Positions 1 through 64,000 of a DNA stretch of 64,000 nucleotides are shown here, one piece after another. How positions within the stretch are numbered: position 1 is the first letter of the stretch; each line of letters begins with the position of its first letter. Under the pieces are notes generated by a model that was not told the origin of the DNA, did not search any database, and saw only the letters and a list, made by a program, of their open reading frames with translations. A program made the position numbers and the translations under genes. Origin of the DNA: Fimbriimonadaceae bacterium (GTDB taxonomy: Bacteria > Armatimonadota > Fimbriimonadia > Fimbriimonadales > Fimbriimonadaceae); contig JAMLGR010000003.1 of assembly GCA_023957775.1 (NCBI GenBank), positions 186,001 through 250,000 of the forward strand, given 5' to 3'.

Positions 1-302
1 ACGCAGACCGCGGTGGCGGATCGGGGCCCGTCGTCCACGAGAGCGACTTCCCCGAGCACGCTGCCGGGCCCGGAATCGGCGATCTTGTCGCCTTTGTCCG
101 TGTAGACATTCACCGTGCCCTCGAGGATCACGAAGAGATCGCCGCTCTTGTCTCCCTTCTCGATCAGCGACTCGCCTGCGATCTTCCCGTCGAAGACGGC
201 GATGTCGGCGATCTGATCGATCGCTTCCTTGCTGAGGCCGTTGACGAGGTAGTTCTTCGCAAAAATCTCTTGGTGCTTCATCGGTCCGTTCACCGCTGCC
301 AT
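1..302 (-). CDS. Cyclic nucleotide-binding domain protein, 3' end outside window
   Basis: The visible 100 residues form a cNMP-binding/CAP_ED beta-roll: DLFVILEGTVNVY followed by the phosphate-binding-cassette-like GSVLGEVALVDDGPRSATAV. The family senses cAMP/cGMP or has lost ligand binding. Here the PBC lacks the exact GELAL-PRxAT spacing at only a few positions, so binding is plausible. Start ATG at 302; an in-frame ATG at 281 is an alternative. The C-terminus, which would show whether a DNA-binding helix-turn-helix follows, is cut off, so regulator versus stand-alone sensor cannot be decided. Divergent from the HD-GYP gene. Confidence 0.75.
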   Translation of the reverse strand, partial: MAAVNGPMKHQEIFAKNYLVNGLSKEAIDQIADIAVFDGKIAGESLIEKGDKSGDLFVILEGTVNVYTDKGDKIADSGPGSVLGEVALVDDGPRSATAVC

Positions 303-457
303 GTTACTCGCAAGGTCCTTGCAGAGTTGCGGGGTTTCGCAAGCATTCGTACCTAGCCAGGGGCGAACCTGACAATCCTGCGGAGTTGCGCGGGTTGCAA
401 ATCGGCGATCTTCAACTTGGAGGGTGGGATCGCAGCGGTCGCATCAAGGGGAAGCAG

Positions 458-1507
458 TTGGCCAATTTGTGGGAAGAGCGCTATTCGAGGATTGTGGTCG
501 TCGATTCCGACGCAGAACACGTGGCGCGCGTTCGGACCATTCTCGAGTCGTCCGGATGTGGCGAAGTGATCGATCTGCCGCCCGGGCGTTCGCCTTCGAG
601 ACTCGCCAAGCGCGTCGAAGACTTGTGCCCCGATCTGGTGATGATCGATCCGGGCGAGGGCCGGTTCCAGATGCTCGAAGGCGTCCAAAACCGACTGGCC
701 TCCAACGAGTTGATTCCACTCCTCGTGTTCAGCGCGACCGAATCGCCTGAAATGCGGCGCCACGCGCTGCGGCTGGGGGCCGCCGACTTCATGGCCAAGC
801 CGGGCGACCACGACGAGATTCTCCTGCGCTGCCGCAACTTCCTCAACATGCGCGCGATGCACGTTGAGCTGCGCGAGCGGGCCCGATCGCTGGAGGACCA
901 GGTCTTTCGCCGAACGTGCGCCCTGGAGGAGTCCAAAGCCGAGATTCTTGCGAGGCTCGCGATGGCTTCTGAGTGGCGCGACGACGACACCGGCGAGCAC
1001 ACCAAGCGCGTCGGCGAGCTGTCCGCTCTCATCGCGAAGGAGTTGGGTTGGAACGACGAGGACGTGCGCACCATCGCGCTCGCCGCCCCTTTGCACGACC
1101 TCGGCAAGATCGGCATTCCCGACTCGATCCTCCTGAGCGCCAACGGCCTCTCGAAAGAGGAGTTCGAGACGATGAAGACCCACACGAAGATCGGCGCGGA
1201 GATTCTCGCCGGCAGCCGCTCTCCGCTGCTGGAAATGGCTGAGACCATCGCGATCTCCCACCACGAGCGGTGGGACGGGCGCGGCTATCCGAACGGCCTC
1301 GCGGGACGGGATATTCCGCAGTGCGGCCGGATCGTGGCCGTGGCAGACGTCTACGACGCGCTGACCCACGATCGCCCTTACAAACGCGCATGGCCCTTGG
1401 AAGAGGCGATCGCCGAGATTCGGAAGAACTCGGGCGCCCACTTCGACCCGGCCGTGGTCGAAGCGTTCCTCCAGGTCGTCGGCCAGCCTTCGCGCCGGGC
1501 GGCCTGA
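458..1507 (+). CDS. Response regulator with HD-GYP c-di-GMP phosphodiesterase domain
   Basis: N-terminal CheY-like receiver (about residues 8-125) with the phospho-acceptor Asp in LVMIDPGEG and the conserved Lys in MAKPGD. A short coiled linker leads to an HD-GYP domain (about 165-340) with HDLGKIGIPD and HHERWDGRGYP, the motifs that ligate the metal centre and hydrolyse cyclic di-GMP. Likely a cytosolic two-component output enzyme; no histidine kinase is adjacent. TTG at 458 is chosen because AGGGG lies 6-11 bases upstream and the receiver's first strand begins about ten residues later. The frame is open upstream to a TTG at 386. Confidence 0.88.
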   Translation: MANLWEERYSRIVVVDSDAEHVARVRTILESSGCGEVIDLPPGRSPSRLAKRVEDLCPDLVMIDPGEGRFQMLEGVQNRLASNELIPLLVFSATESPEMRRHALRLGAADFMAKPGDHDEILLRCRNFLNMRAMHVELRERARSLEDQVFRRTCALEESKAEILARLAMASEWRDDDTGEHTKRVGELSALIAKELGWNDEDVRTIALAAPLHDLGKIGIPDSILLSANGLSKEEFETMKTHTKIGAEILAGSRSPLLEMAETIAISHHERWDGRGYPNGLAGRDIPQCGRIVAVADVYDALTHDRPYKRAWPLEEAIAEIRKNSGAHFDPAVVEAFLQVVGQPSRRAA

Positions 1508-1546
1508 GACCCTACGGTTCCACGGCGAGAACGACCATACTAGGGC

Positions 1547-1936
1547 GTGGGCCCGTTGGCGAAAACCCTCATGGTCGGATGTGGCGGCTTCCTGGGCGCG
1601 AATCTGCGGTATTGGCTCGGTGGTCTGATTCAGAACCGTGCCGGCAGCGTGTTTCCGATCGGAACGCTCGCCGTCAATGTGTCGGGGTCGTTTGTGCTGG
1701 GCGCGCTGCTCGCGCTCGCGTTGCGCGAGAACTGGTCGCCCGGATGGAGGCTCTTTCTCGGCGTGGGTCTCTTGGGCGGCTACACCACGTTCTCCACCTT
1801 CTCACACGAAGCGGTGGGGTTGCTGGGCGACGGAAGCCACCGCCTTGCGTTGCTGTACGTGCTGGGCAACGTGGTCCTTGGCATCGTGGGAGCCTGGTTG
1901 GGGATCGTCGCCGCGCGCTCCATGGCGGGAGGCTAA
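1547..1936 (+). CDS. crcB: Fluoride exporter CrcB/Fluc
   Basis: Small four-helix membrane protein of 129 aa, normal for the Fluc/CrcB family, which works as a dual-topology dimer that lets fluoride leave the cell. Signature stretches are GANLRYWLGG, GTLAVNVSGSFVLG and GGYTTFSTFSHEA. The last holds the TTFSTF segment of the fluoride-coordinating Phe box. Start is GTG at 1547 or ATG at 1571; neither has a good ribosome site. It is followed 14 bases later by a DUF190 gene, a frequent partner. No fluoride riboswitch is recognisable in the 39-base upstream gap. Confidence 0.92.
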   Translation: MGPLAKTLMVGCGGFLGANLRYWLGGLIQNRAGSVFPIGTLAVNVSGSFVLGALLALALRENWSPGWRLFLGVGLLGGYTTFSTFSHEAVGLLGDGSHRLALLYVLGNVVLGIVGAWLGIVAARSMAGG

Positions 1937-1950
1937 CCAAGAGGTTTGAT

Positions 1951-2304
1951 ATGAAGATCGAAGGACCCGGAAAGTGCCTGCGCATCTACTGCGGCGAAAC
2001 CGACCAGTGGCACGGCCGCCCTCTCTACGCCGCGATCGTGGAGCGGGCGCGCGAACAGGGGATGGCGGGCGCGACGGTGACCCGCGGCGTCATGGGATTC
2101 GGCGCCCGGAGCCGCATCCACACGGCATCGGTGCTCCGCCTATCGGAAGATCTGCCGATCGTGATCGAAATCGTGGACACGGCCGATCGCGTCGACACCT
2201 TCCTCCCGCTGCTCGACGAGATGGTGGACGAGGGGCTCGTCGCCACGTGGGACCTCTCGATCGAGCGCTACGTCCACGGCGCCGACCCCGAGCCGGAGAG
2301 GTAA
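1951..2304 (+). CDS. DUF190 family protein
   Basis: 117-residue soluble protein matching DUF190: a PII-like ferredoxin fold with CLRIYCGETDQWHGRPLYAAI near the N-terminus and RGVMGFGARSRIH in the centre. DUF190 genes are recurrently found next to crcB, and a role as a regulator or nucleotide-sensing partner of the fluoride channel has been suggested but not established. ATG at 1951. The 14-base gap to crcB indicates one transcript. Confidence 0.85.
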   Translation: MKIEGPGKCLRIYCGETDQWHGRPLYAAIVERAREQGMAGATVTRGVMGFGARSRIHTASVLRLSEDLPIVIEIVDTADRVDTFLPLLDEMVDEGLVATWDLSIERYVHGADPEPER

Positions 2305-2328
2305 CCATCCGGCCCGGGGGCAAGCACT

Positions 2329-3048
2329 CTACGCGTCGGCCGGCACGGCTGCAGGCGACGCGTCGTCCTTGATCAGGAAGTGGCCGTACACAAGCCCGGC
2401 GAGCAGTCCGCCAAGCAGGGTGCCGACCAGGTAGATCGGCATGTCCGCCATGGCTTGCGGCTGACCCTCTGGCGGCTGGTAGAAGAACGCCGATCCCAGG
2501 TACCGGGCCGGGTTCAGGGCGGCGCCTGTGGATTGCCCCGCAAACAACATTCCAAGGGTGATCGTCAGACCGATGAAGAGGCCGGCCGAGGCCTTTTGAC
2601 CCCTCTTGTCCACGGCCGTCCCGAAGATCACCAAAACAAGGAAGAACGTGGCGATGCCTTCGATCAGCACGGCGCTGGTTTGGGACGTCGTGTCGCCGAG
2701 CGCGGGAATCCCCATGTGGACGTACTTCAAGGCGTTGATGTCCATGGTCTGCGTCAGCATCCATACGCCCGCTGCCGCGCCCAACACCTGGACGATCCAG
2801 TAGGTGATCATCGTCGGCAGAGAGATCTGCTTGCCGACGAACAGCCCGAGAGACACCGCGGGATTGAAGTGCGCCCCGCTGATGTGGCCGAAAGCCCCGA
2901 CCATCACCGCGATGGCCAAACCGAAGACCAAGGCGACACCCAGCGGTCCGATGCCGGCACCCAACTGGTTGGCCGCAATCGAGCCCACACCCGCGTACAA
3001 CAGCGCAAAGGTTCCGAGAAACTCAGCGATCAGCGCTTTGACATTCAT
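2329..3048 (-). CDS. Aquaporin / MIP family channel
   Basis: 239 aa, six predicted membrane helices with the two half-helix motifs intact: GAHFNPAVS (Asn62) and GAALNPAR (Asn179, Arg182). The Arg after the second NPA is the selectivity-filter arginine. Length and the short loops fit AqpZ-like water channels better than glycerol facilitators, although MIP substrate cannot be fixed from these motifs alone. Single gene, convergent with the DUF190 gene. ATG start with purine-rich GGGAAGG upstream. Confidence 0.92.
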   Translation of the reverse strand: MNVKALIAEFLGTFALLYAGVGSIAANQLGAGIGPLGVALVFGLAIAVMVGAFGHISGAHFNPAVSLGLFVGKQISLPTMITYWIVQVLGAAAGVWMLTQTMDINALKYVHMGIPALGDTTSQTSAVLIEGIATFFLVLVIFGTAVDKRGQKASAGLFIGLTITLGMLFAGQSTGAALNPARYLGSAFFYQPPEGQPQAMADMPIYLVGTLLGGLLAGLVYGHFLIKDDASPAAVPADA

Positions 3049-3108
3049 ATCCTTCCCCTCCCGATCTGAACATAGAGACGCAAGACATGGCCTGAGTGGA
3101 GCGCGAGG

Positions 3109-4110
3109 TTACCAAGGCCGCGCGTTCGGGCCAAACTTCGCGCTGTAGTAATCCACCACGTGCGACCCCGGGGCGACGACCTTGTCCACCGCGGCAAGCA
3201 CCTTGGCCGAGAGGGGGACCTGGCACGCGGCGACCGACTCTTCGAGCTGCTTGGTCGAGCGGGCCCCGATGATCGGGCTCGTGATTCCCGGCTGCGAGGC
3301 GACCCAGGCAAGGCTGAAGGTCGCCAGGGATAGACCCTCTTTGTCCGCGATCTTCTTGAGCTTTGCCACCACGGCCGTTGTCTCTCGATTCACGCGGTTC
3401 GCCGGGTCGCTCTTGACGTATCGGCCCTTCTTCGGCTTCGCGCCGAGATACTTGCCGCTGAGCTGTCCACCAGCCAGGGGCGACCAGGGGACGACCCCGA
3501 GCCCGTAGGTTCGGCAGAACGGGAGCAGCTCCCGCTCGATCCGGCGATCGAGGAGGTTGTAGGGTGGCTGCTCGGTCACGAAACCCGCGGCGCCGAGCTG
3601 TTTGGCCACGTAGTGCGCTTCGCACACCTGCCACGCCGCGAAGGTCGAGCACCCCGCGTACCGCACCTTCCCGGAGCGAACCAGGTCGTCGAGGGCGCGC
3701 AACGTCTCGTCGATCGGCACCTCGGGCTGCGGGCGATGGATCTGGTAGAGGTCGATCCAATCCGTCTGCAGCCGGCGAAGCGAGGCCTCGCACGCCTCGA
3801 TCACGTGCCGGCGGGTGTTGCCCCACGCGTTGGGGTCGTCGTCGGCCATCCGGCCGTGGCATTTGGTCGCCAGCACGATCCGGTCGCGCTTGCCCTTGAG
3901 CGCCTTCCCGACGATCGTCTCGCTAACCCCTCGGGCGTACACGTCCGCGGTGTCGAAGAAGTTCACCCCCAGATCGATCGCCTTTGCCGCGATCTCCAAG
4001 CTCTCCTTCTCTTGCGAGCCCCAGTCGTCCGGCTCCCAGCCGAACGTCATGGTCCCAAGACACGCCGCCGAAACCTGCACGCCCGTTCTGCCTAGCGATC
4101 GATACTCCAT
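3109..4110 (-). CDS. Aldo/keto reductase
   Basis: 333-residue NAD(P)H-dependent oxidoreductase with a TIM-barrel AKR fold. The catalytic tetrad is visible as Asp and Tyr in FFDTADVYARG, Lys in VLATKCHG and His in LYQIHRPQ. The C-terminal cofactor loop reads SPIIGARSTKQLEESV. The sequence is closest in style to AKR11/YhdN-type enzymes (LGTMTFGW start, PLAGGQLSGKY). Substrate unknown. Independent gene between aquaporin and UPF0145. Confidence 0.9.
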   Translation of the reverse strand: MEYRSLGRTGVQVSAACLGTMTFGWEPDDWGSQEKESLEIAAKAIDLGVNFFDTADVYARGVSETIVGKALKGKRDRIVLATKCHGRMADDDPNAWGNTRRHVIEACEASLRRLQTDWIDLYQIHRPQPEVPIDETLRALDDLVRSGKVRYAGCSTFAAWQVCEAHYVAKQLGAAGFVTEQPPYNLLDRRIERELLPFCRTYGLGVVPWSPLAGGQLSGKYLGAKPKKGRYVKSDPANRVNRETTAVVAKLKKIADKEGLSLATFSLAWVASQPGITSPIIGARSTKQLEESVAACQVPLSAKVLAAVDKVVAPGSHVVDYYSAKFGPNARPW

Positions 4111-4141
4111 ACATTCTCCTCAACGACGGGAAGGATGCCCC

Positions 4142-4483
4142 CTACGGGGCGATCGCCTCGATGATGACGGCGGTGCCGTAAGCGATCACTTCGGTCGCGC
4201 CGTTGGCGATCTCCGTGGCATCGTAGCGCATCGCGACGATCGCGTTGGCGCCGACCGTCGACGCCTGTCGGATCATCAGCTCGTACGCCTCGCTGCGCGT
4301 CGCCTCGGCCAACTCGGTCCAGAGGGTGATATTCCCGCCCATCAGCGTTTGCAGGCCGGCGCCGAATGAACCGAACACCGAGCGGCTCCTCACCGTCACG
4401 CCCCGCACGACGCCCATCCCTCGCACAATGCGGTACCCGTCGAAGCCGTTGGCCGTGGTGACCCACGGGTGCATGTCTGCCAT
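4142..4483 (-). CDS. UPF0145/YbjQ family protein
   Basis: 113 aa, the usual length for UPF0145 (YbjQ). Characteristic features are [32 protein letters not shown], here in two halves around a conserved SRS, and [15 protein letters not shown]. The family forms pentameric rings; a heavy-metal-binding label is traditional but weakly supported. Divergent from guaB, 31 bases from the aldo/keto reductase start. Function not assigned. Confidence 0.85.
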
Positions 4484-4588
4484 GCGTCAACGTTCGGGGT
4501 CTGGCGTGGGCTCTCCTTCCCGGCACAGCCCTTGATCGACCGGCCTCGGAAAGGCCATACTCCAAGCCACCGCCACCAAGGAGCCCCC

Positions 4589-6064
4589 ATGCCGGTCTTT
4601 CGCGAGGGACTGAGTTTCGACGACGTCCTTTTGATTCCGCAAGAAACCACTGTTCTGCCAAGCGAGGTCGACACCTCCACATCCTTCCTCCCGGGAATCC
4701 GCCTCCACGCGCCCATTGTGTCCGCCCCCATGGACACGGTCACCGACGCCCGACTCGCGATCGCGATCGCACGCGAAGGCGGGGTCGGCGTGCTGCATCG
4801 GAACATGACGATCGAGCAGCAAGCCGAGCAGGTCGATCGGGTGAAGCGTTCCGAACACGGCGTCATCACCAACCCCATCAAACTTCAGCCCGACAAGTCG
4901 ATCCAGGACGCGCTCGACCTGATGGAGCGTTTCCATATCAGCGGCGTGCCGATCGTGGACGAGGGGGGTCGGCTCGTAGGCATTCTGACCAACCGGGACA
5001 TCCGCTTCGAGACGAACTTCTCGCGACCGATCCACGAGCGCATGACCAGCAAGGGCCTGATCACCGCTTCGATCGGAACTACCCTCGAACAGGCCGAGGC
5101 CACCCTCGCCGAACACCGCATCGAAAAACTCCCGATCGTCGATGCCGAGGGCCGCTTGCAGGGCCTCATCACGATCAAGGACATCCTCAAGGTCAAGCGC
5201 CACCCCTACGCGACCAAGGACGGCAAGGGACGCCTGGTGGTCGGCGCCGCGATCGGAGCGCTTCGCGAGCCGTACGAGCGCTCCAAGGCGCTCTTCGAGG
5301 CCGGGGTGGATTTCGTGGTCATCGACGCGGCCCATGGGCACAGCGCCGGCGTCATGAACTGCCTGAAGCTGCTCAAAGAGAAGCTCCCCGACTTGCGCGT
5401 CATCGCCGGCAACGTCGCGACGAAAGAGGGTGTCCGCGCCCTCCACGCACTGGGCGCGGACGGGCTCCGATTGGGAATCGGGGCGGGCTCGATCTGCACA
5501 ACCCGCGTCGTGGCCGGCGTCGGCGTCCCGCAGTTCACCGCGATCAAGGACTGTTGCGAGGAGGCCCACGAGTTGGGCATTCCCACGATCGCCGACGGCG
5601 GGGTTCGCAGCTCGGGCGATGTCGTGAAATCCCTCGCCGCCGGGGCGAGCACCGTCATGATGGGCAACATGTTCGCCGGCTGCGAAGAGAGTCCGGGCGA
5701 AATCGAGATCTACCGCAACCGAGCCTACAAGGTCTACCGCGGGATGGGCTCCATCGGCGCGATGAAGCAGGGATCCTCGGACCGGTACATGCAGATCAAG
5801 GAGACCGGGGCGGCGATCGTGCCCGAAGGCGTCGAGGGACGGGTCCCCTTCAAAGGGCCTCTGAACGAGACGATGACCCAGATCATGGGCGGGCTGCGTT
5901 CCGGCATGGGCTACGTCGGCGCGTCCTCGCTAGCCGAACTTCAGGCCAAAGCCACGTTCCTCAAGATCACGGGAGCCGGGCTTCGCGAAAGCCATCCCCA
6001 CGACGTCTGGATCACCAAAGAGCCCCCGAACTACTCCTCGCCGTTCAGCGGCGACGTCGAGTAG
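4589..6064 (+). CDS. guaB: Inosine-5'-monophosphate dehydrogenase
   Basis: 491-residue cytosolic enzyme oxidising IMP to XMP with NAD+, the committed step of GMP synthesis. N-terminal part of the TIM barrel starts [15 protein letters not shown]; two CBS domains occupy about residues 95-215 ([21 protein letters not shown]). The active-site loop is [11 protein letters not shown] with the thioimidate cysteine, and the mobile flap includes [13 protein letters not shown] at 4589 has AAGGAG eight bases upstream; the open frame extends 40 codons further but without family similarity. Downstream are palindromic repeats. Confidence 0.97.
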
Positions 6065-6077
6065 ACGGGTCCCGAGT

Positions 6078-6129
6078 CGGGTGCCAAGTCGGGTGCCAAG
6101 ACGGGTGCCACGCCCGCTAGACGGGCGTG
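6078..6129. repeat. REP-like palindromic repeat between convergent guaB and rimK
   Basis: Tandem GGGTGCCAAG-type units lead into a 27-base palindromic unit (6103-6129) with arms CACGCCCG and CGGGCGTG. The same unit recurs at 11900, 11943, 11998 (inverted), 41664 (inverted) and 54260. Position between two converging stop codons suggests a bidirectional terminator or REP-type element. Confidence 0.75.
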
Positions 6130-6134
6130 TCCCC

Positions 6135-7277
6135 CTACCCCGGGGCGTGGCCGGCAACGGCGTCCAATGCCTGTCTCTTCCCGAAGCACAGAAGCACGTC
6201 GCCGGGCAGCACCTCCCGGGTTCCTTTGGGATTGGGGATCACCAGTCCCTGCCGCTCGATGCTGAGCACGAGGATGTCGAGGTCCTTCAGGGGAAGATCG
6301 CGCAGCGTCTTGTTGGCGAGATCGGAGTCTGGGCCCACGTGGAGTTCCACGATCCGATACCCCTTGGTCAGCGTGAGGCGCTGCTTGAGATCGACCTCCG
6401 GATACTGGAGGCGCTCGTGGAGGTGGTCGATCACCATCCCCGCAATGTCCAACCCCGTGGCCGTTTCGATGCCCTCCAGCCCGGGCGAGGAGTTCACCTC
6501 CATCACCTTCGGCCCGTCGGAACCCTCCAACATATCGACCCCGGCCACATGGAGGCCCATGATTTGCGCGGCTTTCACGGCCGTGGTCGTGTACTTCTCG
6601 TCGAGTTCGAGCACCTCGGTCTGCCCGCCGCGATGGACGTTGCTCCGGAACTCGCTCCCCTGCGCGCGACGCCGCATCGCCGCGACCACCCGGTCGCCGA
6701 TGACGAACGCGCGCACGTCGGTGCCCTTGCTCTCGGCGACAAACTTCTGGATGAGCACGTTCTGTTTGGTGCTGTGAAGCGTTTCGATGATCGCCTCCGC
6801 GATCTTCGGCGAATCCGCCAAAATCACCCCGATCCCCTGCGTCCCCTCCAGAAGCTTGATGATCACCGGCGCGCCTCCGACCCGGCGGATCGCGGGAAGC
6901 ACGTCGGACTTGTCCTTCACAAACGCGGTCTTGGGGATCCCGATGTCGTGCCGGGAGAGGATTTGCATGGACCGCAGCTTGTCGCGCGACGTCGAGATGC
7001 CCAAGGCCGAATTCAACGTGCACACCCCCATCTGCTCGAACTGGCGCACGACCGCCGTCCCGAAGAACGTGATCGAGGTTCCGATGCGCGGGATCACCGC
7101 GTCGACGACAGGCATTCGACGGCCCTGGTAGTACAGACCGGGCTTCTCCTCCTCCACCTCGATGCCGAACCTCAGCGTGTTGAGGACGCGGACATCGTGG
7201 CCGCGCGAGTGGGCCGCTTCGCGCAACCGCCGGGTGCTGTAGCTTCGCGGCTGCCGCGAGAGGATGGCGATGTTCAT
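6135..7277 (-). CDS. RimK-type ATP-grasp glutamate ligase with C-terminal RCK_C domain
   Basis: 380 aa. Residues 1-290 match RimK ATP-grasp ligases: MNIAILSRQPRSYSTRRL start, P-loop-like IIKLLEGTQGIGVILAD, metal-binding VMEVNSSPGLEGIE. RimK adds glutamates to the C-terminus of ribosomal protein S6 in E. coli; related enzymes make peptides or cofactors. The last about 75 residues (RIVELHVGPDSDLANKTL to PGDVLLCFGK) look like a TrkA-C/RCK_C ligand-binding domain, an unusual addition that could give allosteric control. ATG overlaps the stop of the retropepsin gene by four bases (ATGA). An upstream frame extension of 135 codons is shadow. Confidence 0.9.
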   Translation of the reverse strand: MNIAILSRQPRSYSTRRLREAAHSRGHDVRVLNTLRFGIEVEEEKPGLYYQGRRMPVVDAVIPRIGTSITFFGTAVVRQFEQMGVCTLNSALGISTSRDKLRSMQILSRHDIGIPKTAFVKDKSDVLPAIRRVGGAPVIIKLLEGTQGIGVILADSPKIAEAIIETLHSTKQNVLIQKFVAESKGTDVRAFVIGDRVVAAMRRRAQGSEFRSNVHRGGQTEVLELDEKYTTTAVKAAQIMGLHVAGVDMLEGSDGPKVMEVNSSPGLEGIETATGLDIAGMVIDHLHERLQYPEVDLKQRLTLTKGYRIVELHVGPDSDLANKTLRDLPLKDLDILVLSIERQGLVIPNPKGTREVLPGDVLLCFGKRQALDAVAGHAPG

Positions 7278-7723
7278 GGGTCTACAGTCTCCTTCTTGCG
7301 CCGCTTCCTTTTGGGCTTGCCCCCCATCACGAACGTCCGACCGGAATCGACCAGGAACTGGTCCTCGAGCGTGGTTCTGCCGATGAGCATGCGGCACCGC
7401 ATCCGCTTCCGACAAACCAGCCCGAGCTCGGCCTCCGTCTCGACGTCTCCGATCTTGATGCGCGCAATCACCACCAGCCGGTCGTGGGAGCGTCCAAAGC
7501 TCGATTTGATGCGCGTGCGCCGCACGATGTCCGCTTCGACCCACGTGTGCTCCGCAGGCTCGCGATCGACGACGACCTCGAACCGAACGCGCGACCCCGG
7601 AAGCTCTTCGATCGTCCGGACGTCGATCGCGCTGGTTCGGGCACCCGTGTCGGCTTTGGCCAGAACGTTCTCGATTCCCCAATCCGGGAAGGAGACGCTC
7701 TCCAGGTAACCGATCGTGATCAT
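7274..7723 (-). CDS. RimB-like retropepsin protease (COG4067)
   Basis: 149-residue soluble single-domain aspartic protease of the retropepsin type. The catalytic triad DTGA occurs at Asp25 in KADTGARTSAID, and RMLIGRTTLEDQFLVDSG is the second conserved block. The family was once called ATP-dependent zinc protease; in Pseudomonas the homologue RimB acts with RimK on ribosomal S6. Here it is translationally coupled upstream of the RimK-like ligase, so the pair probably modifies one common target. ATG at 7723. Confidence 0.88.
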   Translation of the reverse strand: MITIGYLESVSFPDWGIENVLAKADTGARTSAIDVRTIEELPGSRVRFEVVVDREPAEHTWVEADIVRRTRIKSSFGRSHDRLVVIARIKIGDVETEAELGLVCRKRMRCRMLIGRTTLEDQFLVDSGRTFVMGGKPKRKRRKKETVDP

Positions 7724-7770
7724 CTCGTCATTCTGTCGCTTGTCGGTGATCGTTTGTCGTTGGTCGCGCT

Positions 7771-9336
7771 CTATCCTGCGTCGATTCGGACGATCCTGGT
7801 CCCCAGATACGTCTGCCCGAACATGTCCGTGGTCCGCACGTGGATCGGATAGACGCCGGCGCTCTCCACCTTCGGAAGGGCCGACTTCCAGAGGTGGGGC
7901 GAGGGGATGGGAGCGGGAAGCGCTCGGTAGGGAGGCAGCAGCGACGCGTCGCGTTTGAACATCGCCACGTAGTCGGGGTCCTCCACCAGCACCTTCCGCA
8001 TGGGAATCCACGGGCCATCGGCAAACTTCATCTCCACCACGGAGAACTCCGAACCGCCGAACACATTCGCGTAAACCGTGGTGCCGCGCGTTTCAGACGC
8101 CAGGAGCGCGTCCGGGGCGATGATGTGCATCTGGTAGTCGGCGGGCCGCCCGGCCGCACGGAACTCGATCGCATACTCGTTCCCATCGAACCGGAAGATC
8201 GCATACCCGTTGGGCGCACCTCCCCGCATCGTGGTGTGCGGGACGCCAAACGGGTCCGGCGCACCCGACCACCAACTCCCGCACGCCGTGACGTTGACCA
8301 CGTGGTGGTGCGGCTTCGCGCCGCGCCAACCCTCTTTGGCGGTGAAGAAGCGGTGCTCCTGGAAGTGCGTGTGCGCCGACACCGACAGCGCGTAGGGGCG
8401 GGTCTCCAAGATCCGGAACACCGCGTCCTTTTCCTCCAGCTCGTTCAGAGGGATGTGCATCATAACCACGACGAGCTGGTCGGGAGAGACCTGCTCGAGG
8501 TCGCGCCGAAACCACTCCAACTGAACGGGTCCAAGAGCCGCCTTGTAAGAGCCGCGCACGTTCGCCACGGGGTTGGGCCCGGACCAGAACACGTCGTCGA
8601 GTACCACGAAGTGCGTAGGGCCGTAGTCGAAGGCGTAGTACGACGGCCCGAACACGCTCTCGAAGAACTCGTCCGAGTGCGCGTCGTCGGCCGCGTCGAG
8701 GTTGAGATCGTGGTTGCCGATCACGTAGTACCAGGGAATCCCGATACGTCCGATCGCCTCGACCAACGGCTGCGTGACCGAGAGATCGTCGAACACGATG
8801 TCGCCGAGCGTCACGCCGAACGCGTGCTCGCGCTCACCGATCAGCGGGTCCACGATCGAGCGGAAGATGTAGTCCACTTCGCGAAGGTCCCTAGGCTGCG
8901 TATCGCCAAAGAAGAGCGCGGAGAACTTGGAGGATTCCCGATGCCGGCGCAGCGGAAAGTCGATCGACGCCGGCAGGGCCCCCGTGGGCGCGACGCCTGC
9001 GAACTTGAACGCGGGACTGCCGGCCGGCTTGTGGATCCTGTAGAACTTCGGCAGCCCATTCTTGTCGATCGGGGTGATCCAGCCCCTGGGCTTGATCACG
9101 CTGAAGATCGTATCGTCGTCCACGGGGAGCTGCCACCTGCCTTCCCTGTCCGTGCGTGTGAAACCGACCCGGTTGGTGACGCGGACCCCGACCAGCCCGG
9201 GCTCTCCCCGGTCTCGCACTCCGTTGGCGTTGCGGTCCTCGAAGACCACCCCGGTCGCCATGGACTGGAGGCCGAGAGCGTGGCCGGCAGGGGCCAGAAG
9301 CGCCGCGGCGAGCAAGGTCAAGGATCGGAACACCAT
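7771..9336 (-). CDS. Secreted calcineurin-like metallophosphoesterase
   Basis: 521 aa with a signal peptide (VFRSLTLLAAALLAPAGHALG). An N-terminal prealbumin/SdrD-B-like domain (about 25-110, VFEDRNANGVRDRGEPGLVGV) is followed by a dimetal phosphoesterase core: FFGDTQPRD (Gln in place of the usual His), LGDIVFDDL, VIGNHDLN, MMHIPL and SAHTHFQEH. A C-terminal beta domain follows. This matches metallophos_N/metallophos/metallophos_C architecture. Likely periplasmic or extracellular phosphomono- or diesterase; substrate unknown. Confidence 0.92.
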   Translation of the reverse strand: MVFRSLTLLAAALLAPAGHALGLQSMATGVVFEDRNANGVRDRGEPGLVGVRVTNRVGFTRTDREGRWQLPVDDDTIFSVIKPRGWITPIDKNGLPKFYRIHKPAGSPAFKFAGVAPTGALPASIDFPLRRHRESSKFSALFFGDTQPRDLREVDYIFRSIVDPLIGEREHAFGVTLGDIVFDDLSVTQPLVEAIGRIGIPWYYVIGNHDLNLDAADDAHSDEFFESVFGPSYYAFDYGPTHFVVLDDVFWSGPNPVANVRGSYKAALGPVQLEWFRRDLEQVSPDQLVVVMMHIPLNELEEKDAVFRILETRPYALSVSAHTHFQEHRFFTAKEGWRGAKPHHHVVNVTACGSWWSGAPDPFGVPHTTMRGGAPNGYAIFRFDGNEYAIEFRAAGRPADYQMHIIAPDALLASETRGTTVYANVFGGSEFSVVEMKFADGPWIPMRKVLVEDPDYVAMFKRDASLLPPYRALPAPIPSPHLWKSALPKVESAGVYPIHVRTTDMFGQTYLGTRIVRIDAG

Positions 9337-9359
9337 GGGGCGGAAGATACCTTCATGCC

Positions 9360-9477
9360 GGGAATCGGGAGTCGGGAATCGGGAGTCGGAATTGGGAGAC
9401 GGGAGTCGGGAGACGGGAATCGGGAATTGGGAGACGGGAGTCGGGAGACGGGAATCGGGAGACGGGAATCGGGAGAC
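9360..9477. repeat. GGGAATC/GGGAGAC heptamer minisatellite
   Basis: About 17 tandem heptamers of form GGGARWC or GGGAGWC, in the 156-base gap between the class II aldolase stop and the metallophosphoesterase start. The plus strand has a G-triplet every seven bases, so it could fold as stacked G-quadruplexes. The minus-strand transcript would be C-rich. Confidence 0.9.
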
Positions 9478-9492
9478 GGGCGGCAGTCGGGG

Positions 9493-10125
9493 TTACAGGC
9501 GGCCGTGCAGGTGGTGTTTGAGCGCTTCGAACGCCTCGGCGGGCAGGGGTTTTGCGCCGCCTAGCGCCTCGGCCCGCATCAAGACCACCGCGATGCGCTC
9601 GAGGGTCTCCATCCGTTGGACGGCGTCTTCGAGGTCTCTGCCCAAAGTCACGGCGCCGTGGTGGCCCAGGAGGAAGGTCTTGTGCTTGGGAAAGGCGTCC
9701 TCCATCGCGTCGGGAAGCGCGTCGGTTCCGGCCATGGCGAAGGGGATGAGCGCGACGGGGCCCAGCACGATCATCGCCTCCGGCAAGACGTCGTCGGGAA
9801 TCGTGCGTCCGGCCACGGCGAACGCGGTCGCGGTCGGCGGGTGCGCATGCACGACCGCCCCGCAGTCGGGTCGGCGCGCCAGCGCGCGCAGGTGCAGGCG
9901 GATTTCGCTGCTGGGACGCCCTCCGTCGACGGGTCGCCCGCCGGGGTCGAGCACGACCAGCGACTCGGGCTCGAGGTGCCCCTTGGACCCTCCGCTCGGC
10001 GTACACAGGATCGACCCGTCCTCAAGCCGCGCGCTCAGGTTCCCTTCCGACGCGCCCACCAGGCCCCGCTCCCACAGCAGCCGCCCGGCGCGGCACATCG
10101 CCTCCCGCAGCGCCTGCTCGGTCAC
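9493..10125 (-). CDS. Class II aldolase/adducin family protein
   Basis: 210-residue protein of the AraD/FucA/MtnB fold. Zinc ligands are visible as His-x-His in VVHAHPPTAT and His in LLGHHGAVTLG; GNLSARL and CTPSGGSKG are the phosphate-binding segments. These enzymes do retro-aldol cleavage, epimerisation or dehydration of sugar phosphates; SSEIRLHLR is typical. GTG at 10125 overlaps the RidA stop as GTGA, and the frame extension to 10206 is ignored. The substrate cannot be read from the sequence. Confidence 0.88.
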   Translation of the reverse strand: MTEQALREAMCRAGRLLWERGLVGASEGNLSARLEDGSILCTPSGGSKGHLEPESLVVLDPGGRPVDGGRPSSEIRLHLRALARRPDCGAVVHAHPPTATAFAVAGRTIPDDVLPEAMIVLGPVALIPFAMAGTDALPDAMEDAFPKHKTFLLGHHGAVTLGRDLEDAVQRMETLERIAVVLMRAEALGGAKPLPAEAFEALKHHLHGRL

Positions 10126-10517
10126 GAGGCCACCACCGCCTCGGCTTCGATCTCCACGAGGATCGCGGGGTCGATCAAAGCCGCGACCTGCACGAGCGTC
10201 GCGCACGGCCCGGTCTCTCCAAACGCCTCTTTGTGGGCGCGCCCCACGGCCTCCCAGTCGTTCACATCGGTCACGTACATCCGCGTGCGCACCACGTCTT
10301 GCATGCCGGCACCGAGCTCTTCAAGTGCCTTCGCGATCTTCGCGAACGCGTGTTGCGCCTGGCCGAAGGGATCCCCCACACACGCCACTTTCCCCTCGGT
10401 GTCGGTCGCGGTTGTGCCGCTCACCCAAACCAGGGGCCCCAGGCGCACGGCGCGCGAGTATCCTACGCGAGCCTCCCACGGTGACCCCGACGTCACCTTT
10501 CGACGTTGCCAAACCAT
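10122..10517 (-). CDS. RidA/YjgF-like protein lacking the catalytic arginine
   Basis: 131 aa, RidA family trimer-forming fold: GPLVWVSGTTATD, VVRTRMYVTDV, LVQVAALIDPAILVEIEAEAV. Classical RidA deaminates reactive 2-aminoacrylate and uses the Arg of a P-A-R-(S/T) motif near the C-terminus. Here that position reads GPCATLVQV, with no Arg, so imine deaminase activity is doubtful; several Rid subfamilies without this Arg exist. Translationally coupled to the class II aldolase, suggesting a joint role in a carbohydrate or amino-acid side pathway. ATG at 10517; TTG at 10544 possible. Confidence 0.85.
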   Translation of the reverse strand: MVWQRRKVTSGSPWEARVGYSRAVRLGPLVWVSGTTATDTEGKVACVGDPFGQAQHAFAKIAKALEELGAGMQDVVRTRMYVTDVNDWEAVGRAHKEAFGETGPCATLVQVAALIDPAILVEIEAEAVVAS

Positions 10518-10550
10518 ACGAAGGATGCTACCGTGAGCCGACAATAGCTA

Positions 10551-10582
10551 GAGTCCAGCGCGGACTCTCCCACTTTGGGAGA
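10551..10582. other. Two overlapping hairpins in the divergent promoter region
   Basis: GAGTCC-AGCGC-GGACTC (10551-10567) is immediately followed by TCTCCCA-CTT-TGGGAGA (10566-10582), sharing two bases. They lie between the divergent RidA and S41 genes, about 40 bases before the S41 ATG. They could be a mutually exclusive 5'-leader structure or an operator pair. Confidence 0.5.
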
Positions 10583-10620
10583 ACTTGTGCCCGACGAACA
10601 ACGTTAATACAAGAGAAGTC

Positions 10621-11865
10621 ATGAAGAACATCGCCCAACACCTCACCCGTGCTTTTGCGGGCCTCGCCCTGGCTGCCTTGGTCGCCGCCCCGGCCTTGGT
10701 CCAAGCCCAAACCCCCATCACCAAGGAAGAGAAGGACGAGGTCTTGACCCGCATGACCGAGTTGATCACCCGAAACGCCTTTGTTCCGGGGGTGGACTTC
10801 AGCAAATGGGCCGGCTACGTGGACAAGGAGCGCACCGAGATCGACGATGCGAAGGATGCCGAATCGTTCAACACCGCCGTCAACAAGGCGCTGCAGCAGT
10901 TCGGGTTCAGTCACATTGTGCTGATGAGTCCCCAAGCCGCTCGGGCGCGCGTCGATCGATCCGTGATCGGCATCGGTGTGACCATCGTGCAGGAGGAGGG
11001 TGGCTTCAGGGTCGTGATGACGATTCCCGACGCCCCGGCCACCAAGGCGGGCATCGTGCCGGGCGACCTTCTTCTCGAAGCGGACGGCAAGAAGTTGGAG
11101 ACCACGACCCAGATCACGGGTCAAGAGGGAACCGATGTTTCAATCAAGCTCCGCAAGGAGGACGGCACGGAAAAGACCGTCACGCTCACGCGCACCAAAT
11201 TCTCCACGGTTCGCCCCGAGACGCTGACCTGGGCGAACGACGACACGGCCGTCATCAAGATCTACACCTTTGACCTGAGCTACGACCGCAAGAATGTCGA
11301 GGAGCTGATGGAGCAGGCCGCCAAGGCCAAGAACCTGATCGTCGACCTGCGGTCCAACGGCGGTGGCGCCGTCGTCAACATGACGCACTTCCTCAGCCTG
11401 CTCATGCCCCCCGGCACGCCGATCGGCAGCTTCATTACGAAGCGCACGGTCGAGCGCTTCGTCGAGGACACGCAAGGCGACCCCAACGACGTCGTCGCGA
11501 TCGCCAAGTGGTCCCCTTCGAAGCTGCGCACCATGAAGGGCCGAATCGAGCCGTTCACCGGCAAGGTGGCGATCCTGCTGAACGAGGGCTCGGGCAGCGC
11601 GTCGGAGATCGCCGCCGCAGCGCTCAAGGACAATCTGGAAGCGCCGATCGTCGGCCACCCGTCGGCAGGCGCGGTCTTGGCGTCGATCATGGTCCCCCTG
11701 CCTCAGGGATTCATGCTGCAGTACCCGATCACGGACTACGTGACGCTCAAGGGCCTCCGCCTCGAAGGGAACGGCCTCAAGCCCGACGTCGAGGCTCCGA
11801 CGCCCCGCTACAACGAGAAGGATGTGGCCGTCGAAAAGGCCGTGTCCCTGCTCAAGCACGGCTAA
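10621..11865 (+). CDS. Secreted S41 family peptidase with PDZ domain
   Basis: 414 aa with signal peptide (AFAGLALAALVAAPALVQA). PDZ domain about residues 100-195 (PATKAGIVPGDLLLEADGK), then the S41 peptidase domain with NLIVDLRSNGGGAV and the nucleophile region LLNEGSGSASEIAAAAL. The usual T-x-G-K general-base segment of CtpA reads HPSAGAVLAS, with no Lys; S41 members of this second type exist (tricorn/IRBP-like groups). Probably a periplasmic processing protease. ATG at 10621; an upstream in-frame ATG at 10585 would spoil the signal peptide. Confidence 0.85.
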   Translation: MKNIAQHLTRAFAGLALAALVAAPALVQAQTPITKEEKDEVLTRMTELITRNAFVPGVDFSKWAGYVDKERTEIDDAKDAESFNTAVNKALQQFGFSHIVLMSPQAARARVDRSVIGIGVTIVQEEGGFRVVMTIPDAPATKAGIVPGDLLLEADGKKLETTTQITGQEGTDVSIKLRKEDGTEKTVTLTRTKFSTVRPETLTWANDDTAVIKIYTFDLSYDRKNVEELMEQAAKAKNLIVDLRSNGGGAVVNMTHFLSLLMPPGTPIGSFITKRTVERFVEDTQGDPNDVVAIAKWSPSKLRTMKGRIEPFTGKVAILLNEGSGSASEIAAAALKDNLEAPIVGHPSAGAVLASIMVPLPQGFMLQYPITDYVTLKGLRLEGNGLKPDVEAPTPRYNEKDVAVEKAVSLLKHG

Positions 11866-11899
11866 CCTCGCCTCATCGGGTGCTCATCTGGTGCTCACC

Positions 11900-12024
11900 G
11901 GGTGCCACGCCCGCTGGACGGGCGTGCGCCAAAGCGCTCACCGGGTGCCACGCCCGCTGGACGGGCGTGCGCTCAAGCTTTGAGCGGAGAGCCTCAGCAC
12001 GCCCGCCAAGCGGGCGTGGCACCC
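11900..12024. repeat. Three REP-like palindromic units, two direct and one inverted
   Basis: Copies at 11900-11926 and 11943-11969 are identical 27-mers; 11998-12024 is an inverted copy. Each can form an 8-bp GC stem, and outer copies can pair with the inner ones. They fill the gap between the convergent S41 gene and the LolA-like gene, consistent with a strong bidirectional terminator. Confidence 0.85.
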
Positions 12025-12055
12025 AGGGGTGTTGCGACAAGCTCTTCGCCCACAC

Positions 12056-13327
12056 TTAGTTCCTAGACAACAACTCGCCCAGTGGTTTGGCCCCCTGGGC
12101 GGCCACGCTGAACGTCTCGCCCGTGGGCAGCGGCGTGTACGCGAACACCTTCTCGCTCTCGGAGACCAGCTTTCCCTTGGCATCCCGGTTCTCCGTCGAC
12201 AGCACGGCGATCAACCCGTTGTCCTTCCGAATCCAAGCGGAGATGCGAACGCCGGGGCTGGCGATCTCCAAGATGTCGCACGGGACGCCCTCGCGCACGA
12301 TGGACCCGACGACCCGCGCCTTCATGCCCGGTCCCAGAAGCTCCCGCATCGGGTTGCGACGGGCCAGGAGGAGGCGCAGGAACGGATCGATGGGACGGTT
12401 GGCCGCAGAGAGCGCGGAGAGCAGCTCCATCAGCGAACACTTGCCCGAGTACGCGCCTCCCGGCAACTCCAACGTCGCGGCCCTCCCGTCGAAAACCCAC
12501 TGGTAATCGGCGCCCCGCTGCAGCCCTTCGCGCCCGTCCACAGCCGCCGACACGGAACCGTCCGACCCGCCGACGGTGAACGCCCCGCGTCGGTAGTTCT
12601 CGTAGGCGCGAATGCTCTTGTTCGCCAGCGCCTTGGCTTGCGCATCGGCGTAGGTCGCAGCGGCGCCCACGTAGAACGCGGGCACCTCGATCCAACTGCC
12701 CGCGGGCGCGAAGTCGATGCGCGGGGGCGCCGCGGAGTACCGGAACGTCCAATCCAACGTGCCGTTGGGGATCTCCAAATGCACCGCGCGCAGCGTGAAC
12801 TGCGACGCGTCGAGGTCGAACCTCGCCGAAGAGGCGCCGGTGGCGTGCTGCAGCCGCAGCAGACCCGGCTTACGGACCATCTGCCAGTTCGTCACCTGCT
12901 CGTACCGCGCAAGGAACGCCGCCAGCACGCTCGGCTCCAACACGGCCTGGACGGCATCGTCCAACCCGCCGAGCAGCAGCACGAAGCGCTCGGCCAGCGT
13001 TCCCTTCGGCGGCGCATCGCGCTTGAGGAACTCGTTGGCCACCATGTCGAAACCTGTCAGGCGGCCCGGCGTCAACAGGTAGCGGCGATCCGTCGCGGGT
13101 CGGCCCTCGCGTTTCGGCTCTTGGACCCTCAACAGAGCGCGATCGGGTCGCGAGAAAGCGAGGTCAAAGCGGCCGCCGCCCGGGCTTAGGCCCGCGTAGT
13201 CCAACTTCGATTCGACCGCGATGGACGCCGATCGCATCGCCTTGTGCGCGGCCAGGCAGTGCTTGAACGCCTCCTCCGGCGTCTGCGGCTGTCCCGCAAG
13301 CAGCGCGAGCATCAAGATCATCGTCAT
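12056..13327 (-). CDS. Secreted LolA-like/DUF2092-like hypothetical protein
   Basis: 423 aa with a short signal peptide (MTMILMLALLAGQPQTPEE). Sequence style (hydrophobic beta strands such as FDLAFSRPDRALLRVQ, YLLTPGRLTGFDM, GVPCDILEIASPGVRISAWIRKDNGLI) resembles lipoprotein-carrier LolA/outer-membrane lipoprotein-sorting folds and DUF2092, which bind lipid-like groups, but no diagnostic residue is available. ATG at 13327 overlaps the permease stop as ATGA. It is the last gene of the ABC operon, so a role at the envelope linked to that transporter is possible but unproven. Confidence 0.6.
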   Translation of the reverse strand: MTMILMLALLAGQPQTPEEAFKHCLAAHKAMRSASIAVESKLDYAGLSPGGGRFDLAFSRPDRALLRVQEPKREGRPATDRRYLLTPGRLTGFDMVANEFLKRDAPPKGTLAERFVLLLGGLDDAVQAVLEPSVLAAFLARYEQVTNWQMVRKPGLLRLQHATGASSARFDLDASQFTLRAVHLEIPNGTLDWTFRYSAAPPRIDFAPAGSWIEVPAFYVGAAATYADAQAKALANKSIRAYENYRRGAFTVGGSDGSVSAAVDGREGLQRGADYQWVFDGRAATLELPGGAYSGKCSLMELLSALSAANRPIDPFLRLLLARRNPMRELLGPGMKARVVGSIVREGVPCDILEIASPGVRISAWIRKDNGLIAVLSTENRDAKGKLVSESEKVFAYTPLPTGETFSVAAQGAKPLGELLSRN

Positions 13328-14175
13328 AGCTTGCCCAGTCCGGCCGGGGCCCGCGATTTGCCGAGCGCGCCCGCCAGGGCGATCACGGTGACGACGTACG
13401 GGAGAACCTGCCACACTTCGGACGGGATCCGGGCCCCCGCGAGTTCCGTGCCCTGCATCTGAAGCTGAAGCGCCGTGGCGAATCCAAAGCCCACGCACGC
13501 GAGTGCGCCGGGAATCGGCCGCCAACCCCCGAGGATCAGCGCCGCCAAGGCGATGAATCCGCGTCCGGAGGTCATGCCGTCGGTGAAACGCCCTGCGTTG
13601 GTCACCAACATCGCCCCAGCCAAGCCGCACAACACCCCGGTGGCCAGCAGACCGAAGAACCGCACCCTCAGAGGAGCAACCCCCATCTGCCTGGCCTTGT
13701 CGGGATCGCTTCCCACCGCCAGGAGGTGCAACCCCGGCCGCGTGCGACGCGCCGCAAACCACAAGGCAAGGGGCACGAGCACGGCGAGCACGTAGTACGC
13801 CTCGAGCGGGAACTTGGGAATCTCGCCCGCGTGCGCGGGATCCGTGAACGCCTTGTCCAGGAAGTTCGTGCCCCCAAGTGCGATCGCGTTGATCGCCATC
13901 CCGCTCACCACGTGATCGACCCGGAACGACTGCGTGATCAGCCAGTGGAGGAGACTCATCACGATCGCCGCACCGATGCCGGCCAACAGCCCGAACGGCG
14001 CACTGTGCGTCCCGAGGCCCACCAGGGCCGTCGCCGCGGCGGCCATCAGCATCTTCCCTTCCAACGCGATGTTGATCACACCCCCGCGTTCGCTGGTGAA
14101 ACCGCCCATGGCCGCGAGAATCAGCGGGGCGCTCAACGTCACCGTGCTCAGCAGCAGAATCGTCAGGCCGGACAC
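13324..14175 (-). CDS. BMP-type ABC transporter permease (second subunit)
   Basis: 283 aa integral membrane permease like NupQ/YufQ, which imports nucleosides with a BMP-family lipoprotein. Characteristic: GFTSERGGVINIALEGKMLMAA, HVVSGMAINAIALGGTNFL and TSGRGFIALAALILGGWRPIPGALA, the coupling-helix region. The GTG at 14175 overlaps the preceding permease by 13 bases. It pairs with the 14163-15158 subunit and the ATPase. No BMP substrate-binding protein is in the cluster. Confidence 0.9.
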   Translation of the reverse strand: MSGLTILLLSTVTLSAPLILAAMGGFTSERGGVINIALEGKMLMAAAATALVGLGTHSAPFGLLAGIGAAIVMSLLHWLITQSFRVDHVVSGMAINAIALGGTNFLDKAFTDPAHAGEIPKFPLEAYYVLAVLVPLALWFAARRTRPGLHLLAVGSDPDKARQMGVAPLRVRFFGLLATGVLCGLAGAMLVTNAGRFTDGMTSGRGFIALAALILGGWRPIPGALACVGFGFATALQLQMQGTELAGARIPSEVWQVLPYVVTVIALAGALGKSRAPAGLGKL

Positions 14176-15158
14176 TGCACCCTCCGGTACCGCACCGCCG
14201 CGAAGATGAGAATCAACAGGCCGAGCACCACGCCTGTGATGCCCTTGGGCACCCCCAGAATCTGCACGGCTGTGCCCCCTTTGGCCAGCACGCCGAACAG
14301 AAGGGCCGCTGGGAGCACGCCCCACGCGCTCGCCCCGGCAAGCAGTGCGACACCTAGGGCGTCGAACCCGTAGCCGGGCGAGAAGCCCGAGTAAAAGCGC
14401 CCCTCGTAAGCCAGCACCTGAAGCGCGCCCGCAAGCCCTCCCAACGCGCCCGAGGCCATCATCGCCAGCGTCGTCACGCGGCGACTCGAGACGCCCGCGG
14501 TCTCGGCGGCGGTCGGGTTCGCGCCCACCGCCTGAAGCTCGTACCCACCCACGCTGGACCGGAGCCACCACGCCATGGCACCGGTCAACACGACGCCGAT
14601 CACCAACGCGAGGCTCAGCGACCAATCCTCGCCCGAGGCCACCGCAGGCAGAAGCAAGGCGTCCGGAATCGAGGCCGTCGTCGTGCTCTCCTGGCCCGGC
14701 GCCTTGAGGGGCCCGGCCACCAGGGCAGTCGTCAACAAGGCCGCGACGCTGTTGAGCATGATCGTGGTGATCACCTCGTGCCCGCCGCGATACGCCTTGA
14801 TCCAGCCGGCGGGAAACGCCCAGGCCGCGCCGGCGACCATCCCCGCCGCCACGCCCAAAATCACGCCGATCACCCCAGGAAGCCTCAGGACAACGACCGT
14901 GCAGGTCATCGCCCCGACCAGAAGCTGTCCTTCGACACCGATGTTGAACAACCCCGCGCGAAGGGCCAAGAAGACCGCCAGCCCCGCGATGAGGAGCGGG
15001 GTCGTCTCCTTCAGGGTCCCCCCGATTGCACGCGGCGAACCCAGGCTCCCACGCAGCAACGTTTGGAGGGCCTCCAACGGGGCGACGTCCGTGGCCAGGA
15101 TCGCGGCCGCCAGAAGGGCGACGGCGCCGATCACCAGAGCGAGCAGCTTCCAGTTCAC
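14163..15158 (-). CDS. BMP-type ABC transporter permease (first subunit)
   Basis: 331 aa with about eight to ten helices, similar to NupP/YufP. Conserved segments: ALRAGLFNIGVEGQLLVGAM, HEVITTIMLNSVAALL and GYGFDALGVALLAGASAWGVLPAALLFG. Forms the translocation pore together with the next gene. GTG start at 15158 overlaps the ATPase stop as GTGA, indicating coupled translation. Confidence 0.92.
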   Translation of the reverse strand: MNWKLLALVIGAVALLAAAILATDVAPLEALQTLLRGSLGSPRAIGGTLKETTPLLIAGLAVFLALRAGLFNIGVEGQLLVGAMTCTVVVLRLPGVIGVILGVAAGMVAGAAWAFPAGWIKAYRGGHEVITTIMLNSVAALLTTALVAGPLKAPGQESTTTASIPDALLLPAVASGEDWSLSLALVIGVVLTGAMAWWLRSSVGGYELQAVGANPTAAETAGVSSRRVTTLAMMASGALGGLAGALQVLAYEGRFYSGFSPGYGFDALGVALLAGASAWGVLPAALLFGVLAKGGTAVQILGVPKGITGVVLGLLILIFAAVRYRRVQCPA

Positions 15159-16657
15159 GCCGCTCCCACCATCAGGCGACCGATCGTCGCGCGGTCTTTG
15201 GCAAAGCCCGACGGGGGCTCCACCAGTCGCCCCGCGTTCATCACCAGAATCCGGTCGCAGTGTTCGAGCAGTTCGTCAAGGTCGAAGCTCACCACCAGCG
15301 CGGCCGCCCCCGCACGGCACTGACCCCGAAGGGCTTCGTACACCTGGCGCGTGCCATCGATGTCCAGTCCGCGCGCGGGTTGGAACGCGAGGATCAGCCG
15401 GGGATCCAGCGCGAGGGCCCGGGCGGCCACAAAGCGCTGCTGGTTACCGCCCGACAAGCTGGAAATCGGCTGCTGAAACCCTCCATGCCGGGTTCCAAAC
15501 CGCTCTGCCACCCGTACGGCCAGCGCGTGGCGCTCAGCCCGGTCGATGCGCATCCCACGGGTCAAAGGCGGCAGCCGCTGCAACCCGAGGGCCGCGTTCT
15601 CTTCGAGCGACCACTCCTCGATCACCCCCTCCTCGTGCCGATCTTCGGGAATCAACCTAACTCCGCGGGCGATGCGGTCTGCGGTGCTCAGCGTCCCCAG
15701 GGGCTGCCCTTGCAATTCCATGGTGCCAGCCACGGACGGCACCACCCCGGCCAGAGCGTGAACCAGCTCGCGCTGGCCCGACCCGTCGACACCCGCGATG
15801 CCGACCAGCTCCCCTTCGCGAAGCTCGAAACCCACTTCCTTCAGCGCTTCGTCGCCACGCGCGCCACGGACGACGAGGCCCTCGACGCGCAAGGTCACTT
15901 CGCCTCGGGCCGGCGCCGGATGCTCGCCAACAGGCTCGAGGGAGTGGCCCACGATCCATTCGGCCAACTCGGCGGAACTCGTGTCCGCAACCCGGCTCTC
16001 CCCCACCTTCCGTCCGCCTCGCAGCACCGTGACGTCGGCGCAATGGTCCATCACTTCGGGCAGACGATGGGTGACCAGTATCAGGGTCGCCCCTTCGGCG
16101 GCAAGTCGCCCAAGGCTCTCGAAGAGGGCCTCCCCGTCGGCGGGTGAAAGCATCGCGGTGGGTTCGTCGAGGATCATGATGCGGGAGCGCCTCCAAAGGA
16201 GCTTCAAGATCTCGAGCTTTTGCGCGGCTCCCGGGCTCAGGCCCCGCGCGGGCGCCTCCCAATCGAACGCGAACCCCATCCGCGTGGCCAGTTCCTGGGC
16301 GCGCCTGCCCGCTTCGCGAAGGTCGATGAATTGGGAAGGCTCGGCGCCCAGCATCAGGTTTTGAAGGCAAGTGAGTTCCGGAATGATGCTGTAGTGCTGG
16401 CTGACCATACCGATCCCCGCGGCGATGGCATCGGAGGAGCGGCGGAACTCCACCTCCTTCCCGTCAAGGAGGATCGTCCCGGCATCCGGCTTCAAGGAGC
16501 CGTAGAGGGCCCGCATCAGGGTGGTCTTGCCCGCTCCGTTCTCGCCCACGATCGCGTGGATGCCTCCGGAGGCCACCGAGATCGAGACCTCGGACAAGGC
16601 TTGCACCGATCCGAAGCGCTTCGAGATGCCGCGCATCTCGACTGCGGGTCGAATCAC
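15155..16657 (-). CDS. BMP-type ABC transporter ATP-binding protein (two NBDs)
   Basis: 500-residue double ATPase in the RbsA/XylG/NupO style. The first half has Walker A GENGAGKTTLM, signature LSPGAAQKLEI and Walker B RIMILDEPTAM. The second half is degenerate at Walker A (GVDGSGQREL) but has signature LSGGNQQRFVAARAL and RLILAFQPARGLDI, typical of the asymmetric pairs in sugar and nucleoside importers. GTG at 16657 overlaps the dehydrogenase stop (GTGA). It drives import through the two downstream permeases. Confidence 0.94.
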   Translation of the reverse strand: MIRPAVEMRGISKRFGSVQALSEVSISVASGGIHAIVGENGAGKTTLMRALYGSLKPDAGTILLDGKEVEFRRSSDAIAAGIGMVSQHYSIIPELTCLQNLMLGAEPSQFIDLREAGRRAQELATRMGFAFDWEAPARGLSPGAAQKLEILKLLWRRSRIMILDEPTAMLSPADGEALFESLGRLAAEGATLILVTHRLPEVMDHCADVTVLRGGRKVGESRVADTSSAELAEWIVGHSLEPVGEHPAPARGEVTLRVEGLVVRGARGDEALKEVGFELREGELVGIAGVDGSGQRELVHALAGVVPSVAGTMELQGQPLGTLSTADRIARGVRLIPEDRHEEGVIEEWSLEENAALGLQRLPPLTRGMRIDRAERHALAVRVAERFGTRHGGFQQPISSLSGGNQQRFVAARALALDPRLILAFQPARGLDIDGTRQVYEALRGQCRAGAAALVVSFDLDELLEHCDRILVMNAGRLVEPPSGFAKDRATIGRLMVGAA

Positions 16658-17523
16658 TCGTCGAACCCCATCCGTCGCATCGCGTCAAACAAGCCCGCCG
16701 TCGTCCAATCGCCATGCCCCTCGTCGGCAAGGCGCTTGAGGAGCCGATCCACCGTGGCCGTTCCGGGCGTGGCGGCGTCGATCGCCTGGGCGGCTTCCCG
16801 CACGTATCCGAAGTCTTTGAGTTGGTTCGCGACCGAGAACCCGGGGCGCCAATCCTCGGCGAGGATCATCGGTCCGTAGTTCTCGAACGCCCAACTGCCC
16901 GCCGCGCCCGAACCGATGAGCTCGTGGGCCTGCTTGAGATCGAGACCCGCCTTGGCCGCAAAGCTGAGCGACTCGCAAAGTCCGAGCAACGCTCCTCCTA
17001 CGGCGATCTGGTTGGCCATCTTCATCATCTGGCCCGCGCCGGGCCCTCCCACGCGCTCGGCCCGCCTGGCGTAGGTGTTCAGCACGGGCATGGCTGCGCG
17101 GACGTTGGCTTCACTGCCCCCGCAGAAGATCGTGAGGGAGCCGCGCTGAGCCCCTGCGCTGCCTCCGGTGATCGGCGCGTCGACAAACGCGAAGCCCTCG
17201 GCACCGAGTTCGCCGTGGATTTCAATCGCGGCAGTGGGCGAAATCGTCGAGTGGTCCACAAACAACGTGCCGGGCCGGGCACGGCGCGTGAGGGCCGCGA
17301 GGCACTCGCGGACGTCTTCGGTCCGAGTCACACACAGGAAGACCCGGTCGCACGAAGCCCCGAGCGACTCGAGGTCCGGCGCGACTTCGACGCGCCGCCG
17401 GGCGAGCGCCTCGGTCTTTTCGGGCGTTCGGTTCCACACGGCCAGTTCGAAACCACCCGACAACACATGGGATGCCATCGGCCCTCCCATCACTCCCAAA
17501 CCCACAAATCCGACTCGACTCAC
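16654..17523 (-). CDS. 3-hydroxyisobutyrate dehydrogenase-like NAD(P) oxidoreductase
   Basis: 289 aa beta-hydroxyacid dehydrogenase. Rossmann motif VGFVGLGVMGGPMA at the N-terminus, substrate segment DAPITGGSAGAQRGSLTIFCGG and catalytic Lys in GQMMKMANQ. The family oxidises 3-hydroxyisobutyrate, tartronate semialdehyde, or 6-phosphogluconate relatives. GTG at 17523 has GGAGGCGAGG directly upstream; the track extension to 17607 is discarded. First gene of the overlapping five-gene minus-strand operon with the ABC importer, so its substrate may derive from the imported compound. Confidence 0.88.
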   Translation of the reverse strand: MSRVGFVGLGVMGGPMASHVLSGGFELAVWNRTPEKTEALARRRVEVAPDLESLGASCDRVFLCVTRTEDVRECLAALTRRARPGTLFVDHSTISPTAAIEIHGELGAEGFAFVDAPITGGSAGAQRGSLTIFCGGSEANVRAAMPVLNTYARRAERVGGPGAGQMMKMANQIAVGGALLGLCESLSFAAKAGLDLKQAHELIGSGAAGSWAFENYGPMILAEDWRPGFSVANQLKDFGYVREAAQAIDAATPGTATVDRLLKRLADEGHGDWTTAGLFDAMRRMGFDE

Positions 17524-17612
17524 CCTCGCCTCCAACCGGCTCCATGCTACCCCTCGCGGTCTGGACGGACACCTCTCGGCAAGTTGCCAGGTACCGACTG
17601 CGAGCACAATTG

Positions 17613-17641
17613 TTGTGTTCTCGTAAAAATCGTCGTAGGAT
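17613..17641 (+). promoter_or_regulatory. Candidate sigma-70 promoter for pseudopilin 1
   Basis: TTGTGT at 17613-17618, 17-base spacer, TAGGAT at 17636-17641. The region is AT-rich against its surroundings and lies 31 bases before the start codon at 17672, with TGGAGG as ribosome site. The block TCGTCGTAsGATGA recurs before pseudopilin 2. Confidence 0.6.
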
Positions 17642-17671
17642 GAGAGCGCAATTCATCCTTTGGAGGTCTCC

Positions 17672-18565
17672 ATGTTTCGTAAGAAGGGCTTCACCCTTAT
17701 TGAGCTTCTCGTCGTGATCGCCATCATCGCGATCCTGGCAGCCATTCTCTTCCCGGTCTTCGCGCAGGCGAAGGTCGCGGCCAAGAAGACGGCGTGCCTC
17801 TCCAACACCAAGCAGTACGTGCTCGCGGTCATGATGTACATGCCCGACTACGACGACGTCTTCCCGATCATTCAGTACAACAACACGTACGAAGCCAATC
17901 CGAACCAGCCCACGGGCGCGGATCAGGCGATCGGCAACCTCGTTCAGCCGTACATGAAGAACTACCAGATCCTCGCGTCTCCCGGCAGTGCCGCGGGCGA
18001 GTTGGAGCGGATGAGGGATCTCACCGATCCGAACACCGTGCCCTACAAGCAGGCGCAGAAGGAGCTGAACCTCGCGATCAAGGCGGACTACGGCCTGAAC
18101 ACCCAGTACTTCAGCAAGATGGGTGCATTCTGCGGGACGGCGGCACCGTCGGGCTTCAAAGCGTTTGGCACCGCGCAGGGGCAGGTCGGCAAACCGGCCA
18201 GCACGATTTACCTCGTGAACTCGGTTTGGGACCGCGGTTCGAGCGGTGCGCCTCAAGGCGGCGGCAACTGGGGCATCGATCCTCCGTGCCGACGCACGAC
18301 CAACAACACCGATACGTTCCCGCCGATTCCTCCACCCTGCACCTCGTTCTTCTGGTGGGGAGGCTGGAACCCCGGTTCGCCCCTCGCATGGAACGTGTTT
18401 GGTGGCGCTTGGCCCTATCACAACGGCACGATCGCTAACGTCGGCTGGGCCGATGGTCACGCCACTCCCAAGCGCATTCCCGCGCTGACGGTGGGTTGCG
18501 ACGTCCAAAACGGTTGGACCGGCGCGATCTTCGACATCGACCAGTATCTCTGGGACCTCAACTAA
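17672..18565 (+). CDS. Prepilin-like H-X-DG protein (pseudopilin 1)
   Basis: 297 aa. The class III leader ends at KKG followed by [16 protein letters not shown], the type II secretion/type IV pilin cleavage and N-methylation motif with Glu5. The body is the DUF1559/SBP-like form of Planctomycetes and Armatimonadota, ending in a H-x10-DG motif ([14 protein letters not shown]) rather than the usual H-x9-DG. Six cysteines are visible after the leader. Would be cleaved by prepilin peptidase and assembled in a pseudopilus or surface layer. ATG at 17672 has TGGAGG six bases upstream. Paralogue at 19110 is about 75 percent similar by eye. Confidence 0.93.
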
Positions 18566-18578
18566 GAGGGCGACCTAC

Positions 18579-18614
18579 GCCGCGCGGACGTCCGGTCCGC
18601 GCGGCCCTTTGTTT
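18579..18614 (+). terminator. Rho-independent terminator or attenuator after pseudopilin 1
   Basis: Perfect 11-bp stem GCCGCGCGGAC / GTCCGCGCGGC with a GTCCG loop, followed by CCTTTGTTT. It sits 14 bases after the stop of pseudopilin 1 and 16 bases before the lipoprotein start, so it may either end transcription or limit read-through into the small genes. Confidence 0.75.
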
Positions 18615-18629
18615 CAAGGGAAGGATCAT

Positions 18630-18839
18630 ATGAAGCTACTGCGACTCTGTCTCGCATTTGTCGTGTGTGCGTTCGCTTTTGGAATCGTGGGTTGTTCCTC
18701 TGGAAGCCAGAGTGAAGAGGCGTCCAGCGCCGTTCAGGAGATTCAGAAGAGCAATCCCCAAGGCGGTCCCAAGATCAGCCAAGAAGACGCCTCAGGGGAT
18801 GCCTCGATGATGGCGGGACCCAAGAAGGGCGGCGGTTAG
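18630..18839 (+). CDS. Small lipoprotein with EDASGD C-terminal motif
   Basis: 69 aa. Signal peptide MKLLRLCLAFVVCAFAFGIVGC with lipobox IVGC (lipidated Cys22), so membrane-anchored. The mature part is short, Ser/Gln/Lys-rich, and ends KISQEDASGDASMMAGPKK. The final block nearly matches the neighbouring gene (RISEEDASGDTIMMGGKK), implying a shared binding partner. ATG at 18630 with AAGGGAAGG upstream. No known family recognised. The tract from 18609 is not used. Confidence 0.8.
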   Translation: MKLLRLCLAFVVCAFAFGIVGCSSGSQSEEASSAVQEIQKSNPQGGPKISQEDASGDASMMAGPKKGGG

Positions 18840-18848
18840 GTCGATTCC

Positions 18849-19073
18849 ATGGCGAACGAAGTTCGCAAGGAGTTTGTGATCGCGGTGGTGGCGCTCGCCG
18901 TCGTCGCCGCGATCGCCATCGGCATCAAGTTCCTCAACAGCGGTCCGCAGGCGGGCGAGGCCGATGTTCCCACCGTGCTCAACGACATGGAGCGTCAAAC
19001 GCCGGCGGGCGTACCGCGCATCAGCGAAGAGGACGCTTCCGGCGACACCATCATGATGGGCGGAAAAAAGTAG
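18849..19073 (+). CDS. Small single-pass membrane protein with EDASGD C-terminal motif
   Basis: 74 aa: about ten N-terminal residues, one transmembrane helix (FVIAVVALAVVAAIAIGI), then a hydrophilic tail ending RISEEDASGDTIMMGGKK. The tail matches the preceding lipoprotein at ISxEDASGDxxMMxG. Nine bases downstream of the lipoprotein gene and 36 bases upstream of pseudopilin 2. Probably exposes the tail to the periplasm, but topology is inferred. No family recognised. Confidence 0.8.
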   Translation: MANEVRKEFVIAVVALAVVAAIAIGIKFLNSGPQAGEADVPTVLNDMERQTPAGVPRISEEDASGDTIMMGGKK

Positions 19074-19095
19074 CTTCTTCTGCTGAAACTCGTCG

Positions 19096-19101
19096 TACGA
19101 T
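19096..19101 (+). promoter_or_regulatory. Candidate -10 for pseudopilin 2 (near-leaderless)
   Basis: TACGAT at 19096-19101 inside CTCGTCGTACGATGA, the same block as before pseudopilin 1. The ATG is only eight bases further at 19110, so a transcript from here would be almost leaderless. No good -35 is seen. Confidence 0.4.
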
Positions 19102-19109
19102 GAAGGGTC

Positions 19110-20000
19110 ATGGTGCGCAAGCGTGCTTTCACCCTTATTGAGCTTCTCGTCGTCATCGCGATCATCGCTATCCTGGCCGCCATTCTCTTCCCGGTGTTTG
19201 CCCAAGCGAAGGCCGCCGCCAAGAAGACTGCGTGCCTATCCAACACGAAGCAGTACCTCTTGGCCGTGATGATGTACATGCCGGACTACGACGATGCGTT
19301 CCCGATCATCCAACAGAACTGGACTTTCGAGGCTGATCCGAACCAACCCAACGGCCCGGATCAGGTGATCGGCAACCTCGTCCAGCCCTATATGAAGAAC
19401 CTTCAGATCCTTGCGTCGCCCGGGAGCGGCATCGGCGAGAAGGAGAGAATGAACGATCTCACGGACCCCAATTCCGTGCCGTACGGCAAGGCCCAGCGTG
19501 AGTTGAATCTCGCCGTCAAAGCCGACTACGGGCTCAATATGCAGTACTTCGGCCGGATGGGGGCCTACTGCGGGACGAACAACCCCTACGGCTATCGCGG
19601 GCAAAGCCCGACGCAGAGCCAAGTGGCCAAACCCGCCAGCTCGATCTACTTCGTCAATTCGGTTTGGTATCGCGAAAACGGCGTACCGGTCGGAGGAGGA
19701 AACTGGGGCATCGATCCGCCGTGTCGGTTCGACACCAGCAATCGCGACACCTTCCCCCGCATCAACCCGCCGTGCACGTCGTTCTTCTGGTTCGGCGCGT
19801 GGAACCCGTCCTGGCCCGATGATTGGAACGTCTTTGGGGGCGCCTGGCCCTACCACTCCGGGAAGATCGCCAACGTGGGTTGGGCCGACGGCCACGCCAC
19901 GCCCAAACGGATACCCGCGCTCACGTTGGGATGCGACGTTCGGGACGGTTGGACCGGACTCGTCTACGATCTCGACCAGTACCTGTGGGATCTCCTGTAG
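19110..20000 (+). CDS. Prepilin-like H-X-DG protein (pseudopilin 2)
   Basis: 296 aa paralogue of the gene at 17672: [18 protein letters not shown] leader, [32 protein letters not shown], and [19 protein letters not shown] (H-x10-DG). The two differ mainly in a central loop around residues 165-200. ATG at 19110 with AAGGG upstream. Presumably processed by prepilin peptidase; partner function as for pseudopilin 1. The stop (20000) is three bases from the convergent gltX stop. Confidence 0.93.
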
Positions 20001-20003
20001 CGC

Positions 20004-21512
20004 CTAGGGAACCAAGCGCGACCGCATCCGCTCCGGCCCCAGCACGCTCATGAGTTCGAATAGGCCGGGGCCGACGGTCCTTCCCGTCAGCGCGACGCGC
20101 GTCGGGTGAACGATGGGGCCCAACTTCTCGAAGCCGTTGCTTTCCGCCCAACCCCGCAGGAACTGCTCGCACGCCTCGACCGAGACCGCAGGCGTTCCTT
20201 CCAAGAACCCGACCAAGTCGGCGAACAGTTGGGGCACGTGGGGTTGCCCCAGCCACTTCTCAGCGGCCTTGGGGTCCATCTCGGGCTGCTCGACGAAGAA
20301 GAACGCCGTGCCCTCCACAAAATCGGCAAGCGTGACCACGCGCTCTTGCAGCAACGGCAGGGCCTTGCCCGCATACTCCGGCTCTTCCGCCAATGCTCTC
20401 GCCAGACGCGCCAGAGCGTCCTCAGGAACCGCCGCCCGCCTCTCCGGGACTTCCCAGTAGGCAGCGGTCTCGGGATGCTCCACGAAAGCCCTCACGCGGG
20501 CCACGAGGTCGTCGGGATCCAACTGCCGGATGAACTGCCCGTTCATCCAGTTCAGCTTCTCGATGTCGAAGACTCCGGGCGAGGGTTGCAGACCGGAGAG
20601 GTCGAAGGCCGCCACCAACTCGTCGGGTCCCATCAGCTCCTTGTCGCCCCCGGGCGACCAACCGATCAGCGCAATGAAGTTCGCCAGCGCCTCCGGCAGG
20701 TAGCCCGCGCTGCGGAAGTCCAAGCACCGGGTGTCGCCGTGGCGCTTACTGAGCTTCGCGCCGTCCGGCCCCTTGATCACCGGCACGTGCACGAAGATCG
20801 GCGGGGTCCACCCGAACGCCTCGAACAACCACACGTGCTTGGGAGCCGAGCTGATCCACTCCTCCCCGCGGATGATGTGCGTGGTGCCCATCAGGTGGTC
20901 GTCCACCATCGCCGCGAAATGATAGGTCGGCATCCCGTCCGCCTTGATCAAAACGGGGTCGTCCGTAAGCCCGGGCTCCCACTCGATGCGTCCCCGAATC
21001 GCGTCCTCGCACGTCAGCCGACGATCGCGCGGCATCTTCAATCGGATCACGTAGGGCTTGCCTTCGACCTCGGCCCGCGCCACTTGGTCGGCGGTGGCCT
21101 CGCGCCACTGCCCGCCGAAGTAACCCACCGGCTCCTTGTTCGCCTGCTGCGCCTCACGCAGGGCGGCCAGCTCCTCCGGCGTCTCGAACGCCTTGTAGGC
21201 GTGTCCCGACTCCAGCAGCGTCGCGATGTGGGGGGCGTACAGGCCTGCCGCTTGGCGCTCGGACTGGCGATAGGGCGCGTGGGGGCCCCCCTTTTCGGGC
21301 CCCTCCTGCCATTCGATGCCGATCCACTCGAGGCTCTCAAAAATCTCGGCCTCGCATCCCTCGACCAGCCGCGCGCGGTCCGTGTCTTCGATTCGGACGG
21401 TCATGGTGCCCCCCTGGTGCTTCGCCAGCAGGTGGCAGTAGAGCGCCGTCCGGATGTTCCCGACGTGGGGGCTGCCGGTGGGACTGGGCGCGTAGCGAAC
21501 TCGAACGGACAT
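20004..21512 (-). CDS. gltX: Glutamyl-tRNA synthetase
   Basis: 502 aa class I synthetase charging tRNA-Glu (possibly also tRNA-Gln). HIGH-equivalent motif PSPTGSPHVGN and KMSKS-equivalent KLSKRHG; the tRNA-binding insertion with HIIRGEEWISSAPKH is intact. ATG at 21512 immediately before the conserved VRVRYAPSPTG; the frame is open 19 codons upstream but unrelated. Convergent with pseudopilin 2, divergent from the GYF_2 gene. Confidence 0.96.
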   Translation of the reverse strand: MSVRVRYAPSPTGSPHVGNIRTALYCHLLAKHQGGTMTVRIEDTDRARLVEGCEAEIFESLEWIGIEWQEGPEKGGPHAPYRQSERQAAGLYAPHIATLLESGHAYKAFETPEELAALREAQQANKEPVGYFGGQWREATADQVARAEVEGKPYVIRLKMPRDRRLTCEDAIRGRIEWEPGLTDDPVLIKADGMPTYHFAAMVDDHLMGTTHIIRGEEWISSAPKHVWLFEAFGWTPPIFVHVPVIKGPDGAKLSKRHGDTRCLDFRSAGYLPEALANFIALIGWSPGGDKELMGPDELVAAFDLSGLQPSPGVFDIEKLNWMNGQFIRQLDPDDLVARVRAFVEHPETAAYWEVPERRAAVPEDALARLARALAEEPEYAGKALPLLQERVVTLADFVEGTAFFFVEQPEMDPKAAEKWLGQPHVPQLFADLVGFLEGTPAVSVEACEQFLRGWAESNGFEKLGPIVHPTRVALTGRTVGPGLFELMSVLGPERMRSRLVP

Positions 21513-21584
21513 GGGCCGAAGGGTACCCGTGGGCCGATTGGCCCGACTATCGGGGCGGATGCGGTACAACGGCTTTAGGGCCTG

Positions 21585-21590
21585 TACAAT
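21585..21590 (+). promoter_or_regulatory. Candidate -10 element for the GYF_2/TM2 gene
   Basis: TACAAT at 21585-21590 lies 19 bases before the GTG at 21610. No convincing -35 upstream. Similar TACAAT boxes precede the methyltransferase (59236) and the cyclase-domain gene (37322). Confidence 0.4.
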
Positions 21591-21609
21591 GGCAGGCAGG
21601 TGAGCGGTC

Positions 21610-22167
21610 GTGGCTGAGTGGTACTACATTGGACACTATGGGCAATTGGGACCCCTCACTCGCGAACAGATCGACGAGTTGATCGATGGCGGGGTGATCG
21701 TGCGCGACACCTACGTCTGGCGCAATGGCATGCCGCAGTGGCAGTTGGCGGATTCGATCCAGGAGCTAGCCCCCAACTTCAAGGCCGCTGAGCCCTTTTC
21801 CGCTCCGCCACCCCCTCCGATGGCGCCTGGATTTGGGATGTCGAGCGCGCCGAACCTCGGCGTCACCAGCGCGCCGATGGCGTCGCGGTACCCCTCCGCC
21901 CCTCCCCAAGTCGCCCACAGCGGCCAGTACGCCCCCGCGTTCCATCCGCTCACGAGCGATCGCAGCCGGGTGTTGGCCGGTGTACTCCAGCTCTTGATCC
22001 CGGGCGTCGGCCGCCTCTATCTCGGGTATGCGGCCTACGGGGTGATGCAGTTGCTGCTGTTCCCTTGCGGGCTGGGCATCGGTTGGCTCTGGTCGGTGAT
22101 CGACGGGATCGTGATCCTGGCGGGCGGCGTCAAGCTCGACGGCTACGGCCGACAACTTTCCGAATAG
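21610..22167 (+). CDS. GYF_2 (DUF4339) plus TM2 domain protein
   Basis: 185 aa. Residues 4-52 (WYYIGHYGQLGPLTREQI to PQWQLADSIQEL) are a GYF_2 domain, a protein- or peptide-binding fold. A low-complexity Pro/Ser-rich linker (about 60-115) connects it to two helices of a TM2 domain (LIPGVGRLYLGYAAYGV, GWLWSVIDGIVILAGG). Bacterial proteins of this layout are inner-membrane proteins with cytosolic GYF domains; their role is not defined. GTG start at 21610. Confidence 0.85.
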   Translation: MAEWYYIGHYGQLGPLTREQIDELIDGGVIVRDTYVWRNGMPQWQLADSIQELAPNFKAAEPFSAPPPPPMAPGFGMSSAPNLGVTSAPMASRYPSAPPQVAHSGQYAPAFHPLTSDRSRVLAGVLQLLIPGVGRLYLGYAAYGVMQLLLFPCGLGIGWLWSVIDGIVILAGGVKLDGYGRQLSE

Positions 22168-22212
22168 CCGATGTTCCCCGGCGTCGCCGCGCGTCTAAAC
22201 TACGTGAAGACC

Positions 22213-22767
22213 ATGAGGGGATTCCTTGCCTTGATCGCCATCCTCGCCGTCGCGGCGGCGGCTCTGGCGCAGACCTACACGCCCAAGCCGGGCGAGACGG
22301 TCATGCGCGTGGCCATCGAGGGGCGAGGGAACCTGTTCATCCGCCTCTTCACCGACGAGGCGCCGAAGACGACCACGCACATTGTCAAGCTCGCCAAGCA
22401 GGGCTTTTACGACGGACAACGGTTCTTCCGCGTCGTCCGCCAGCCACGCCCATTCCTCGTGCAGATCGGCGACCCCCAATCGCGCAGCAAGGATTTGGAC
22501 GACCCGGCTATGGGGACGGGCGGCAGCGGGGCGAAGATCGCGTTTGAAGACAGCGGCAAGCTGAACGACAAGGCGGGCGTCGTCGGCCTGTCCCACCGAG
22601 AAGGGGACCGGGACGCGGGCGACAGCCAGTTCTACATCCTGCTCGCCCCCTCGAAATTCCTCGACGGCAACTACACGGTCTTCGGCCAGGTCGTCGCCGG
22701 CATGGACGTGCTCCAAAAGGTGGAGAAGGGCGATCGCGTGACCGCCGTGACGATTCTGGGGGGATAG
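22213..22767 (+). CDS. Secreted cyclophilin-type peptidyl-prolyl isomerase
   Basis: 184 aa with signal peptide MRGFLALIAILAVAAAALAQ. Cyclophilin core: NLFIRLFTDEAPKTTTHIVKLAKQGFYDGQRFFRVV, FLVQIGDPQSRSKDLDDP, DSQFYILLAPSKFLDGNYTVFGQVV. The isomerase Arg is the R of FFRVV. The fold is complete. Helps proline isomerisation in the periplasm. ATG at 22213 keeps the signal peptide; GTG at 22204 is an alternative. Confidence 0.9.
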   Translation: MRGFLALIAILAVAAAALAQTYTPKPGETVMRVAIEGRGNLFIRLFTDEAPKTTTHIVKLAKQGFYDGQRFFRVVRQPRPFLVQIGDPQSRSKDLDDPAMGTGGSGAKIAFEDSGKLNDKAGVVGLSHREGDRDAGDSQFYILLAPSKFLDGNYTVFGQVVAGMDVLQKVEKGDRVTAVTILGG

Positions 22768-22768
22768 G

Positions 22769-22844
22769 GGGGGTTCGTCCTTCGTCCTTGGGCCTTGGGC
22801 CTTGGTCCTTGGGCCCTGGGCATTGGGGCTTGGGCATCTCCCAC
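22769..22844. repeat. CCTTGGG-type tandem low-complexity repeat
   Basis: Irregular tandem units around GTCCTTGGGCCTTGGGCC precede the 29-bp inverted repeat. They continue the gene-free gap 22768-23040. No coding potential. Confidence 0.6.
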
Positions 22845-22958
22845 GTCATCCCGAGCGAAGTCGAGGGATCCGGCCCCGCAGGACCCGAAGGATCGCTGCC
22901 GCCGTAACGGTCACGCTCGGCGAGGACGTCCGGATCCCTCGACTTCGCTCGGGATGAC
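22845..22958. repeat. 29-bp perfect inverted repeat around a 56-base core
   Basis: Arms 22845-22873 and 22930-22958 are exact reverse complements. Each contains TCGAGGGATCCGG or its complement. Sequences of the type TCATCCCGAGCGAAGTCGAG are known to recur between genes in unrelated bacterial genomes. The core holds no open frame. Confidence 0.9.
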
Positions 22959-23002
22959 CTTTGCGTCCTTTGCGTGAGATCACGCCAGCAGAGCGGTACT
23001 GG

Positions 23003-23031
23003 TTATGCCACGGGCACCGCGGGCGTATAAT
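23003..23031 (+). promoter_or_regulatory. Candidate promoter for the DppBC-type operon
   Basis: TATAAT at 23026-23031 with TTATGC 17 bases upstream (23003-23008). The probable start GTG at 23041 is only nine bases downstream, implying a near-leaderless mRNA. Confidence 0.5.
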
Positions 23032-23040
23032 CTAACCCTC

Positions 23041-23991
23041 GTGCGGCTCCTCAAGGCGATCTCTCTGCGGCTGTTGTTCGGGCTGCTGAGTCTCATCTTC
23101 ATCTCCCTCGTGGTGTTTGTCGCCGACGAGGTGGCGCCTGGCGACCAAGCCACGGTGCTGGCCGGTGAGAAGGCGCGCATCGAAGACATCCAGCGCTTGC
23201 GCGAACAGTTGGGGCTGAACCGACCCTGGCCCATCCGTTACGTCGAATGGCTGGGCGATGCGGCGCGGCTGGACTTCGGCACCAGCTACTACGGCACGAA
23301 AGAGCCCGTGATCGATATCGTGAAGCGCGACCTGCCCATGACCGCCAAGCTGGCGGGGCTCGCCATTCTCCTTGCCGCCGGCATCGGCATTCTTCTCGGC
23401 ACGCTGGCGGCCATCCGCGAGAACCGGGGGGCGGACCGATTCGTTCTGACCGTCAGCACCCTGGGCGTCACGCTGCCCAACTTCGTGCTCGCCCCGATCC
23501 TCGTGTACATCTTTGCGCTCAAACTCAACCGCCTTCCCCAAACGTGGGCCGTGGATCGCGTCGCGCCGGACATCTACTACTTGATCCTGCCCGTGATCGT
23601 GCTCGCGGCGCGCCCGATGGCGATGCTCACCCGCCTGACCCGCGCCAGCATGGTGGACACGCTGAAACAGGAGTTCATCCGCACGGCGATCGCCAAGGGA
23701 GTGCCGCCCGCCCGGCTCATCTTCCGACACGCCCTGCGCAACGCGATCCTGCCGGTGATCACCGCGATCGGAACCAGCTTCGGCTTCCTGCTGACCGGAT
23801 CGTTTGTCGTCGAGCGTTTCTTTGTGCTTCCGGGATTGGGTCGCGAAGCCATCGAAGCCATCCAGCAAGGCAACGTCCCCGTCGTCCAGGCGTGCATCCT
23901 GATCACAGGCGCCATGTTCATTGCGATCAACCTCCTGGTCGATCTGCTTCAACCCATGCTCGATCCGCGCATCCGGGAGGCCCAGATTTGA
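23041..23991 (+). CDS. Peptide/nickel-type ABC transporter permease (DppB-like)
   Basis: 316 aa permease of the oligopeptide family. An N-terminal helix (LLFGLLSLIFISLVVFVAD) is followed by a long periplasmic loop with RLREQLGLNRPWPIRY. The EAA coupling loop reads EFIRTAIAKGVPPARLIFRHALRNA. TTG/ATG starts further upstream at 23005 lie before the -10 box, hence GTG 23041. Its stop overlaps the DppC start. No substrate-binding protein or ATPase is near, so partners must be elsewhere. Confidence 0.92.
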   Translation: MRLLKAISLRLLFGLLSLIFISLVVFVADEVAPGDQATVLAGEKARIEDIQRLREQLGLNRPWPIRYVEWLGDAARLDFGTSYYGTKEPVIDIVKRDLPMTAKLAGLAILLAAGIGILLGTLAAIRENRGADRFVLTVSTLGVTLPNFVLAPILVYIFALKLNRLPQTWAVDRVAPDIYYLILPVIVLAARPMAMLTRLTRASMVDTLKQEFIRTAIAKGVPPARLIFRHALRNAILPVITAIGTSFGFLLTGSFVVERFFVLPGLGREAIEAIQQGNVPVVQACILITGAMFIAINLLVDLLQPMLDPRIREAQI

Positions 23992-24857
23992 GGCGCGATC
24001 CGCTGTTCTGGTTTGGAGCCAGCTTTCTCGTGCTGCTGGTGCTCGTGGCGATCTTCGGACCGACGATGCGCCACTCCGCGTTCGAGATGGGCGCCCCTCC
24101 CCACACGCCGCCCGGCGCCGACTACTGGTTGGGGACCGACGAGGTCGGTCGCGACGTGTTCGCAAGAATCGCCTACGGCGCGCGCATCTCGCTGCTGGTC
24201 GGCCTGATCGTCCAGGCGATCTCCATCTCCGTGGGTGTGTTCGTGGGCGTGGTCGGAGTGTACGCGCCGCGTTGGATCAGCATGCCGCTGCTGCGTTTGA
24301 CCGACGGCATGTTCGCGTTTCCGGACATCCTGCTGGCGATCCTGATCATCGGGGTGTTCGGCATGGGCATGACCCCCGTGATCGCCGCGCTGAGCGTCAC
24401 GGCTTGGCCGGGGATGGCGCGCCTGGTGCGCACCCAGGTGGCGACGCTGAAAGACCGGGAGTTCGTCATCGCCTCCAAGGCCATCGGCTCCTCGCCTTGG
24501 CACGTCGTCACCAGGCACGTGCTTCCCCAGCTTTGGGGCATCGTGTTGGCCGTGGGCATGGTCGATCTGGCGGGGACGATCCTCGCCGAGAGCACGCTCA
24601 GCTTCCTCGGAATCGGCGTGCAGGCCCCCACCCCGAGTTGGGGCAGCATGATCAACAACGCGCGCTCGGACATGAATTCGCACCCGATGCTGCTGCTGTG
24701 GCCGTGCATCGTGCTCAGCCTCACGATCTTCTCGCTGAATTTCGTGGGCGACAGCCTGCGCGCCGCCCTCGACCCGAAGTCGGGCGCGCAGGTGAGGCCG
24801 ATGGCCTGGTTCACCCGCTTGCGGGAACGATTCGTCCGCCCCAAGGCCGAGGCCTGA
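23988..24857 (+). CDS. Peptide/nickel-type ABC transporter permease (DppC-like)
   Basis: 289 aa. Typical DppC segments are WLGTDEVGRDVFARIAYGARISL, the EAA loop REFVIASKAIGSSPWHVVTRHVLPQ and ESTLSFLGIGVQAPTPSWGSMI. TTG at 23988 overlaps the DppB stop as TTGA and has GGGAGG eight bases upstream, which is better than any later start. With DppB it forms the import channel for peptides, nickel or similar solutes. Confidence 0.93.
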   Translation: MRRDPLFWFGASFLVLLVLVAIFGPTMRHSAFEMGAPPHTPPGADYWLGTDEVGRDVFARIAYGARISLLVGLIVQAISISVGVFVGVVGVYAPRWISMPLLRLTDGMFAFPDILLAILIIGVFGMGMTPVIAALSVTAWPGMARLVRTQVATLKDREFVIASKAIGSSPWHVVTRHVLPQLWGIVLAVGMVDLAGTILAESTLSFLGIGVQAPTPSWGSMINNARSDMNSHPMLLLWPCIVLSLTIFSLNFVGDSLRAALDPKSGAQVRPMAWFTRLRERFVRPKAEA

Positions 24858-24864
24858 CGCCCAC

Positions 24865-26109
24865 CTACTCCTTCGACTGGATGATCTCGATGGCCTTCTT
24901 CAGTTGCGGGTCCTTGTCGGGGTCGCCGAACACGACCTGCGTCGTGAGATCCAGCTCCACCTTGTAATCGGGCTGCAGTCCGCCGGACACGTACTGACCG
25001 TCCTCGTCGACGCGGCGGCTGATGTCCTGGCCGCTCGGAAGGAAGTAGCGGGCGATCGTGATCTTGGCGTTCGAGCCGTCCACGAGGGCGTAGACGTTCT
25101 GCACCGAAGCCTTGCCGTACGTGTGCTCGCCCACCAGGGTCGCGAGCTTGTAGTCGCGCAGGGCGCCCGCGAAGATCTCGGCCGCGCTGGCCGACTCCTC
25201 GTTCACGAGCACGATCACCGGATAGCCCAGCGGTTTGCGCTGCCCGTAGTAGGTCTTGGCCACCTCCTCGCGCCCGTCCCGCATGCGCATCTTCACCACA
25301 ACCTTGTCGTCCGCATATCGCGAAAGCATCTCGACGGCGGTCTCCAAGAGCCCGCCCGGGTTGTTCCGCACGTCGATGATCAAGCCCTTGAGGCCGGGCC
25401 CGAGCTTCCCCAACTCCTTGGAGAACTGGGCGTTGGTGGGCTCCGAGAAACTCGCGACGGCCACGTAGCCGATCGATCCCGGAAGCAGCTTCCCTTCCAC
25501 CGTCGGCGTGATGACCTGCGACCGCCGGATGGAAAGCTCCAAAGGCTTGGGCGCGCCGGGGCGGACGATCTGGAGGCGCACCGGCGTGCCCTCCTTGCCT
25601 CGAATCTTCGAAACGATAAACTCCACGGTCTTCCCGACCACGGACTCGCCGTCGACGCCGGAAATCGAGTCCCCCACGCGCAAACCCGCTCGGTTCGCAG
25701 GGCCATCCTCAAAGACGGAGGCCACACGCGCGCCCATGGGATCGGGGGAGAGCCGGGCACCGATGCCGACGAAGTTCGCCTGCGTCTCGACCTGGAACTC
25801 CTTGGCCTGGGCCGGCTCCATGAAGACGGTGTGCGGGTCGCCGAGCGCGCCCATGAGCCCCTCGATGCCGGCGTACTTCAGCTTCTTGCCGTCCACGCCC
25901 TTGTAGTAGTCCGTCGAAATCCGCTGGTAGGCGGCGCGGAACGTCTGGGTGGCCGAGACCTCTTCCTTGCTTACCCTGGACGCGCCCAAGAGTACGCGCA
26001 GCGCATCGGTCGAGGGAGGCGCCCCCTTCTGCAAGTCGCGCCAGGTGAAACCGAAGGCGAAACAGGCGAGGAACGCGAGCGGAATTCCTACGATCTTGGC
26101 GAACTTCAC
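24865..26109 (-). CDS. ctpA: C-terminal processing peptidase CtpA (S41), active
   Basis: 414 aa with an N-terminal signal anchor (VGIPLAFLACFAFGF). Order: N-terminal helices, PDZ (about 105-185, GPANRAGLRVGDSISGVDG), peptidase core with GLIIDVRNNPGGLLETAV. Nucleophile Ser in NEESASAAEIF (near 302), general base Lys in GEHTYGKASVQ (near 326). Complete Ser/Lys dyad, so an active periplasmic protease that trims protein C-termini. GTG overlaps the stop of the upstream inactive homologue as GTGA. Confidence 0.95.
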   Translation of the reverse strand: MKFAKIVGIPLAFLACFAFGFTWRDLQKGAPPSTDALRVLLGASRVSKEEVSATQTFRAAYQRISTDYYKGVDGKKLKYAGIEGLMGALGDPHTVFMEPAQAKEFQVETQANFVGIGARLSPDPMGARVASVFEDGPANRAGLRVGDSISGVDGESVVGKTVEFIVSKIRGKEGTPVRLQIVRPGAPKPLELSIRRSQVITPTVEGKLLPGSIGYVAVASFSEPTNAQFSKELGKLGPGLKGLIIDVRNNPGGLLETAVEMLSRYADDKVVVKMRMRDGREEVAKTYYGQRKPLGYPVIVLVNEESASAAEIFAGALRDYKLATLVGEHTYGKASVQNVYALVDGSNAKITIARYFLPSGQDISRRVDEDGQYVSGGLQPDYKVELDLTTQVVFGDPDKDPQLKKAIEIIQSKE

Positions 26110-27368
26110 GACTTCACCTCGTCCGTCCGGGCCGCTTCGCGCCTGTACTCGCCGGTCACCAGCGAGTAACCGCCACCTCCCGCCATGTCGAGCGTCTCGA
26201 TCGCATGGGGCAGACCGGCCGTCTTCTCGCCCACGAGCTTGGCGTTGCCGAAGGCCGCGAGCGCGAGGGCGAAGATCTCGGCCTCATCGCGAGTCGTGTG
26301 GTCCACAAGGAGCCTCAGGGACGGAGGTTGGGCGTTGCCGTTCTGGACCGTCAGCGGTTGGACCAACGAGCCGTCGGCCTGCACGAGCACCCCGTAGCCG
26401 CCCTTCTTGGCCAACACCGCAAGGCATCGGCGCATCGTCTCGAAGTCGCCCGAGACCTGACCGCGGAGATCGAGCGTGACCTCCCTCTTTCCGGCAATGG
26501 CTTCCTGCAGCGCCTTGTCGGCGTCCGGCAGGAAGCGGAGCGAAAGGGTGCCGTTCTTCTCCGAAACCGGGTCCACATGCGATCGGGCACGCGTCAAGGT
26601 CGTCTTCCGCACCTCGTTTCCGCGCTTCCACTCGATCTCAAGCGACCCTGCGACGCCCTGCGTGAGCCTCTCGAGGGCCTTCATGGGCATCAGGTTCTTC
26701 TCCGACTTGGTCTGAATCTCCTTGCGCAGGGCGTCGAAGGCCTCTTTGGGCATCTTGCCGTCCGCGAACCGCTTCTGCGCCTCGCGATACTCGCCGATCT
26801 CCTGCGTGTTCACCAGCCAATGGCCGTCGAGGATGGACACCCAGTCGCCCGGCTTGACGCCGGCCTTGTCGGCGGGCCCGCCGGGGACCACCGCCGCGGC
26901 CACGAGGCGCGGAACCCGGAAGTGTCCCAGACCCGTGTCCTCCCCATCCGTCGCGTCCAAGGCGGGATCTCCGAGGAGCATGAAATCGACGCCGATGCCC
27001 TGGTAGTCGCCTCGCAGCTCGGCGCGGCGGACGAGGAACGCGTCCGTATCGTAGAAGAGGCACTCGGGGTCCTCGAGGCTCTGCACCATGCCGCGCACGG
27101 CCCCTTCGGCCAATTTGGACTCGTCGGAGATGGGGTCCACGTACTCGCGCTTGAGCAGCTCCACCATCTCTCGGAAGAAGGCGCCTTCGGGAACGTCCGG
27201 CCCTTGGTCCTTCGAGGCAACCAGTCCTTCCAGGGGCAGACCGGATGCCGTGCGAAGACGTGAGTTGCCCACGTCGACGTGGTCGCGCGCCGCATTTCCG
27301 CCCGCGAGCAACAACGCCCCGGTCGCGACGGCGACGGCCGTCCACACACTCTTCTTTACATCACCCAA
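26106..27368 (-). CDS. Inactive S41/Ctp-like protein (pseudoprotease)
   Basis: 420 aa secreted protein (VWTAVAVATGALLLAGG) with Ctp layout: N-terminal helices (FFREMVELLKREYVDPISDESKLAEG), PDZ (about 155-250, PADKAGVKPGDWVSILDG) and a peptidase-like C-terminus. The nucleophile block reads LLVDHTTRDEAEIFALAL, with no Ser at the catalytic position, and the Lys block reads GEKTAGLPH. It therefore keeps the fold but lacks the dyad. Most likely a scaffold or adaptor for the ctpA product. TTG at 27368 has AGGAG 9-13 bases upstream. It overlaps rpiB by eight bases. Confidence 0.8.
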   Translation of the reverse strand: MGDVKKSVWTAVAVATGALLLAGGNAARDHVDVGNSRLRTASGLPLEGLVASKDQGPDVPEGAFFREMVELLKREYVDPISDESKLAEGAVRGMVQSLEDPECLFYDTDAFLVRRAELRGDYQGIGVDFMLLGDPALDATDGEDTGLGHFRVPRLVAAAVVPGGPADKAGVKPGDWVSILDGHWLVNTQEIGEYREAQKRFADGKMPKEAFDALRKEIQTKSEKNLMPMKALERLTQGVAGSLEIEWKRGNEVRKTTLTRARSHVDPVSEKNGTLSLRFLPDADKALQEAIAGKREVTLDLRGQVSGDFETMRRCLAVLAKKGGYGVLVQADGSLVQPLTVQNGNAQPPSLRLLVDHTTRDEAEIFALALAAFGNAKLVGEKTAGLPHAIETLDMAGGGGYSLVTGEYRREAARTDEVKS

Positions 27369-27831
27369 TACCGCTCCGCTCCTGAGCCGCCTCGGGCAGC
27401 TCCCCATCCAGTTTTTCCACACGGCGCGCGTGGCGCTCCTCGCGATCCTCTCCGGTTCTCAGGAATTCGTCGAAGATGAGATTTCCATCCTCTAGAGATG
27501 TCAGACGCCCGCCCAGACACAGCACGTTCGCGTGGTTGTGCCTTCGGGCCATCTCGGCCATCTGCGGGGTGCAACAGTTCGCCGCCCGAATGCCGGGGTG
27601 CCGATTGGCCCGGATCGAGATGCCGATCCCGGTTCCACACACGAGCACACCCAGATCGGCTCGCCCGTCGAGAATCGCCTCGGCCACGAGGTCCGCGGCA
27701 TCCGGGTAGTCGTACGGCGTCTCGTCGGCGGCCCCCACCCACCACGTCTCGTGCCCGAGCGCCGCCGCATGGGCGCGCACGCCCTCTCGAAGAGCGAAGC
27801 CCGCATGGTCGGATCCAAAGACGATCTTCAT
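27361..27831 (-). CDS. rpiB: Ribose-5-phosphate isomerase B / LacAB family
   Basis: 156 aa. SDHAGFALR near the N-terminus (Asp8, His9) and VCGTGIGISIRANR with the active-site Cys65 identify the RpiB/LacA/LacB family. The family interconverts ribose-5-phosphate and ribulose-5-phosphate, or related phosphosugars. ATG at 27831 overlaps the stop of the HEAT-repeat gene as ATGA. Being beside mtnP suggests handling of the ribose phosphate released in methylthioadenosine breakdown, but the gene between is not metabolic. Confidence 0.92.
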   Translation of the reverse strand: MKIVFGSDHAGFALREGVRAHAAALGHETWWVGAADETPYDYPDAADLVAEAILDGRADLGVLVCGTGIGISIRANRHPGIRAANCCTPQMAEMARRHNHANVLCLGGRLTSLEDGNLIFDEFLRTGEDREERHARRVEKLDGELPEAAQERSGIG

Positions 27832-30800
27832 GGCTGTCTCTCCCGCGCCCACCGCGCGACCGAAGGGTCCGTACTCGAGGCAAGCGCTTCCAAGGTCTTG
27901 GGCGGCAACGCGAGCTTCTTGGCCACCGCCAGTTCGACGAGCGCCGCCTGGATTCGGGCGTCCTTCTCTTCCAATACGCCGCCCAGCTCGTCGAGCGCGA
28001 CATCGCCCGGTGCAGTGGCGAAGGCGCTAAGCGCGGCTGCCCTGACGCGAGGGTCCGTGTCGACCACCGCGAGGCGAAGGGCGCCGCGCGCTTCCTTCGC
28101 CGACAGCAACCGGAAGGCCTCGAGGAGGGCGATTCGCACGGCCGGGCTGTCGTCGCGAACTCCGCGGTAGCCCTCGTCCGCCATCCCAGGCAGCGTGCTG
28201 CGGATCAAGGCGAGATAGCTTTCATATCGGACCTGGTCGCTTGGGTCGTTCACCGACTCGAATTGGATCCGACGCGCGACCGGATCCACGTCCATTTTCG
28301 CGTGGCGGACGACGGCGAGGCGAACGGCGGGGTGCACATCTTGAAGGAACACCAAAGCGAGTTGCGCAGGTTCCGACCCAGGCAGCGAGGCTAGGGCTTC
28401 CGCCCCGGTGGCCCGCGCCCGCCAGGAGAGTGCGATGATCATCGACGTCAGCGGCGCGGCGGCCACGATGCGCCCTTCCCGGCCAAGCACTCGGGCGGCA
28501 GACTCCCGCGCCTCGTCGCTTGGACCCGCATCGAGCGCGCCGGTGACGAGCGCCCATGCCGCGGGCGTGTCCTGAAAGGCGAGCGCTTCGATCGCCTCAT
28601 GGACCACGTTCTTCTCGAGGCTGCGGACGAGGGCCCCCAACTCGGGAACGAGATCCGGAAACTTGGCTCGTCGCGCAGCCGACGCCGCGTTGAGCGCCAC
28701 CAAGTCTCGGGCATCCCCGAGCAGGGCCGCGTTGGGGGTGCGCGCGGCGGCCGCGGCGCGTTGCCACAAGGTCCCCGCCGGGTCGGCGACCAGGGGCGTG
28801 CCCTTCCCGATCGGGACCACCGCACCTTCGGGAGCACTGAGCACCCTCACCCGCTTGAGCACGAACGAGGACGCGCCGAGCGGGCGCTCGTAGAGCCCGG
28901 CCGCCTCGGGAGTCTCGATGCGAACCTCCTCGACGGCTCCGGAAACCCCCGCTGCGCGCAGATCGAGGGTTGCCGCTCCGGGTCCGATCGTCGGGACACT
29001 CCACGTGGGCGGTTCAGCGCCAAGGGCGCCGGGGACATCGAAGAGCCGCACGCGCGTGACGCGCCCCCCGACCTCCCGAACCACGAGGTCCAGGGGCTCG
29101 GCCTTGGACCCGTCGAGCGTCAGCTCCAGAAAGGGGTGCGTCGCCACGTTCAAGACGGGCCGCGATCCCTGGCGTCGCAGCAAGAGCACCCGCCCCGCGC
29201 GCGACCCGGGAGCCTCGGTGACCAGCACTCCCTCGCCTTCCGCGGTGGGAGCGACCGAGAAGCCACCCGAAACCGCTGGGACCGTGCCGGGGCCCCACAC
29301 AAGCTCGAGGCCCAACGGCGTCGCGAGGCGTTCGACACGGATCGTGGCCACGCGGGTCCAGCCGCTGGACGCCTGCGAGAAGGTGCAACGAACCTCCTGA
29401 TCCAACGCGCCCCGCGGCACCGTGAAGGCCCAGGCGTTTTGGCCCTCCTTCAGCACGCCGTCCGCCGGCGCCTGCCACCCTGGGGGCACCTCCCAACGCA
29501 CCTGCACCGGACTGGAACTCGCGCTTGCCTGGGCGACGACGGATACCGACTCGCCCGCAAGCAAAAGCGAGGAGGGCAGATCCACCCGGACAGGATCGAT
29601 CCAGGGATGGGCCGCCCACCGTTGCTTGCCGTCGGCGGCGACGATCCGAACCAGGTCCCCGGGTCCCGAGGCCGTTCGACCGCCCGGCGGCAGTTCCAAC
29701 TGGGGCGGCGTCCCCCGAGGAACGGGGGTCGCTTGCACCGAGAGCCCTTCGAGCCTCAGGAGGTTGATCTCCGGCTCAGACGGGCCAGGGGCCAGCGAAA
29801 ACACGACGAACAGGCGATCCCCCTTCTCCAGCCAGCCCTCCACCTGCGGTTTCAACCGCGGGTCGAGGTGCGACCCAAACAGATCGGCCTGCGCCCAATC
29901 GACGAACAGCAGCCGCTTGTCGGCAAGGGAGAGGAGTGCGGTGGCTCCCGAGGACGGGTCGAAGGTGGCGGCCGCCTGTCCCGTCGCCGCGAAGGCGATG
30001 CGGTCGCCGTCGGCTGCGATCGCCATCGGGGCCCCCGCCAATGCCGCCAATGTCTCGTCGTCGAGCCGCGGCAGACGGTAGGGGTTCTCGCGGGCGACGC
30101 TCCACGGCGTGTGCGCGGGCAGGTCGCGCGTTGCGTGGGCCTGATAAGCCGGGGTCGGAGCGAATCGCTCGCAGGCGACCCGCCACAGGTCGGGCGCCAT
30201 GAACGCATCGGGGCGCCTCACCGCCGTGGGTTCGCCCGAGGTGTCGAAGGCCGATGGAGCGGGTTGATCGATGGTGAGCGGAAACCCGAGGTCCCTCACG
30301 CGCCGGGCGAGGTGCGTGGCCCAGGCGTCGGCCATCGCAAGGGCGAGTTGCCCGGGCTGGGAGTACGCCTGCACCGGAATCGAGGACGCGGACGTCCCCA
30401 AAATCACATCGTTCACCCCTGTTCGGACGAGGGCCGGGTGAAGAAGGAACGCGGAGTCGTAGGGCCCTCGATATTTGGGATCGCTGGGATCGAACACCGC
30501 CCCGTTGAGGAGCGGCGCAAGCGTGGAATCCAGGAACGCCCGTCCGTACGGATCGTCCGTGCTCTCGACCGAGGCGGGGGCGTCATCGACCTCGACGTCG
30601 AAGGCGAGCTGCATCGCGCCACCCGCCCGCGCCTCGGCGACGACCGCGAACCGGGCGATCTCGGCTTGCACACGCTCCAGGTCGTCCACCCGCAGCACGC
30701 CGCGACGCAGCCGGGCCACGCCGTCGGCGCCGCGTTCGACGATGTCCGCGCGCGAGAGGATGACGACCTTCACGCGCCACGTCGGCGCGGTCTTGAGCCG

Positions 30801-30983
30801 CTCTTCGGCCGCACGGTGAAGCGAGGCGACCTCGTCCCAAGCGCCTCCGCCGAAGGATTTGCCTAGAAGGGCCCCTTGTGGGCTCAGCGGGTACGACCAC
30901 CCGTCGACCTCCACCTGGGGAGCGGGGGTTTGGACCCACGCAGATGCCAAGACCCAAGCGGCGAGGGCGGCGAAGCCGATCAG
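27828..30983 (-). CDS. Large secreted HEAT-repeat protein, apparent CTG start
   Basis: About 1051 aa. The C-terminal about 270 residues are HEAT-like helices (ESAARVLGREG, RYESYLALIRSTLPG, RVRAAALSAFATAP). The central part is beta-rich and resembles no family I recognise. From CTG at 30983 the first residues are LIGFAALAAWVLASA, a good signal peptide. The only conventional upstream start, TTG at 30950, loses it. The CTG overlaps the mtnP stop as CTGA, as GTGA/TTGA do elsewhere here, and GAGG lies just before. Surface or periplasmic protein; function unknown. Confidence 0.75.
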   Translation of the reverse strand: MIGFAALAAWVLASAWVQTPAPQVEVDGWSYPLSPQGALLGKSFGGGAWDEVASLHRAAEERLKTAPTWRVKVVILSRADIVERGADGVARLRRGVLRVDDLERVQAEIARFAVVAEARAGGAMQLAFDVEVDDAPASVESTDDPYGRAFLDSTLAPLLNGAVFDPSDPKYRGPYDSAFLLHPALVRTGVNDVILGTSASSIPVQAYSQPGQLALAMADAWATHLARRVRDLGFPLTIDQPAPSAFDTSGEPTAVRRPDAFMAPDLWRVACERFAPTPAYQAHATRDLPAHTPWSVARENPYRLPRLDDETLAALAGAPMAIAADGDRIAFAATGQAAATFDPSSGATALLSLADKRLLFVDWAQADLFGSHLDPRLKPQVEGWLEKGDRLFVVFSLAPGPSEPEINLLRLEGLSVQATPVPRGTPPQLELPPGGRTASGPGDLVRIVAADGKQRWAAHPWIDPVRVDLPSSLLLAGESVSVVAQASASSSPVQVRWEVPPGWQAPADGVLKEGQNAWAFTVPRGALDQEVRCTFSQASSGWTRVATIRVERLATPLGLELVWGPGTVPAVSGGFSVAPTAEGEGVLVTEAPGSRAGRVLLLRRQGSRPVLNVATHPFLELTLDGSKAEPLDLVVREVGGRVTRVRLFDVPGALGAEPPTWSVPTIGPGAATLDLRAAGVSGAVEEVRIETPEAAGLYERPLGASSFVLKRVRVLSAPEGAVVPIGKGTPLVADPAGTLWQRAAAAARTPNAALLGDARDLVALNAASAARRAKFPDLVPELGALVRSLEKNVVHEAIEALAFQDTPAAWALVTGALDAGPSDEARESAARVLGREGRIVAAAPLTSMIIALSWRARATGAEALASLPGSEPAQLALVFLQDVHPAVRLAVVRHAKMDVDPVARRIQFESVNDPSDQVRYESYLALIRSTLPGMADEGYRGVRDDSPAVRIALLEAFRLLSAKEARGALRLAVVDTDPRVRAAALSAFATAPGDVALDELGGVLEEKDARIQAALVELAVAKKLALPPKTLEALASSTDPSVARWARERQP

Positions 30984-31822
30984 GGCACCTCGTAGAGCCG
31001 GATGTCGTCCTTCGACGCCGCGTGGCCATCGCCTCGGCTGTGGACGAGGGCCTCGCGGGCCCCCAATGCGGCGAGATCGGTCGGCATCTTGCCCACCATG
31101 TCCAGGACCACCTTCTTGATCCGCTCGGCGTTCTTTTCGAACACTTCGAGAACGCTGTGGGCGGTCACGGCTTCGGCATTGGCGACCACGCCGCTATCGT
31201 AGTCGGTGATGAGCGAGATGTTCACCACCGCCATGCCCAACTCGCGGCAGAGGTAGGCCTCGGGGTACTGCGTCATGTTGATGACCTGCCACCCGGCTTC
31301 CGTGAACCACTTGCTCTCGGCCTTGGTGGAGAACCGCGGACCTTGGATCACCACGACTGTGCCGCCGTCGTGGCAAGGAATGCCGTGCGCGCGAATCGTC
31401 TCGACCGCAAGACGCCTAAGGACGGGATCGTACGTGTCGGCAGGCGAAACGTGCGTGACGATCGGGCCATCGTAGAACGTGTCGATCCGGGCGCGCGTAC
31501 GATCCACGAACTGGTCGCAGACCACGAAGTCGCCGGGATTCACGTCCGCTTGAAGGGAGCCGGCGGCGCACGGGCTGATGACGGCCTGCACGCCAAGGCT
31601 GCGCATCGCCCACACGTTGGCGCGGTAGTTGATTTTGTGGGGAGGCAGGGTGTGGTTCCGTCCGTGCCGGGGCAGGAACGCGACGTCGCGCCCTGAAACC
31701 TTCGCAAGCATCACCGAATCGCTCGGCGGGCCGTAGGGCGTGTCGACCTTGACCTCGCGAACATCCTCGAGCAGGCTGTAGAAGCCCGAACCTCCAAATA
31801 CGCCGATCTCTGCTAGTGCCAT
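30980..31822 (-). CDS. mtnP: S-methyl-5'-thioadenosine phosphorylase
   Basis: 280 aa trimeric purine phosphorylase. IGVFGGSGFYSLLE at the start, PRHGRNHTLPPHKINYRAN phosphate loop, ISPCAAGSLQ and INMTQYPEAYLCRELG substrate segment (MTAP has Met-Thr, PNP has Asn). The reaction splits methylthioadenosine to adenine and methylthioribose-1-phosphate, salvaging methionine. First gene of a five-gene overlapping minus-strand operon with the HEAT protein, rpiB and two Ctp-like genes. Confidence 0.93.
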   Translation of the reverse strand: MALAEIGVFGGSGFYSLLEDVREVKVDTPYGPPSDSVMLAKVSGRDVAFLPRHGRNHTLPPHKINYRANVWAMRSLGVQAVISPCAAGSLQADVNPGDFVVCDQFVDRTRARIDTFYDGPIVTHVSPADTYDPVLRRLAVETIRAHGIPCHDGGTVVVIQGPRFSTKAESKWFTEAGWQVINMTQYPEAYLCRELGMAVVNISLITDYDSGVVANAEAVTAHSVLEVFEKNAERIKKVVLDMVGKMPTDLAALGAREALVHSRGDGHAASKDDIRLYEVP

Positions 31823-31833
31823 CGGCGCCTAGG

Positions 31834-32679
31834 TTACTTGGTTCGCAGCAGTCCCGACACGGCGAGGATGAACTGGTCGACGCGTCCGCCCCGTCTGAGC
31901 GCGGCGTCGGGATTGATGGGATAGACCCGCCCGGATTTCACTGCGGCGAGCGATTGGAGGCGGGGGTCCTTGAGAAGGACTTCGGCGTCGCCCGCAACGA
32001 TGAGAACCTGCGGGTCCCAGCCCAGGAGCGCTTCGGCGTCGAGCGGCACGAAGCGATCGGCGTCCGGGCCGACCACGTCGCCGCCGGAGGCCTTCAGCTC
32101 GTCGGCTTGGAACGAGTTCTTCCCCGCGATCATGTGCTCGGAGCCCGAGCTCGGCAGGATCAGCGCGACGGTGGGGGCCGGATCGGGCATCTGGGCTTTC
32201 GCGAGCTGCTCCGCGTTGTAGATCTTGTCGGCATACTGGCTCGTTTTGGTTTCGGAACCCGTCGCGGCGCCGAGTTTGTACAGGTCCTCGATCATTTGGG
32301 CGACGGTTTTCGGGTCCCACTCGTACGTGGGGATACCCAGCTCCTTGATCTTCTGGATTTCGGCTTCGCTGAACAGGTGGGGATCGTAGACGACCAGGTC
32401 GAACTTCTTGGCGACCAGCGACTCGTAGTCGGGCGAGGTGCTGGAAAGGACGACGGGCACGTTGTTGATGAACGACGGCCAGTTGCAGCTCGACGTGCGC
32501 CCCTTGAGGAAGGAGAAGGGTCCCCACCGCGCCAGGATTTCGGTGGTCCCCGGGCTCAGGCTGGCGATGTTCTTGGGAGCGATAAACCGCTTGCCATAGA
32601 CCTTCCCCTGATCCTCGGCAGGACAACCGAAGAGCAGACAGGCCAGGAGCACGAGCGCAACGGAGCGAAGAAACCGCAT
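31834..32679 (-). CDS. Periplasmic-binding lipoprotein, BtuF/FhuD-type
   Basis: 281 aa. Signal peptide with lipobox LFGC (Cys19). Helical-backbone metal receptor fold: IASLSPGTTEILARWG, FDLVVYDPHLFS, ADRFVPLDAEALLGWDPQVLIVAG. The family delivers cobalamin, haem or siderophores to an ABC importer; no permease is adjacent, so the ligand is not known. ATG at 32679; the apparent upstream coding tract runs through the Trp tRNA and is an artefact. Confidence 0.85.
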   Translation of the reverse strand: MRFLRSVALVLLACLLFGCPAEDQGKVYGKRFIAPKNIASLSPGTTEILARWGPFSFLKGRTSSCNWPSFINNVPVVLSSTSPDYESLVAKKFDLVVYDPHLFSEAEIQKIKELGIPTYEWDPKTVAQMIEDLYKLGAATGSETKTSQYADKIYNAEQLAKAQMPDPAPTVALILPSSGSEHMIAGKNSFQADELKASGGDVVGPDADRFVPLDAEALLGWDPQVLIVAGDAEVLLKDPRLQSLAAVKSGRVYPINPDAALRRGGRVDQFILAVSGLLRTK

Positions 32680-32747
32680 GGAACCATTCTGGCGCACGCG
32701 GAAGCGGGAGTGCCACGGCCCCTCCTCAAGTAGGATTCGGGGAGGAC

Positions 32748-32823
<76 letters not shown>

Positions 32824-32847
32824 ATCGCGGGAGACATTTTACCTCCG

Positions 32848-33579
32848 CTAGTGGACCCGGATGCCCTGGGCGATTCCCAGGAGGTCCTGCGGCGATCGGT
32901 CGGCCAACACGATGAAGGCGAACCCGGACTCGGTCCACGCCACACACGGCATCTTGCCGACGCGGCCGTAACAGTAGCCTTCGGGAGCCCCATTGGCCTG
33001 CAGATCGGCGATCTCGTTCACCTCGGGAATGATCACGAGGTTGGCGTAGCCCTGGGCGTCCTTCAAGGTCAGCCGGGCGACGTGCCGGTTGTCGATCACG
33101 CCTTCGGCGGCGGCCACGACGCTCACACGATCGAGCTGAATCGTGCCGGGGGCGAACCCGCGGAGCCAGTTGCGCATCTGCTCGGGCGCGGCGGGGGTGT
33201 TGGAAGAGGACGGTCCGAGATTGGACATCATGCGCGCGACGTCCGAAGAGTGCAGCGGATTGCCGGGAGCGCGGTTCAACAGCCCCGCGCCGAGGATCAA
33301 GACAAGGAACACCGAACAGAAACCCCACGCCCATCGGCCCACGAAGGACTCGACGCGCCGCGTGCGATCGATCTCGCCGAGGCGGCCCTGGCACTTGCGC
33401 CACGTCTCTTCGCACGTCACCGAGTCCGCCAGCCGACGGGTCGCCCCCTTCAACGCCAGCACGGCTTTGTACTCGGCCAGGCTCTCGGCACACTGGTTCA
33501 CCTGGGCCTCGACGCGCGCGGCGTCGCCCGGAGAAAGCTCTCCGTCGGCCAAGGCGTGGATCTCTGTCTTGTCAATCAT
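32848..33579 (-). CDS. Anti-sigma factor, membrane-anchored
   Basis: 243 aa. N-terminal HALADGELSPGDAARVEAQVNQC is the helical anti-sigma zinc-finger region, but only the His and one Cys of the HxxxCxxC metal site are visible, so zinc binding is questionable. One transmembrane helix (WAWGFCSVFLVLILGAGLL) and a periplasmic domain of about 140 residues. ATG overlaps the sigma factor stop (ATGA). Expected to sequester the upstream ECF sigma until an envelope signal releases it. Confidence 0.88.
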   Translation of the reverse strand: MIDKTEIHALADGELSPGDAARVEAQVNQCAESLAEYKAVLALKGATRRLADSVTCEETWRKCQGRLGEIDRTRRVESFVGRWAWGFCSVFLVLILGAGLLNRAPGNPLHSSDVARMMSNLGPSSSNTPAAPEQMRNWLRGFAPGTIQLDRVSVVAAAEGVIDNRHVARLTLKDAQGYANLVIIPEVNEIADLQANGAPEGYCYGRVGKMPCVAWTESGFAFIVLADRSPQDLLGIAQGIRVH

Positions 33580-34139
33580 GGATTCGTTCCGTGGCGAAGG
33601 AATCCTTCGCGCTCCGCGTACTCTTCGAGCGATCTCCGCAACATCGCTCGGCCCCGGGCCAACCGCGAACGCACGGTCCCGATCGGGACGTCCAGCACGT
33701 CGGCGATTTCCTGGTAGCTCATTCCTTCGATGTCGCTTAAAATCACTGCCATTCTAAAATCTTCGGGCACCTTGCCCAGGGCTTCCTCGACTTCGCCGCC
33801 CACGAGCTCGTCGAACATCACGCGATCCGGCGTGGCGTCCTCGGGCGCGGTCGGTTCCGCCGCTCCTTCGTCGTCCAGCGATCCGAACTGCGGCCCTCGT
33901 TGCCTTCGCCTGTACTTGTTGATGTACAAGTTGGTGACAATCCGCAAGATCCACGCTTTGAAGTTGTTCCCGTCGAAACGCTCGAACGCCTCGTAAGCGC
34001 GAACGATCGCTTCTTGGGAGAGATCCTCGGCCTCTTCACGCGAGCGGGTAAGACGCAGCGCGGTTCCAAAAACCGAGGGAAACACCCGCTCCGCCTGCCT
34101 TTCAAAAGCGTCGCGCTGACTGCGTCTGCCGAGGGGCAT
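33576..34139 (-). CDS. ECF RNA polymerase sigma factor
   Basis: 187 aa RpoE/SigW-like sigma. Region 2: TALRLTRSREEAEDLSQEAIVRAYEAFERF and FKAWILRIVTNLYINKYRR (-10 recognition). Region 4: LGKVPEDFRMAVILSDIEGMSYQEIADVLDVPIGTVRSRLARGR (-35 recognition helix). Acidic linker between. Paired with its anti-sigma by a four-base overlap. Target promoters and signal are unknown. Confidence 0.95.
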   Translation of the reverse strand: MPLGRRSQRDAFERQAERVFPSVFGTALRLTRSREEAEDLSQEAIVRAYEAFERFDGNNFKAWILRIVTNLYINKYRRRQRGPQFGSLDDEGAAEPTAPEDATPDRVMFDELVGGEVEEALGKVPEDFRMAVILSDIEGMSYQEIADVLDVPIGTVRSRLARGRAMLRRSLEEYAEREGFLRHGTNP

Positions 34140-34170
34140 GATCGGCGCGAGTGTACCTCTCGGACTGTTC

Positions 34171-34197
34171 GAACAACCCCGGCAGGCCGAAGGTTCC
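34171..34197 (-). promoter_or_regulatory. Possible ECF-type autoregulatory promoter
   Basis: GGAACC at 34197-34192 (minus strand) resembles an ECF -35, followed after 14-16 bases by GTTGTTC. It is placed about 32 bases before the sigma gene. The -10 match is weak, so this is only a suggestion. Confidence 0.3.
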
Positions 34198-34252
34198 CAA
34201 CCCGCGGCCGGGACGCAAAACCCGGCAACGAATCAGACGTCGCGCCTTTTGA

Positions 34253-34831
34253 TCAGACGCCCGAAACGGCCGTCGTGCCGCCCTGCATGCCGACGGACTG
34301 GCCCCGCGCGACCTTGAACTTGGACACCGTTCCCTTGGGCGCCAACAGGATGTAACGGGCGCCGCTGCCGGCGCCGACCGTCCCTCCCGGAGCGGACAAG
34401 GAGCCGATTCCCTGCACGCTTCGCTGACCGCTGATCAGCACCACGTCGACATCGAACTGCAGATGCCTCACGGCGAGCTCCGGATTCCCGGCGGGCATCA
34501 TGAACAGCATCCCACGGTCTTTGAAATCTTTGGCCTCGACGTACGCCAAGCCGTCGTTGCGCTTCTCCTCCGCATCGGCCACGACCACGGGAAACTCTCC
34601 GTTTCCGAGTTGGATCGTGGTGGGGGTGTACTCCCGAATCTGCTTCGTGCGGCGCGCGTCGTCTCCCGGCTGGGGTTTGGGCTTCTGCGGCTTCCAGGCA
34701 TCAGGCCGAGACGCGCTGAGACCGGCGCCTTCGAGCTGCTCCGCACCATCGCCGCCCGAGCACCCGACGGCTCCCGCCACCAACACCCCGAGGGCAATCC
34801 CCTTCAACCAAATCTCAAGCCATCGATCCAT
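34253..34831 (-). CDS. Lipoprotein with DUF192-like domain
   Basis: 192 aa. Lipobox VAGAVGC (Cys24), a linker rich in Pro/Lys, then about 110 residues resembling DUF192: ADAEEKRNDGLAYVEAKDFKDRGMLFMMPAG, VDVVLISGQRSVQGIGSL, ARYILLAPKGTVSKFKVARGQSVGM. In DUF192 the FWMKNT block is usual, but here it is HLQFDVDVVL, so it is divergent. Function unknown. Runs before mqnE on the same strand. Confidence 0.7.
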   Translation of the reverse strand: MDRWLEIWLKGIALGVLVAGAVGCSGGDGAEQLEGAGLSASRPDAWKPQKPKPQPGDDARRTKQIREYTPTTIQLGNGEFPVVVADAEEKRNDGLAYVEAKDFKDRGMLFMMPAGNPELAVRHLQFDVDVVLISGQRSVQGIGSLSAPGGTVGAGSGARYILLAPKGTVSKFKVARGQSVGMQGGTTAVSGV

Positions 34832-34849
34832 CGTGAATTCTCCTGCAGT

Positions 34850-36007
34850 CTAGGCGCCGGCCATCGGCAACGGCGTCTTGGAAGGTTTCGGCACTGGTTC
34901 GTCGCGGACGATCTCGCGGTACAGCGAGTCGCGCTCGACGGGCACCCGACCCGCCTCTTCGATCATACGCACCATGTTCGCGTGCGTCAAGGATTGCGCC
35001 TTGTTGCCCCACTCGCCGTCCTTGTACGTGATCTCGTACTCGTGCACCAGTCCGTCGGCGTCGTCCGCGCCGTACCAAAGCGCGGCCTGCGTCACCGGAA
35101 CGGTGTTCATGATCCAGAACGACTTGATGTGCTCGAAGTTGTCGAGCATCAACCGGCAAAGCGCGATGGCGCGAAGGTCGTCGTCGGCCGTGGGGTGCTC
35201 GATATGCTCAAGCTCCGTGCCTTCTGGATGGAACGAAAGCGGCGTCATCGTGAGGAAGTGCCGGGTCTCGTCCTGCAGTTCGCGCAATTGGACGAGGTGG
35301 TCCACCCGCTCCTCCGCGGTCTCGATGTGACCGTACAGCATCGTCGCGTACTGCTTCAGCCCGAGCTTCGAGGCCGCGCGCGCGACCTCTTTCCACTCTT
35401 CCCCGTTCAACTTCTTTCCGAAAAGCTCCGCGTGCACGCGATCTGCCAGGATCTCGATCCCACCTCCGGGTAGCGAGTCCAGGCCCGCCTCAATGAGGTC
35501 GGCCAGCGCCTGCTCGATCGAGCACTTGCCCACCCGGGCGATCTCCACGATCTCCACGGCGGTGAACGCCTTCACGTGGACCTCGGGGCGGGAGTTCTTC
35601 ACGATCCGCACGAGGTCCATGTAGTACTGGTAGGGGAGTCGGGGGTTGATGCCGCCGACCATGTGGATCTCGGTGATCGGAATGTCCTTGTGCCAGTCGA
35701 GGCGCCGCTGGACCTCCTCGAGGCTCATTTCGTAAGGCTCGGGGCCGCCCTTCTTCGCGTAGAACGAGCAGAACTTGCAGAACTTGTTGCAGATGTTCGT
35801 GTAGTTGATGTGCTGGTTCCGCACGTAGTAGGTCTTCGGGCCGTGGAGTCGTTCGCGCACGAGATTGGCGAGGTAGCCCACCGCCGTGAGGTTCGGGGTC
35901 GTCGCCAGGCGCATGCCGTCCTCGAACGTCAGTCGTTCGCCGTTCTCGACCTTCTCGTAAAGGTCGATCAGTTCCGATCCCACAACGCGTTCGGGAGCGA
36001 TGGCCAT
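34850..36007 (-). CDS. mqnE: Aminodeoxyfutalosine synthase (radical SAM), MqnE
   Basis: 385 aa. The radical SAM cluster motif is CNKFCKFC (Cys73, Cys77, Cys80). HINYTNICN, GGINPRLPYQYYMDLVR and HIETAEERVDHL are the MqnE/MqnC/CofH group pattern. MqnE joins a carboxyvinyl benzoate derivative to adenosine in the futalosine route to menaquinone. ATG at 36007; an extension of about 145 codons is shadow. The other futalosine genes are not in this window. CofH is the main alternative, but the order of motifs fits MqnE better. Confidence 0.85.
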   Translation of the reverse strand: MAIAPERVVGSELIDLYEKVENGERLTFEDGMRLATTPNLTAVGYLANLVRERLHGPKTYYVRNQHINYTNICNKFCKFCSFYAKKGGPEPYEMSLEEVQRRLDWHKDIPITEIHMVGGINPRLPYQYYMDLVRIVKNSRPEVHVKAFTAVEIVEIARVGKCSIEQALADLIEAGLDSLPGGGIEILADRVHAELFGKKLNGEEWKEVARAASKLGLKQYATMLYGHIETAEERVDHLVQLRELQDETRHFLTMTPLSFHPEGTELEHIEHPTADDDLRAIALCRLMLDNFEHIKSFWIMNTVPVTQAALWYGADDADGLVHEYEITYKDGEWGNKAQSLTHANMVRMIEEAGRVPVERDSLYREIVRDEPVPKPSKTPLPMAGA

Positions 36008-36030
36008 CGCGATGATTCTACCTGTGGCCC

Positions 36031-37296
36031 CTACGACGGGGAGTCGCCGGCGGCGGACGGCGGTGCGGGCGGCCCCTCGGAAGGCGCTTCCAGCGAGCGC
36101 GACGCCTGACGCGGAAGCCAAACGAGGGCGCGCACGCCGCTGGCCTCCACGCTCTCGGAGCCCACGGCTGCAGGACCTCCCGGAATCATCTTCGCGGCGG
36201 GCTCGCTCACGGCGACGCCGCCGATCGGGCATACCTTCTGCAGATGCGCGGCGATGTCGATGACGTGCGCGAAGTTCACCGACTTGATGTCGTCGCGCGA
36301 AGGTGCGTTGACCTCGCCGGCGTGCACCCCCACGCGGAGCTGGATCGGAATCCCGATTTTGTTGCGGAACGTGTTGAGCTCCACCAGTCCGGCCTGGATC
36401 GTCCGCCCGGCGCCAAACGCCTGCTGCGGGTGGTCGAACGCGCACGTGATACCGTCCCCGGCCGTGGAGTGCACGCGGCCGCCGTAGCGGCGCGCGATCA
36501 TCTCGACGAACTGGTGGTACTCGTTGAACGTGAACTCCACGCTGAGCGGGTCTGCATGCTCCTTCATCTTCGTCGACCCCACGATGTCGGCACTCAGAAA
36601 AGCGAGCATCTGCTCTCCCGAACGAAGTTTTGTCTGCAGCTCGACGAGCTGGCGCAGCAGCTCCTGGCGCTCTTGAACGGGATCCTTGATGCCCAATTTG
36701 GAGTGGAATCGCGAAACAAAGTTATGCAAAACGACAGATGCGATCGCGCCGCCGAGGGTCCACGGCAGCAGGAGCATCGCCTCCTTGCCGCCAAAGACCT
36801 TCAGCCCGAACGCGATGCCGATGAAGGCAAACAGGGACTTGCCGGCGAAGTAGACGCCGCCGCTGGTGGCGCCGGCGATGGCCGCCGTGCGCGCGTCGCG
36901 GCTCACGCTCACGTTCCACAGCGCGAAGGAGAGTCCGATGAGCTGCAGGATTCCCAAGAAACCGGTCGGGTCGCCCGTCCCCGTCTTGAGCACTTCGAGG
37001 AGCCCGACGTTGGCCGAAATCGTGGCGGCCGCCACATAGCGGCGCACGTCGGGTTCGAGCGTGAGGAACAGCGTTCGGATGCGGTGCAGAAGCGATTGCT
37101 TGCGCCGTTCGGGGAACGCGCGGATGGCCAGGCGCACGTAGTCGATCGGCGTCCCCGTCGCCTCGGCCACCGCTTGGATCGCCGAATCGTCGAGTTCGCC
37201 CCCGTGCGACTCGCGCAAGCGCTCGGCAAGCTCGAGCATCTGCTGCACGGAATCGTCGTTAAGCTCTCCTGACGGTTGCTTCAGGCCGATCTCCAA
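36031..37296 (-). CDS. Membrane protein with adenylate/guanylate cyclase domain
   Basis: 421 aa from a TTG at 37296. The N-terminal region (about 1-60, DDSAIQAVAEATGTPIDYVRLAIRAF) is helical. About four membrane helices follow (GFLGILQLIGLSFALWNV, GGVYFAGKSLFAFIGIAFGLKVF, LLPWTLGGAIASVVLHNF). A class III cyclase domain occupies the C-terminus (MLAFLSADIVGSTKM, GGRVHSTAGDGITCAFDHP, LRVGVHAGEVNAP). The metal-binding Asp of SADIVGS is present. The frame upstream runs through repeats; ATG at 37359 is the alternative, but a TACAAT box lies between them. Confidence 0.85.
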   Translation of the reverse strand: MEIGLKQPSGELNDDSVQQMLELAERLRESHGGELDDSAIQAVAEATGTPIDYVRLAIRAFPERRKQSLLHRIRTLFLTLEPDVRRYVAAATISANVGLLEVLKTGTGDPTGFLGILQLIGLSFALWNVSVSRDARTAAIAGATSGGVYFAGKSLFAFIGIAFGLKVFGGKEAMLLLPWTLGGAIASVVLHNFVSRFHSKLGIKDPVQERQELLRQLVELQTKLRSGEQMLAFLSADIVGSTKMKEHADPLSVEFTFNEYHQFVEMIARRYGGRVHSTAGDGITCAFDHPQQAFGAGRTIQAGLVELNTFRNKIGIPIQLRVGVHAGEVNAPSRDDIKSVNFAHVIDIAAHLQKVCPIGGVAVSEPAAKMIPGGPAAVGSESVEASGVRALVWLPRQASRSLEAPSEGPPAPPSAAGDSPS

Positions 37297-37316
37297 TCTC
37301 TCACCAATCCGAACCC

Positions 37317-37322
37317 ATTGTA
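37317..37322 (-). promoter_or_regulatory. Candidate -10 for the cyclase-domain gene
   Basis: TACAAT on the minus strand at 37322-37317, 20 bases before the TTG at 37296. No clear -35. Supports the shorter start, since ATG 37359 would lie upstream of it. Confidence 0.4.
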
Positions 37323-37394
37323 CTCGCGCAGCCGCAAGGGCACCCGCAAAGGGTCCCATACGACCGCGCGCGCTTACGCGTCGCCGAGCACGTG

Positions 37395-37601
37395 TGGGAG
37401 TGCGCGCGCTTGCGCGTCGCCCTGAATTCGCCGAACTTGTTCGGCTCCCCGTCCTCGCGGCGAGCCACTCGGGGGCAAGGCGACGAGCAAGCTCGCGCAC
37501 TCCCAGGGACTCTGCCGGCACCAAGCGCCGGCCTGGAAGGCGGCGAGCAAGCTCGCGCACTCCCACACGTGATCGGCGACGAGCAAGCGCGCGCACTCCC
37601 A
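37395..37601. repeat. Four copies of a 27-base intergenic repeat
   Basis: Direct copies at 37479-37505, 37539-37565 and 37575-37601 contain GACGAGCAAGCTCGCGCACT or near-identical bases; an inverted imperfect copy is at 37395-37421. They separate the cyclase-domain gene from the Gly-rich lipoprotein gene and create false open frames. Confidence 0.85.
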
Positions 37602-37612
37602 GGGGGCCTTGC

Positions 37613-38113
37613 CTAGGTGCAGCCGTTGGGTGGGGGTGGAGGCGGGCCGGTGGTCGCTGGAACGAAGATGTTGCCGCTGGGAAGCGGCGTTACCGCTCCG
37701 TCGGTCAGCGCAGGCAGCGGCGCGGTGCACGTGCCGATCAGCGCCGAGTAGCGCAGCCCCCCGTAGGTGTACTGCCTGTAGTAAGCCGCCGAACTCAGGG
37801 ACGACGGGTTGAGGTGGAACCGCACGGAATTGCTCGGAACGCGCGCCACGAAGTAACCGCAGGTGTCCGTGGTGATCGTTGCCACCTGCGTCCCGACCGC
37901 GTTGAAGAACAGGACCTGCACCGATCCGATACCCAGACCCGTGGATTCAACGACGACTCGACCCGTCACCGTCGCCAAGCCCGGGATTCCGGATGCCGGA
38001 GGCGGAGAACACGAACCGGTCGACCCGCCGCCACCGCCGCCGCCGCCACCCCCACCGCACCCGATGAGGAGGCCCAAAAACACGAAAGACGCGAGAGACG
38101 CACCGAATTTCAA
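37613..38113 (-). CDS. Gly-rich lipoprotein with carboxypeptidase-like beta domain
   Basis: 166 aa from TTG at 38113, with AGGTGA five bases upstream. Signal peptide ASLASFVFLGLLIGC with lipobox LIGC, followed by a run of about eleven Gly and STGSC. The mature domain (LATVTGRVVVESTGLGIGSVQVLFFN, TTDTCGYFVARVPSNSVRFHLN) resembles carboxypeptidase regulatory-like/CNA-B beta-sandwiches with two Cys pairs. Likely an outer-membrane or surface lipoprotein; function not known. Confidence 0.7.
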   Translation of the reverse strand: MKFGASLASFVFLGLLIGCGGGGGGGGGGGSTGSCSPPPASGIPGLATVTGRVVVESTGLGIGSVQVLFFNAVGTQVATITTDTCGYFVARVPSNSVRFHLNPSSLSSAAYYRQYTYGGLRYSALIGTCTAPLPALTDGAVTPLPSGNIFVPATTGPPPPPPNGCT

Positions 38114-38144
38114 TTGATCACCTGAACTCTTGGACCGCTCCAAC

Positions 38145-38549
38145 CTAGCCGTTTGTTCGCACCGCGCTCGAGGCGAACCCGTGCGGCATGAGCTCCTTGA
38201 GAGAATACTGCCTCGACGCCCCACTCCCATCGACGGTCACCACAAGAAGTGCCTCCGGGTCCGTCGCAAACTCGGCGATGGACTGCAGGCACATGCCGCA
38301 CGGCGTGCCCCCGTCGACGGTCGCCACGGCCAGGGCGCGGATCTCCCGGCCGCCCTCGGCCACCATGCGGGCGATGGCCGCCCGCTCGGCGCACACGCTC
38401 AACCCGAAGGAGACGTTTTCAACGTTGCACGCGGACCAGATCCGGCCCTGCGCGTCCTCCAGAGCGGCCCCAACCAGGTAGCCGCTGTAGGGAGCGTAGG
38501 CGTGGAGCCGGGCCGTCTGGGCCGCTTCGATCAGTGCGTCGGTCTTCAT
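38145..38549 (-). CDS. cdd: Cytidine deaminase
   Basis: 134 aa tetrameric zinc enzyme deaminating cytidine to uridine. Zinc motifs: CAE (Cys53-Ala-Glu55) in LSVCAERAAI and PCGMC (Cys84, Cys87). YAPYSGYLVGAAL and NVENVSFG are the substrate-binding segments. The usual R of PCGxCRQ is Leu. ATG at 38549 overlaps the mutS2 stop as ATGA. Confidence 0.93.
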   Translation of the reverse strand: MKTDALIEAAQTARLHAYAPYSGYLVGAALEDAQGRIWSACNVENVSFGLSVCAERAAIARMVAEGGREIRALAVATVDGGTPCGMCLQSIAEFATDPEALLVVTVDGSGASRQYSLKELMPHGFASSAVRTNG

Positions 38550-40888
38550 CCTTCCAAAACCGCGATCGTGACGCCGTGCCCCCCCTCGGTCGGCTCGCCG
38601 TCGCGGTAACGCGCCACGTGAGGATACTTCCTCAGAATCTCGCGGCACAGCGTGCGTAGGACCCCTTCCCCCTTCCCGTGCACGATGCGCACCTGGTGAA
38701 CCCCTGCCAACACCGCGTCGTCGAGGAACTTCTGGAGTTCGCGCTCCGCATCCTCCGCCCGCATCGCCCTCAGGTGAATCTCCGTCGGGGCGAACTGCGC
38801 CCGCTCGGCCCGCACCGTCCCCCGTGAGCGGGGTGGCGCCTTCGCCGGTTCGGCGGCGCGCAAGCGATCGACGTGGACGTTCAGCTTGAGGGAGCCGATC
38901 TGCACCTTGGCCTGTCCCTCCCTGGGGTCCTCGAGCAACGACCCGATCTGGGGATACCCCTCGACCCGAACCGAGTCCCCTCTCTTCAAGGCCGGGACCG
39001 TCCCGCGGTCCGCCGGCGCGCGCTCGGGCTGAAGGCCGCGCACGACCTCTTGGCCGACCTCCTGCAGCGCCTCCAGATCCTTCCGCGCCTTGCTGATCGC
39101 GGCGGGGGCGGCACCGGAGCGCTTCAGTTCGTCGAACAGCTCCGCGGCTTCGAGCCGAATCTGGCGAAGGGTCTCCTCGATCTCGGCCGTCGCGCGCTCG
39201 TGCGCCTTGCGCCGCACCTCTTGAGCCTCGCCCAACTTGCGATCGGCCTCCGCCTCGCGCTTCTTGATCTCCGAGACGCGCCGGTCCGCCTCGCTCTGCG
39301 CGACCCGCGCCTGCTTTTGCGCGGACTCGAGCTGCTCCATCATCCGCGACACTTCCATCGCGGCGTCTCCCAGCATCGAACGGGCGTCTTCGACGACTTC
39401 TGCGGGCATGCCGCATCGCTCGGCGATCTTCAGGGCGTGGCTCGCGCCGGGCGCACCCATGAGGAGCCGGTACGTGGGTCGGAGCGACTTGGCGTCGAAC
39501 TCCATCGCCGCGTTGGCGAAACCCTCCGTGTTGTACGCGAACGCCTTGAGTTCGCCGTAATGCGTGCTGGCGAGGATGCGCGCGCCACGGGCCTGGAGCG
39601 CGCCCAGGACGGCCTTGGCGAGCGCGGCCCCTTCGGCGGGGTCCGTGCCGGCCCCGATCTCATCGAACAGCACGAGCGCGCCCTCTTCGATCCCCCGAAG
39701 CGCCTCGGCGATGTTCTTCACGTGCCCGCTGAACGTGGAGAGGGACTGCTGCAGACTCTGCTCGTCCCCGATGTCGGCCCACACCTGGGTGAACGGAGCG
39801 AGCACCACGCGCCGCGCGGGAGGCATCAAGCCCGCCTGCGCCATCAGCACGAAGAGCCCCACCGTCTTGATGGCCACGGTCTTGCCGCCCGTGTTGGGTC
39901 CGGTGATCAACACGGCGTCGTGGTCGAAGCCGACCGCCACCGAGAGCGGCACGGCCTGGTCGCGGGGCAGAAGGGGGTGACGGCCGTCGTGCACCTCGAT
40001 GCCGTGGCCCTGCCGACGCTCCGGCACCACGCCCCCAGACTTCGACCCGAGCCGCGCCTTGGCAAACACGAGGTCCAGCTCCCCTGCGGCCGTGAGGCCG
40101 TCCGCGATCGCGATCGCCTCCCCGCCCACGGCTTCCGAAAGCTCGGTCAGGACGCGCAGAACCTCTTCGCGCTCCGCGGCCTCGGCTTCGCGCACCGCAT
40201 TGCCGAGCTGGAGCACGTCGTCGGGTTCGACGAAGAGGGTTTGGCCGCTCCCGCTCGTGTCGTGGACCAGCCCCTTGATCTTGCCGCGGTTCTCGGCCTT
40301 CAGCGGCACGACGTAGCGCCCGTCGCGCATCGTGACGATCGGGTCGGAAAGGAGTTCGCGGCTCTTCCCGCTCACATACTTCTGGATGCGCTCCTGCACT
40401 CGAGCCGCAGCCGCGTGCTTGCGGCGGCGCGCCGCGGCGAGCGCCGTGCTCGCGCTGTCCAACACCTCCCCGCTTCCATCCACGCTCTCGAGCAGCCGAT
40501 GCTCGAGCGCACGGTTCTCGTGAAGGGCCTCGCCGATCGCCCAGAGTCCGGCGGCGGCTTCCCGGCGGGCATGCAGGAACTCGCGGAATGCGCGCATCGC
40601 GGCCAAGGACGCCGCGGTCTCGTACAACTCGGCGCCGCCCAGAACGGCGCCCTTGGCGGCCTTGCGCACGGGCTGCCGTACGTCCCGCGCGCCCCCCAAC
40701 GACGGAGGCGAACCGCTTTCCAGCAACAGCCACGCCGAGTGCGTGAGGGCCAGGGCGGGCCACACCGACTCGGCATCGAAGGCCGGCTCGAGTTCGGCCG
40801 CTGCGCCCGCGCCCATGGGTGTGTCGCACTCCTCGACGAGTTGGGCGCGCACGGCGTCGAACTCAAGGACGTCCAGCGCATGGCTCAT
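38546..40888 (-). CDS. mutS2: MutS2 family endonuclease
   Basis: 780 aa. N-terminal clamp helices, ATPase with Walker A ITGPNTGGKT, Walker B LVLFDEIGAGTDP and STHYGE switch. A long coiled-coil (about 500-620, KKREAEADRKLGEAQEVRRK) and a C-terminal Smr domain (EIHLRAMRAEDAERELQKFL, VHGKGEGVLR) follow. In the Smr nuclease motif the usual DLR reads HLR. MutS2 suppresses recombination and acts on stalled ribosomes or branched DNA. Coupled to cdd by a four-base overlap. Confidence 0.95.
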   Translation of the reverse strand: MSHALDVLEFDAVRAQLVEECDTPMGAGAAAELEPAFDAESVWPALALTHSAWLLLESGSPPSLGGARDVRQPVRKAAKGAVLGGAELYETAASLAAMRAFREFLHARREAAAGLWAIGEALHENRALEHRLLESVDGSGEVLDSASTALAAARRRKHAAAARVQERIQKYVSGKSRELLSDPIVTMRDGRYVVPLKAENRGKIKGLVHDTSGSGQTLFVEPDDVLQLGNAVREAEAAEREEVLRVLTELSEAVGGEAIAIADGLTAAGELDLVFAKARLGSKSGGVVPERRQGHGIEVHDGRHPLLPRDQAVPLSVAVGFDHDAVLITGPNTGGKTVAIKTVGLFVLMAQAGLMPPARRVVLAPFTQVWADIGDEQSLQQSLSTFSGHVKNIAEALRGIEEGALVLFDEIGAGTDPAEGAALAKAVLGALQARGARILASTHYGELKAFAYNTEGFANAAMEFDAKSLRPTYRLLMGAPGASHALKIAERCGMPAEVVEDARSMLGDAAMEVSRMMEQLESAQKQARVAQSEADRRVSEIKKREAEADRKLGEAQEVRRKAHERATAEIEETLRQIRLEAAELFDELKRSGAAPAAISKARKDLEALQEVGQEVVRGLQPERAPADRGTVPALKRGDSVRVEGYPQIGSLLEDPREGQAKVQIGSLKLNVHVDRLRAAEPAKAPPRSRGTVRAERAQFAPTEIHLRAMRAEDAERELQKFLDDAVLAGVHQVRIVHGKGEGVLRTLCREILRKYPHVARYRDGEPTEGGHGVTIAVLEG

Positions 40889-40908
40889 ACCTCTAGTGTA
40901 GACGCGCG

Positions 40909-41550
40909 TCAGTCGAAGCGCACGACCTTCAACACCTGGTTGGCCATCTCGAGATTGACGCTCTCGCGCGAGGGCGGAAAGCTGAAGGTGATCGTGTAGA
41001 GCTTGCCGTTGTGCAGAAACTGCTGCGCGTGGATCCGGTAGGTGAATGGCCCCGCAGGTCCCTGGGCGGTCATATCCCCTGAAATCTCGACGCGAGCCGG
41101 ATCGGAAAGCACTTGACTCTTGAGGTTCTTGGTGACGGACGCCATCGCCTGAACGCCCTCGTCCCGAACCTTCTCCAAAGTAGCGCCGACCGCCGGGATC
41201 ACGTTGAGGTTCACGTTCTCTCGAAACCCGTCCACCTCTTCACCAAAGGCGACGAACTTGATCAGACCCTGCTTCGCCATCTCCTTGGTCTGCCGAACCA
41301 TGGCGGCGCCGGCCTCCCCGGGAATCGAGAACTCCTTGAACGCCTCGTCCAGATCGGCCCGTGTGAGATCGACCACCGCAAATCCTTGGGGGAGCCCGAG
41401 GCGAACGCCCGCCACGCTGACCTCCTGCCACGCCTCCGGAAGGTCGGGGGCGTCGTGCTTGACGACGGGAGGCCCGGAGGCCTCCGTGGAGTCCGTGGAT
41501 CCACAACCGACACCGGCCAAAGCGAGCAGAAGCAGAAGCGCCGTTCTCAT
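40909..41550 (-). CDS. Lipoprotein of unknown function
   Basis: 213 aa. Signal peptide MRTALLLLLALAGVGC with lipobox GVGC. Mature part is a single alpha/beta domain (VAGVRLGLPQGFAVVDLTRADL, FTYRIHAQQFLHNGKLYTITFSFPP, NQVLKVVRFD) with similarity in style to DUF1795/PsbP-like stress lipoproteins, though no family is certain. 20 bases downstream lies mutS2. ATG at 41550; an earlier ATG at 41559 is possible. Confidence 0.65.
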   Translation of the reverse strand: MRTALLLLLALAGVGCGSTDSTEASGPPVVKHDAPDLPEAWQEVSVAGVRLGLPQGFAVVDLTRADLDEAFKEFSIPGEAGAAMVRQTKEMAKQGLIKFVAFGEEVDGFRENVNLNVIPAVGATLEKVRDEGVQAMASVTKNLKSQVLSDPARVEISGDMTAQGPAGPFTYRIHAQQFLHNGKLYTITFSFPPSRESVNLEMANQVLKVVRFD

Positions 41551-41663
41551 AGTGAGCATCCTACGCCTTCGAAGACGCCATCGCAAGAGGCCAAGCGCCT
41601 TCAAAGCGCATTGGTTGCCATTCCCGCTGGTCGAGCATGGGTTCAAGGAGCTGAGAGCCTCCG

Positions 41664-41720
41664 CACGCCCGTCAAGCGGGCGTGGCACCCAGCACCCAGC
41701 ACCCAGCACCCAGCACCCAG
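41664..41720. repeat. REP-like unit followed by five CACCCAG heptamers
   Basis: The inverted 27-base REP unit at 41664-41690 is followed by five tandem CACCCAG heptamers (41686-41720). Sits just after the stop of the P1B-4 ATPase and upstream of the lipoprotein start. Confidence 0.85.
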
Positions 41721-41723
41721 GGC

Positions 41724-43643
41724 TTACGCGCCTCGCAACAGGCGGAGGCCGTTGAGGATCACGAGCACCGTCGACCCCTCGTGACCCACCACGGCGAGAG
41801 GCAGGGGCAGGCGGAAGAACATCGACGAGACGGCCAGCGTCCCGATCACGAGCGTCGCAAACACGAGGTTCGCGCGGATCACGCGGTTGGTCTTCCGCCC
41901 GAGGCGCACCAGCTCGGGGATGCGCTCGAGGCGGTCCTGCATCAACACCACGTCCGCGGCGTTGAGGGCGATGTCGCTGCCCAATCCCCCCATCGCGAGT
42001 CCCACGTTCGCGCGGGCCAACGCGGGCGCGTCGTTCACGCCGTCCCCGACCATCAACACGGTTTCGCCCGCGCTCACCCACTGATCGACCAGCCGCGTCT
42101 TGTCGTCGGGAAGCAAACCCGCGTAGACCTCGTCCACTCCCACGTCCTTGGCGATGGCCGCCGCGGTGTTCGGCGTGTCGCCCGTCAGCATCGCCACCCG
42201 GCCGAATCCCAGATCGCGCAACGACTGCACGAAGGCCGCCGCGTTCGGCCGCGGGGCGTCCTGCAACCCAAGGGCGGCGTACCGGTCCCCGTACTGCACC
42301 ACCGCGACGGTCATGCCCTTGGCCTCGATCTCCTCGACGTGCGGCGCGAAATCCGAGGGAAGGCGGACCGACTCCTCCTCGAAGAACCGCCTCTGCCCCA
42401 CGCGCACCTCCAAGCCGTCCACCCGGGCGGTCACACCCATGCCGGGGTGCGTTCGCTGCTCTTGGGCCTCGGGCACGTCGAGGTCTTGGCTTCGCGCCGC
42501 TTCGACGATCGCCTCGGCAAAGGGGTGCGCGGCGTACTGCTCTGCGGCGGCCGCGACCCTTAGAATGAACCGCGCCTCCTCGGAAAGGGGGCGGCCGGGC
42601 ATCCAGCACGCGTCGTTGTCCAAACACGCGCCGCCTCCCGACCCCACACGCTCCGCCGTCGTGCACACGCAGATTTCGGCCAGCGTGGGTTTGCCGGCCG
42701 TCAGTGTTCCCGTTTTGTCGAGCGCCGCGGTGCGCACTTCGCCCATCGATTCGATAAAGCGTCCCCCGCGAACCAGCATTCCATGGCGCGCGGCCCACGC
42801 CAACGCGCTCAGCGTGGTCGCCGGCGTGGAGATCACGACGGCGCAAGGGCTGAGCGCCACGAGGAGAATCAGCGCGCGGTACAGCGCCTCAGGGGTCTCC
42901 ACTCCCTGGCCCATGCGGATCGCGAACGCCACCACGAACGCCCCGACCACGAAGAACGTGTACCGCTGCCCGAACCAGGCGCTGATCCGCTCCCCGCTCG
43001 CCTTGTTCTCCTGCGCGTCCTCGACCAGGGCCACGATCTTGTCCAGCGTCGTGTCACCGACCTCCGCCGTCACTTCGAGCACCAGGGCGCGATCGAGGTT
43101 TTGCGTGCCCGCCAGCAGAGCATCTCCAACGCCCTTCTCGACCGGTACGGACTCGCCCGTCATCGCGCTCTGGTCCACCGCGCCGTTTCCCTCGACCACT
43201 TCTCCGTCCACGGGAATCTGATCAAAGGCGGCGACGCGCACGCGTTCGCCGATCCGGAGAGCCTCGACCGGAACCCGCTCGTCGCCTTCAGGCCCCACAC
43301 GGATCGCCTCGGCGGGTCGAAGTTGGATCAGCCCCTCGATCGCCGATTTCGTCTTCGCCATGGCGAAGTGCTCGAGGGTGCTGGAAAGACTGAACAGGAA
43401 CAGGAGTCCCGCGGCGTCTTCAGGATGGCCCACAACAACCGCGCCGATCGCCGCCAGCACCATCAGCACGTTCACGTCGAGCTCGCGATTCCGAACGGAC
43501 TCCAACGACGCTCGCACGGCGAAGGGCGAACCGAAGGCCACCCCGAGATACGCGATGGCGGGATGCAGGTGGAAGAAACTGAGCCCCGTGAACAGTCCGC
43601 AAAGAACCGTCAGCAGCACTTCGGGGTCGCGAAGCCAGCGCAT
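41724..43643 (-). CDS. P1B-4 heavy-metal P-type ATPase
   Basis: 639 aa metal exporter. Membrane motif SPC (LSPCAVVISTP, near residue 263), DKTGT phosphorylation site near 309, AAHPFAEAI HP motif, GDGVND hinge and C-terminal HEGSTVLVILNGLRLL. SPC plus HEGST and no N-terminal HMA domain is the pattern of P1B-4 pumps (CoaT/CtpD/PfeT), which export Co2+, Fe2+ or related ions. A Cys-bearing insertion at about 324-348 (CVCTTAERVGSGGGACL) is unusual. ATG at 43643 with AGGAAAG upstream. Confidence 0.92.
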   Translation of the reverse strand: MRWLRDPEVLLTVLCGLFTGLSFFHLHPAIAYLGVAFGSPFAVRASLESVRNRELDVNVLMVLAAIGAVVVGHPEDAAGLLFLFSLSSTLEHFAMAKTKSAIEGLIQLRPAEAIRVGPEGDERVPVEALRIGERVRVAAFDQIPVDGEVVEGNGAVDQSAMTGESVPVEKGVGDALLAGTQNLDRALVLEVTAEVGDTTLDKIVALVEDAQENKASGERISAWFGQRYTFFVVGAFVVAFAIRMGQGVETPEALYRALILLVALSPCAVVISTPATTLSALAWAARHGMLVRGGRFIESMGEVRTAALDKTGTLTAGKPTLAEICVCTTAERVGSGGGACLDNDACWMPGRPLSEEARFILRVAAAAEQYAAHPFAEAIVEAARSQDLDVPEAQEQRTHPGMGVTARVDGLEVRVGQRRFFEEESVRLPSDFAPHVEEIEAKGMTVAVVQYGDRYAALGLQDAPRPNAAAFVQSLRDLGFGRVAMLTGDTPNTAAAIAKDVGVDEVYAGLLPDDKTRLVDQWVSAGETVLMVGDGVNDAPALARANVGLAMGGLGSDIALNAADVVLMQDRLERIPELVRLGRKTNRVIRANLVFATLVIGTLAVSSMFFRLPLPLAVVGHEGSTVLVILNGLRLLRGA

Positions 43644-43704
43644 CTTTCCTATTGTCCCCGATTCCAGACCCGCTCCAGCGTCGAAGGAAACACCGGCACG
43701 AGGC

Positions 43705-46700
43705 CTACGCCGGGGCTCCTTCGGGTTCGGGTTCGGCCTCGTTGCGGTGTCGACCCTTCGACAATTTGAGGGCGAGGTCATCGAAGATCGTGTACGAGCA
43801 TGGGATCACCAGGAGCGTCAGCACTGTAGACAGCAGGATGCCTCCGATGATCGTGATGCCGATCGTTTCGCGGAACTCGGAACCGCGGCCGATCGCCAGG
43901 GCGACGGGCAACATGCCGAGGATCAGCGCCAACGTGGTCATCAGGATCGGGCGCAACCGGGTCGGGCCCGCCTCGACGAGCGCGTCGTGCCGGTCCTTCC
44001 CACGCCCACGCAACGTGTTCGTGTAGTCCACCAGCAGAATGGCGTTCTTGCCCACCAGTCCCACCAGGGTGATGATGCCCACGAAGCCGACGATGTTGAG
44101 GGCCTTGTCGGTCAGCACCAGCGCGAGGATGGCGCCCACCATGGCCTGCGGTTGGGCGAGCTGGATGATGAACGGGTAGAGCAGATTGTCGTACAGCGAG
44201 GCCAGCAGCATGTACACCAGCACCAGTCCGATCGCAAGGGCGCCGAACAGGAAGATGCTCTCTCGGGCCTGCACTTCGGCCTGGCCGAGGGGCTTGATGC
44301 GCACGTTCGGCGGAACGAGATTCTCGTTCTTGAGCCAGTTGTCGATCTGCGTCTGAACGGAGCCCGCGGCGTAGCCGGGCAGCAGTTCCGCCGTCAGGCG
44401 AACCTCCTCTTCCCGGTTGCGCCGCTCGATCTTGTCCACGCCGGTTCCCCGCTCGAGGTCGGCGACCTGGCTTAGGAAGATGGGATTGCCCTGGACGAAC
44501 GACACGGGCACCTCGCCGACCTGCGAGAGGTCGTTGCGGTCGCCGATGTCCATCATCACACGGATGTCGTACTCCTTGCCGTCCGAGCGGAACTTCGCGT
44601 CATCGTTCCCCTCGTAAAGCATGCGCATGCTGTTCGCCACGTCCGCGGTCGAGAGGCCCGCATCGGCCAGCCGGTCCGTGTTGGGCACCGCGCGCACCTC
44701 GGGCTTGCCGGGCTTCGAGGAGATGTCGGGACTGATCACACCCTCGATCGCCCCCTGGTCCAGCTTCAGACGGATTGCAGAAACGGTGCGCAGCAACTGC
44801 TCCCGATCCTCCGAGCCGAACGACATCTGGATCGGTGCTCCGAAGCCCACCCCGCCGGACGCGCTGATCGTCAGCTCGGCGCCCGGAATGCGCCCGATCT
44901 CCTGCTGAAGGTCCGCGACGATCGATGTGTCGGAGCGCGTCCTCAGACTCCCCTCGTGCTCCTTCCAGAACATCAGCCGATCGAGCAGGGCCGCCCGGTC
45001 GTTCAGCGTCACGTCCACCTGGCCGTAGTTCGAGCCCAGGCTTCCCGGCCCGGACCAGCCGCCGCCGCCGCGCGAACCCACGGTGGAGCGTACGTACTTG
45101 ACGTCGGGATGTTTCGACGCGACGCCTTCGATGCGCTCGACGACCCGAAGGGTTTCGTCGAGGCTGGCGCCCGGAGCCAACTGCGCCGAGATCGCCACGC
45201 GGCCGCCGTCGGAGGCCGGGAAGAACTGGAACTTGAACGCCGCCTCGTTCTTCCACTGCCCGTACGCGAATCCAGCCAGCGCAGCGACGGGAAACACCAA
45301 CCCGAACCCGAGTCCCTGCAAGATCCGGCGCGATTGAGCCTTGGGAGCGGCCAGGTTGGCCACGAGCGCGAACACACCCGAGACGGGCCAGTACGCGACG
45401 AGGGCCAGCAACACCTTGACCGGGGGCGCCATCGCCGCCATCTGCGGAAGGGCGAAGAAGAGAACCGCCAATCCCACGGTTCCCGCCAGCCACACCCATC
45501 GGCGGGTCGGTGCCGTCAACGCGTTCCCCCAGTACTGCAACCCAAACACCGCGATCCCGAGCAACACCGCAGCCATCAGCGGGCCTATGCCCGTTTGCAT
45601 CGCGCCCTGGGCGCTGGGGGCGAAGCTGCCGGCGATCGCGATGAAGACGGAGATCAGCACGACGAAGCCCGAGATGAACACGAACCACCGGTGGCGAAGA
45701 GCCCACTCCAGCGAACGGCGATAGAAGTGCTCCAACGCGCTGAACCGACGTTCGAACCAGCGGGCGAACGCCCCGGTGGGGTGCTCCATGTCCTCGCCCT
45801 TGCGGTACCAACGCGACGCCAACATGGGAGTCACGGTGAACGAGACGAACAGCGAAAACAGGGTCGCCACCGCGAACGCGATGCCCAAGGGCCGGAAGAA
45901 CTGGCCCACGACGCCGCCCATGAACGCGATCGGGATGAAGATGACGACGTCCGCCATCGTGATGGCGATCGCCGCCAACCCGATCTCGCTTCGGCCGTTG
46001 ATCGCCGCATCGCGCGGATCTTCCCCCATCCGCAGGTGGCGGTAGATGTTCTCAAGCACCACGATCGCGTCGTCCACCAACACGCCGATCGCAAGCGACA
46101 AGGCGAGCATCGACATGTTGTTGATCGTGAACCCGAGCAGGTCGAGCACGATGAACGTCGCAAAGATCGAAACGGGAATGGCGATGCCGACGATGATCGT
46201 GCCGCGCAGGTTGTGGAGGAAGACGAAGACGATCAGCGTGACCAGGGCAATGCCGAAGAAGAGCGCGAAGTTGAGGTCGCTCAGGGACTCTTGGATCTGA
46301 GTGGCCTGGTTGAACGTCGTGATGATCTCCAACCCGTACTCGGTTTCCAGCCCCTTCCGGACATCCTCCGCCGCCCTGGCGATCTGGATGGCGCTGCCCT
46401 CTTTGGCCTTCTGGACGGTCATCACAACCGCATCGGACCCGTTGAGCCGGCTGTACGACCGCCGCTCCTGGGTGGCATCGGTGACCTCGGCGATTTCGGA
46501 AAGGCGCACGAGGCGCGCTTTGCCGAACTGCGTCTTGGGGTCCCGAATCTGGAGCACGCTGTCGCGCACATCGTCGACGGTCTTGAACTCGCCGAGGACG
46601 CGGACGCTGAACTCCTGGTTCCCCGTCACCACGCGTCCGCTGGGTACGTTGAGGCTCGCGCCCAGGAGCGCCCGCTGCACGTCCACGATGCCGAGTCCGT

Positions 46701-47286
46701 AGGTCAGGAGCTTGTCCCGCTTGACCTGCACCTGAATCTCGCGAACGTCGCCACCGGAGACGGAGACAGCGGACACGCCGGCGATCCGGGCAAACCGGTC
46801 CTTGAGTTTGTCGTCCGCCAGATCCCGCAACTGCTGGTTGTTCAGCTTCTCGCTTCGCAGGACCATCGTGAGCACGGGATCGCTCGACGAGTCCAACTTC
46901 GTGATGGTGGGCTTGGTGGCCGCGTCGGGCAGGTCCCCAACCACCCTGTCCACCTTCGAGCGCGCTTCGTTGAGCGCTTCGTCCATGTCCGTGCCCACTT
47001 CAAACTGGGCGACGACGGTGGAGATGCCCTCCTGCGAGGTGCTGGTCACTTCGCGGAGCCCGCTGATGCCGGAGACGGCCTCTTCGACGTGCTTCGAAAC
47101 CAGCGTGTTGATCTCGTCCGGCCCGGCGCCGGGGTAGGCGGTCGTCACCGTGATGACTCCGTACTGGACGTCCGGATTCAGCTCGACGCGCATGCTGCGG
47201 TACGACAGCGTGCCCATGAGGATCGCGCCGACCATCAGCATGAAGATGAAGATGGGCCGGGTGATGGCCAGACGTGTAAGCCCCAT
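43705..47286 (-). CDS. RND efflux permease (AcrB/HAE1-like) with extended middle region
   Basis: 1193 aa; usual length is 1030-1050. N-terminal RPIFIFMLMVGAILMG, proton-relay Asp pair in AIGVLVDDAIVVLENIY (about 403-404), and GIITLVGLVGKNAILLVDYTN. Between TM7 (FVFISGFVVLISVFIAIAG, about 535) and the second porter domain (FFPASDGGRVAI, about 684) is an extra stretch with about four hydrophobic segments. ATG at 47286 follows the adaptor stop directly (TAGATG). Exports drugs, metals or lipids with the adaptor and TolC. Confidence 0.93.
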   Translation of the reverse strand: MGLTRLAITRPIFIFMLMVGAILMGTLSYRSMRVELNPDVQYGVITVTTAYPGAGPDEINTLVSKHVEEAVSGISGLREVTSTSQEGISTVVAQFEVGTDMDEALNEARSKVDRVVGDLPDAATKPTITKLDSSSDPVLTMVLRSEKLNNQQLRDLADDKLKDRFARIAGVSAVSVSGGDVREIQVQVKRDKLLTYGLGIVDVQRALLGASLNVPSGRVVTGNQEFSVRVLGEFKTVDDVRDSVLQIRDPKTQFGKARLVRLSEIAEVTDATQERRSYSRLNGSDAVVMTVQKAKEGSAIQIARAAEDVRKGLETEYGLEIITTFNQATQIQESLSDLNFALFFGIALVTLIVFVFLHNLRGTIIVGIAIPVSIFATFIVLDLLGFTINNMSMLALSLAIGVLVDDAIVVLENIYRHLRMGEDPRDAAINGRSEIGLAAIAITMADVVIFIPIAFMGGVVGQFFRPLGIAFAVATLFSLFVSFTVTPMLASRWYRKGEDMEHPTGAFARWFERRFSALEHFYRRSLEWALRHRWFVFISGFVVLISVFIAIAGSFAPSAQGAMQTGIGPLMAAVLLGIAVFGLQYWGNALTAPTRRWVWLAGTVGLAVLFFALPQMAAMAPPVKVLLALVAYWPVSGVFALVANLAAPKAQSRRILQGLGFGLVFPVAALAGFAYGQWKNEAAFKFQFFPASDGGRVAISAQLAPGASLDETLRVVERIEGVASKHPDVKYVRSTVGSRGGGGWSGPGSLGSNYGQVDVTLNDRAALLDRLMFWKEHEGSLRTRSDTSIVADLQQEIGRIPGAELTISASGGVGFGAPIQMSFGSEDREQLLRTVSAIRLKLDQGAIEGVISPDISSKPGKPEVRAVPNTDRLADAGLSTADVANSMRMLYEGNDDAKFRSDGKEYDIRVMMDIGDRNDLSQVGEVPVSFVQGNPIFLSQVADLERGTGVDKIERRNREEEVRLTAELLPGYAAGSVQTQIDNWLKNENLVPPNVRIKPLGQAEVQARESIFLFGALAIGLVLVYMLLASLYDNLLYPFIIQLAQPQAMVGAILALVLTDKALNIVGFVGIITLVGLVGKNAILLVDYTNTLRGRGKDRHDALVEAGPTRLRPILMTTLALILGMLPVALAIGRGSEFRETIGITIIGGILLSTVLTLLVIPCSYTIFDDLALKLSKGRHRNEAEPEPEGAPA

Positions 47287-48726
47287 CTAAGCCTTGTTCT
47301 CCACAAGCACCTTGGTGCCGTCCCCAAGCAGGTTCTGTCCGCGCACGACCACCACGTCGCCTTCGTCGATGCCGTTGACTTGGATGAGGTCGCCGTCCCG
47401 TATGCCCGGCACCACGGCCGTTTTCTTGGCCACCCCGTCGCGCACGACGAAAACGTACGATTGCGTGCCTTCGCGAACGAGGGCGACCGCGGGGACCACC
47501 GCCGCCTGCTTTGCCGAGCGCACATCGAGCGTCCCTCGGGCGAACATGCCGGGCCTGATCTCCGCGGTATCCCCTTCGAGCGCGACGCGGACCTTGAACA
47601 GCCGTCCCACCACGTCCCCTTGCGGGTTGATCGCCGCGACGCGCCCCGTCAGCGTGCGATCGAGCGCATCGATGCGGACCCGAACGGTTTGTCCCGTTGC
47701 GACCTGGGCCACGTCCCCCTCTGGCACATCGCCCTCGAAATACACGCCCGAGACTCCCACGAGTCGCAACACCGGCGTCCCGGGGGCGAGGTAGGTGCCC
47801 GGTTGGACGGGCTTGCCGGATACGCGTCCTGCGAACGGGCTTCGAATCTGCAGGTCCTCCAGCGCCTGGCGTTGAAGCTGGAGCGCCGCCATCGCCGCGT
47901 CCAAGTTCGCACGCGCGCCCTGAACTTGCTGGTCCAGAACGGGGTCGAGCTGCTGTTGGGCGCGAGCGGAACGGACGGCCTGCTCGGCTTGCCGAACCTG
48001 TTCACGGGCGGCCGCGATGTCCTCCGTGCGCGCCATCTGCTTGATGAGTTGGAGTCCCTGTTCCGCAGACTCGTACTGGGATTGCGCGGTCTGATACTGG
48101 TTCTCGGCGGCATCGAGGCTTTGTCGGCTGACGGCTCCCGCTTCGAACAACTGTCGCATCCGATCGAGCGATTTCTTGGCCGTGTCCACGTTCGAACGGG
48201 CGGCGTCCACGCTTGCCTGAGCCTGGGCGATCTCCTCCGGGCGTGCGCCGTTGCGCAGCTTGTCGAGCTGGGCCTGTGCCTGCCGAAGCTGGGCTTGTGC
48301 GCTCTGCACCCCCGCCGAGGAGCGCGTGGGACCGACCCGCGCGTTGGTGGCGGCCTGGTCGAGCGACGATCTGGCCGCGTCGACCTGCGCCTGCGCCTGT
48401 CGGACGCGCGCCGCAAGATCGCTCGTGTCCTGAGAGGCGAGCAACTGGCCCACGCGCACCGAGTCGCCGTCGCGCACGTAGACCGCGGTGAGTCGGCCGG
48501 GCTGCTGCGCCCCGATGGTCACATCCTCGCTGGTCGCGATCGTGCCCGTGATCTCGATCGACTGCGCCACGTCGCGACGGGCAACTTCGACCGTGTCGAC
48601 GGGTCGCGTCGTGTCCTCCAACAACTCCTTCGTCTGCTTGGCTTGCGCCTGTGCTTCGCGGTTCACGCAACCCGAAGCGGCGAGCGCGAACACCGCGCAC
48701 GCCACAACCCCCAATCTAAGATCCAA
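47287..48726 (-). CDS. RND periplasmic adaptor (membrane fusion protein)
   Basis: 479 aa lipoprotein: lipobox AASGC near residue 20, biotinyl-lipoyl halves, a long alpha-hairpin coiled coil (about 95-290, Gln/Ala/Arg-rich), beta-barrel (SPFAGRVSGKPVQPGTYLAPG) and membrane-proximal domain. Longer hairpin than AcrA, suited to a TolC partner. TTG at 48726 with AGGGGGAA 5-12 bases upstream; it overlaps the tolC-like gene by 11 bases. Bridges the RND pump and the outer-membrane channel. Confidence 0.93.
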   Translation of the reverse strand: MDLRLGVVACAVFALAASGCVNREAQAQAKQTKELLEDTTRPVDTVEVARRDVAQSIEITGTIATSEDVTIGAQQPGRLTAVYVRDGDSVRVGQLLASQDTSDLAARVRQAQAQVDAARSSLDQAATNARVGPTRSSAGVQSAQAQLRQAQAQLDKLRNGARPEEIAQAQASVDAARSNVDTAKKSLDRMRQLFEAGAVSRQSLDAAENQYQTAQSQYESAEQGLQLIKQMARTEDIAAAREQVRQAEQAVRSARAQQQLDPVLDQQVQGARANLDAAMAALQLQRQALEDLQIRSPFAGRVSGKPVQPGTYLAPGTPVLRLVGVSGVYFEGDVPEGDVAQVATGQTVRVRIDALDRTLTGRVAAINPQGDVVGRLFKVRVALEGDTAEIRPGMFARGTLDVRSAKQAAVVPAVALVREGTQSYVFVVRDGVAKKTAVVPGIRDGDLIQVNGIDEGDVVVVRGQNLLGDGTKVLVENKA

Positions 48727-50026
48727 TGGATTCCCCCTGTTCCTTCGCCCCCCCTTGGGGGGCATCGCTGGCTACGGCCCGCTGCAGCGCGGCGTAAGCG
48801 TTCAACGTGTCGTACCGTGCGTTCACGACGCCCGCTCGGGCGCGCGTGAGTTCGGTCAAGGCGTCCGTCACTTCCAGTTGGATGCCCTCCCCTGCGTCGT
48901 ACCGCACCTGCGCGAGGCGGTAAGACTCCTCCGCGAGAGTGGCCTGCTTGGCGGCGACCACCTGTCGGGCTTCCGCATCGCGCAGATTGCTGAGGGCTTG
49001 GCGAACCTCCAGCGAGATGCCGAGCTTGAGCTGCTCGAGCTGGAGCGACGCCGACTCCTCGTCGCGCTGCGCAGCGTGCACGCGGCTCCGTGTGATGCCC
49101 GAGTCGAAGATCGGCCACGAGATGACCGCCGTCCCCGTCGTGCTGGACGAGCGCGAGCTGAACCCTTGCGCGTCGATGTTGCGGTTGTGCACGGCTGAGA
49201 GGTTGAGCGAGGGGCTGAGTCCACGCTGCTCCGCCTCGCGGACAAACCGCAGGGCATCGAGCGTGTTCCTCTGGGCGACGATTTCCGGGCGCGAGGCAAG
49301 GGCCTCGGCGACGTAGCTGTCCGCGGCGGCGTCCGCTTTGGGAAGCACGGTCACCGGCTCGGGGTCGAAGGGCGTTTCGATCGGGCGGCCCAGGACATTG
49401 TTGAGCGCCTGTTTGGCCAACCGCACCTGATTCTCCGCGGCGAGCACGTCCGATTCGGACTGCGCGAGCTGCGTGTCGAAGCGCAGGACATCCACACGCG
49501 CCACGGTTCCCGCCTCGAACTGGACTTGCGCGTTGGCAAGCCGGGCCTTGTTCGCGTCGCGCGTTTGGCGCACGACGTCCAGGAGCTCGATCGATTGGAG
49601 CACCCCGTAGTACGCCTGGCGGACGCGCTCCTTGACGTCGTTGACCTGGGCGTCGCGCTGCGCCTCCGACGCGTCGGTGAGGTTCTTTGCGGCCTTGATC
49701 GCGCGTCCCGTGTTCCCCGCGATGTCGACCTGCCAGTTCAGGCTCAGGCTCGCCTGCTTCGAATCGATGGGCGAGACGACCACGGACTGCGAGCCGAACT
49801 GGGCGACCGTCGCCTTGTCAAACCGCGTGTACGTTCCGTTCACGGCGACGCTGGGGCCGAGCGAACCCTTGGCCGCCGAAAGCTGGTTCCGCGTCTTCTC
49901 GACGGCGGTTTCGGCCAACCGGACCGAGAACGCGTTCTGCACGCCGAGGTCGATCGCCTCGGACAAGGTCAGCGTGGGCGCACCCTGAAAGAGGGTCGCG
50001 ATAACCAAACTCCATGACGCAAACAT
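48716..50026 (-). CDS. TolC-family outer-membrane efflux protein
   Basis: 436 aa with signal peptide (FASWSLVIATLFQGAP). Two repeats of the OEP domain: LTLSEAIDLGVQNAFSVRL, then LASRPEIVAQRNTLDALRF. Trimeric channel spanning the outer membrane and periplasm. ATG at 50026 has GGAGG seven bases upstream and overlaps the AbrB-like stop. Second gene of the efflux operon. Confidence 0.93.
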   Translation of the reverse strand: MFASWSLVIATLFQGAPTLTLSEAIDLGVQNAFSVRLAETAVEKTRNQLSAAKGSLGPSVAVNGTYTRFDKATVAQFGSQSVVVSPIDSKQASLSLNWQVDIAGNTGRAIKAAKNLTDASEAQRDAQVNDVKERVRQAYYGVLQSIELLDVVRQTRDANKARLANAQVQFEAGTVARVDVLRFDTQLAQSESDVLAAENQVRLAKQALNNVLGRPIETPFDPEPVTVLPKADAAADSYVAEALASRPEIVAQRNTLDALRFVREAEQRGLSPSLNLSAVHNRNIDAQGFSSRSSSTTGTAVISWPIFDSGITRSRVHAAQRDEESASLQLEQLKLGISLEVRQALSNLRDAEARQVVAAKQATLAEESYRLAQVRYDAGEGIQLEVTDALTELTRARAGVVNARYDTLNAYAALQRAVASDAPQGGAKEQGESIGS

Positions 50027-50274
50027 CAAACATCCTCCGAGCTGGGTTCTGGGTCGGCGCTGTTGAGGCGCTCGAGTCCCGCCGAAAACTCCTCGATGAA
50101 CTCCCGAGCCGCCTCGAACTTGAAGAGCATCAATCCGTGGTGGGCCGGGTGGCGCATCACCAACAGCTTGTCGCCCGGCTGAAATCCCAACTCCGCCCGA
50201 GCTTCGGACGGAATCACGATCTGGCCGCGCTCGCCGACGGTGACGGACCCGAAAAAGGCGCTGTCACATCGCAT
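50026..50274 (-). CDS. AbrB/SpoVT-type DNA-binding protein
   Basis: 82 aa. The first 45 residues (FGSVTVGERGQIVIPSEARAELGFQPGDKLLVM) are an AbrB/MazE swapped-hairpin domain; the C-terminal 30 residues are acidic and helical. Leads the operon AbrB-TolC-adaptor-RND, and TolC overlaps its stop. A probable autoregulator of the pump. The palindrome at 50304-50322 is a natural binding-site candidate. ATG at 50274 with GGGGAA eight bases upstream. Confidence 0.9.
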   Translation of the reverse strand: MRCDSAFFGSVTVGERGQIVIPSEARAELGFQPGDKLLVMRHPAHHGLMLFKFEAAREFIEEFSAGLERLNSADPEPSSEDV

Positions 50275-50303
50275 GCCGCAAATTCCCCAAAATCACACTT
50301 TTC

Positions 50304-50322
50304 ATATTTCTGTGCGAAATAT
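50304..50322 (-). promoter_or_regulatory. Palindromic operator candidate before the efflux operon
   Basis: ATATTTC-N5-GAAATAT, perfect seven-base arms, in the AT-rich intergenic patch 30 bases upstream of the AbrB-like ATG. TATATT inside the left arm (minus strand) could be the -10, so a bound protein would block transcription. Confidence 0.65.
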
Positions 50323-50397
50323 ACCCTCCACCGCATCCAGCACGAATCGCCCCCTCCTGGCCGTGCCGCCCCGCGCGCGGCGGGGTACTGTCTGCGG

Positions 50398-51363
50398 GTG
50401 TTTCCGGGAATCCTGACGATCATTGCTTGTGCGGGGGCGGTGGCACAAGGCCCCCAGGACTTCGGGCCCCTCGCCACGCGCAACCACCGGGCGCCGGCTC
50501 TTCCGTTTCTTCGCTTCGAGCCTCGGTTCGGGGTCCTCCGCACCGGCCGCGAGGACACGGTCGCCCTAACGGTGGCCAACGATTTTCGCGACGTTTCGAG
50601 AGGGCCCTTGCGGGTCTCGGAGGACCAAGAGACCACCCGGCTGGCATGGACGCAAAGGCAAGCCCTCGGACACGGTGCGGAGTGGGGGTTTGAGCTCCCC
50701 TTTCTTTCGCGGGGGGGCGGGTTCCTCGATCCGATGATCGACTGGTGGCACGCGAACGTGCTGCACTGGAGCAACCCGGACCGAGACGCGGCCCCCTTTG
50801 GGCACTCGGCGGTCGAGCTGCCGGGTTCGCGCACCTTCGGCTCGGCCTCGGGCATCGGCGATGTGAGCGTGTTTGCGGCCAAGGCGATGGGTCGCGACCT
50901 GGTCGCCCGCGCCGCCCTGAAGTTGCCCACCGGCGATCCCAGGCGCTTGATGGGCTCCGGCGGAATCGACGCCGGCGTGATGCTGGATTGGCGACGCCCG
51001 CTCGGCGGCACGTGGACCGCGTTCGCCGGAGCGGGGCTCGTTTTGCAGTCGCCGGCGACCGAACTGGACGGAACCCGAGGGTGGGCCGATCAGGAGTACC
51101 TGGCCCTGATGCACCGGGCCAACTCGCGAGACGAGTGGATCGTGCAGTGGCAGAGCGAACGTGCGCCCTTGTCAACGGGCGTTCCGGCATCGGACGCGAC
51201 CCACCGCCTGGTCACGTTCGCCTACCGTCGACGCTTGGACGAAGGGAGCGCTCTCGAACTCTTCTTCTCCGAGGACCGCGATCTCTTTTCCGGAGCGTGG
51301 CCCGAAGGGGCGAACACGGGACCGGATATCACCGTGGGAGTGCGGTTCGTGACGCGACGGTAG
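50398..51363 (+). CDS. DUF3187-like outer-membrane protein
   Basis: 321 aa. GTG at 50398 gives the signal peptide VFPGILTIIACAGAVAQ. FGPLATRNHRAPALPFLRFEPRFGVLRTGREDTVALTVANDF resembles the start of DUF3187. The rest has alternating beta strands and ends in an aromatic/charged residue pattern (DITVGVRFVTRR) of a beta-barrel. No catalytic motif. Divergent from the AbrB-like gene; convergent with the Cys-Cys protein. Role unknown; assignment to DUF3187 is by eye. Confidence 0.65.
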   Translation: MFPGILTIIACAGAVAQGPQDFGPLATRNHRAPALPFLRFEPRFGVLRTGREDTVALTVANDFRDVSRGPLRVSEDQETTRLAWTQRQALGHGAEWGFELPFLSRGGGFLDPMIDWWHANVLHWSNPDRDAAPFGHSAVELPGSRTFGSASGIGDVSVFAAKAMGRDLVARAALKLPTGDPRRLMGSGGIDAGVMLDWRRPLGGTWTAFAGAGLVLQSPATELDGTRGWADQEYLALMHRANSRDEWIVQWQSERAPLSTGVPASDATHRLVTFAYRRRLDEGSALELFFSEDRDLFSGAWPEGANTGPDITVGVRFVTRR

Positions 51364-51366
51364 CTG

Positions 51367-51599
51367 CTAGTGTAGCGTCTCAATAATCTCAGGGCAGCGA
51401 GGCCCCGGTTGGGCCCTCCGGGCCCCTCGCCCCTCTGGGGGAGAGGGGTTGGGGTGAGGGGCCCGTTTTGGCGCGGTTTCAGCTTCAATTCCAGCGATCC
51501 GGACCCCTCACCCCCAGCCCCTCACCCCCGGAGGGGCGAGGGGTGCCTCTTGCGCCTTTCGCCACGGCCCGCTGGGAAACTAGTGAGACACTACACTAG
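51367..51599. repeat. MITE-like element bounded by 16-bp inverted ends
   Basis: Left end CTAGTGTAGCGTCTCA (51367-51382), right end TGAGACACTACACTAG (51584-51599), one mismatch. Inside are further large GC-rich inverted repeats (CCCCTCACCCCC type at 51420-51460 and 51507-51550). About 233 bases, no coding frame. It fills the gap between two convergent genes, and its right end contains the stop codon of the next gene. No clear target duplication. Confidence 0.65.
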
Positions 51600-52072
51600 A
51601 TCTTGGCGTTGCTGGTGACTTTCTGGACCTTGCCGACCACCTTCCCTTCGGCGAGAAGAGCGCTGCGACCCTGGCCCGCGGAGTCCTCGCAGCCGAAGAA
51701 CTTGTACCCTTGGCCCGCGACGAAGACCTTGAACTTGGCGGGAGCGCCGGGGGCGTTGCAGCATCCGGGATCGCCCTTGGCCATCGGCTTCTCGGCGGTG
51801 CTTTGGCAGCACTCCTCGGTGCCCTTGGCTTTCATTTCCGCTGCGGCCATCATGCGATGGGCCTCGGCCATGAAGGCGGCCTCGCGATCGTCCGCCTTGG
51901 GGGATGCGCAGCACTCTTTGTCTTGCTTGACCTGGGCAACGATCTTGCCTTGGTCCTTCGTGCAGCACGCCTTGGGAGCAGTCTGGGCGACCACCTTTTT
52001 CTCGCAGCAGTCCTGAGCGCTTGCAGCCATCGTCATTGCGGCCAGACCGGCCACCATCAGCCATCGAATCAT
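51596..52072 (-). CDS. Secreted protein with five Cys-Cys dyads
   Basis: 158 aa with signal peptide MIRWLMVAGLAAMTMAASAQ. The mature part carries DCCEKK, ACCTKD, ECCASP, ECCQST and GCCNAP, spaced 15-30 residues apart, then a short domain FKVFVAGQGYKFFGCEDSAG. No known family is recognised. Dyads of this type suggest metal binding or a redox role. ATG at 52072 has AGGTG six bases upstream; TTG at 52090 is the alternative. The stop overlaps the palindromic element. Confidence 0.8.
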   Translation of the reverse strand: MIRWLMVAGLAAMTMAASAQDCCEKKVVAQTAPKACCTKDQGKIVAQVKQDKECCASPKADDREAAFMAEAHRMMAAAEMKAKGTEECCQSTAEKPMAKGDPGCCNAPGAPAKFKVFVAGQGYKFFGCEDSAGQGRSALLAEGKVVGKVQKVTSNAKI

Positions 52073-52172
52073 CTTCTTCACCTCGTTCAAGCCCTTGGCA
52101 CCCGGCCACGAGGAAGAGTTCCCTTGTGGCGCATGGCGACAGGCAGTCCCGTCATTCTACATCAGAGTTGCG

Positions 52173-53828
52173 CTACTGGTCGGGGCTGGAATCGACCCAC
52201 CCACCGGCCGTCGCCACCCCGACCACGTGCGTCCGAACGGTCAGGCGCAATCTTGGATCGACAAAGCGCACCAGGTCGCTCTGGATCGGCGCGACGGCCT
52301 CGGGGCGCACGGGCTCGGGCGCTTCTACGGTCACCTCGACGTCGACGGTTTGGGGCCCTCCATTGACCTTGATCTCGACGATCGCCGCCCCTGGCAGGAC
52401 TCCCAATCGGCGCTGGATCACGGACGTCACCCGTTGGCGCAGGGCCACCTCCGCCGGGGTCAGTTCCGGCGCCTTCTCGGGTTCCGGATCGTAGATGAAC
52501 CGCTGGCTGTCCGCGTCCCGCGTGAGCACGGAGCGCACCAGCAAGCGCACCTCGCGTCCCACCGCGCCGGCAACGTCCTGCTGGAGCGTCGCCACCTGAT
52601 CGGGAGCGATCGCCGTCGGCGTCCGCACGACCGCGGTGAGGGTGGGGGTCCCCTCGCCGTCGCTTCTCGAGAGGCTTTCCAGGTTCGCGCCCGCCACGTC
52701 GGCAAGGCCCTTGCGCACGGCCTGCGTGGCTTGTTGGAGGAGCTTCTGTTCCTCGCTGACTCGGAACGAGGCCTCCCGTTCGGCTTCCGTGTGGTACACC
52801 TGCCCGGCACGGTCCGCGTCCTTTGAAATGAGCGATCGCATGACGAGGTCGACCGGCTTTCCGAGGGCCTTCTCCAAAGAGGCCTCGATGCTTTTGACTT
52901 GGGCTGGATCGAACGGCTGCGGGGTCAGGGCCACGGCGACGATCCGGTACCCGTCGCCCTGTGGCAGCAGATCCAAGACCCGTTCGAGGTTGCCGCCGGT
53001 TCGAAGCCCGATCTCCTCGCTCAGCACCGACGACACGGTGGCCTGGACCTGTCGAGACGTGGCGATTTGGGTCAGGGTCTTCGTGAGGAAGACCCCCATG
53101 ATCCCGAGGGCGATCAAGCTTGGCAGGAACTTCAGGACGAATCTGCCCAGACCCAACTTTCGCAATTCGCGCTGGCTCCCCAGATCGTGGATGAAGAACA
53201 TCCCGCTCGCCGCGAGGTGGATCGCAAACAAGTTGGCCGCGAACAGCAGGAACGCGCCAAAACCGTGGGCCGTGTCGCCTCGGGCGAGGAAGAGTCCGCA
53301 CGTCGCCAAGGGCGGCACCAGGGCGACCGAGATCGCGACGCCGGGCAGGGCGCTGCTGATCTTCACGTTCACCGTCGCGTAGGCACCCGCCAGACCGGAC
53401 GCCAGGGCAATGAGAAGGTCGTAGAGCGTCGGCGCGGTCCTTCCCAGCATCTCCTGGCTTACCCCAAGATTGAGCGGCAGCACGCCCACCGCCCAACCGA
53501 TGCCGATCGCCAAGGCGACGCCGAGCACCTCCGCAACCAACGCCTTGCGCAACAGCAGGTTGTGGCCCATCACGAGACCGAGCGAGATGCCGAAGATGGG
53601 CCCCATGAGCGGCGCGACGAGCATGGCGCCGATGATCACCGCGGCGCTGTTCGACAACAGTCCGTAGGCTGCGATCGTCGTGGACAGGGCCACCATCACC
53701 CAGTAGCGAAGGAACGGAGAACTCCCCTCCTCGATCTCCTCGATAATCGCGACGCGCGTTTCCCGCGGCATCTGAATCAGCATGCCGACGCGCTTTCGCG
53801 AGGTCGAAGGGGATTGCATACTGGGCAT
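52173..53828 (-). CDS. DUF389 membrane protein (TIGR00341-like)
   Basis: 551 aa. N-terminal ETRVAIIEEIEEGSSPFLRYWVMVALSTTIAAYGLLSNSAAVIIGAMLVAPLMGPI is the classical DUF389 block; about eight helices follow. The second half (about 260-550) is soluble, with three related segments of about 90 residues that resemble repeats of the BON/DUF389-tail type. Function unknown. ATG at 53828. Divergent from the DUF5658 gene. Confidence 0.85.
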   Translation of the reverse strand: MPSMQSPSTSRKRVGMLIQMPRETRVAIIEEIEEGSSPFLRYWVMVALSTTIAAYGLLSNSAAVIIGAMLVAPLMGPIFGISLGLVMGHNLLLRKALVAEVLGVALAIGIGWAVGVLPLNLGVSQEMLGRTAPTLYDLLIALASGLAGAYATVNVKISSALPGVAISVALVPPLATCGLFLARGDTAHGFGAFLLFAANLFAIHLAASGMFFIHDLGSQRELRKLGLGRFVLKFLPSLIALGIMGVFLTKTLTQIATSRQVQATVSSVLSEEIGLRTGGNLERVLDLLPQGDGYRIVAVALTPQPFDPAQVKSIEASLEKALGKPVDLVMRSLISKDADRAGQVYHTEAEREASFRVSEEQKLLQQATQAVRKGLADVAGANLESLSRSDGEGTPTLTAVVRTPTAIAPDQVATLQQDVAGAVGREVRLLVRSVLTRDADSQRFIYDPEPEKAPELTPAEVALRQRVTSVIQRRLGVLPGAAIVEIKVNGGPQTVDVEVTVEAPEPVRPEAVAPIQSDLVRFVDPRLRLTVRTHVVGVATAGGWVDSSPDQ

Positions 53829-53905
53829 TATTGCCCGGAATGGACGGTCGAGACCCTCACTCTTGACAGGCCCTCGGCCACCCCGAATGCGGAATCAACA
53901 TCCCG

Positions 53906-54235
53906 GTGGCCAACACGTCGTCCAGCACTCGAATCAGCGCGACCCTGCCGTTTGCGATCGTCCTGTATGCGGCGCTGAGCGTGGCCGACTACGGCTTCAC
54001 CTTGGCGGCGCTCAGCCATGGGGCGCGCGAAGGCAATCCCGCCCTCGCCTGGTTCATCGAATACGGGCTTTTCGACTTCGTCAAACTCAGCCTGACGCTG
54101 CTCGTGTGCTGCGTGGCGACGCAACTGTGGGAGCGGCCGATCGCCCGGCACGTGCTGCGGTTCGGCAATGTGCTGATGGTGGGGGTGGCGCTCTACCACT
54201 TGGCGTACCTGTTCCAGCGCATGGGAGCCGGCTAG
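53906..54235 (+). CDS. DUF5658-like small membrane protein
   Basis: 109 aa, three to four hydrophobic segments. The pattern LSVADYGFTLAALSHGAREGNPALAWFIEYGLFDFVKLSL matches DUF5658 (Asp in helix 1, E-NP in the loop, Lys in helix 2). Role unknown. GTG at 53906. Convergent with the esterase gene across a REP unit. Confidence 0.7.
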   Translation: MANTSSSTRISATLPFAIVLYAALSVADYGFTLAALSHGAREGNPALAWFIEYGLFDFVKLSLTLLVCCVATQLWERPIARHVLRFGNVLMVGVALYHLAYLFQRMGAG

Positions 54236-54259
54236 CAGGACCAGTACGGGCGCGAGAAA

Positions 54260-54286
54260 GGGTGCCACGCCCGCTTGACGGGCGTG
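54260..54286. repeat. REP-like palindromic unit
   Basis: A single 27-base copy of the palindrome with arms CACGCCCG and CGGGCGTG, between convergent DUF5658 and esterase genes. Confidence 0.85.
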
Positions 54287-54302
54287 ACCCCCAAGCTTCG
54301 GT

Positions 54303-55178
54303 TCAGCGCGCCGGCGGAGTTTCGCCGATGAAGGCGAGGAGCCGCTTCAGGCCCTGATCGCCGGCCAGCGGCATCTTGGAGAGCGCGCTGAGGTGGTCGC
54401 GACCGACGAGCACGCACGTCTCGACCAGGCCCCCCTTGCCCTTCGCGGCCTTCTCAAACGCCGCGGCCTGGGCGCGGATGGCCGCGTAATCGCCGTCGGC
54501 CACCATCACGAGCATCTTGGGCTTCCCCTTCCCTACGTACACCGATGGGTCCAGACCGTTGAGCGCAGAGGCGATCGGCCCCAGCGAATTGGCCAGGGAT
54601 TGCGCCCAATCCGGCGCGTCCTTCAGCGCTTCGGAAAGCTGCGACTTGTCGAGGCTGAGCACCAGCGGCGCGCCGATCGTCACGCACCCCGCGACGTCGG
54701 CGGGAGACAGCCCCTGATCCTTCAGGAAGGCGGGGTCTCCCGCCACCATCGCCGCAAGGTGTCCGCCCGCGCTGTGCCCGGCCAGAAAAACCCGATGCCC
54801 ATCGCCGCCCCTCTTTGCGACCTCCGATCGGACCCAGGCAAACGCGGCCGCCACGTCGCGAACCTGGTCGGCGGGCATTGCCTCGGGCACCAATCGATAG
54901 CTCACCAGGGCGCACGCCACCCCTTGGGCCTGCAACGCGCGCGCCAACGCGCCGTTCGCGGCGTCCTTGCGGTCTCCCATGACCCATGCCCCGCCGTGCA
55001 CGAAGACCACCGTCGGGTAGTGCTCCCGGGCCGGCAGATAAAGATCCAGTTGCTGCTTGGCGCCGCCGCCGGCCACGTACGGCTGATCCAACAGCACCTC
55101 GGCCTTGAGCGGGGGCTGGCAACCGGCAACGCCCAAGGTCAGGCCCAACACGACGACAAACGGGACGACACGGCTCAC
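54303..55178 (-). CDS. Alpha/beta hydrolase lipoprotein (BD-FAE-like esterase)
   Basis: 291 aa. Lipobox GVAGC (Cys20). The hydrolase fold: VVFVHGGAWVMGD oxyanion hole, nucleophile GHSAGGH, Asp in MVADGDY, His in GRDHLSA. HGG-type esterases include BD-feruloyl esterases and kynurenine formamidases. Anchored, so it acts outside the cytoplasm, probably on an ester or lactone. GTG at 55178 with AGGAAG upstream. Confidence 0.88.
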   Translation of the reverse strand: MSRVVPFVVVLGLTLGVAGCQPPLKAEVLLDQPYVAGGGAKQQLDLYLPAREHYPTVVFVHGGAWVMGDRKDAANGALARALQAQGVACALVSYRLVPEAMPADQVRDVAAAFAWVRSEVAKRGGDGHRVFLAGHSAGGHLAAMVAGDPAFLKDQGLSPADVAGCVTIGAPLVLSLDKSQLSEALKDAPDWAQSLANSLGPIASALNGLDPSVYVGKGKPKMLVMVADGDYAAIRAQAAAFEKAAKGKGGLVETCVLVGRDHLSALSKMPLAGDQGLKRLLAFIGETPPAR

Positions 55179-55234
55179 GCCCTTCCTAACGCGGGGACGC
55201 CCGAGCGGGTTTCGTCGAAGGGCTTCGGGAGGTG

Positions 55235-55240
55235 TACTAT
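55235..55240 (+). promoter_or_regulatory. Candidate -10 for ggt
   Basis: TACTAT at 55235-55240, 21 bases before the ATG at 55262 and preceding GGGAGG. No convincing -35. Confidence 0.4.
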
Positions 55241-55261
55241 GAGTCTCCTCGGGAGGGAACG

Positions 55262-56935
55262 ATGCTTCGAACAGGACTCGCTGGACTTCTCGCGTCGGTT
55301 TTGATCGCGACCGGCGCCGCCCAGTCGCATCCGGTCTACGGGCGGCAAGGGATGGCGGTCGCCGTGGACCCGACCGCCGCGAGCGTGGGCGCGAACATCC
55401 TACGCCAAGGCGGCAACGCGTACGACGCGGCCGCCGCGATGGGGTTCGCCCTCGCGGTGACGTACCCGCAAGCCGGCAACCTCGGGGGCGGCGGATTTGC
55501 CGTCTGCCTCTCGGCCGATGGCGCCACGTCCACCTTGGATTTCCGCGAAAAGGCTCCCGGCAAGGCGTCCAAAGACATGTTCCTGGACGCCGAAGGCAAC
55601 GTGGTCCCGCGAAGGAGTCTCGATACGCACCTCGCCGCCGGCGTCCCAGGTTCGGTAGACGGGCTCCTCACCCTGCACGCCCGCTTCGGCCGCCTGCCTC
55701 GAGCGCAGGTGCTGGCCCCCGCCATCGCCCTCGCCTCCGACGGCTTCCCCGTCTCGAAGGAGCTCGCAGATTCCCTTCGCAGCGCCCAGAAGCGCTTGGC
55801 GAGCCACCCGGGCTCGCTTCGCGCGTTCTATCCGAACGGAGCCCCTCCGGCTTTCGGTTCGATCCTTCGGCAGCCCGATCTGGCCAAGACGCTCCGCCTC
55901 GTTTCCGACAAGGGCCGGGCGGGGTTTTACGAGGGGGAGACCGCCGACCTGATCGTTGCCGAGATGGGGCGCGGCCAGGGCTTGATCGACCACGACGACC
56001 TGCGGGCCTACCGGTCGAAGTGGCGCGAACCGTTCGTGACCGACGCGGGGGGCTACCGCCTGGTCTCGATGCCGCTTCCGAGTTCCGGCGGCGTGACGAT
56101 CGCCCAGATTCTCGGCATGCTCGACTTGGAGGAGATCCGTGCGTTCGGCCCGGGTTCCTCGCGCTCCATTCAACAGCTCACCGAGGCCGAGCGGCTCGCC
56201 TACGCGGACCGCAACCACTTCCTCGGAGATTCCGACTTCGTGGAGGTGCCTCTCAAGCGCCTGGTCTCCCCCGAGTACCTGGCAGAACGACGCAAGCAGA
56301 TGCCGAAAGAGAGGGCGGGCAACAGCGCCGGGGTCGCGCACGGCGACGCCGAGTCCACCGAAACGACCCACTACACCGTGGCGGACGCCGATGGCAACGT
56401 CGTCGCGATCACCACGACCCTCAACGGCAGCTACGGGATGGGGGCCGCGGTCGAAGGCGCGGGTTTTCTCCTGAACAACGAGATGGACGACTTCACGTCC
56501 AAACCCGGCGTGCCTAACCTTTACGGCCTGGTGCAATCGAGCGCCAACGAGATCGTGCCCGGCAAGCGGATGCTGTCGTCGATGACCCCGACGATCGTGC
56601 TCAAGGACGGCAAGTTCTTCATGACCGTGGGCAGCCCCGGCGGCTCGACGATCATCACCACGGTGCTCCAGGTGTTCCTCAACATGGCCGTGCACGGAAT
56701 GAACATCCGCGATGCCATCGATGCGGGCCGGGCCCACCACCAGTGGCTTCCCGACGAAATCTCCTACGAGCGCAACTTCCTCGCCCCGGACGTGGTGGAG
56801 GCGCTGAAGGCGATGGGCTACAAGATGGCCCCGACGGGCTCGATCGGCATTGCCGCAGGCATCGAGCGTTTGGCGGACGGGACGCTCGCCGGGTGGTGCG
56901 ACCGCCGCTCGGGTGGAGCGGCGGTCGGATACTGA
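55262..56935 (+). CDS. ggt: Gamma-glutamyltransferase
   Basis: 557 aa with signal peptide (TGLAGLLASVLIATGAAQS). N-terminal nucleophile hydrolase that self-cleaves before Thr368 in ESTETTHYTV; the large subunit has NLGGGGFAV and REKAPG. The lid-loop and SPGGSTI segments are present. Cleaves glutathione and transfers gamma-glutamyl groups in the periplasm. ATG at 55262 with GGGAGG eight bases upstream; the frame starting at 55232 lies in the promoter. Confidence 0.95.
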   Translation: MLRTGLAGLLASVLIATGAAQSHPVYGRQGMAVAVDPTAASVGANILRQGGNAYDAAAAMGFALAVTYPQAGNLGGGGFAVCLSADGATSTLDFREKAPGKASKDMFLDAEGNVVPRRSLDTHLAAGVPGSVDGLLTLHARFGRLPRAQVLAPAIALASDGFPVSKELADSLRSAQKRLASHPGSLRAFYPNGAPPAFGSILRQPDLAKTLRLVSDKGRAGFYEGETADLIVAEMGRGQGLIDHDDLRAYRSKWREPFVTDAGGYRLVSMPLPSSGGVTIAQILGMLDLEEIRAFGPGSSRSIQQLTEAERLAYADRNHFLGDSDFVEVPLKRLVSPEYLAERRKQMPKERAGNSAGVAHGDAESTETTHYTVADADGNVVAITTTLNGSYGMGAAVEGAGFLLNNEMDDFTSKPGVPNLYGLVQSSANEIVPGKRMLSSMTPTIVLKDGKFFMTVGSPGGSTIITTVLQVFLNMAVHGMNIRDAIDAGRAHHQWLPDEISYERNFLAPDVVEALKAMGYKMAPTGSIGIAAGIERLADGTLAGWCDRRSGGAAVGY

Positions 56936-56938
56936 GTC

Positions 56939-57499
56939 TTAGGCTTCGGCGACAGCCTTGACGTTGAAGAGGACGGCGTCCTCGTTGGCCACAAGCTCGA
57001 CTCCCTCGGGGAGGTCGATCTCCTTGGCGGTGATGCTGGCGCCGACCTTCATGTCCTCGATGGGCACTTCGATGCACATCGGCACCGAGGAGACCGAACA
57101 GCGAACGCGAACTCTGCTGACCGGCCGCTCCAAGACCCCTTCCTTCGCTTCGACGGCCTTGGGCTTGCCCACCGCCTCGATCGGCACGGAGATGCGGATG
57201 ACATCGTCGGGGGCGACCTCTTGAAGGGTCATGTGCGTGATGCGCTTCTTTCCGGGCTCCAGGTCGACCTTCTTCACCAACACGGTGCGTTCGGAATCGT
57301 CCTCCGGCATGCGGACTTGGAACAAGGCGACGCCATGCGTCTCCTTCAGGGCCTTCTTCACCTCAAGCACGCTGGCCTGGATCAGGGCGGTCTCGTTGTC
57401 TTTGTCGACCAGGGCCATGGGCAAGAAACCCTCTTTGCGCGGATTCTGAGGGTTGGTGGATGCACCGTCGGATCGGGGCTCGATTGGCACTACTGCCAT
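56939..57499 (-). CDS. rplY: Ribosomal protein L25 / CTC family
   Basis: 186 aa. L25/TL5/CTC fold: GVALFQVRMPEDDSERTVLVKKVDLEPGKKRITHMTLQEV, then a C-terminal TL5-like beta domain (IEVPIEDMKVGASITAKEIDLPEGVEL). Binds 5S rRNA in the 50S subunit. A N-terminal segment of about 25 residues (VPIEPRSDGASTNPQNPRKEG) is extra relative to E. coli. A second start, MALVDKD at codon 28, would be closer to the family's usual N-terminus. Confidence 0.9.
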   Translation of the reverse strand: MAVVPIEPRSDGASTNPQNPRKEGFLPMALVDKDNETALIQASVLEVKKALKETHGVALFQVRMPEDDSERTVLVKKVDLEPGKKRITHMTLQEVAPDDVIRISVPIEAVGKPKAVEAKEGVLERPVSRVRVRCSVSSVPMCIEVPIEDMKVGASITAKEIDLPEGVELVANEDAVLFNVKAVAEA

Positions 57500-57560
57500 A
57501 AGTACTGTATACCTCCTCTAAGGATGGTCAGGGCGTCGGGGACGCATAGGGACATTCGAC

Positions 57561-57589
57561 ATTATACCCGTTCAGGCCCCCGAGGCCAA
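57561..57589 (-). promoter_or_regulatory. Sigma-70-type promoter for the L25 gene
   Basis: Minus strand TTGGCC (57589-57584), 17-base spacer, TATAAT (57566-57561). Leader of about 55 bases to the ATG at 57499. This is the best-matching promoter in the window. Confidence 0.7.
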
Positions 57590-57634
57590 ACCGGAGACGT
57601 GCGGACGGGCGTGCTCCCCCACCACAAACCCGGG

Positions 57635-58597
57635 TTACGAGGGACGGACGATGCGGATCGTGTTGCTTCCCTGTTCACCGCTGTCGGGGGCGACCGCGTA
57701 GAGCTTGTACGTCGAGCTGCTCCCTGGCGCAGCCAGGCCGTACGCCACCTCCATGCTCGTGCGATCGGTCGGGATCGACTCGACGGACTCTTCCTCTTCC
57801 ATCTTGTACCGGGGCCCCGGGTGGTACCTCAGGCTGAATCGCTTGAGCGACGAAGGGTCGGGATGGGTCCAGCGCAACTCCACCTTCTCGGTGGCCGGGT
57901 TCCACTCCCCCTCGAGTTCGGGGGCCGCGGGCAACTTGTCGGGATTTGGCTCGGCATCCGGAATCGTCCTGACGAGTTCGTGGTCCTCGCCGAGAAGGCG
58001 GATGGCCGCTGCCGAATAGAGCTTGAGCAGCTTGGCGACCTGCCCCATCACCTGACCCCGCATGTCGCGGGAGTAGAGCGCGTTGCGGTCGGCCGATTCC
58101 GCCGCGCGGCACGACTGCCGGTAGCTTGCAAGCTCGTACCCAAAGTGCTCGAGCGTGCACCCGCCTTCCAGAACCAACGGCGGGCGGAACTTCGGCACGG
58201 CCGGGTTGTTCCGATTGACGACCGCCCAGATCTGGATGACGCTCTCCGCGGCCTCGATCATCGCCTCGTCCCCCGCGGTTCGGGCGGGGAGCTTGGGCAG
58301 GGCCTCCTTGTACGGCTTAGAGAGGGGCTTTCGGGACACCACCTCCTTGAACTGCTTGAAGCGCTCCCGCATCTCCGCTGCCTTGATGTCCCGATCGCCC
58401 GACGCGACCAAGCGCACATTCTCTTTCGAGACCACGTCGTTCAGCGCCATGATCAGCGACTGTCGAAGCGCGGCCAAGTGGTTCAAGGTCGCCCCTCGAA
58501 TCACCAGATCCTTCGAGGACGCCTTGTTGACTTGTTCCCAATGCTTGGCGAATGCATCCAGCGTGGGAATGTAGGAAGCAACTCCAGAAAGCGGCAT
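57635..58597 (-). CDS. Hypothetical protein with C-terminal FN3-like domain
   Basis: 320 aa, no signal peptide. Residues 1-220 are alpha-helical (LNHLAALRQSLIMALNDVVSKENVRL, RERFKQFKEVVSRKPLS). The last about 95 (PELEGEWNPATEKVELRWTHPDPSSLKRFSLRYHPGP to YKLYAVAPDSGEQGSNTIRI) have the shape of a fibronectin type III domain. No catalytic signature and no family recognised. A TAAAAT box precedes the ATG by about 10 bases. Confidence 0.7.
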   Translation of the reverse strand: MPLSGVASYIPTLDAFAKHWEQVNKASSKDLVIRGATLNHLAALRQSLIMALNDVVSKENVRLVASGDRDIKAAEMRERFKQFKEVVSRKPLSKPYKEALPKLPARTAGDEAMIEAAESVIQIWAVVNRNNPAVPKFRPPLVLEGGCTLEHFGYELASYRQSCRAAESADRNALYSRDMRGQVMGQVAKLLKLYSAAAIRLLGEDHELVRTIPDAEPNPDKLPAAPELEGEWNPATEKVELRWTHPDPSSLKRFSLRYHPGPRYKMEEEESVESIPTDRTSMEVAYGLAAPGSSSTYKLYAVAPDSGEQGSNTIRIVRPS

Positions 58598-58643
58598 AGA
58601 CCCCTATTTTAGAACGCCGGGGCCTTCCGATGCCCGGTTGCCT

Positions 58644-59195
58644 TTACCCCTTCTCCTTGAGCAGGACCTCGACGGCCCGATCCAGCTCGGCGTTCGCAAG
58701 GTCCGCGAAGCGCAGCTTTCCGGAGCGGTCGATCAGGTAGTAGTCGGGGAACGAGTCCGCGTGCATCGCCCGCATCGTCTTCTTCTCCCCGTCCTGCGCG
58801 ATCAGATAATCCAAGCCGTTCTCCTTCACCGCGGCCTTCATCTTCGCGGCGTCGGGGTCGGAGTGGATGCCGATAAGGACCAGACCCTGGTCCTTGTAGC
58901 GTCGATTCAACTCTTTCAAGTGGGGCATCGACGCCTTGCACGGGCCTCACCAGTGGGCCCAGAAATCGAGAATCACCACCTTGCCCTTGAGGCTTTCCCA
59001 GGTCGGGGCCTTGCCCTGCAGGTTCAGCCACTCCGTCGCCGTGAAGGCGGGAGGAGCTTTGCCCTCCAGCGCATCTTTGAGCGCCGCGGTCGAACCCGAT
59101 CGTTCGCGCTGGAACCCGTCGCCCTGGCCGCCGAACCCTGCGGCAAGGACACCGGCGAGGACGGCAAGGGTCGTCGCTACCGTTTTGTTTGCCAT
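58644..59195 (-). CDS. TlpA/ResA-like thioredoxin with in-frame UGA (putative selenocysteine) in UGPC
   Basis: 183 codons. Signal anchor (VATTLAVLAGVLAAGF), then a thioredoxin fold of TlpA/ResA type: GKVVILDFWAHW, UGA, GPCKASMPHL, LVLIGIHSDPD, cis-Pro region DSFPDYYLIDRSGKLRF. The UGA (58949-58947) is at residue 83, precisely where the first Cys of CGPC belongs; Cys86 is the second active-site residue and the only Cys. A SECIS-like hairpin follows at 58934-58899. Reading UGA as Sec gives one continuous protein; otherwise it is a pair of useless fragments. ATG at 59195, near-leaderless from TATAAT. A nonsense mutation is the alternative. Confidence 0.75.
58899..58934 (-). promoter_or_regulatory. 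SECIS-like hairpin downstream of UGA
   Basis: Eight-bp lower stem GCGTCGAT (58934-58927) with ATCGACGC (58906-58899), an internal loop, then ACTT/GAGT and apical GAAA (58917-58914). The apical loop starts 29 bases after the UGA codon and begins with G, within the bacterial SECIS pattern (16-37 bases, G among the first two loop positions). Lies inside the coding sequence. Confidence 0.6.
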
Positions 59196-59204
59196 GGTGG
59201 ACCC

Positions 59205-59210
59205 ATTATA
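59205..59210 (-). promoter_or_regulatory. TATAAT box for the TlpA-like gene
   Basis: TATAAT on the minus strand at 59210-59205 with nine bases to the ATG at 59195, so the mRNA leader would be about three bases long. Confidence 0.55.
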
Positions 59211-59235
59211 AGGGCACCGCTTGCCCTCCATCCCC

Positions 59236-59241
59236 TACAAT
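59236..59241 (+). promoter_or_regulatory. TACAAT box for the methyltransferase gene
   Basis: TACAAT at 59236-59241, 37 bases before the ATG at 59279, which has AGGGGAGG as ribosome site. Confidence 0.4.
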
Positions 59242-59278
59242 GAGATCTTGCCTGTCGGGCTTGGCAGGGGAGGCCTTG

Positions 59279-60103
59279 ATGTCGCACACGGAAGAGATCC
59301 AGCACCACTACGAAAACCCCCGCCTCCTCGAATCGATCCTGGAAGGGCTCCGCGCCTCGGGAAAGGACCCGGACCATCTCGCGCCCGAGGATCTCTCCGC
59401 GGTCGACGAGTTCCACATCCGGGGGCGGGAGTCCACGACCGAAACGGCGAAACTCGCCTCGTTTCCCAAGGGGAGCCACGTCCTCGACATCGGCTCGGGC
59501 ATCGGCGGCCCCTCCCGCCACCTCGCGTCGCAATTCGGACTTCGGATGACCGGCATCGACCTCAGCCCGCTTTACTGCGACATCGCCACCGAATTGGCCC
59601 GCCGCACGGGCCTGTCCGACCAGGTCCGCTACCAACAGGCCGACGCCACCAGCCTCCCGTTCGCCGACGAGACGTTCGACGGCACGTGGACGCAGCACGC
59701 CTCGATGAACATCGAGAACAAGGAGGCGCTCTACCGGGAGATGGCGCGCGTCGTCAAGCGGGGCGGGAAGGTCGTTCTTTACGACATCTACGGGAAGGAG
59801 GGCGAGCCGCACTTCCCCGTGCCTTGGGCCCGAACACCCGACATCAGCTTCCTGTGTTCGTCGGACGGGATCCGGGCACACCTCGAGAAGCAGGGATTGG
59901 TCCCGATCGTTTGGAACGACGACTCGGAGCAGGCCTTGGAGTGGTTTGAAAGGCGCATCGCCTCCTCCGCGGCCAGGGGGCCCGACCCCGTTGGGTTGCA
60001 CCAGCTTTTCGGACCCATCTGGTCGGAAATGGCAAAGAACATCGTTAGAAACTTGAAGGAAAAGCGGATCGGCGTCGTCCAGGGCGTTTGGACCAAACCC
60101 TAG
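59279..60103 (+). CDS. Class I SAM-dependent methyltransferase
   Basis: 274 aa. SAM motif I HVLDIGSGIGGPSRHLA (glycine-rich loop, GGPSR as in UbiE/tocopherol/sarcosine methyltransferases), Asp in MTGIDLSPLY, motif II QADATSLPFADETFDGTWTQ. The GGPSR form favours small-molecule methylation, possibly a quinone or amine; the acceptor is unknown. ATG at 59279 with AGGGGAGG upstream. Divergent from the TlpA-like gene. Confidence 0.9.
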   Translation: MSHTEEIQHHYENPRLLESILEGLRASGKDPDHLAPEDLSAVDEFHIRGRESTTETAKLASFPKGSHVLDIGSGIGGPSRHLASQFGLRMTGIDLSPLYCDIATELARRTGLSDQVRYQQADATSLPFADETFDGTWTQHASMNIENKEALYREMARVVKRGGKVVLYDIYGKEGEPHFPVPWARTPDISFLCSSDGIRAHLEKQGLVPIVWNDDSEQALEWFERRIASSAARGPDPVGLHQLFGPIWSEMAKNIVRNLKEKRIGVVQGVWTKP

Positions 60104-60106
60104 GCG

Positions 60107-60685
60107 CTACCCACCCAATGCCGCGTGCCGGGGGCAGCCCACCAGGTGGTCGTTCACCATCCCGGTCGCCTGCATGTGCGCATACACAATCGTCGACCCG
60201 ACAAAGTTGAATCCCCGGGCCTTCAGATCTTTGCTGAGCGCGTCCGAGATGGGAGAGGTCGCCGGCAACTCCTGCATGCAGCTCCATCGGTTCTGGATGG
60301 GCGCGCCGTCGACGAACCGCCACACGTAGGCGTCGAACGAGCCGAACGCGGACTGGATCTCGAGAAACGCCTGCGCGTTGCGGATGGCGGATCGGATCTT
60401 CGCCCGATTGCGTACGATGCCCGGGTCGTCCAGCAGACGCGCCACCTCCGCCTCCCCGTAAGAGGCCACGCGCTCCGGGTCGAAGCCCTCGAACGCGCGC
60501 CGGTAACCCTCGCGCTTGTTGAGCACAGTGCTCCAAGAAAGACCTGCTTGGGCGCCCTCGAGCACGAGGAACTCGAACAGCCGCCGGTCGTCGTGCAACG
60601 GCACGCCCCACTCCTCGTCGTGGTAACGCGCCATCGCCTCGCCCTGCGCCCAGGCGCATCGCTCCACGGCTTGGCTAGCCTCCAT
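60107..60685 (-). CDS. tag: DNA-3-methyladenine glycosylase I
   Basis: 192 aa HhH-fold base-excision enzyme. Zinc ligands Cys10 (ERCAWAQG), His22 (RYHDEEWG), His180 and Cys184 (NDHLVGCPRH). RYHDEEWGVPLHDDRRLFEFLVLEGAQAGLSW is the family signature. Removes 3-methyladenine from alkylated DNA. ATG at 60685 overlaps the BNR-repeat stop by 11 bases; the frame extension upstream is ignored. Confidence 0.95.
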   Translation of the reverse strand: MEASQAVERCAWAQGEAMARYHDEEWGVPLHDDRRLFEFLVLEGAQAGLSWSTVLNKREGYRRAFEGFDPERVASYGEAEVARLLDDPGIVRNRAKIRSAIRNAQAFLEIQSAFGSFDAYVWRFVDGAPIQNRWSCMQELPATSPISDALSKDLKARGFNFVGSTIVYAHMQATGMVNDHLVGCPRHAALGG

Positions 60686-63600
60686 CGTCGCCGCGCGCGA
60701 CCGGCACGATCGGCTCCAACCCCTTTGCCTTGAGCCGTTCGTTGAACGCCGCAAGATCGACCTTCAACACCTGGTTGAGAGCTTCCAACTGCACCTGCAA
60801 CAAGCCCGAAAGCTCCTTGAACACCTCGAAGGACTGGTCGGTCGGGCGGTAATCGCCCCCTTGGACGACGCCCAGCAGGGCGGCGATGCGGTTGTTCAGC
60901 TTGATGGGATAGTTCAGTGGATCCTGACCCGACTGGTTCTTGACCTGGTAGATCTCCTCTTCGATCCGCGAGAGCTTCTCACTGAGGCTGTGGGCTTCGG
61001 CCCCAAGGTCGGTCGCCTGCTCGGCGGCCTTCTCCGCCTTGGCCTTGATGTCCCGAATCTCCACGACGGCATCATTCGCATCGTTGACGCGCGCGACGAT
61101 CCGGCGCGACAGCTCGAATTGGGCCACGAGGTCCTCGTCGGTCGCCTCGGCCTGCGGGTGACGCAGCACGCGCATCGACTCCGTCAGCACCTGTCCTCCC
61201 GCGGTGAGCCGAAGGGTGTACGTCCCCGGCGGCGCTTGGATCGGCCGGGGCCCCGCGGCCCACAGGATCATGCCCGGAAAACCCCGGTAGGACGGGTACT
61301 GCAGAGACGAGATGGACACGGAGTGCCAGCCCGCCTTCGAGGGATTCGCGCGCGACCGCCCCACGACGAATCCGTCGCGATCCAGCACCTCGAGATCCAC
61401 CGAGTCGAACTCCTTGGTGAGCATGTAGCGGATTTGGAACCCGCTGGGCGGGTTCGCCCCGGCGTCCTTCCCGCTACCGCCCCATCGCAGCAAGGGCTGC
61501 GCCTTGGGTTTGAACAACAGCACCCCGTTCGATGCGGAGGCGGGAAGTTGCTGGAGCGGCGTGACGTCGTCCATCACCCAGAAGCCACGGCCGTGCGTGG
61601 CGAGGATGAGGTCGTCGTCCTTGAGCACGATGTCGTGCACCGGCACCACCGGGAGGTTCTGTTGGAGGGACTGCCAACGATCCCCGTCGTTGAAGCTCAC
61701 CCAAACGCCGGTCTCGGTGCCCGCGTAAAGCAGCCCCTTGCGATGCGGATCCTCCCGGACGACGCGCACATAGGTATCGGATGGGATCCCCACCACGATC
61801 TCGCTCCAGGTGCGTCCGCCGTCGCGCGTTCGGTAGATGTGCGGCGAGAGGTCGTCGTTCTCGTGGTTGTCGACCGCGAGGTACGCCGTTCCCGAGGCGT
61901 GCCAGGACGGCTCGATCATCGAACACAAACCCCACTTGGGCATCTGGGAAGGCGTCACGTCTTGCCACGATCCGCCTCCGTTGTGCGTCACGTGGACCAG
62001 CCCGTCGTCCGAACCCGCCCAGATCAAGCCCCGCTCGATCGGCGACTCCGCGACGGTGAACACCGTGCCGTAAACCTCCACACCCGTGTTGTCCTTGGTG
62101 ATCGGACCACCCGAAGAACCGAGGGTCGACGGGTCGTTGCGCGTGAGGTCCGGGCTGATCTGCTTCCAACTCTGCCCGCCGTTCGTGCTCCGCATCACGT
62201 ACTGCGACGTGGTGTACATCATGTTGGGGTCGTGGGGCGAGAACACGATGGGGAACGTCCACTGGAGGCGATGTTTGAGATCGATGGCGCCATGGCCCAT
62301 CGGGTTGTCGGGCCAGATGTTGACGTCCCGGTTCTGCCGCGTCCGATGGTTGAGCCGCTCAAGCGCTCCGCCGTAATTGCCGCCAAAGACGACGTCCGGA
62401 TCGTCCGGTTTGGCGACCACGTAGCCGCTCTCCCCGCCCGCCGTGGAGGTCCAATCGTCCCGAGTGATGCCCTGCCCGTTGGTGCGGCTGGGGATCCGGA
62501 CGGTGCTGTTGTCCTGCTGGGCGCCGAGGATGTTGTAGGGGAACGCGTTGTCGGTGGACACGTGGTAGAACTGGCCCGTCGGCATATCCTGTTCGGTCCA
62601 CGTCTGACCTCCGTCCGTGGTCACGCTCGCGCCTCCGTCATTGGCCTCGATCATCCGGCGCGGGTCGTTGGGATCGATCCACAGGTCGTGGTTGTCCGAG
62701 TGGGGCGTCCTCACCCCCCGGAACGTCTTGCCCCCGTCGGTCGATCGCGCAAATCCCACGTTGAGGACGTAAACCGTGTCCTTGTCCTTGGTGTCGGCGA
62801 AGATGCGCGTGTAGTACCACGCGCGCTGGCGGTAGCTGCGGCTGTCGTTCACCAACTCCCACGTGTCGCCCGCGTTGTCGGAACGGAAGATGCCGCCCGA
62901 CAGGTTCTCGACGATCGCGTAGACGCGGTTCGGGTCGACCGGCGACACGCTGACTCCGATCTTCCCCATCATGCCGGGCGGCAGCCCGGCGTTCCGGGTC
63001 AGGTCCTTCCAGCTCTTGCCGCCGTCGACGCTCTTGTAGAGTCGGCTGCCCGCGCCCCCGCTGTTGAGCGCGTACGGCGTGCGCCACGCCTCCCACGTGC
63101 TCGCGTAGAGCACCTCGGGGTTGGAGGGGTCCATCGAGAGGTCGATCGCGCCCGCGCGGTCGTTCACATAGAGGATCTTCGACCACGTGCGGCCGCCATC
63201 CGTGGTCTTGAAGATGCCCCGCTCGGGCGAGGGTCCGTAGACGTGGCCCAACGCGGCCACGTAGACGGTGTCGGGGTCCTTGGGATGCACGCGCACGCGG
63301 GCGATCGACTGGGTGTCCTGGAGCCCGACGTGGGTCCACGTCTTCCCAGCGTCGCTGGACTTGTACACCCCGTCCCCGTGCGAGATGTTGCCTCGGATTT
63401 CGGTCTCGCCCATCCCGACGTAGACGATGTCGGGGTTGGACGGGCTGACCCCGATCGCGCCGACGGACCCGGTCTTGAAGAACCCGTCCGATACGTTGCG
63501 CCAATCCTCGCCCGCGTTGGTGCTCTTCCAGAGACCACCGCCCGTCGCGCCCATGTAGAACTCGTCGGGCCGCCCAGGAACCCCTGAGACGGCGACCGAG

Positions 63601-63743
63601 CGCCCCCCGCGGTAAGGCCCGATCGATCTCCAGTTCAGACCCGAGTAGAGCGAGGGATCGATCGTCTGGGCAAGGGCCGAAGGCGTCGACCAGGCGATGA
63701 GGGACGCGATGACGAAAACGAAAACGCTGCGAACGGTTTGCAT
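60675..63743 (-). CDS. Secreted BNR/VPS10-like beta-propeller protein
   Basis: 1022 aa with signal peptide (VRSVFVFVIASLIAWSTPSALAQ). Many repeats of S-x-D-x-G-x-T-W (STNAGEDWRN, SSDAGKTWTH, TTDGGRTWSK, STNGGQSWKQ, TRDGGRTWSE), forming a sortilin/VPS10-type ten-blade propeller or two stacked propellers, up to about residue 740. Then a beta domain and a C-terminal helical region (KAKAEKAAEQATDLGAEAHSLSEKLSRIEEE) with coiled-coil character. Such proteins are common in Acidobacteria and Armatimonadota as large secreted proteins of unknown role. ATG at 63743. Confidence 0.88.
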   Translation of the reverse strand: MQTVRSVFVFVIASLIAWSTPSALAQTIDPSLYSGLNWRSIGPYRGGRSVAVSGVPGRPDEFYMGATGGGLWKSTNAGEDWRNVSDGFFKTGSVGAIGVSPSNPDIVYVGMGETEIRGNISHGDGVYKSSDAGKTWTHVGLQDTQSIARVRVHPKDPDTVYVAALGHVYGPSPERGIFKTTDGGRTWSKILYVNDRAGAIDLSMDPSNPEVLYASTWEAWRTPYALNSGGAGSRLYKSVDGGKSWKDLTRNAGLPPGMMGKIGVSVSPVDPNRVYAIVENLSGGIFRSDNAGDTWELVNDSRSYRQRAWYYTRIFADTKDKDTVYVLNVGFARSTDGGKTFRGVRTPHSDNHDLWIDPNDPRRMIEANDGGASVTTDGGQTWTEQDMPTGQFYHVSTDNAFPYNILGAQQDNSTVRIPSRTNGQGITRDDWTSTAGGESGYVVAKPDDPDVVFGGNYGGALERLNHRTRQNRDVNIWPDNPMGHGAIDLKHRLQWTFPIVFSPHDPNMMYTTSQYVMRSTNGGQSWKQISPDLTRNDPSTLGSSGGPITKDNTGVEVYGTVFTVAESPIERGLIWAGSDDGLVHVTHNGGGSWQDVTPSQMPKWGLCSMIEPSWHASGTAYLAVDNHENDDLSPHIYRTRDGGRTWSEIVVGIPSDTYVRVVREDPHRKGLLYAGTETGVWVSFNDGDRWQSLQQNLPVVPVHDIVLKDDDLILATHGRGFWVMDDVTPLQQLPASASNGVLLFKPKAQPLLRWGGSGKDAGANPPSGFQIRYMLTKEFDSVDLEVLDRDGFVVGRSRANPSKAGWHSVSISSLQYPSYRGFPGMILWAAGPRPIQAPPGTYTLRLTAGGQVLTESMRVLRHPQAEATDEDLVAQFELSRRIVARVNDANDAVVEIRDIKAKAEKAAEQATDLGAEAHSLSEKLSRIEEEIYQVKNQSGQDPLNYPIKLNNRIAALLGVVQGGDYRPTDQSFEVFKELSGLLQVQLEALNQVLKVDLAAFNERLKAKGLEPIVPVARGDDGG

Positions 63744-63783
63744 GGACCCACCCTCGAACCCGACGGGGTTCGATGCCGAGAAT

Positions 63784-64000
63784 CTACCCGGCGGGGGAGG
63801 CTGTCGGTTGCCTCGATGCGGATCTCGAGACCCCCTCGCGCTCCCTCTCGAACTTCTCCAGTGCCCTTGGGAACCACTTGTAGAGCCCCTCGGCCTGATA
63901 CCCGACGACCCGCTCCAAGACCGTTCCCTGTGGGTCCATGAACAGCACGTCCGGAATGCCGTTGACCGCATACCGGTCCGCCAACTTCTCGTCCCGGTCC
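63784..64000 (-). CDS. Thioredoxin-like protein, C-terminal end only
   Basis: The first 72 residues from the window edge end in KLADRYAVNGIPDVLFMDPQGTVLERVVGY, the C-terminal half of a thioredoxin-fold (thioredoxin_7/DsbD-gamma style) with the cis-Pro after NGIP. The tail is basic (EKFERERE). The active-site CxxC and start are beyond the window. Confidence 0.8.
   Translation of the reverse strand, partial: DRDEKLADRYAVNGIPDVLFMDPQGTVLERVVGYQAEGLYKWFPRALEKFEREREGVSRSASRQPTASPAG

Follow-up and report, generated by a model that had tools for sequence, protein, structure and literature searches.

We found that a gene on the minus strand of the window, a 64,000-nucleotide stretch of the genome of a Fimbriimonadaceae bacterium (contig JAMLGR010000003.1), is very probably a genuine selenoprotein gene and not a broken gene, as judged from its relatives, a conserved hairpin and a complete set of sel genes. 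By sequence comparison it very probably encodes a thiol-disulfide oxidoreductase of the TlpA/ResA type (the UGPC protein), probably exported, in which selenocysteine (Sec) would be the attacking residue and would be inserted through SelB and a hairpin downstream of the UGA codon. A candidate selenoprotein had been proposed here in a sequence-only reading, and this proposal is now supported by the sel genes, by the occurrence of U and Cys in relatives and by the covarying hairpin. The coordinates of the features are listed in Table 1.

The sole in-frame interruption between 59195 and 58644 is the TGA of codon 83 (context ...LDFWAHW-U-GPCKASMPHLKEL...). Translation with this TGA as Sec gives MANKTVATTLAVLAGVLAAGFGG...KVVILDFWAHWUGPCKASMPHLKEL..., 183 residues with one TGA, followed by TAA. 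The features described in the sequence-only reading, namely a UGA on the first position of CxxC (WAHW-U-GPC) and a frame of 183 codons open on both sides, were all found. Export of the protein is suggested by its hydrophobic N-terminus.

Table 1. Features of the candidate selenoprotein gene, with positions in the window.
Feature	Position	Strand	Details
TlpA/ResA-like thioredoxin-fold selenoprotein gene (candidate)	58644..59195	minus	183 residues, Sec at position 83, stop TAA; from the reading frame
UGA codon 83, read as Sec; position 1 of the active-site motif U-G-P-C	58947..58949	minus	17 further homologues also have TGA here
TGC codon 86, encoding the resolving Cys of UxxC	58938..58940	minus	from the sequence; kept in all homologues aligned
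Hydrophobic N-terminus, probably an export signal	59124..59195	minus	from the sequence MANKTVATTLAVLAGVLAAGFGGQ; low-confidence residues 1-24 in the AlphaFold2 model
SECIS-like hairpin	58898..58935	minus	lower stem of 9 pairs, +12..+20 with +41..+49; small upper stem; loop GAAA at 58917..58914
TATAAT box, possible -10 element of a leaderless mRNA	59205..59210	minus	from the sequence; 9 nt before the ATG

The best Pfam family of the UGPC protein was Redoxin (PF08534, 79.6 bits against a cut-off of 26.6, 2.7e-22), and AhpC-TSA (PF00578) was matched with 71.5 bits against a cut-off of 26 (7.9e-20). The best PDB match was ResA 4nmu (1.2e-19). With NCBIfam ResA (NF002854) the protein scored 77.9 bits, below the cut-off of 170; by sequence it is ResA-like and falls outside that family. 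An AlphaFold2 model made from four relatives (pLDDT 81.7) predicted the strand and helix order of a thioredoxin-like fold, with a strand at residues 73-79 and residue 83 placed just before a helix at 84-103. The best solved relatives, ResA (4nmu, 1st9) and TlpA (1jfu), share the fold, the domain and the position of the CxxC motif with the UGPC protein, but they use Cys where it has a Sec codon.

UxxC thioredoxin-like selenoproteins had been said to be known from other bacteria, and TlpA-like UxxC proteins are indeed already catalogued: the 2026 catalogue of 119 prokaryotic selenoprotein families includes a cd02966 UxxC "thiol-disulfide isomerase-like protein" (PMC13188914, Table 1), first obtained in a Sargasso Sea study (PMC1088965), as well as one family of UGC TlpA proteins and one of UxxC Redoxin proteins (PMC13188914). 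The cd02966 protein (described from a marine metagenome; catalogued representative MGB1650493.1) likewise has a TlpA-like fold, Sec for the first Cys of CxxC and bacterial Sec machinery, and is likened to the UGPC protein by its description; the same holds for the PF08534 UxxC Redoxin selenoprotein (PMC13188914, Table 1), which shares the Pfam family and UxxC. The UGC-containing TlpA selenoprotein (NF041054, WAxxUGC protein) is also TlpA/ResA-like and has a Sec close to the same position, but it has UGC in a model of 354 positions, while the window protein has UGPC and scored 30.9 bits with this model, below the cut-off of 300.

Homologues with one TGA were found in ten genomes of the family of the window's genome and in five more of the same order, and the TGA lies at the position of codon 83 in all 18 TGA-bearing homologues aligned. 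In the Fimbriimonadaceae genome G001, in Pirellulaceae, in G115 and in others, the first Cys of CxxC stands opposite this codon, so that both U and Cys, as looked for in relatives at this site, were seen. Decay elsewhere in the gene in close relatives was also looked for and was not found. For an ordinary CxxC protein to show this TGA, through a recent nonsense mutation or through an error of sequencing or assembly, a change of one base (TGC to TGA) would be enough, and the window's genome (G000; 3.5 Mb, 96.6% complete) is assembled in 27 contigs; however, homologues in many genomes that were assembled separately have TGA at this codon, the frame is intact past it, the hairpin covaries and the sel genes are present, and such an origin of the TGA is extremely unlikely. 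Sequencing error and pseudogene were both rejected on this comparative evidence, namely the conserved TGA, a Cys orthologue without sel genes and the covarying stem.

Of the Cys orthologues found in the family, the closest (61% identity) is that of G001 (Armatimonadetes bacterium 55-13, 99% complete), which reads WTQW-C-GPC with the codon TGC. None of selA, selB, selC and selD was found in this 99% complete genome by the same searches as used for the other genomes. G115 has a Cys homologue together with tRNA-Sec; therefore the Cys state alone needs no loss of the Sec system. The U/C history in the tree of homologues is complex. Within the family, tRNA-Sec was detected in 10/10 genomes with a TGA homologue and in 48/85 genomes overall (hypergeometric P 0.002, which is indicative only because the genomes are related). 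Among the genomes with TGA, selB, selC and selD were not found in G154 (73% complete), and one or two sel genes were not found in the incomplete G003 and G152; these gaps are probably due to missing contigs.

Several genomes of the order contain further UGPC selenoprotein candidates, which form a second clade (L050, L057, L072, L073, L088 and L090) and have a TlpA domain (WGFW-U-GPC) preceded by a long N-terminal domain. G035 and G049 carry both UGPC types.

In the window's genome, selA, selB, selC and selD, which had been named as the genes to search for, are all present. The tRNA-Sec was detected with 76.5 bits, above the cut-off, in agreement with ARAGORN (anticodon TCA), and SelA (504.8 bits), SelB (365.5 bits, full-length) and SelD (349.9 bits) were all above their cut-offs. 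The SelD gene has its own in-frame TGA (...HLVDCAG-U-ATKLGP..., L017:1531-1533, G000:C4), at the place where SelD is known to have Sec (UxxK; PMC13188914, Table 1). SelD with an in-frame TGA was also seen in most relatives, while SelD of G157 is without TGA. Two tRNA-Sec matches above the cut-off were observed in G155 (G155:C57:10393 and G155:C13:22416, 77.7 and 53.1 bits, respectively). The frame, being open once the TGA is read as a residue, could also be explained by a genome-wide reassignment of UGA to sense or by unspecific readthrough. With SelA, SelB, SelD and tRNA-Sec present, reassignment is unnecessary, and three TGA homologues of the lineage (L045, L046 and L048, in G083, G029 and G035) have TGA at the Sec site and a further TGA as the true terminal stop. 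The probability of such a reading is negligible, and genome-wide recoding of UGA was rejected on comparative evidence including these TGA stops.

A hairpin starting about 12 bases after the UGA, with a GAAA loop 29 bases away, had been described from the sequence, and both distances were confirmed: the stem GCGTCGAT/ATCGACGC starts at +13 and is extended in the fold by one G-U pair at +12, and the loop begins after 29 nt, i.e. from +30 after the UGA. The fold has -15.9 kcal/mol (z -2.42, P 0.009 against synonymous recodings that leave the peptide unchanged), and the 9/9 stem pairs of the window gene have P 0.005-0.013 against such recodings. Dinucleotide shuffling of the window sequence alone gave a weak signal (z -1.64, 12/200), and therefore the comparative evidence carries the case. 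The other TGA sequences tested from the main group gave z of -0.7 to -4.5 against recodings, while the Cys homologues were spread about zero (-1.4 to +0.9).

In eight orthologues, picked because they share the 9-pair stem, the stem is in register with 93.1% of cells paired against a shuffled mean of 79.7, and slid controls were 26-50% paired. Compensatory changes were seen at four pairs, with eight cells changed on both sides and a covariation score of 0.381 against 0.150, and the same stem was recovered by RNAalifold. In the Cys homologues, 3/9 (G001), 2/9 (Pirellulaceae) and 4/9 (G115) of the stem pairs are left.

According to the bSECIS model, the loop has 3-9 nt with a G among its first two bases, the upper stem 4-16 bp, the distance from UGA to loop is 16-37 nt and the MFE at most -7.5 (PMC13188914, Fig. 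2). The window hairpin fits this model with its 4-nt loop, 4-bp upper stem, distance of 29 and energy given above; the loops UCAA and UGAA of orthologues show that the early G is not in all. The 9-pair stem is found in 8/12 TGA sequences that fall on the main side of the tree, and the other four have another hairpin, being a shorter one of 6-7 pairs with the loop at +17 in L045, L046 and L048, and a long but shifted one in G029b. In the second UGPC clade (G034, G013, G157, G154, G035b and G049b), no significant hairpin was found where tested. Since short, shifted or non-significant hairpins occur among TGA homologues, the form of the SECIS varies within the family. Rfam at gathering thresholds gave no SECIS match in the window, a null result which is uninformative because bacterial SECIS elements are diverse. 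A covariance model was built from the eight stem-sharing orthologues; within the window its only match was the hairpin of this gene, which it finds by construction, and it scored the G001 Cys orthologue low (21.8 bits). It failed on the alternative hairpins of L045, L046 and L048 and is therefore no general SECIS finder.

In bacteria, SelB with Sec-tRNA-Sec at a downstream hairpin inserts Sec at UGA. By analogy with this established decoding, SelB carrying Sec-tRNA-Sec would bind the hairpin in the coding sequence just 3' of UGA 83, and UGA 83 would be read as Sec through the SelB held there. Sec83 would attack first and Cys86 would resolve, the pair forming a selenenylsulfide, and this selenenylsulfide/selenol couple may reduce or exchange disulfides of putative substrates outside the cytoplasm. 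The electrons probably come from cytoplasmic thioredoxin via a membrane protein of the DsbD/CcdA type as the presumed partner; such a protein (DsbD_TM) is encoded in the window's genome. Sec decoding is always in competition with termination, and under some conditions the UGA might thus really terminate translation, with the hairpin and the UGA serving as a selenium-responsive switch that yields a short peptide when selenium is scarce. This is very unlikely, as the 82-residue product would be without most of the thioredoxin fold (the helices and strands after 83) and conservation extends through the whole C-terminal part of the protein. Sec insertion giving the full-length oxidoreductase is the preferred reading.

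Upstream, the window gene and several orthologues (L083, L084, L043, L045 and L047) have a TATAAT-like hexamer 6-9 nt ahead of the ATG; in the window, only two close TATAAT-like boxes were found before the ATGs of long frames, also 7-8 nt away. Hexamers so near to the ATG suggest leaderless mRNAs. No complete sigma-70 site was detected in a promoter scan.

Since TlpA-like (cd02966) UxxC proteins with Sec are in the catalogue already, what is added here is a member in a little studied phylum. A literature search, with most subscription papers outside its reach, found no selenoprotein paper on Armatimonadetes/Armatimonadota or Fimbriimonas, and the text of the review names no Armatimonadota (PMC13188914). 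There is about an even chance that the gene belongs to an Armatimonadota-wide, lineage-specific family of exported UGPC TlpA selenoproteins, which would have a longer SECIS (apical loop about 29 nt from the UGA, no uniform G[G/U] loop), leaderless mRNAs and, in at least one lineage, reversion to Cys with complete loss of the Sec system.

Standard gene callers would end the UGPC protein at residue 82 or miss the gene. The phylum is added to the selenoprotein record, yet tRNA-Sec is carried by 48/85 genomes of one of its families. G000 and G001 form a clean natural contrast: the former has Sec, the complete machinery and the hairpin, the latter Cys, with both machinery and hairpin gone. The pair is therefore well suited to testing how Sec is retained or lost.
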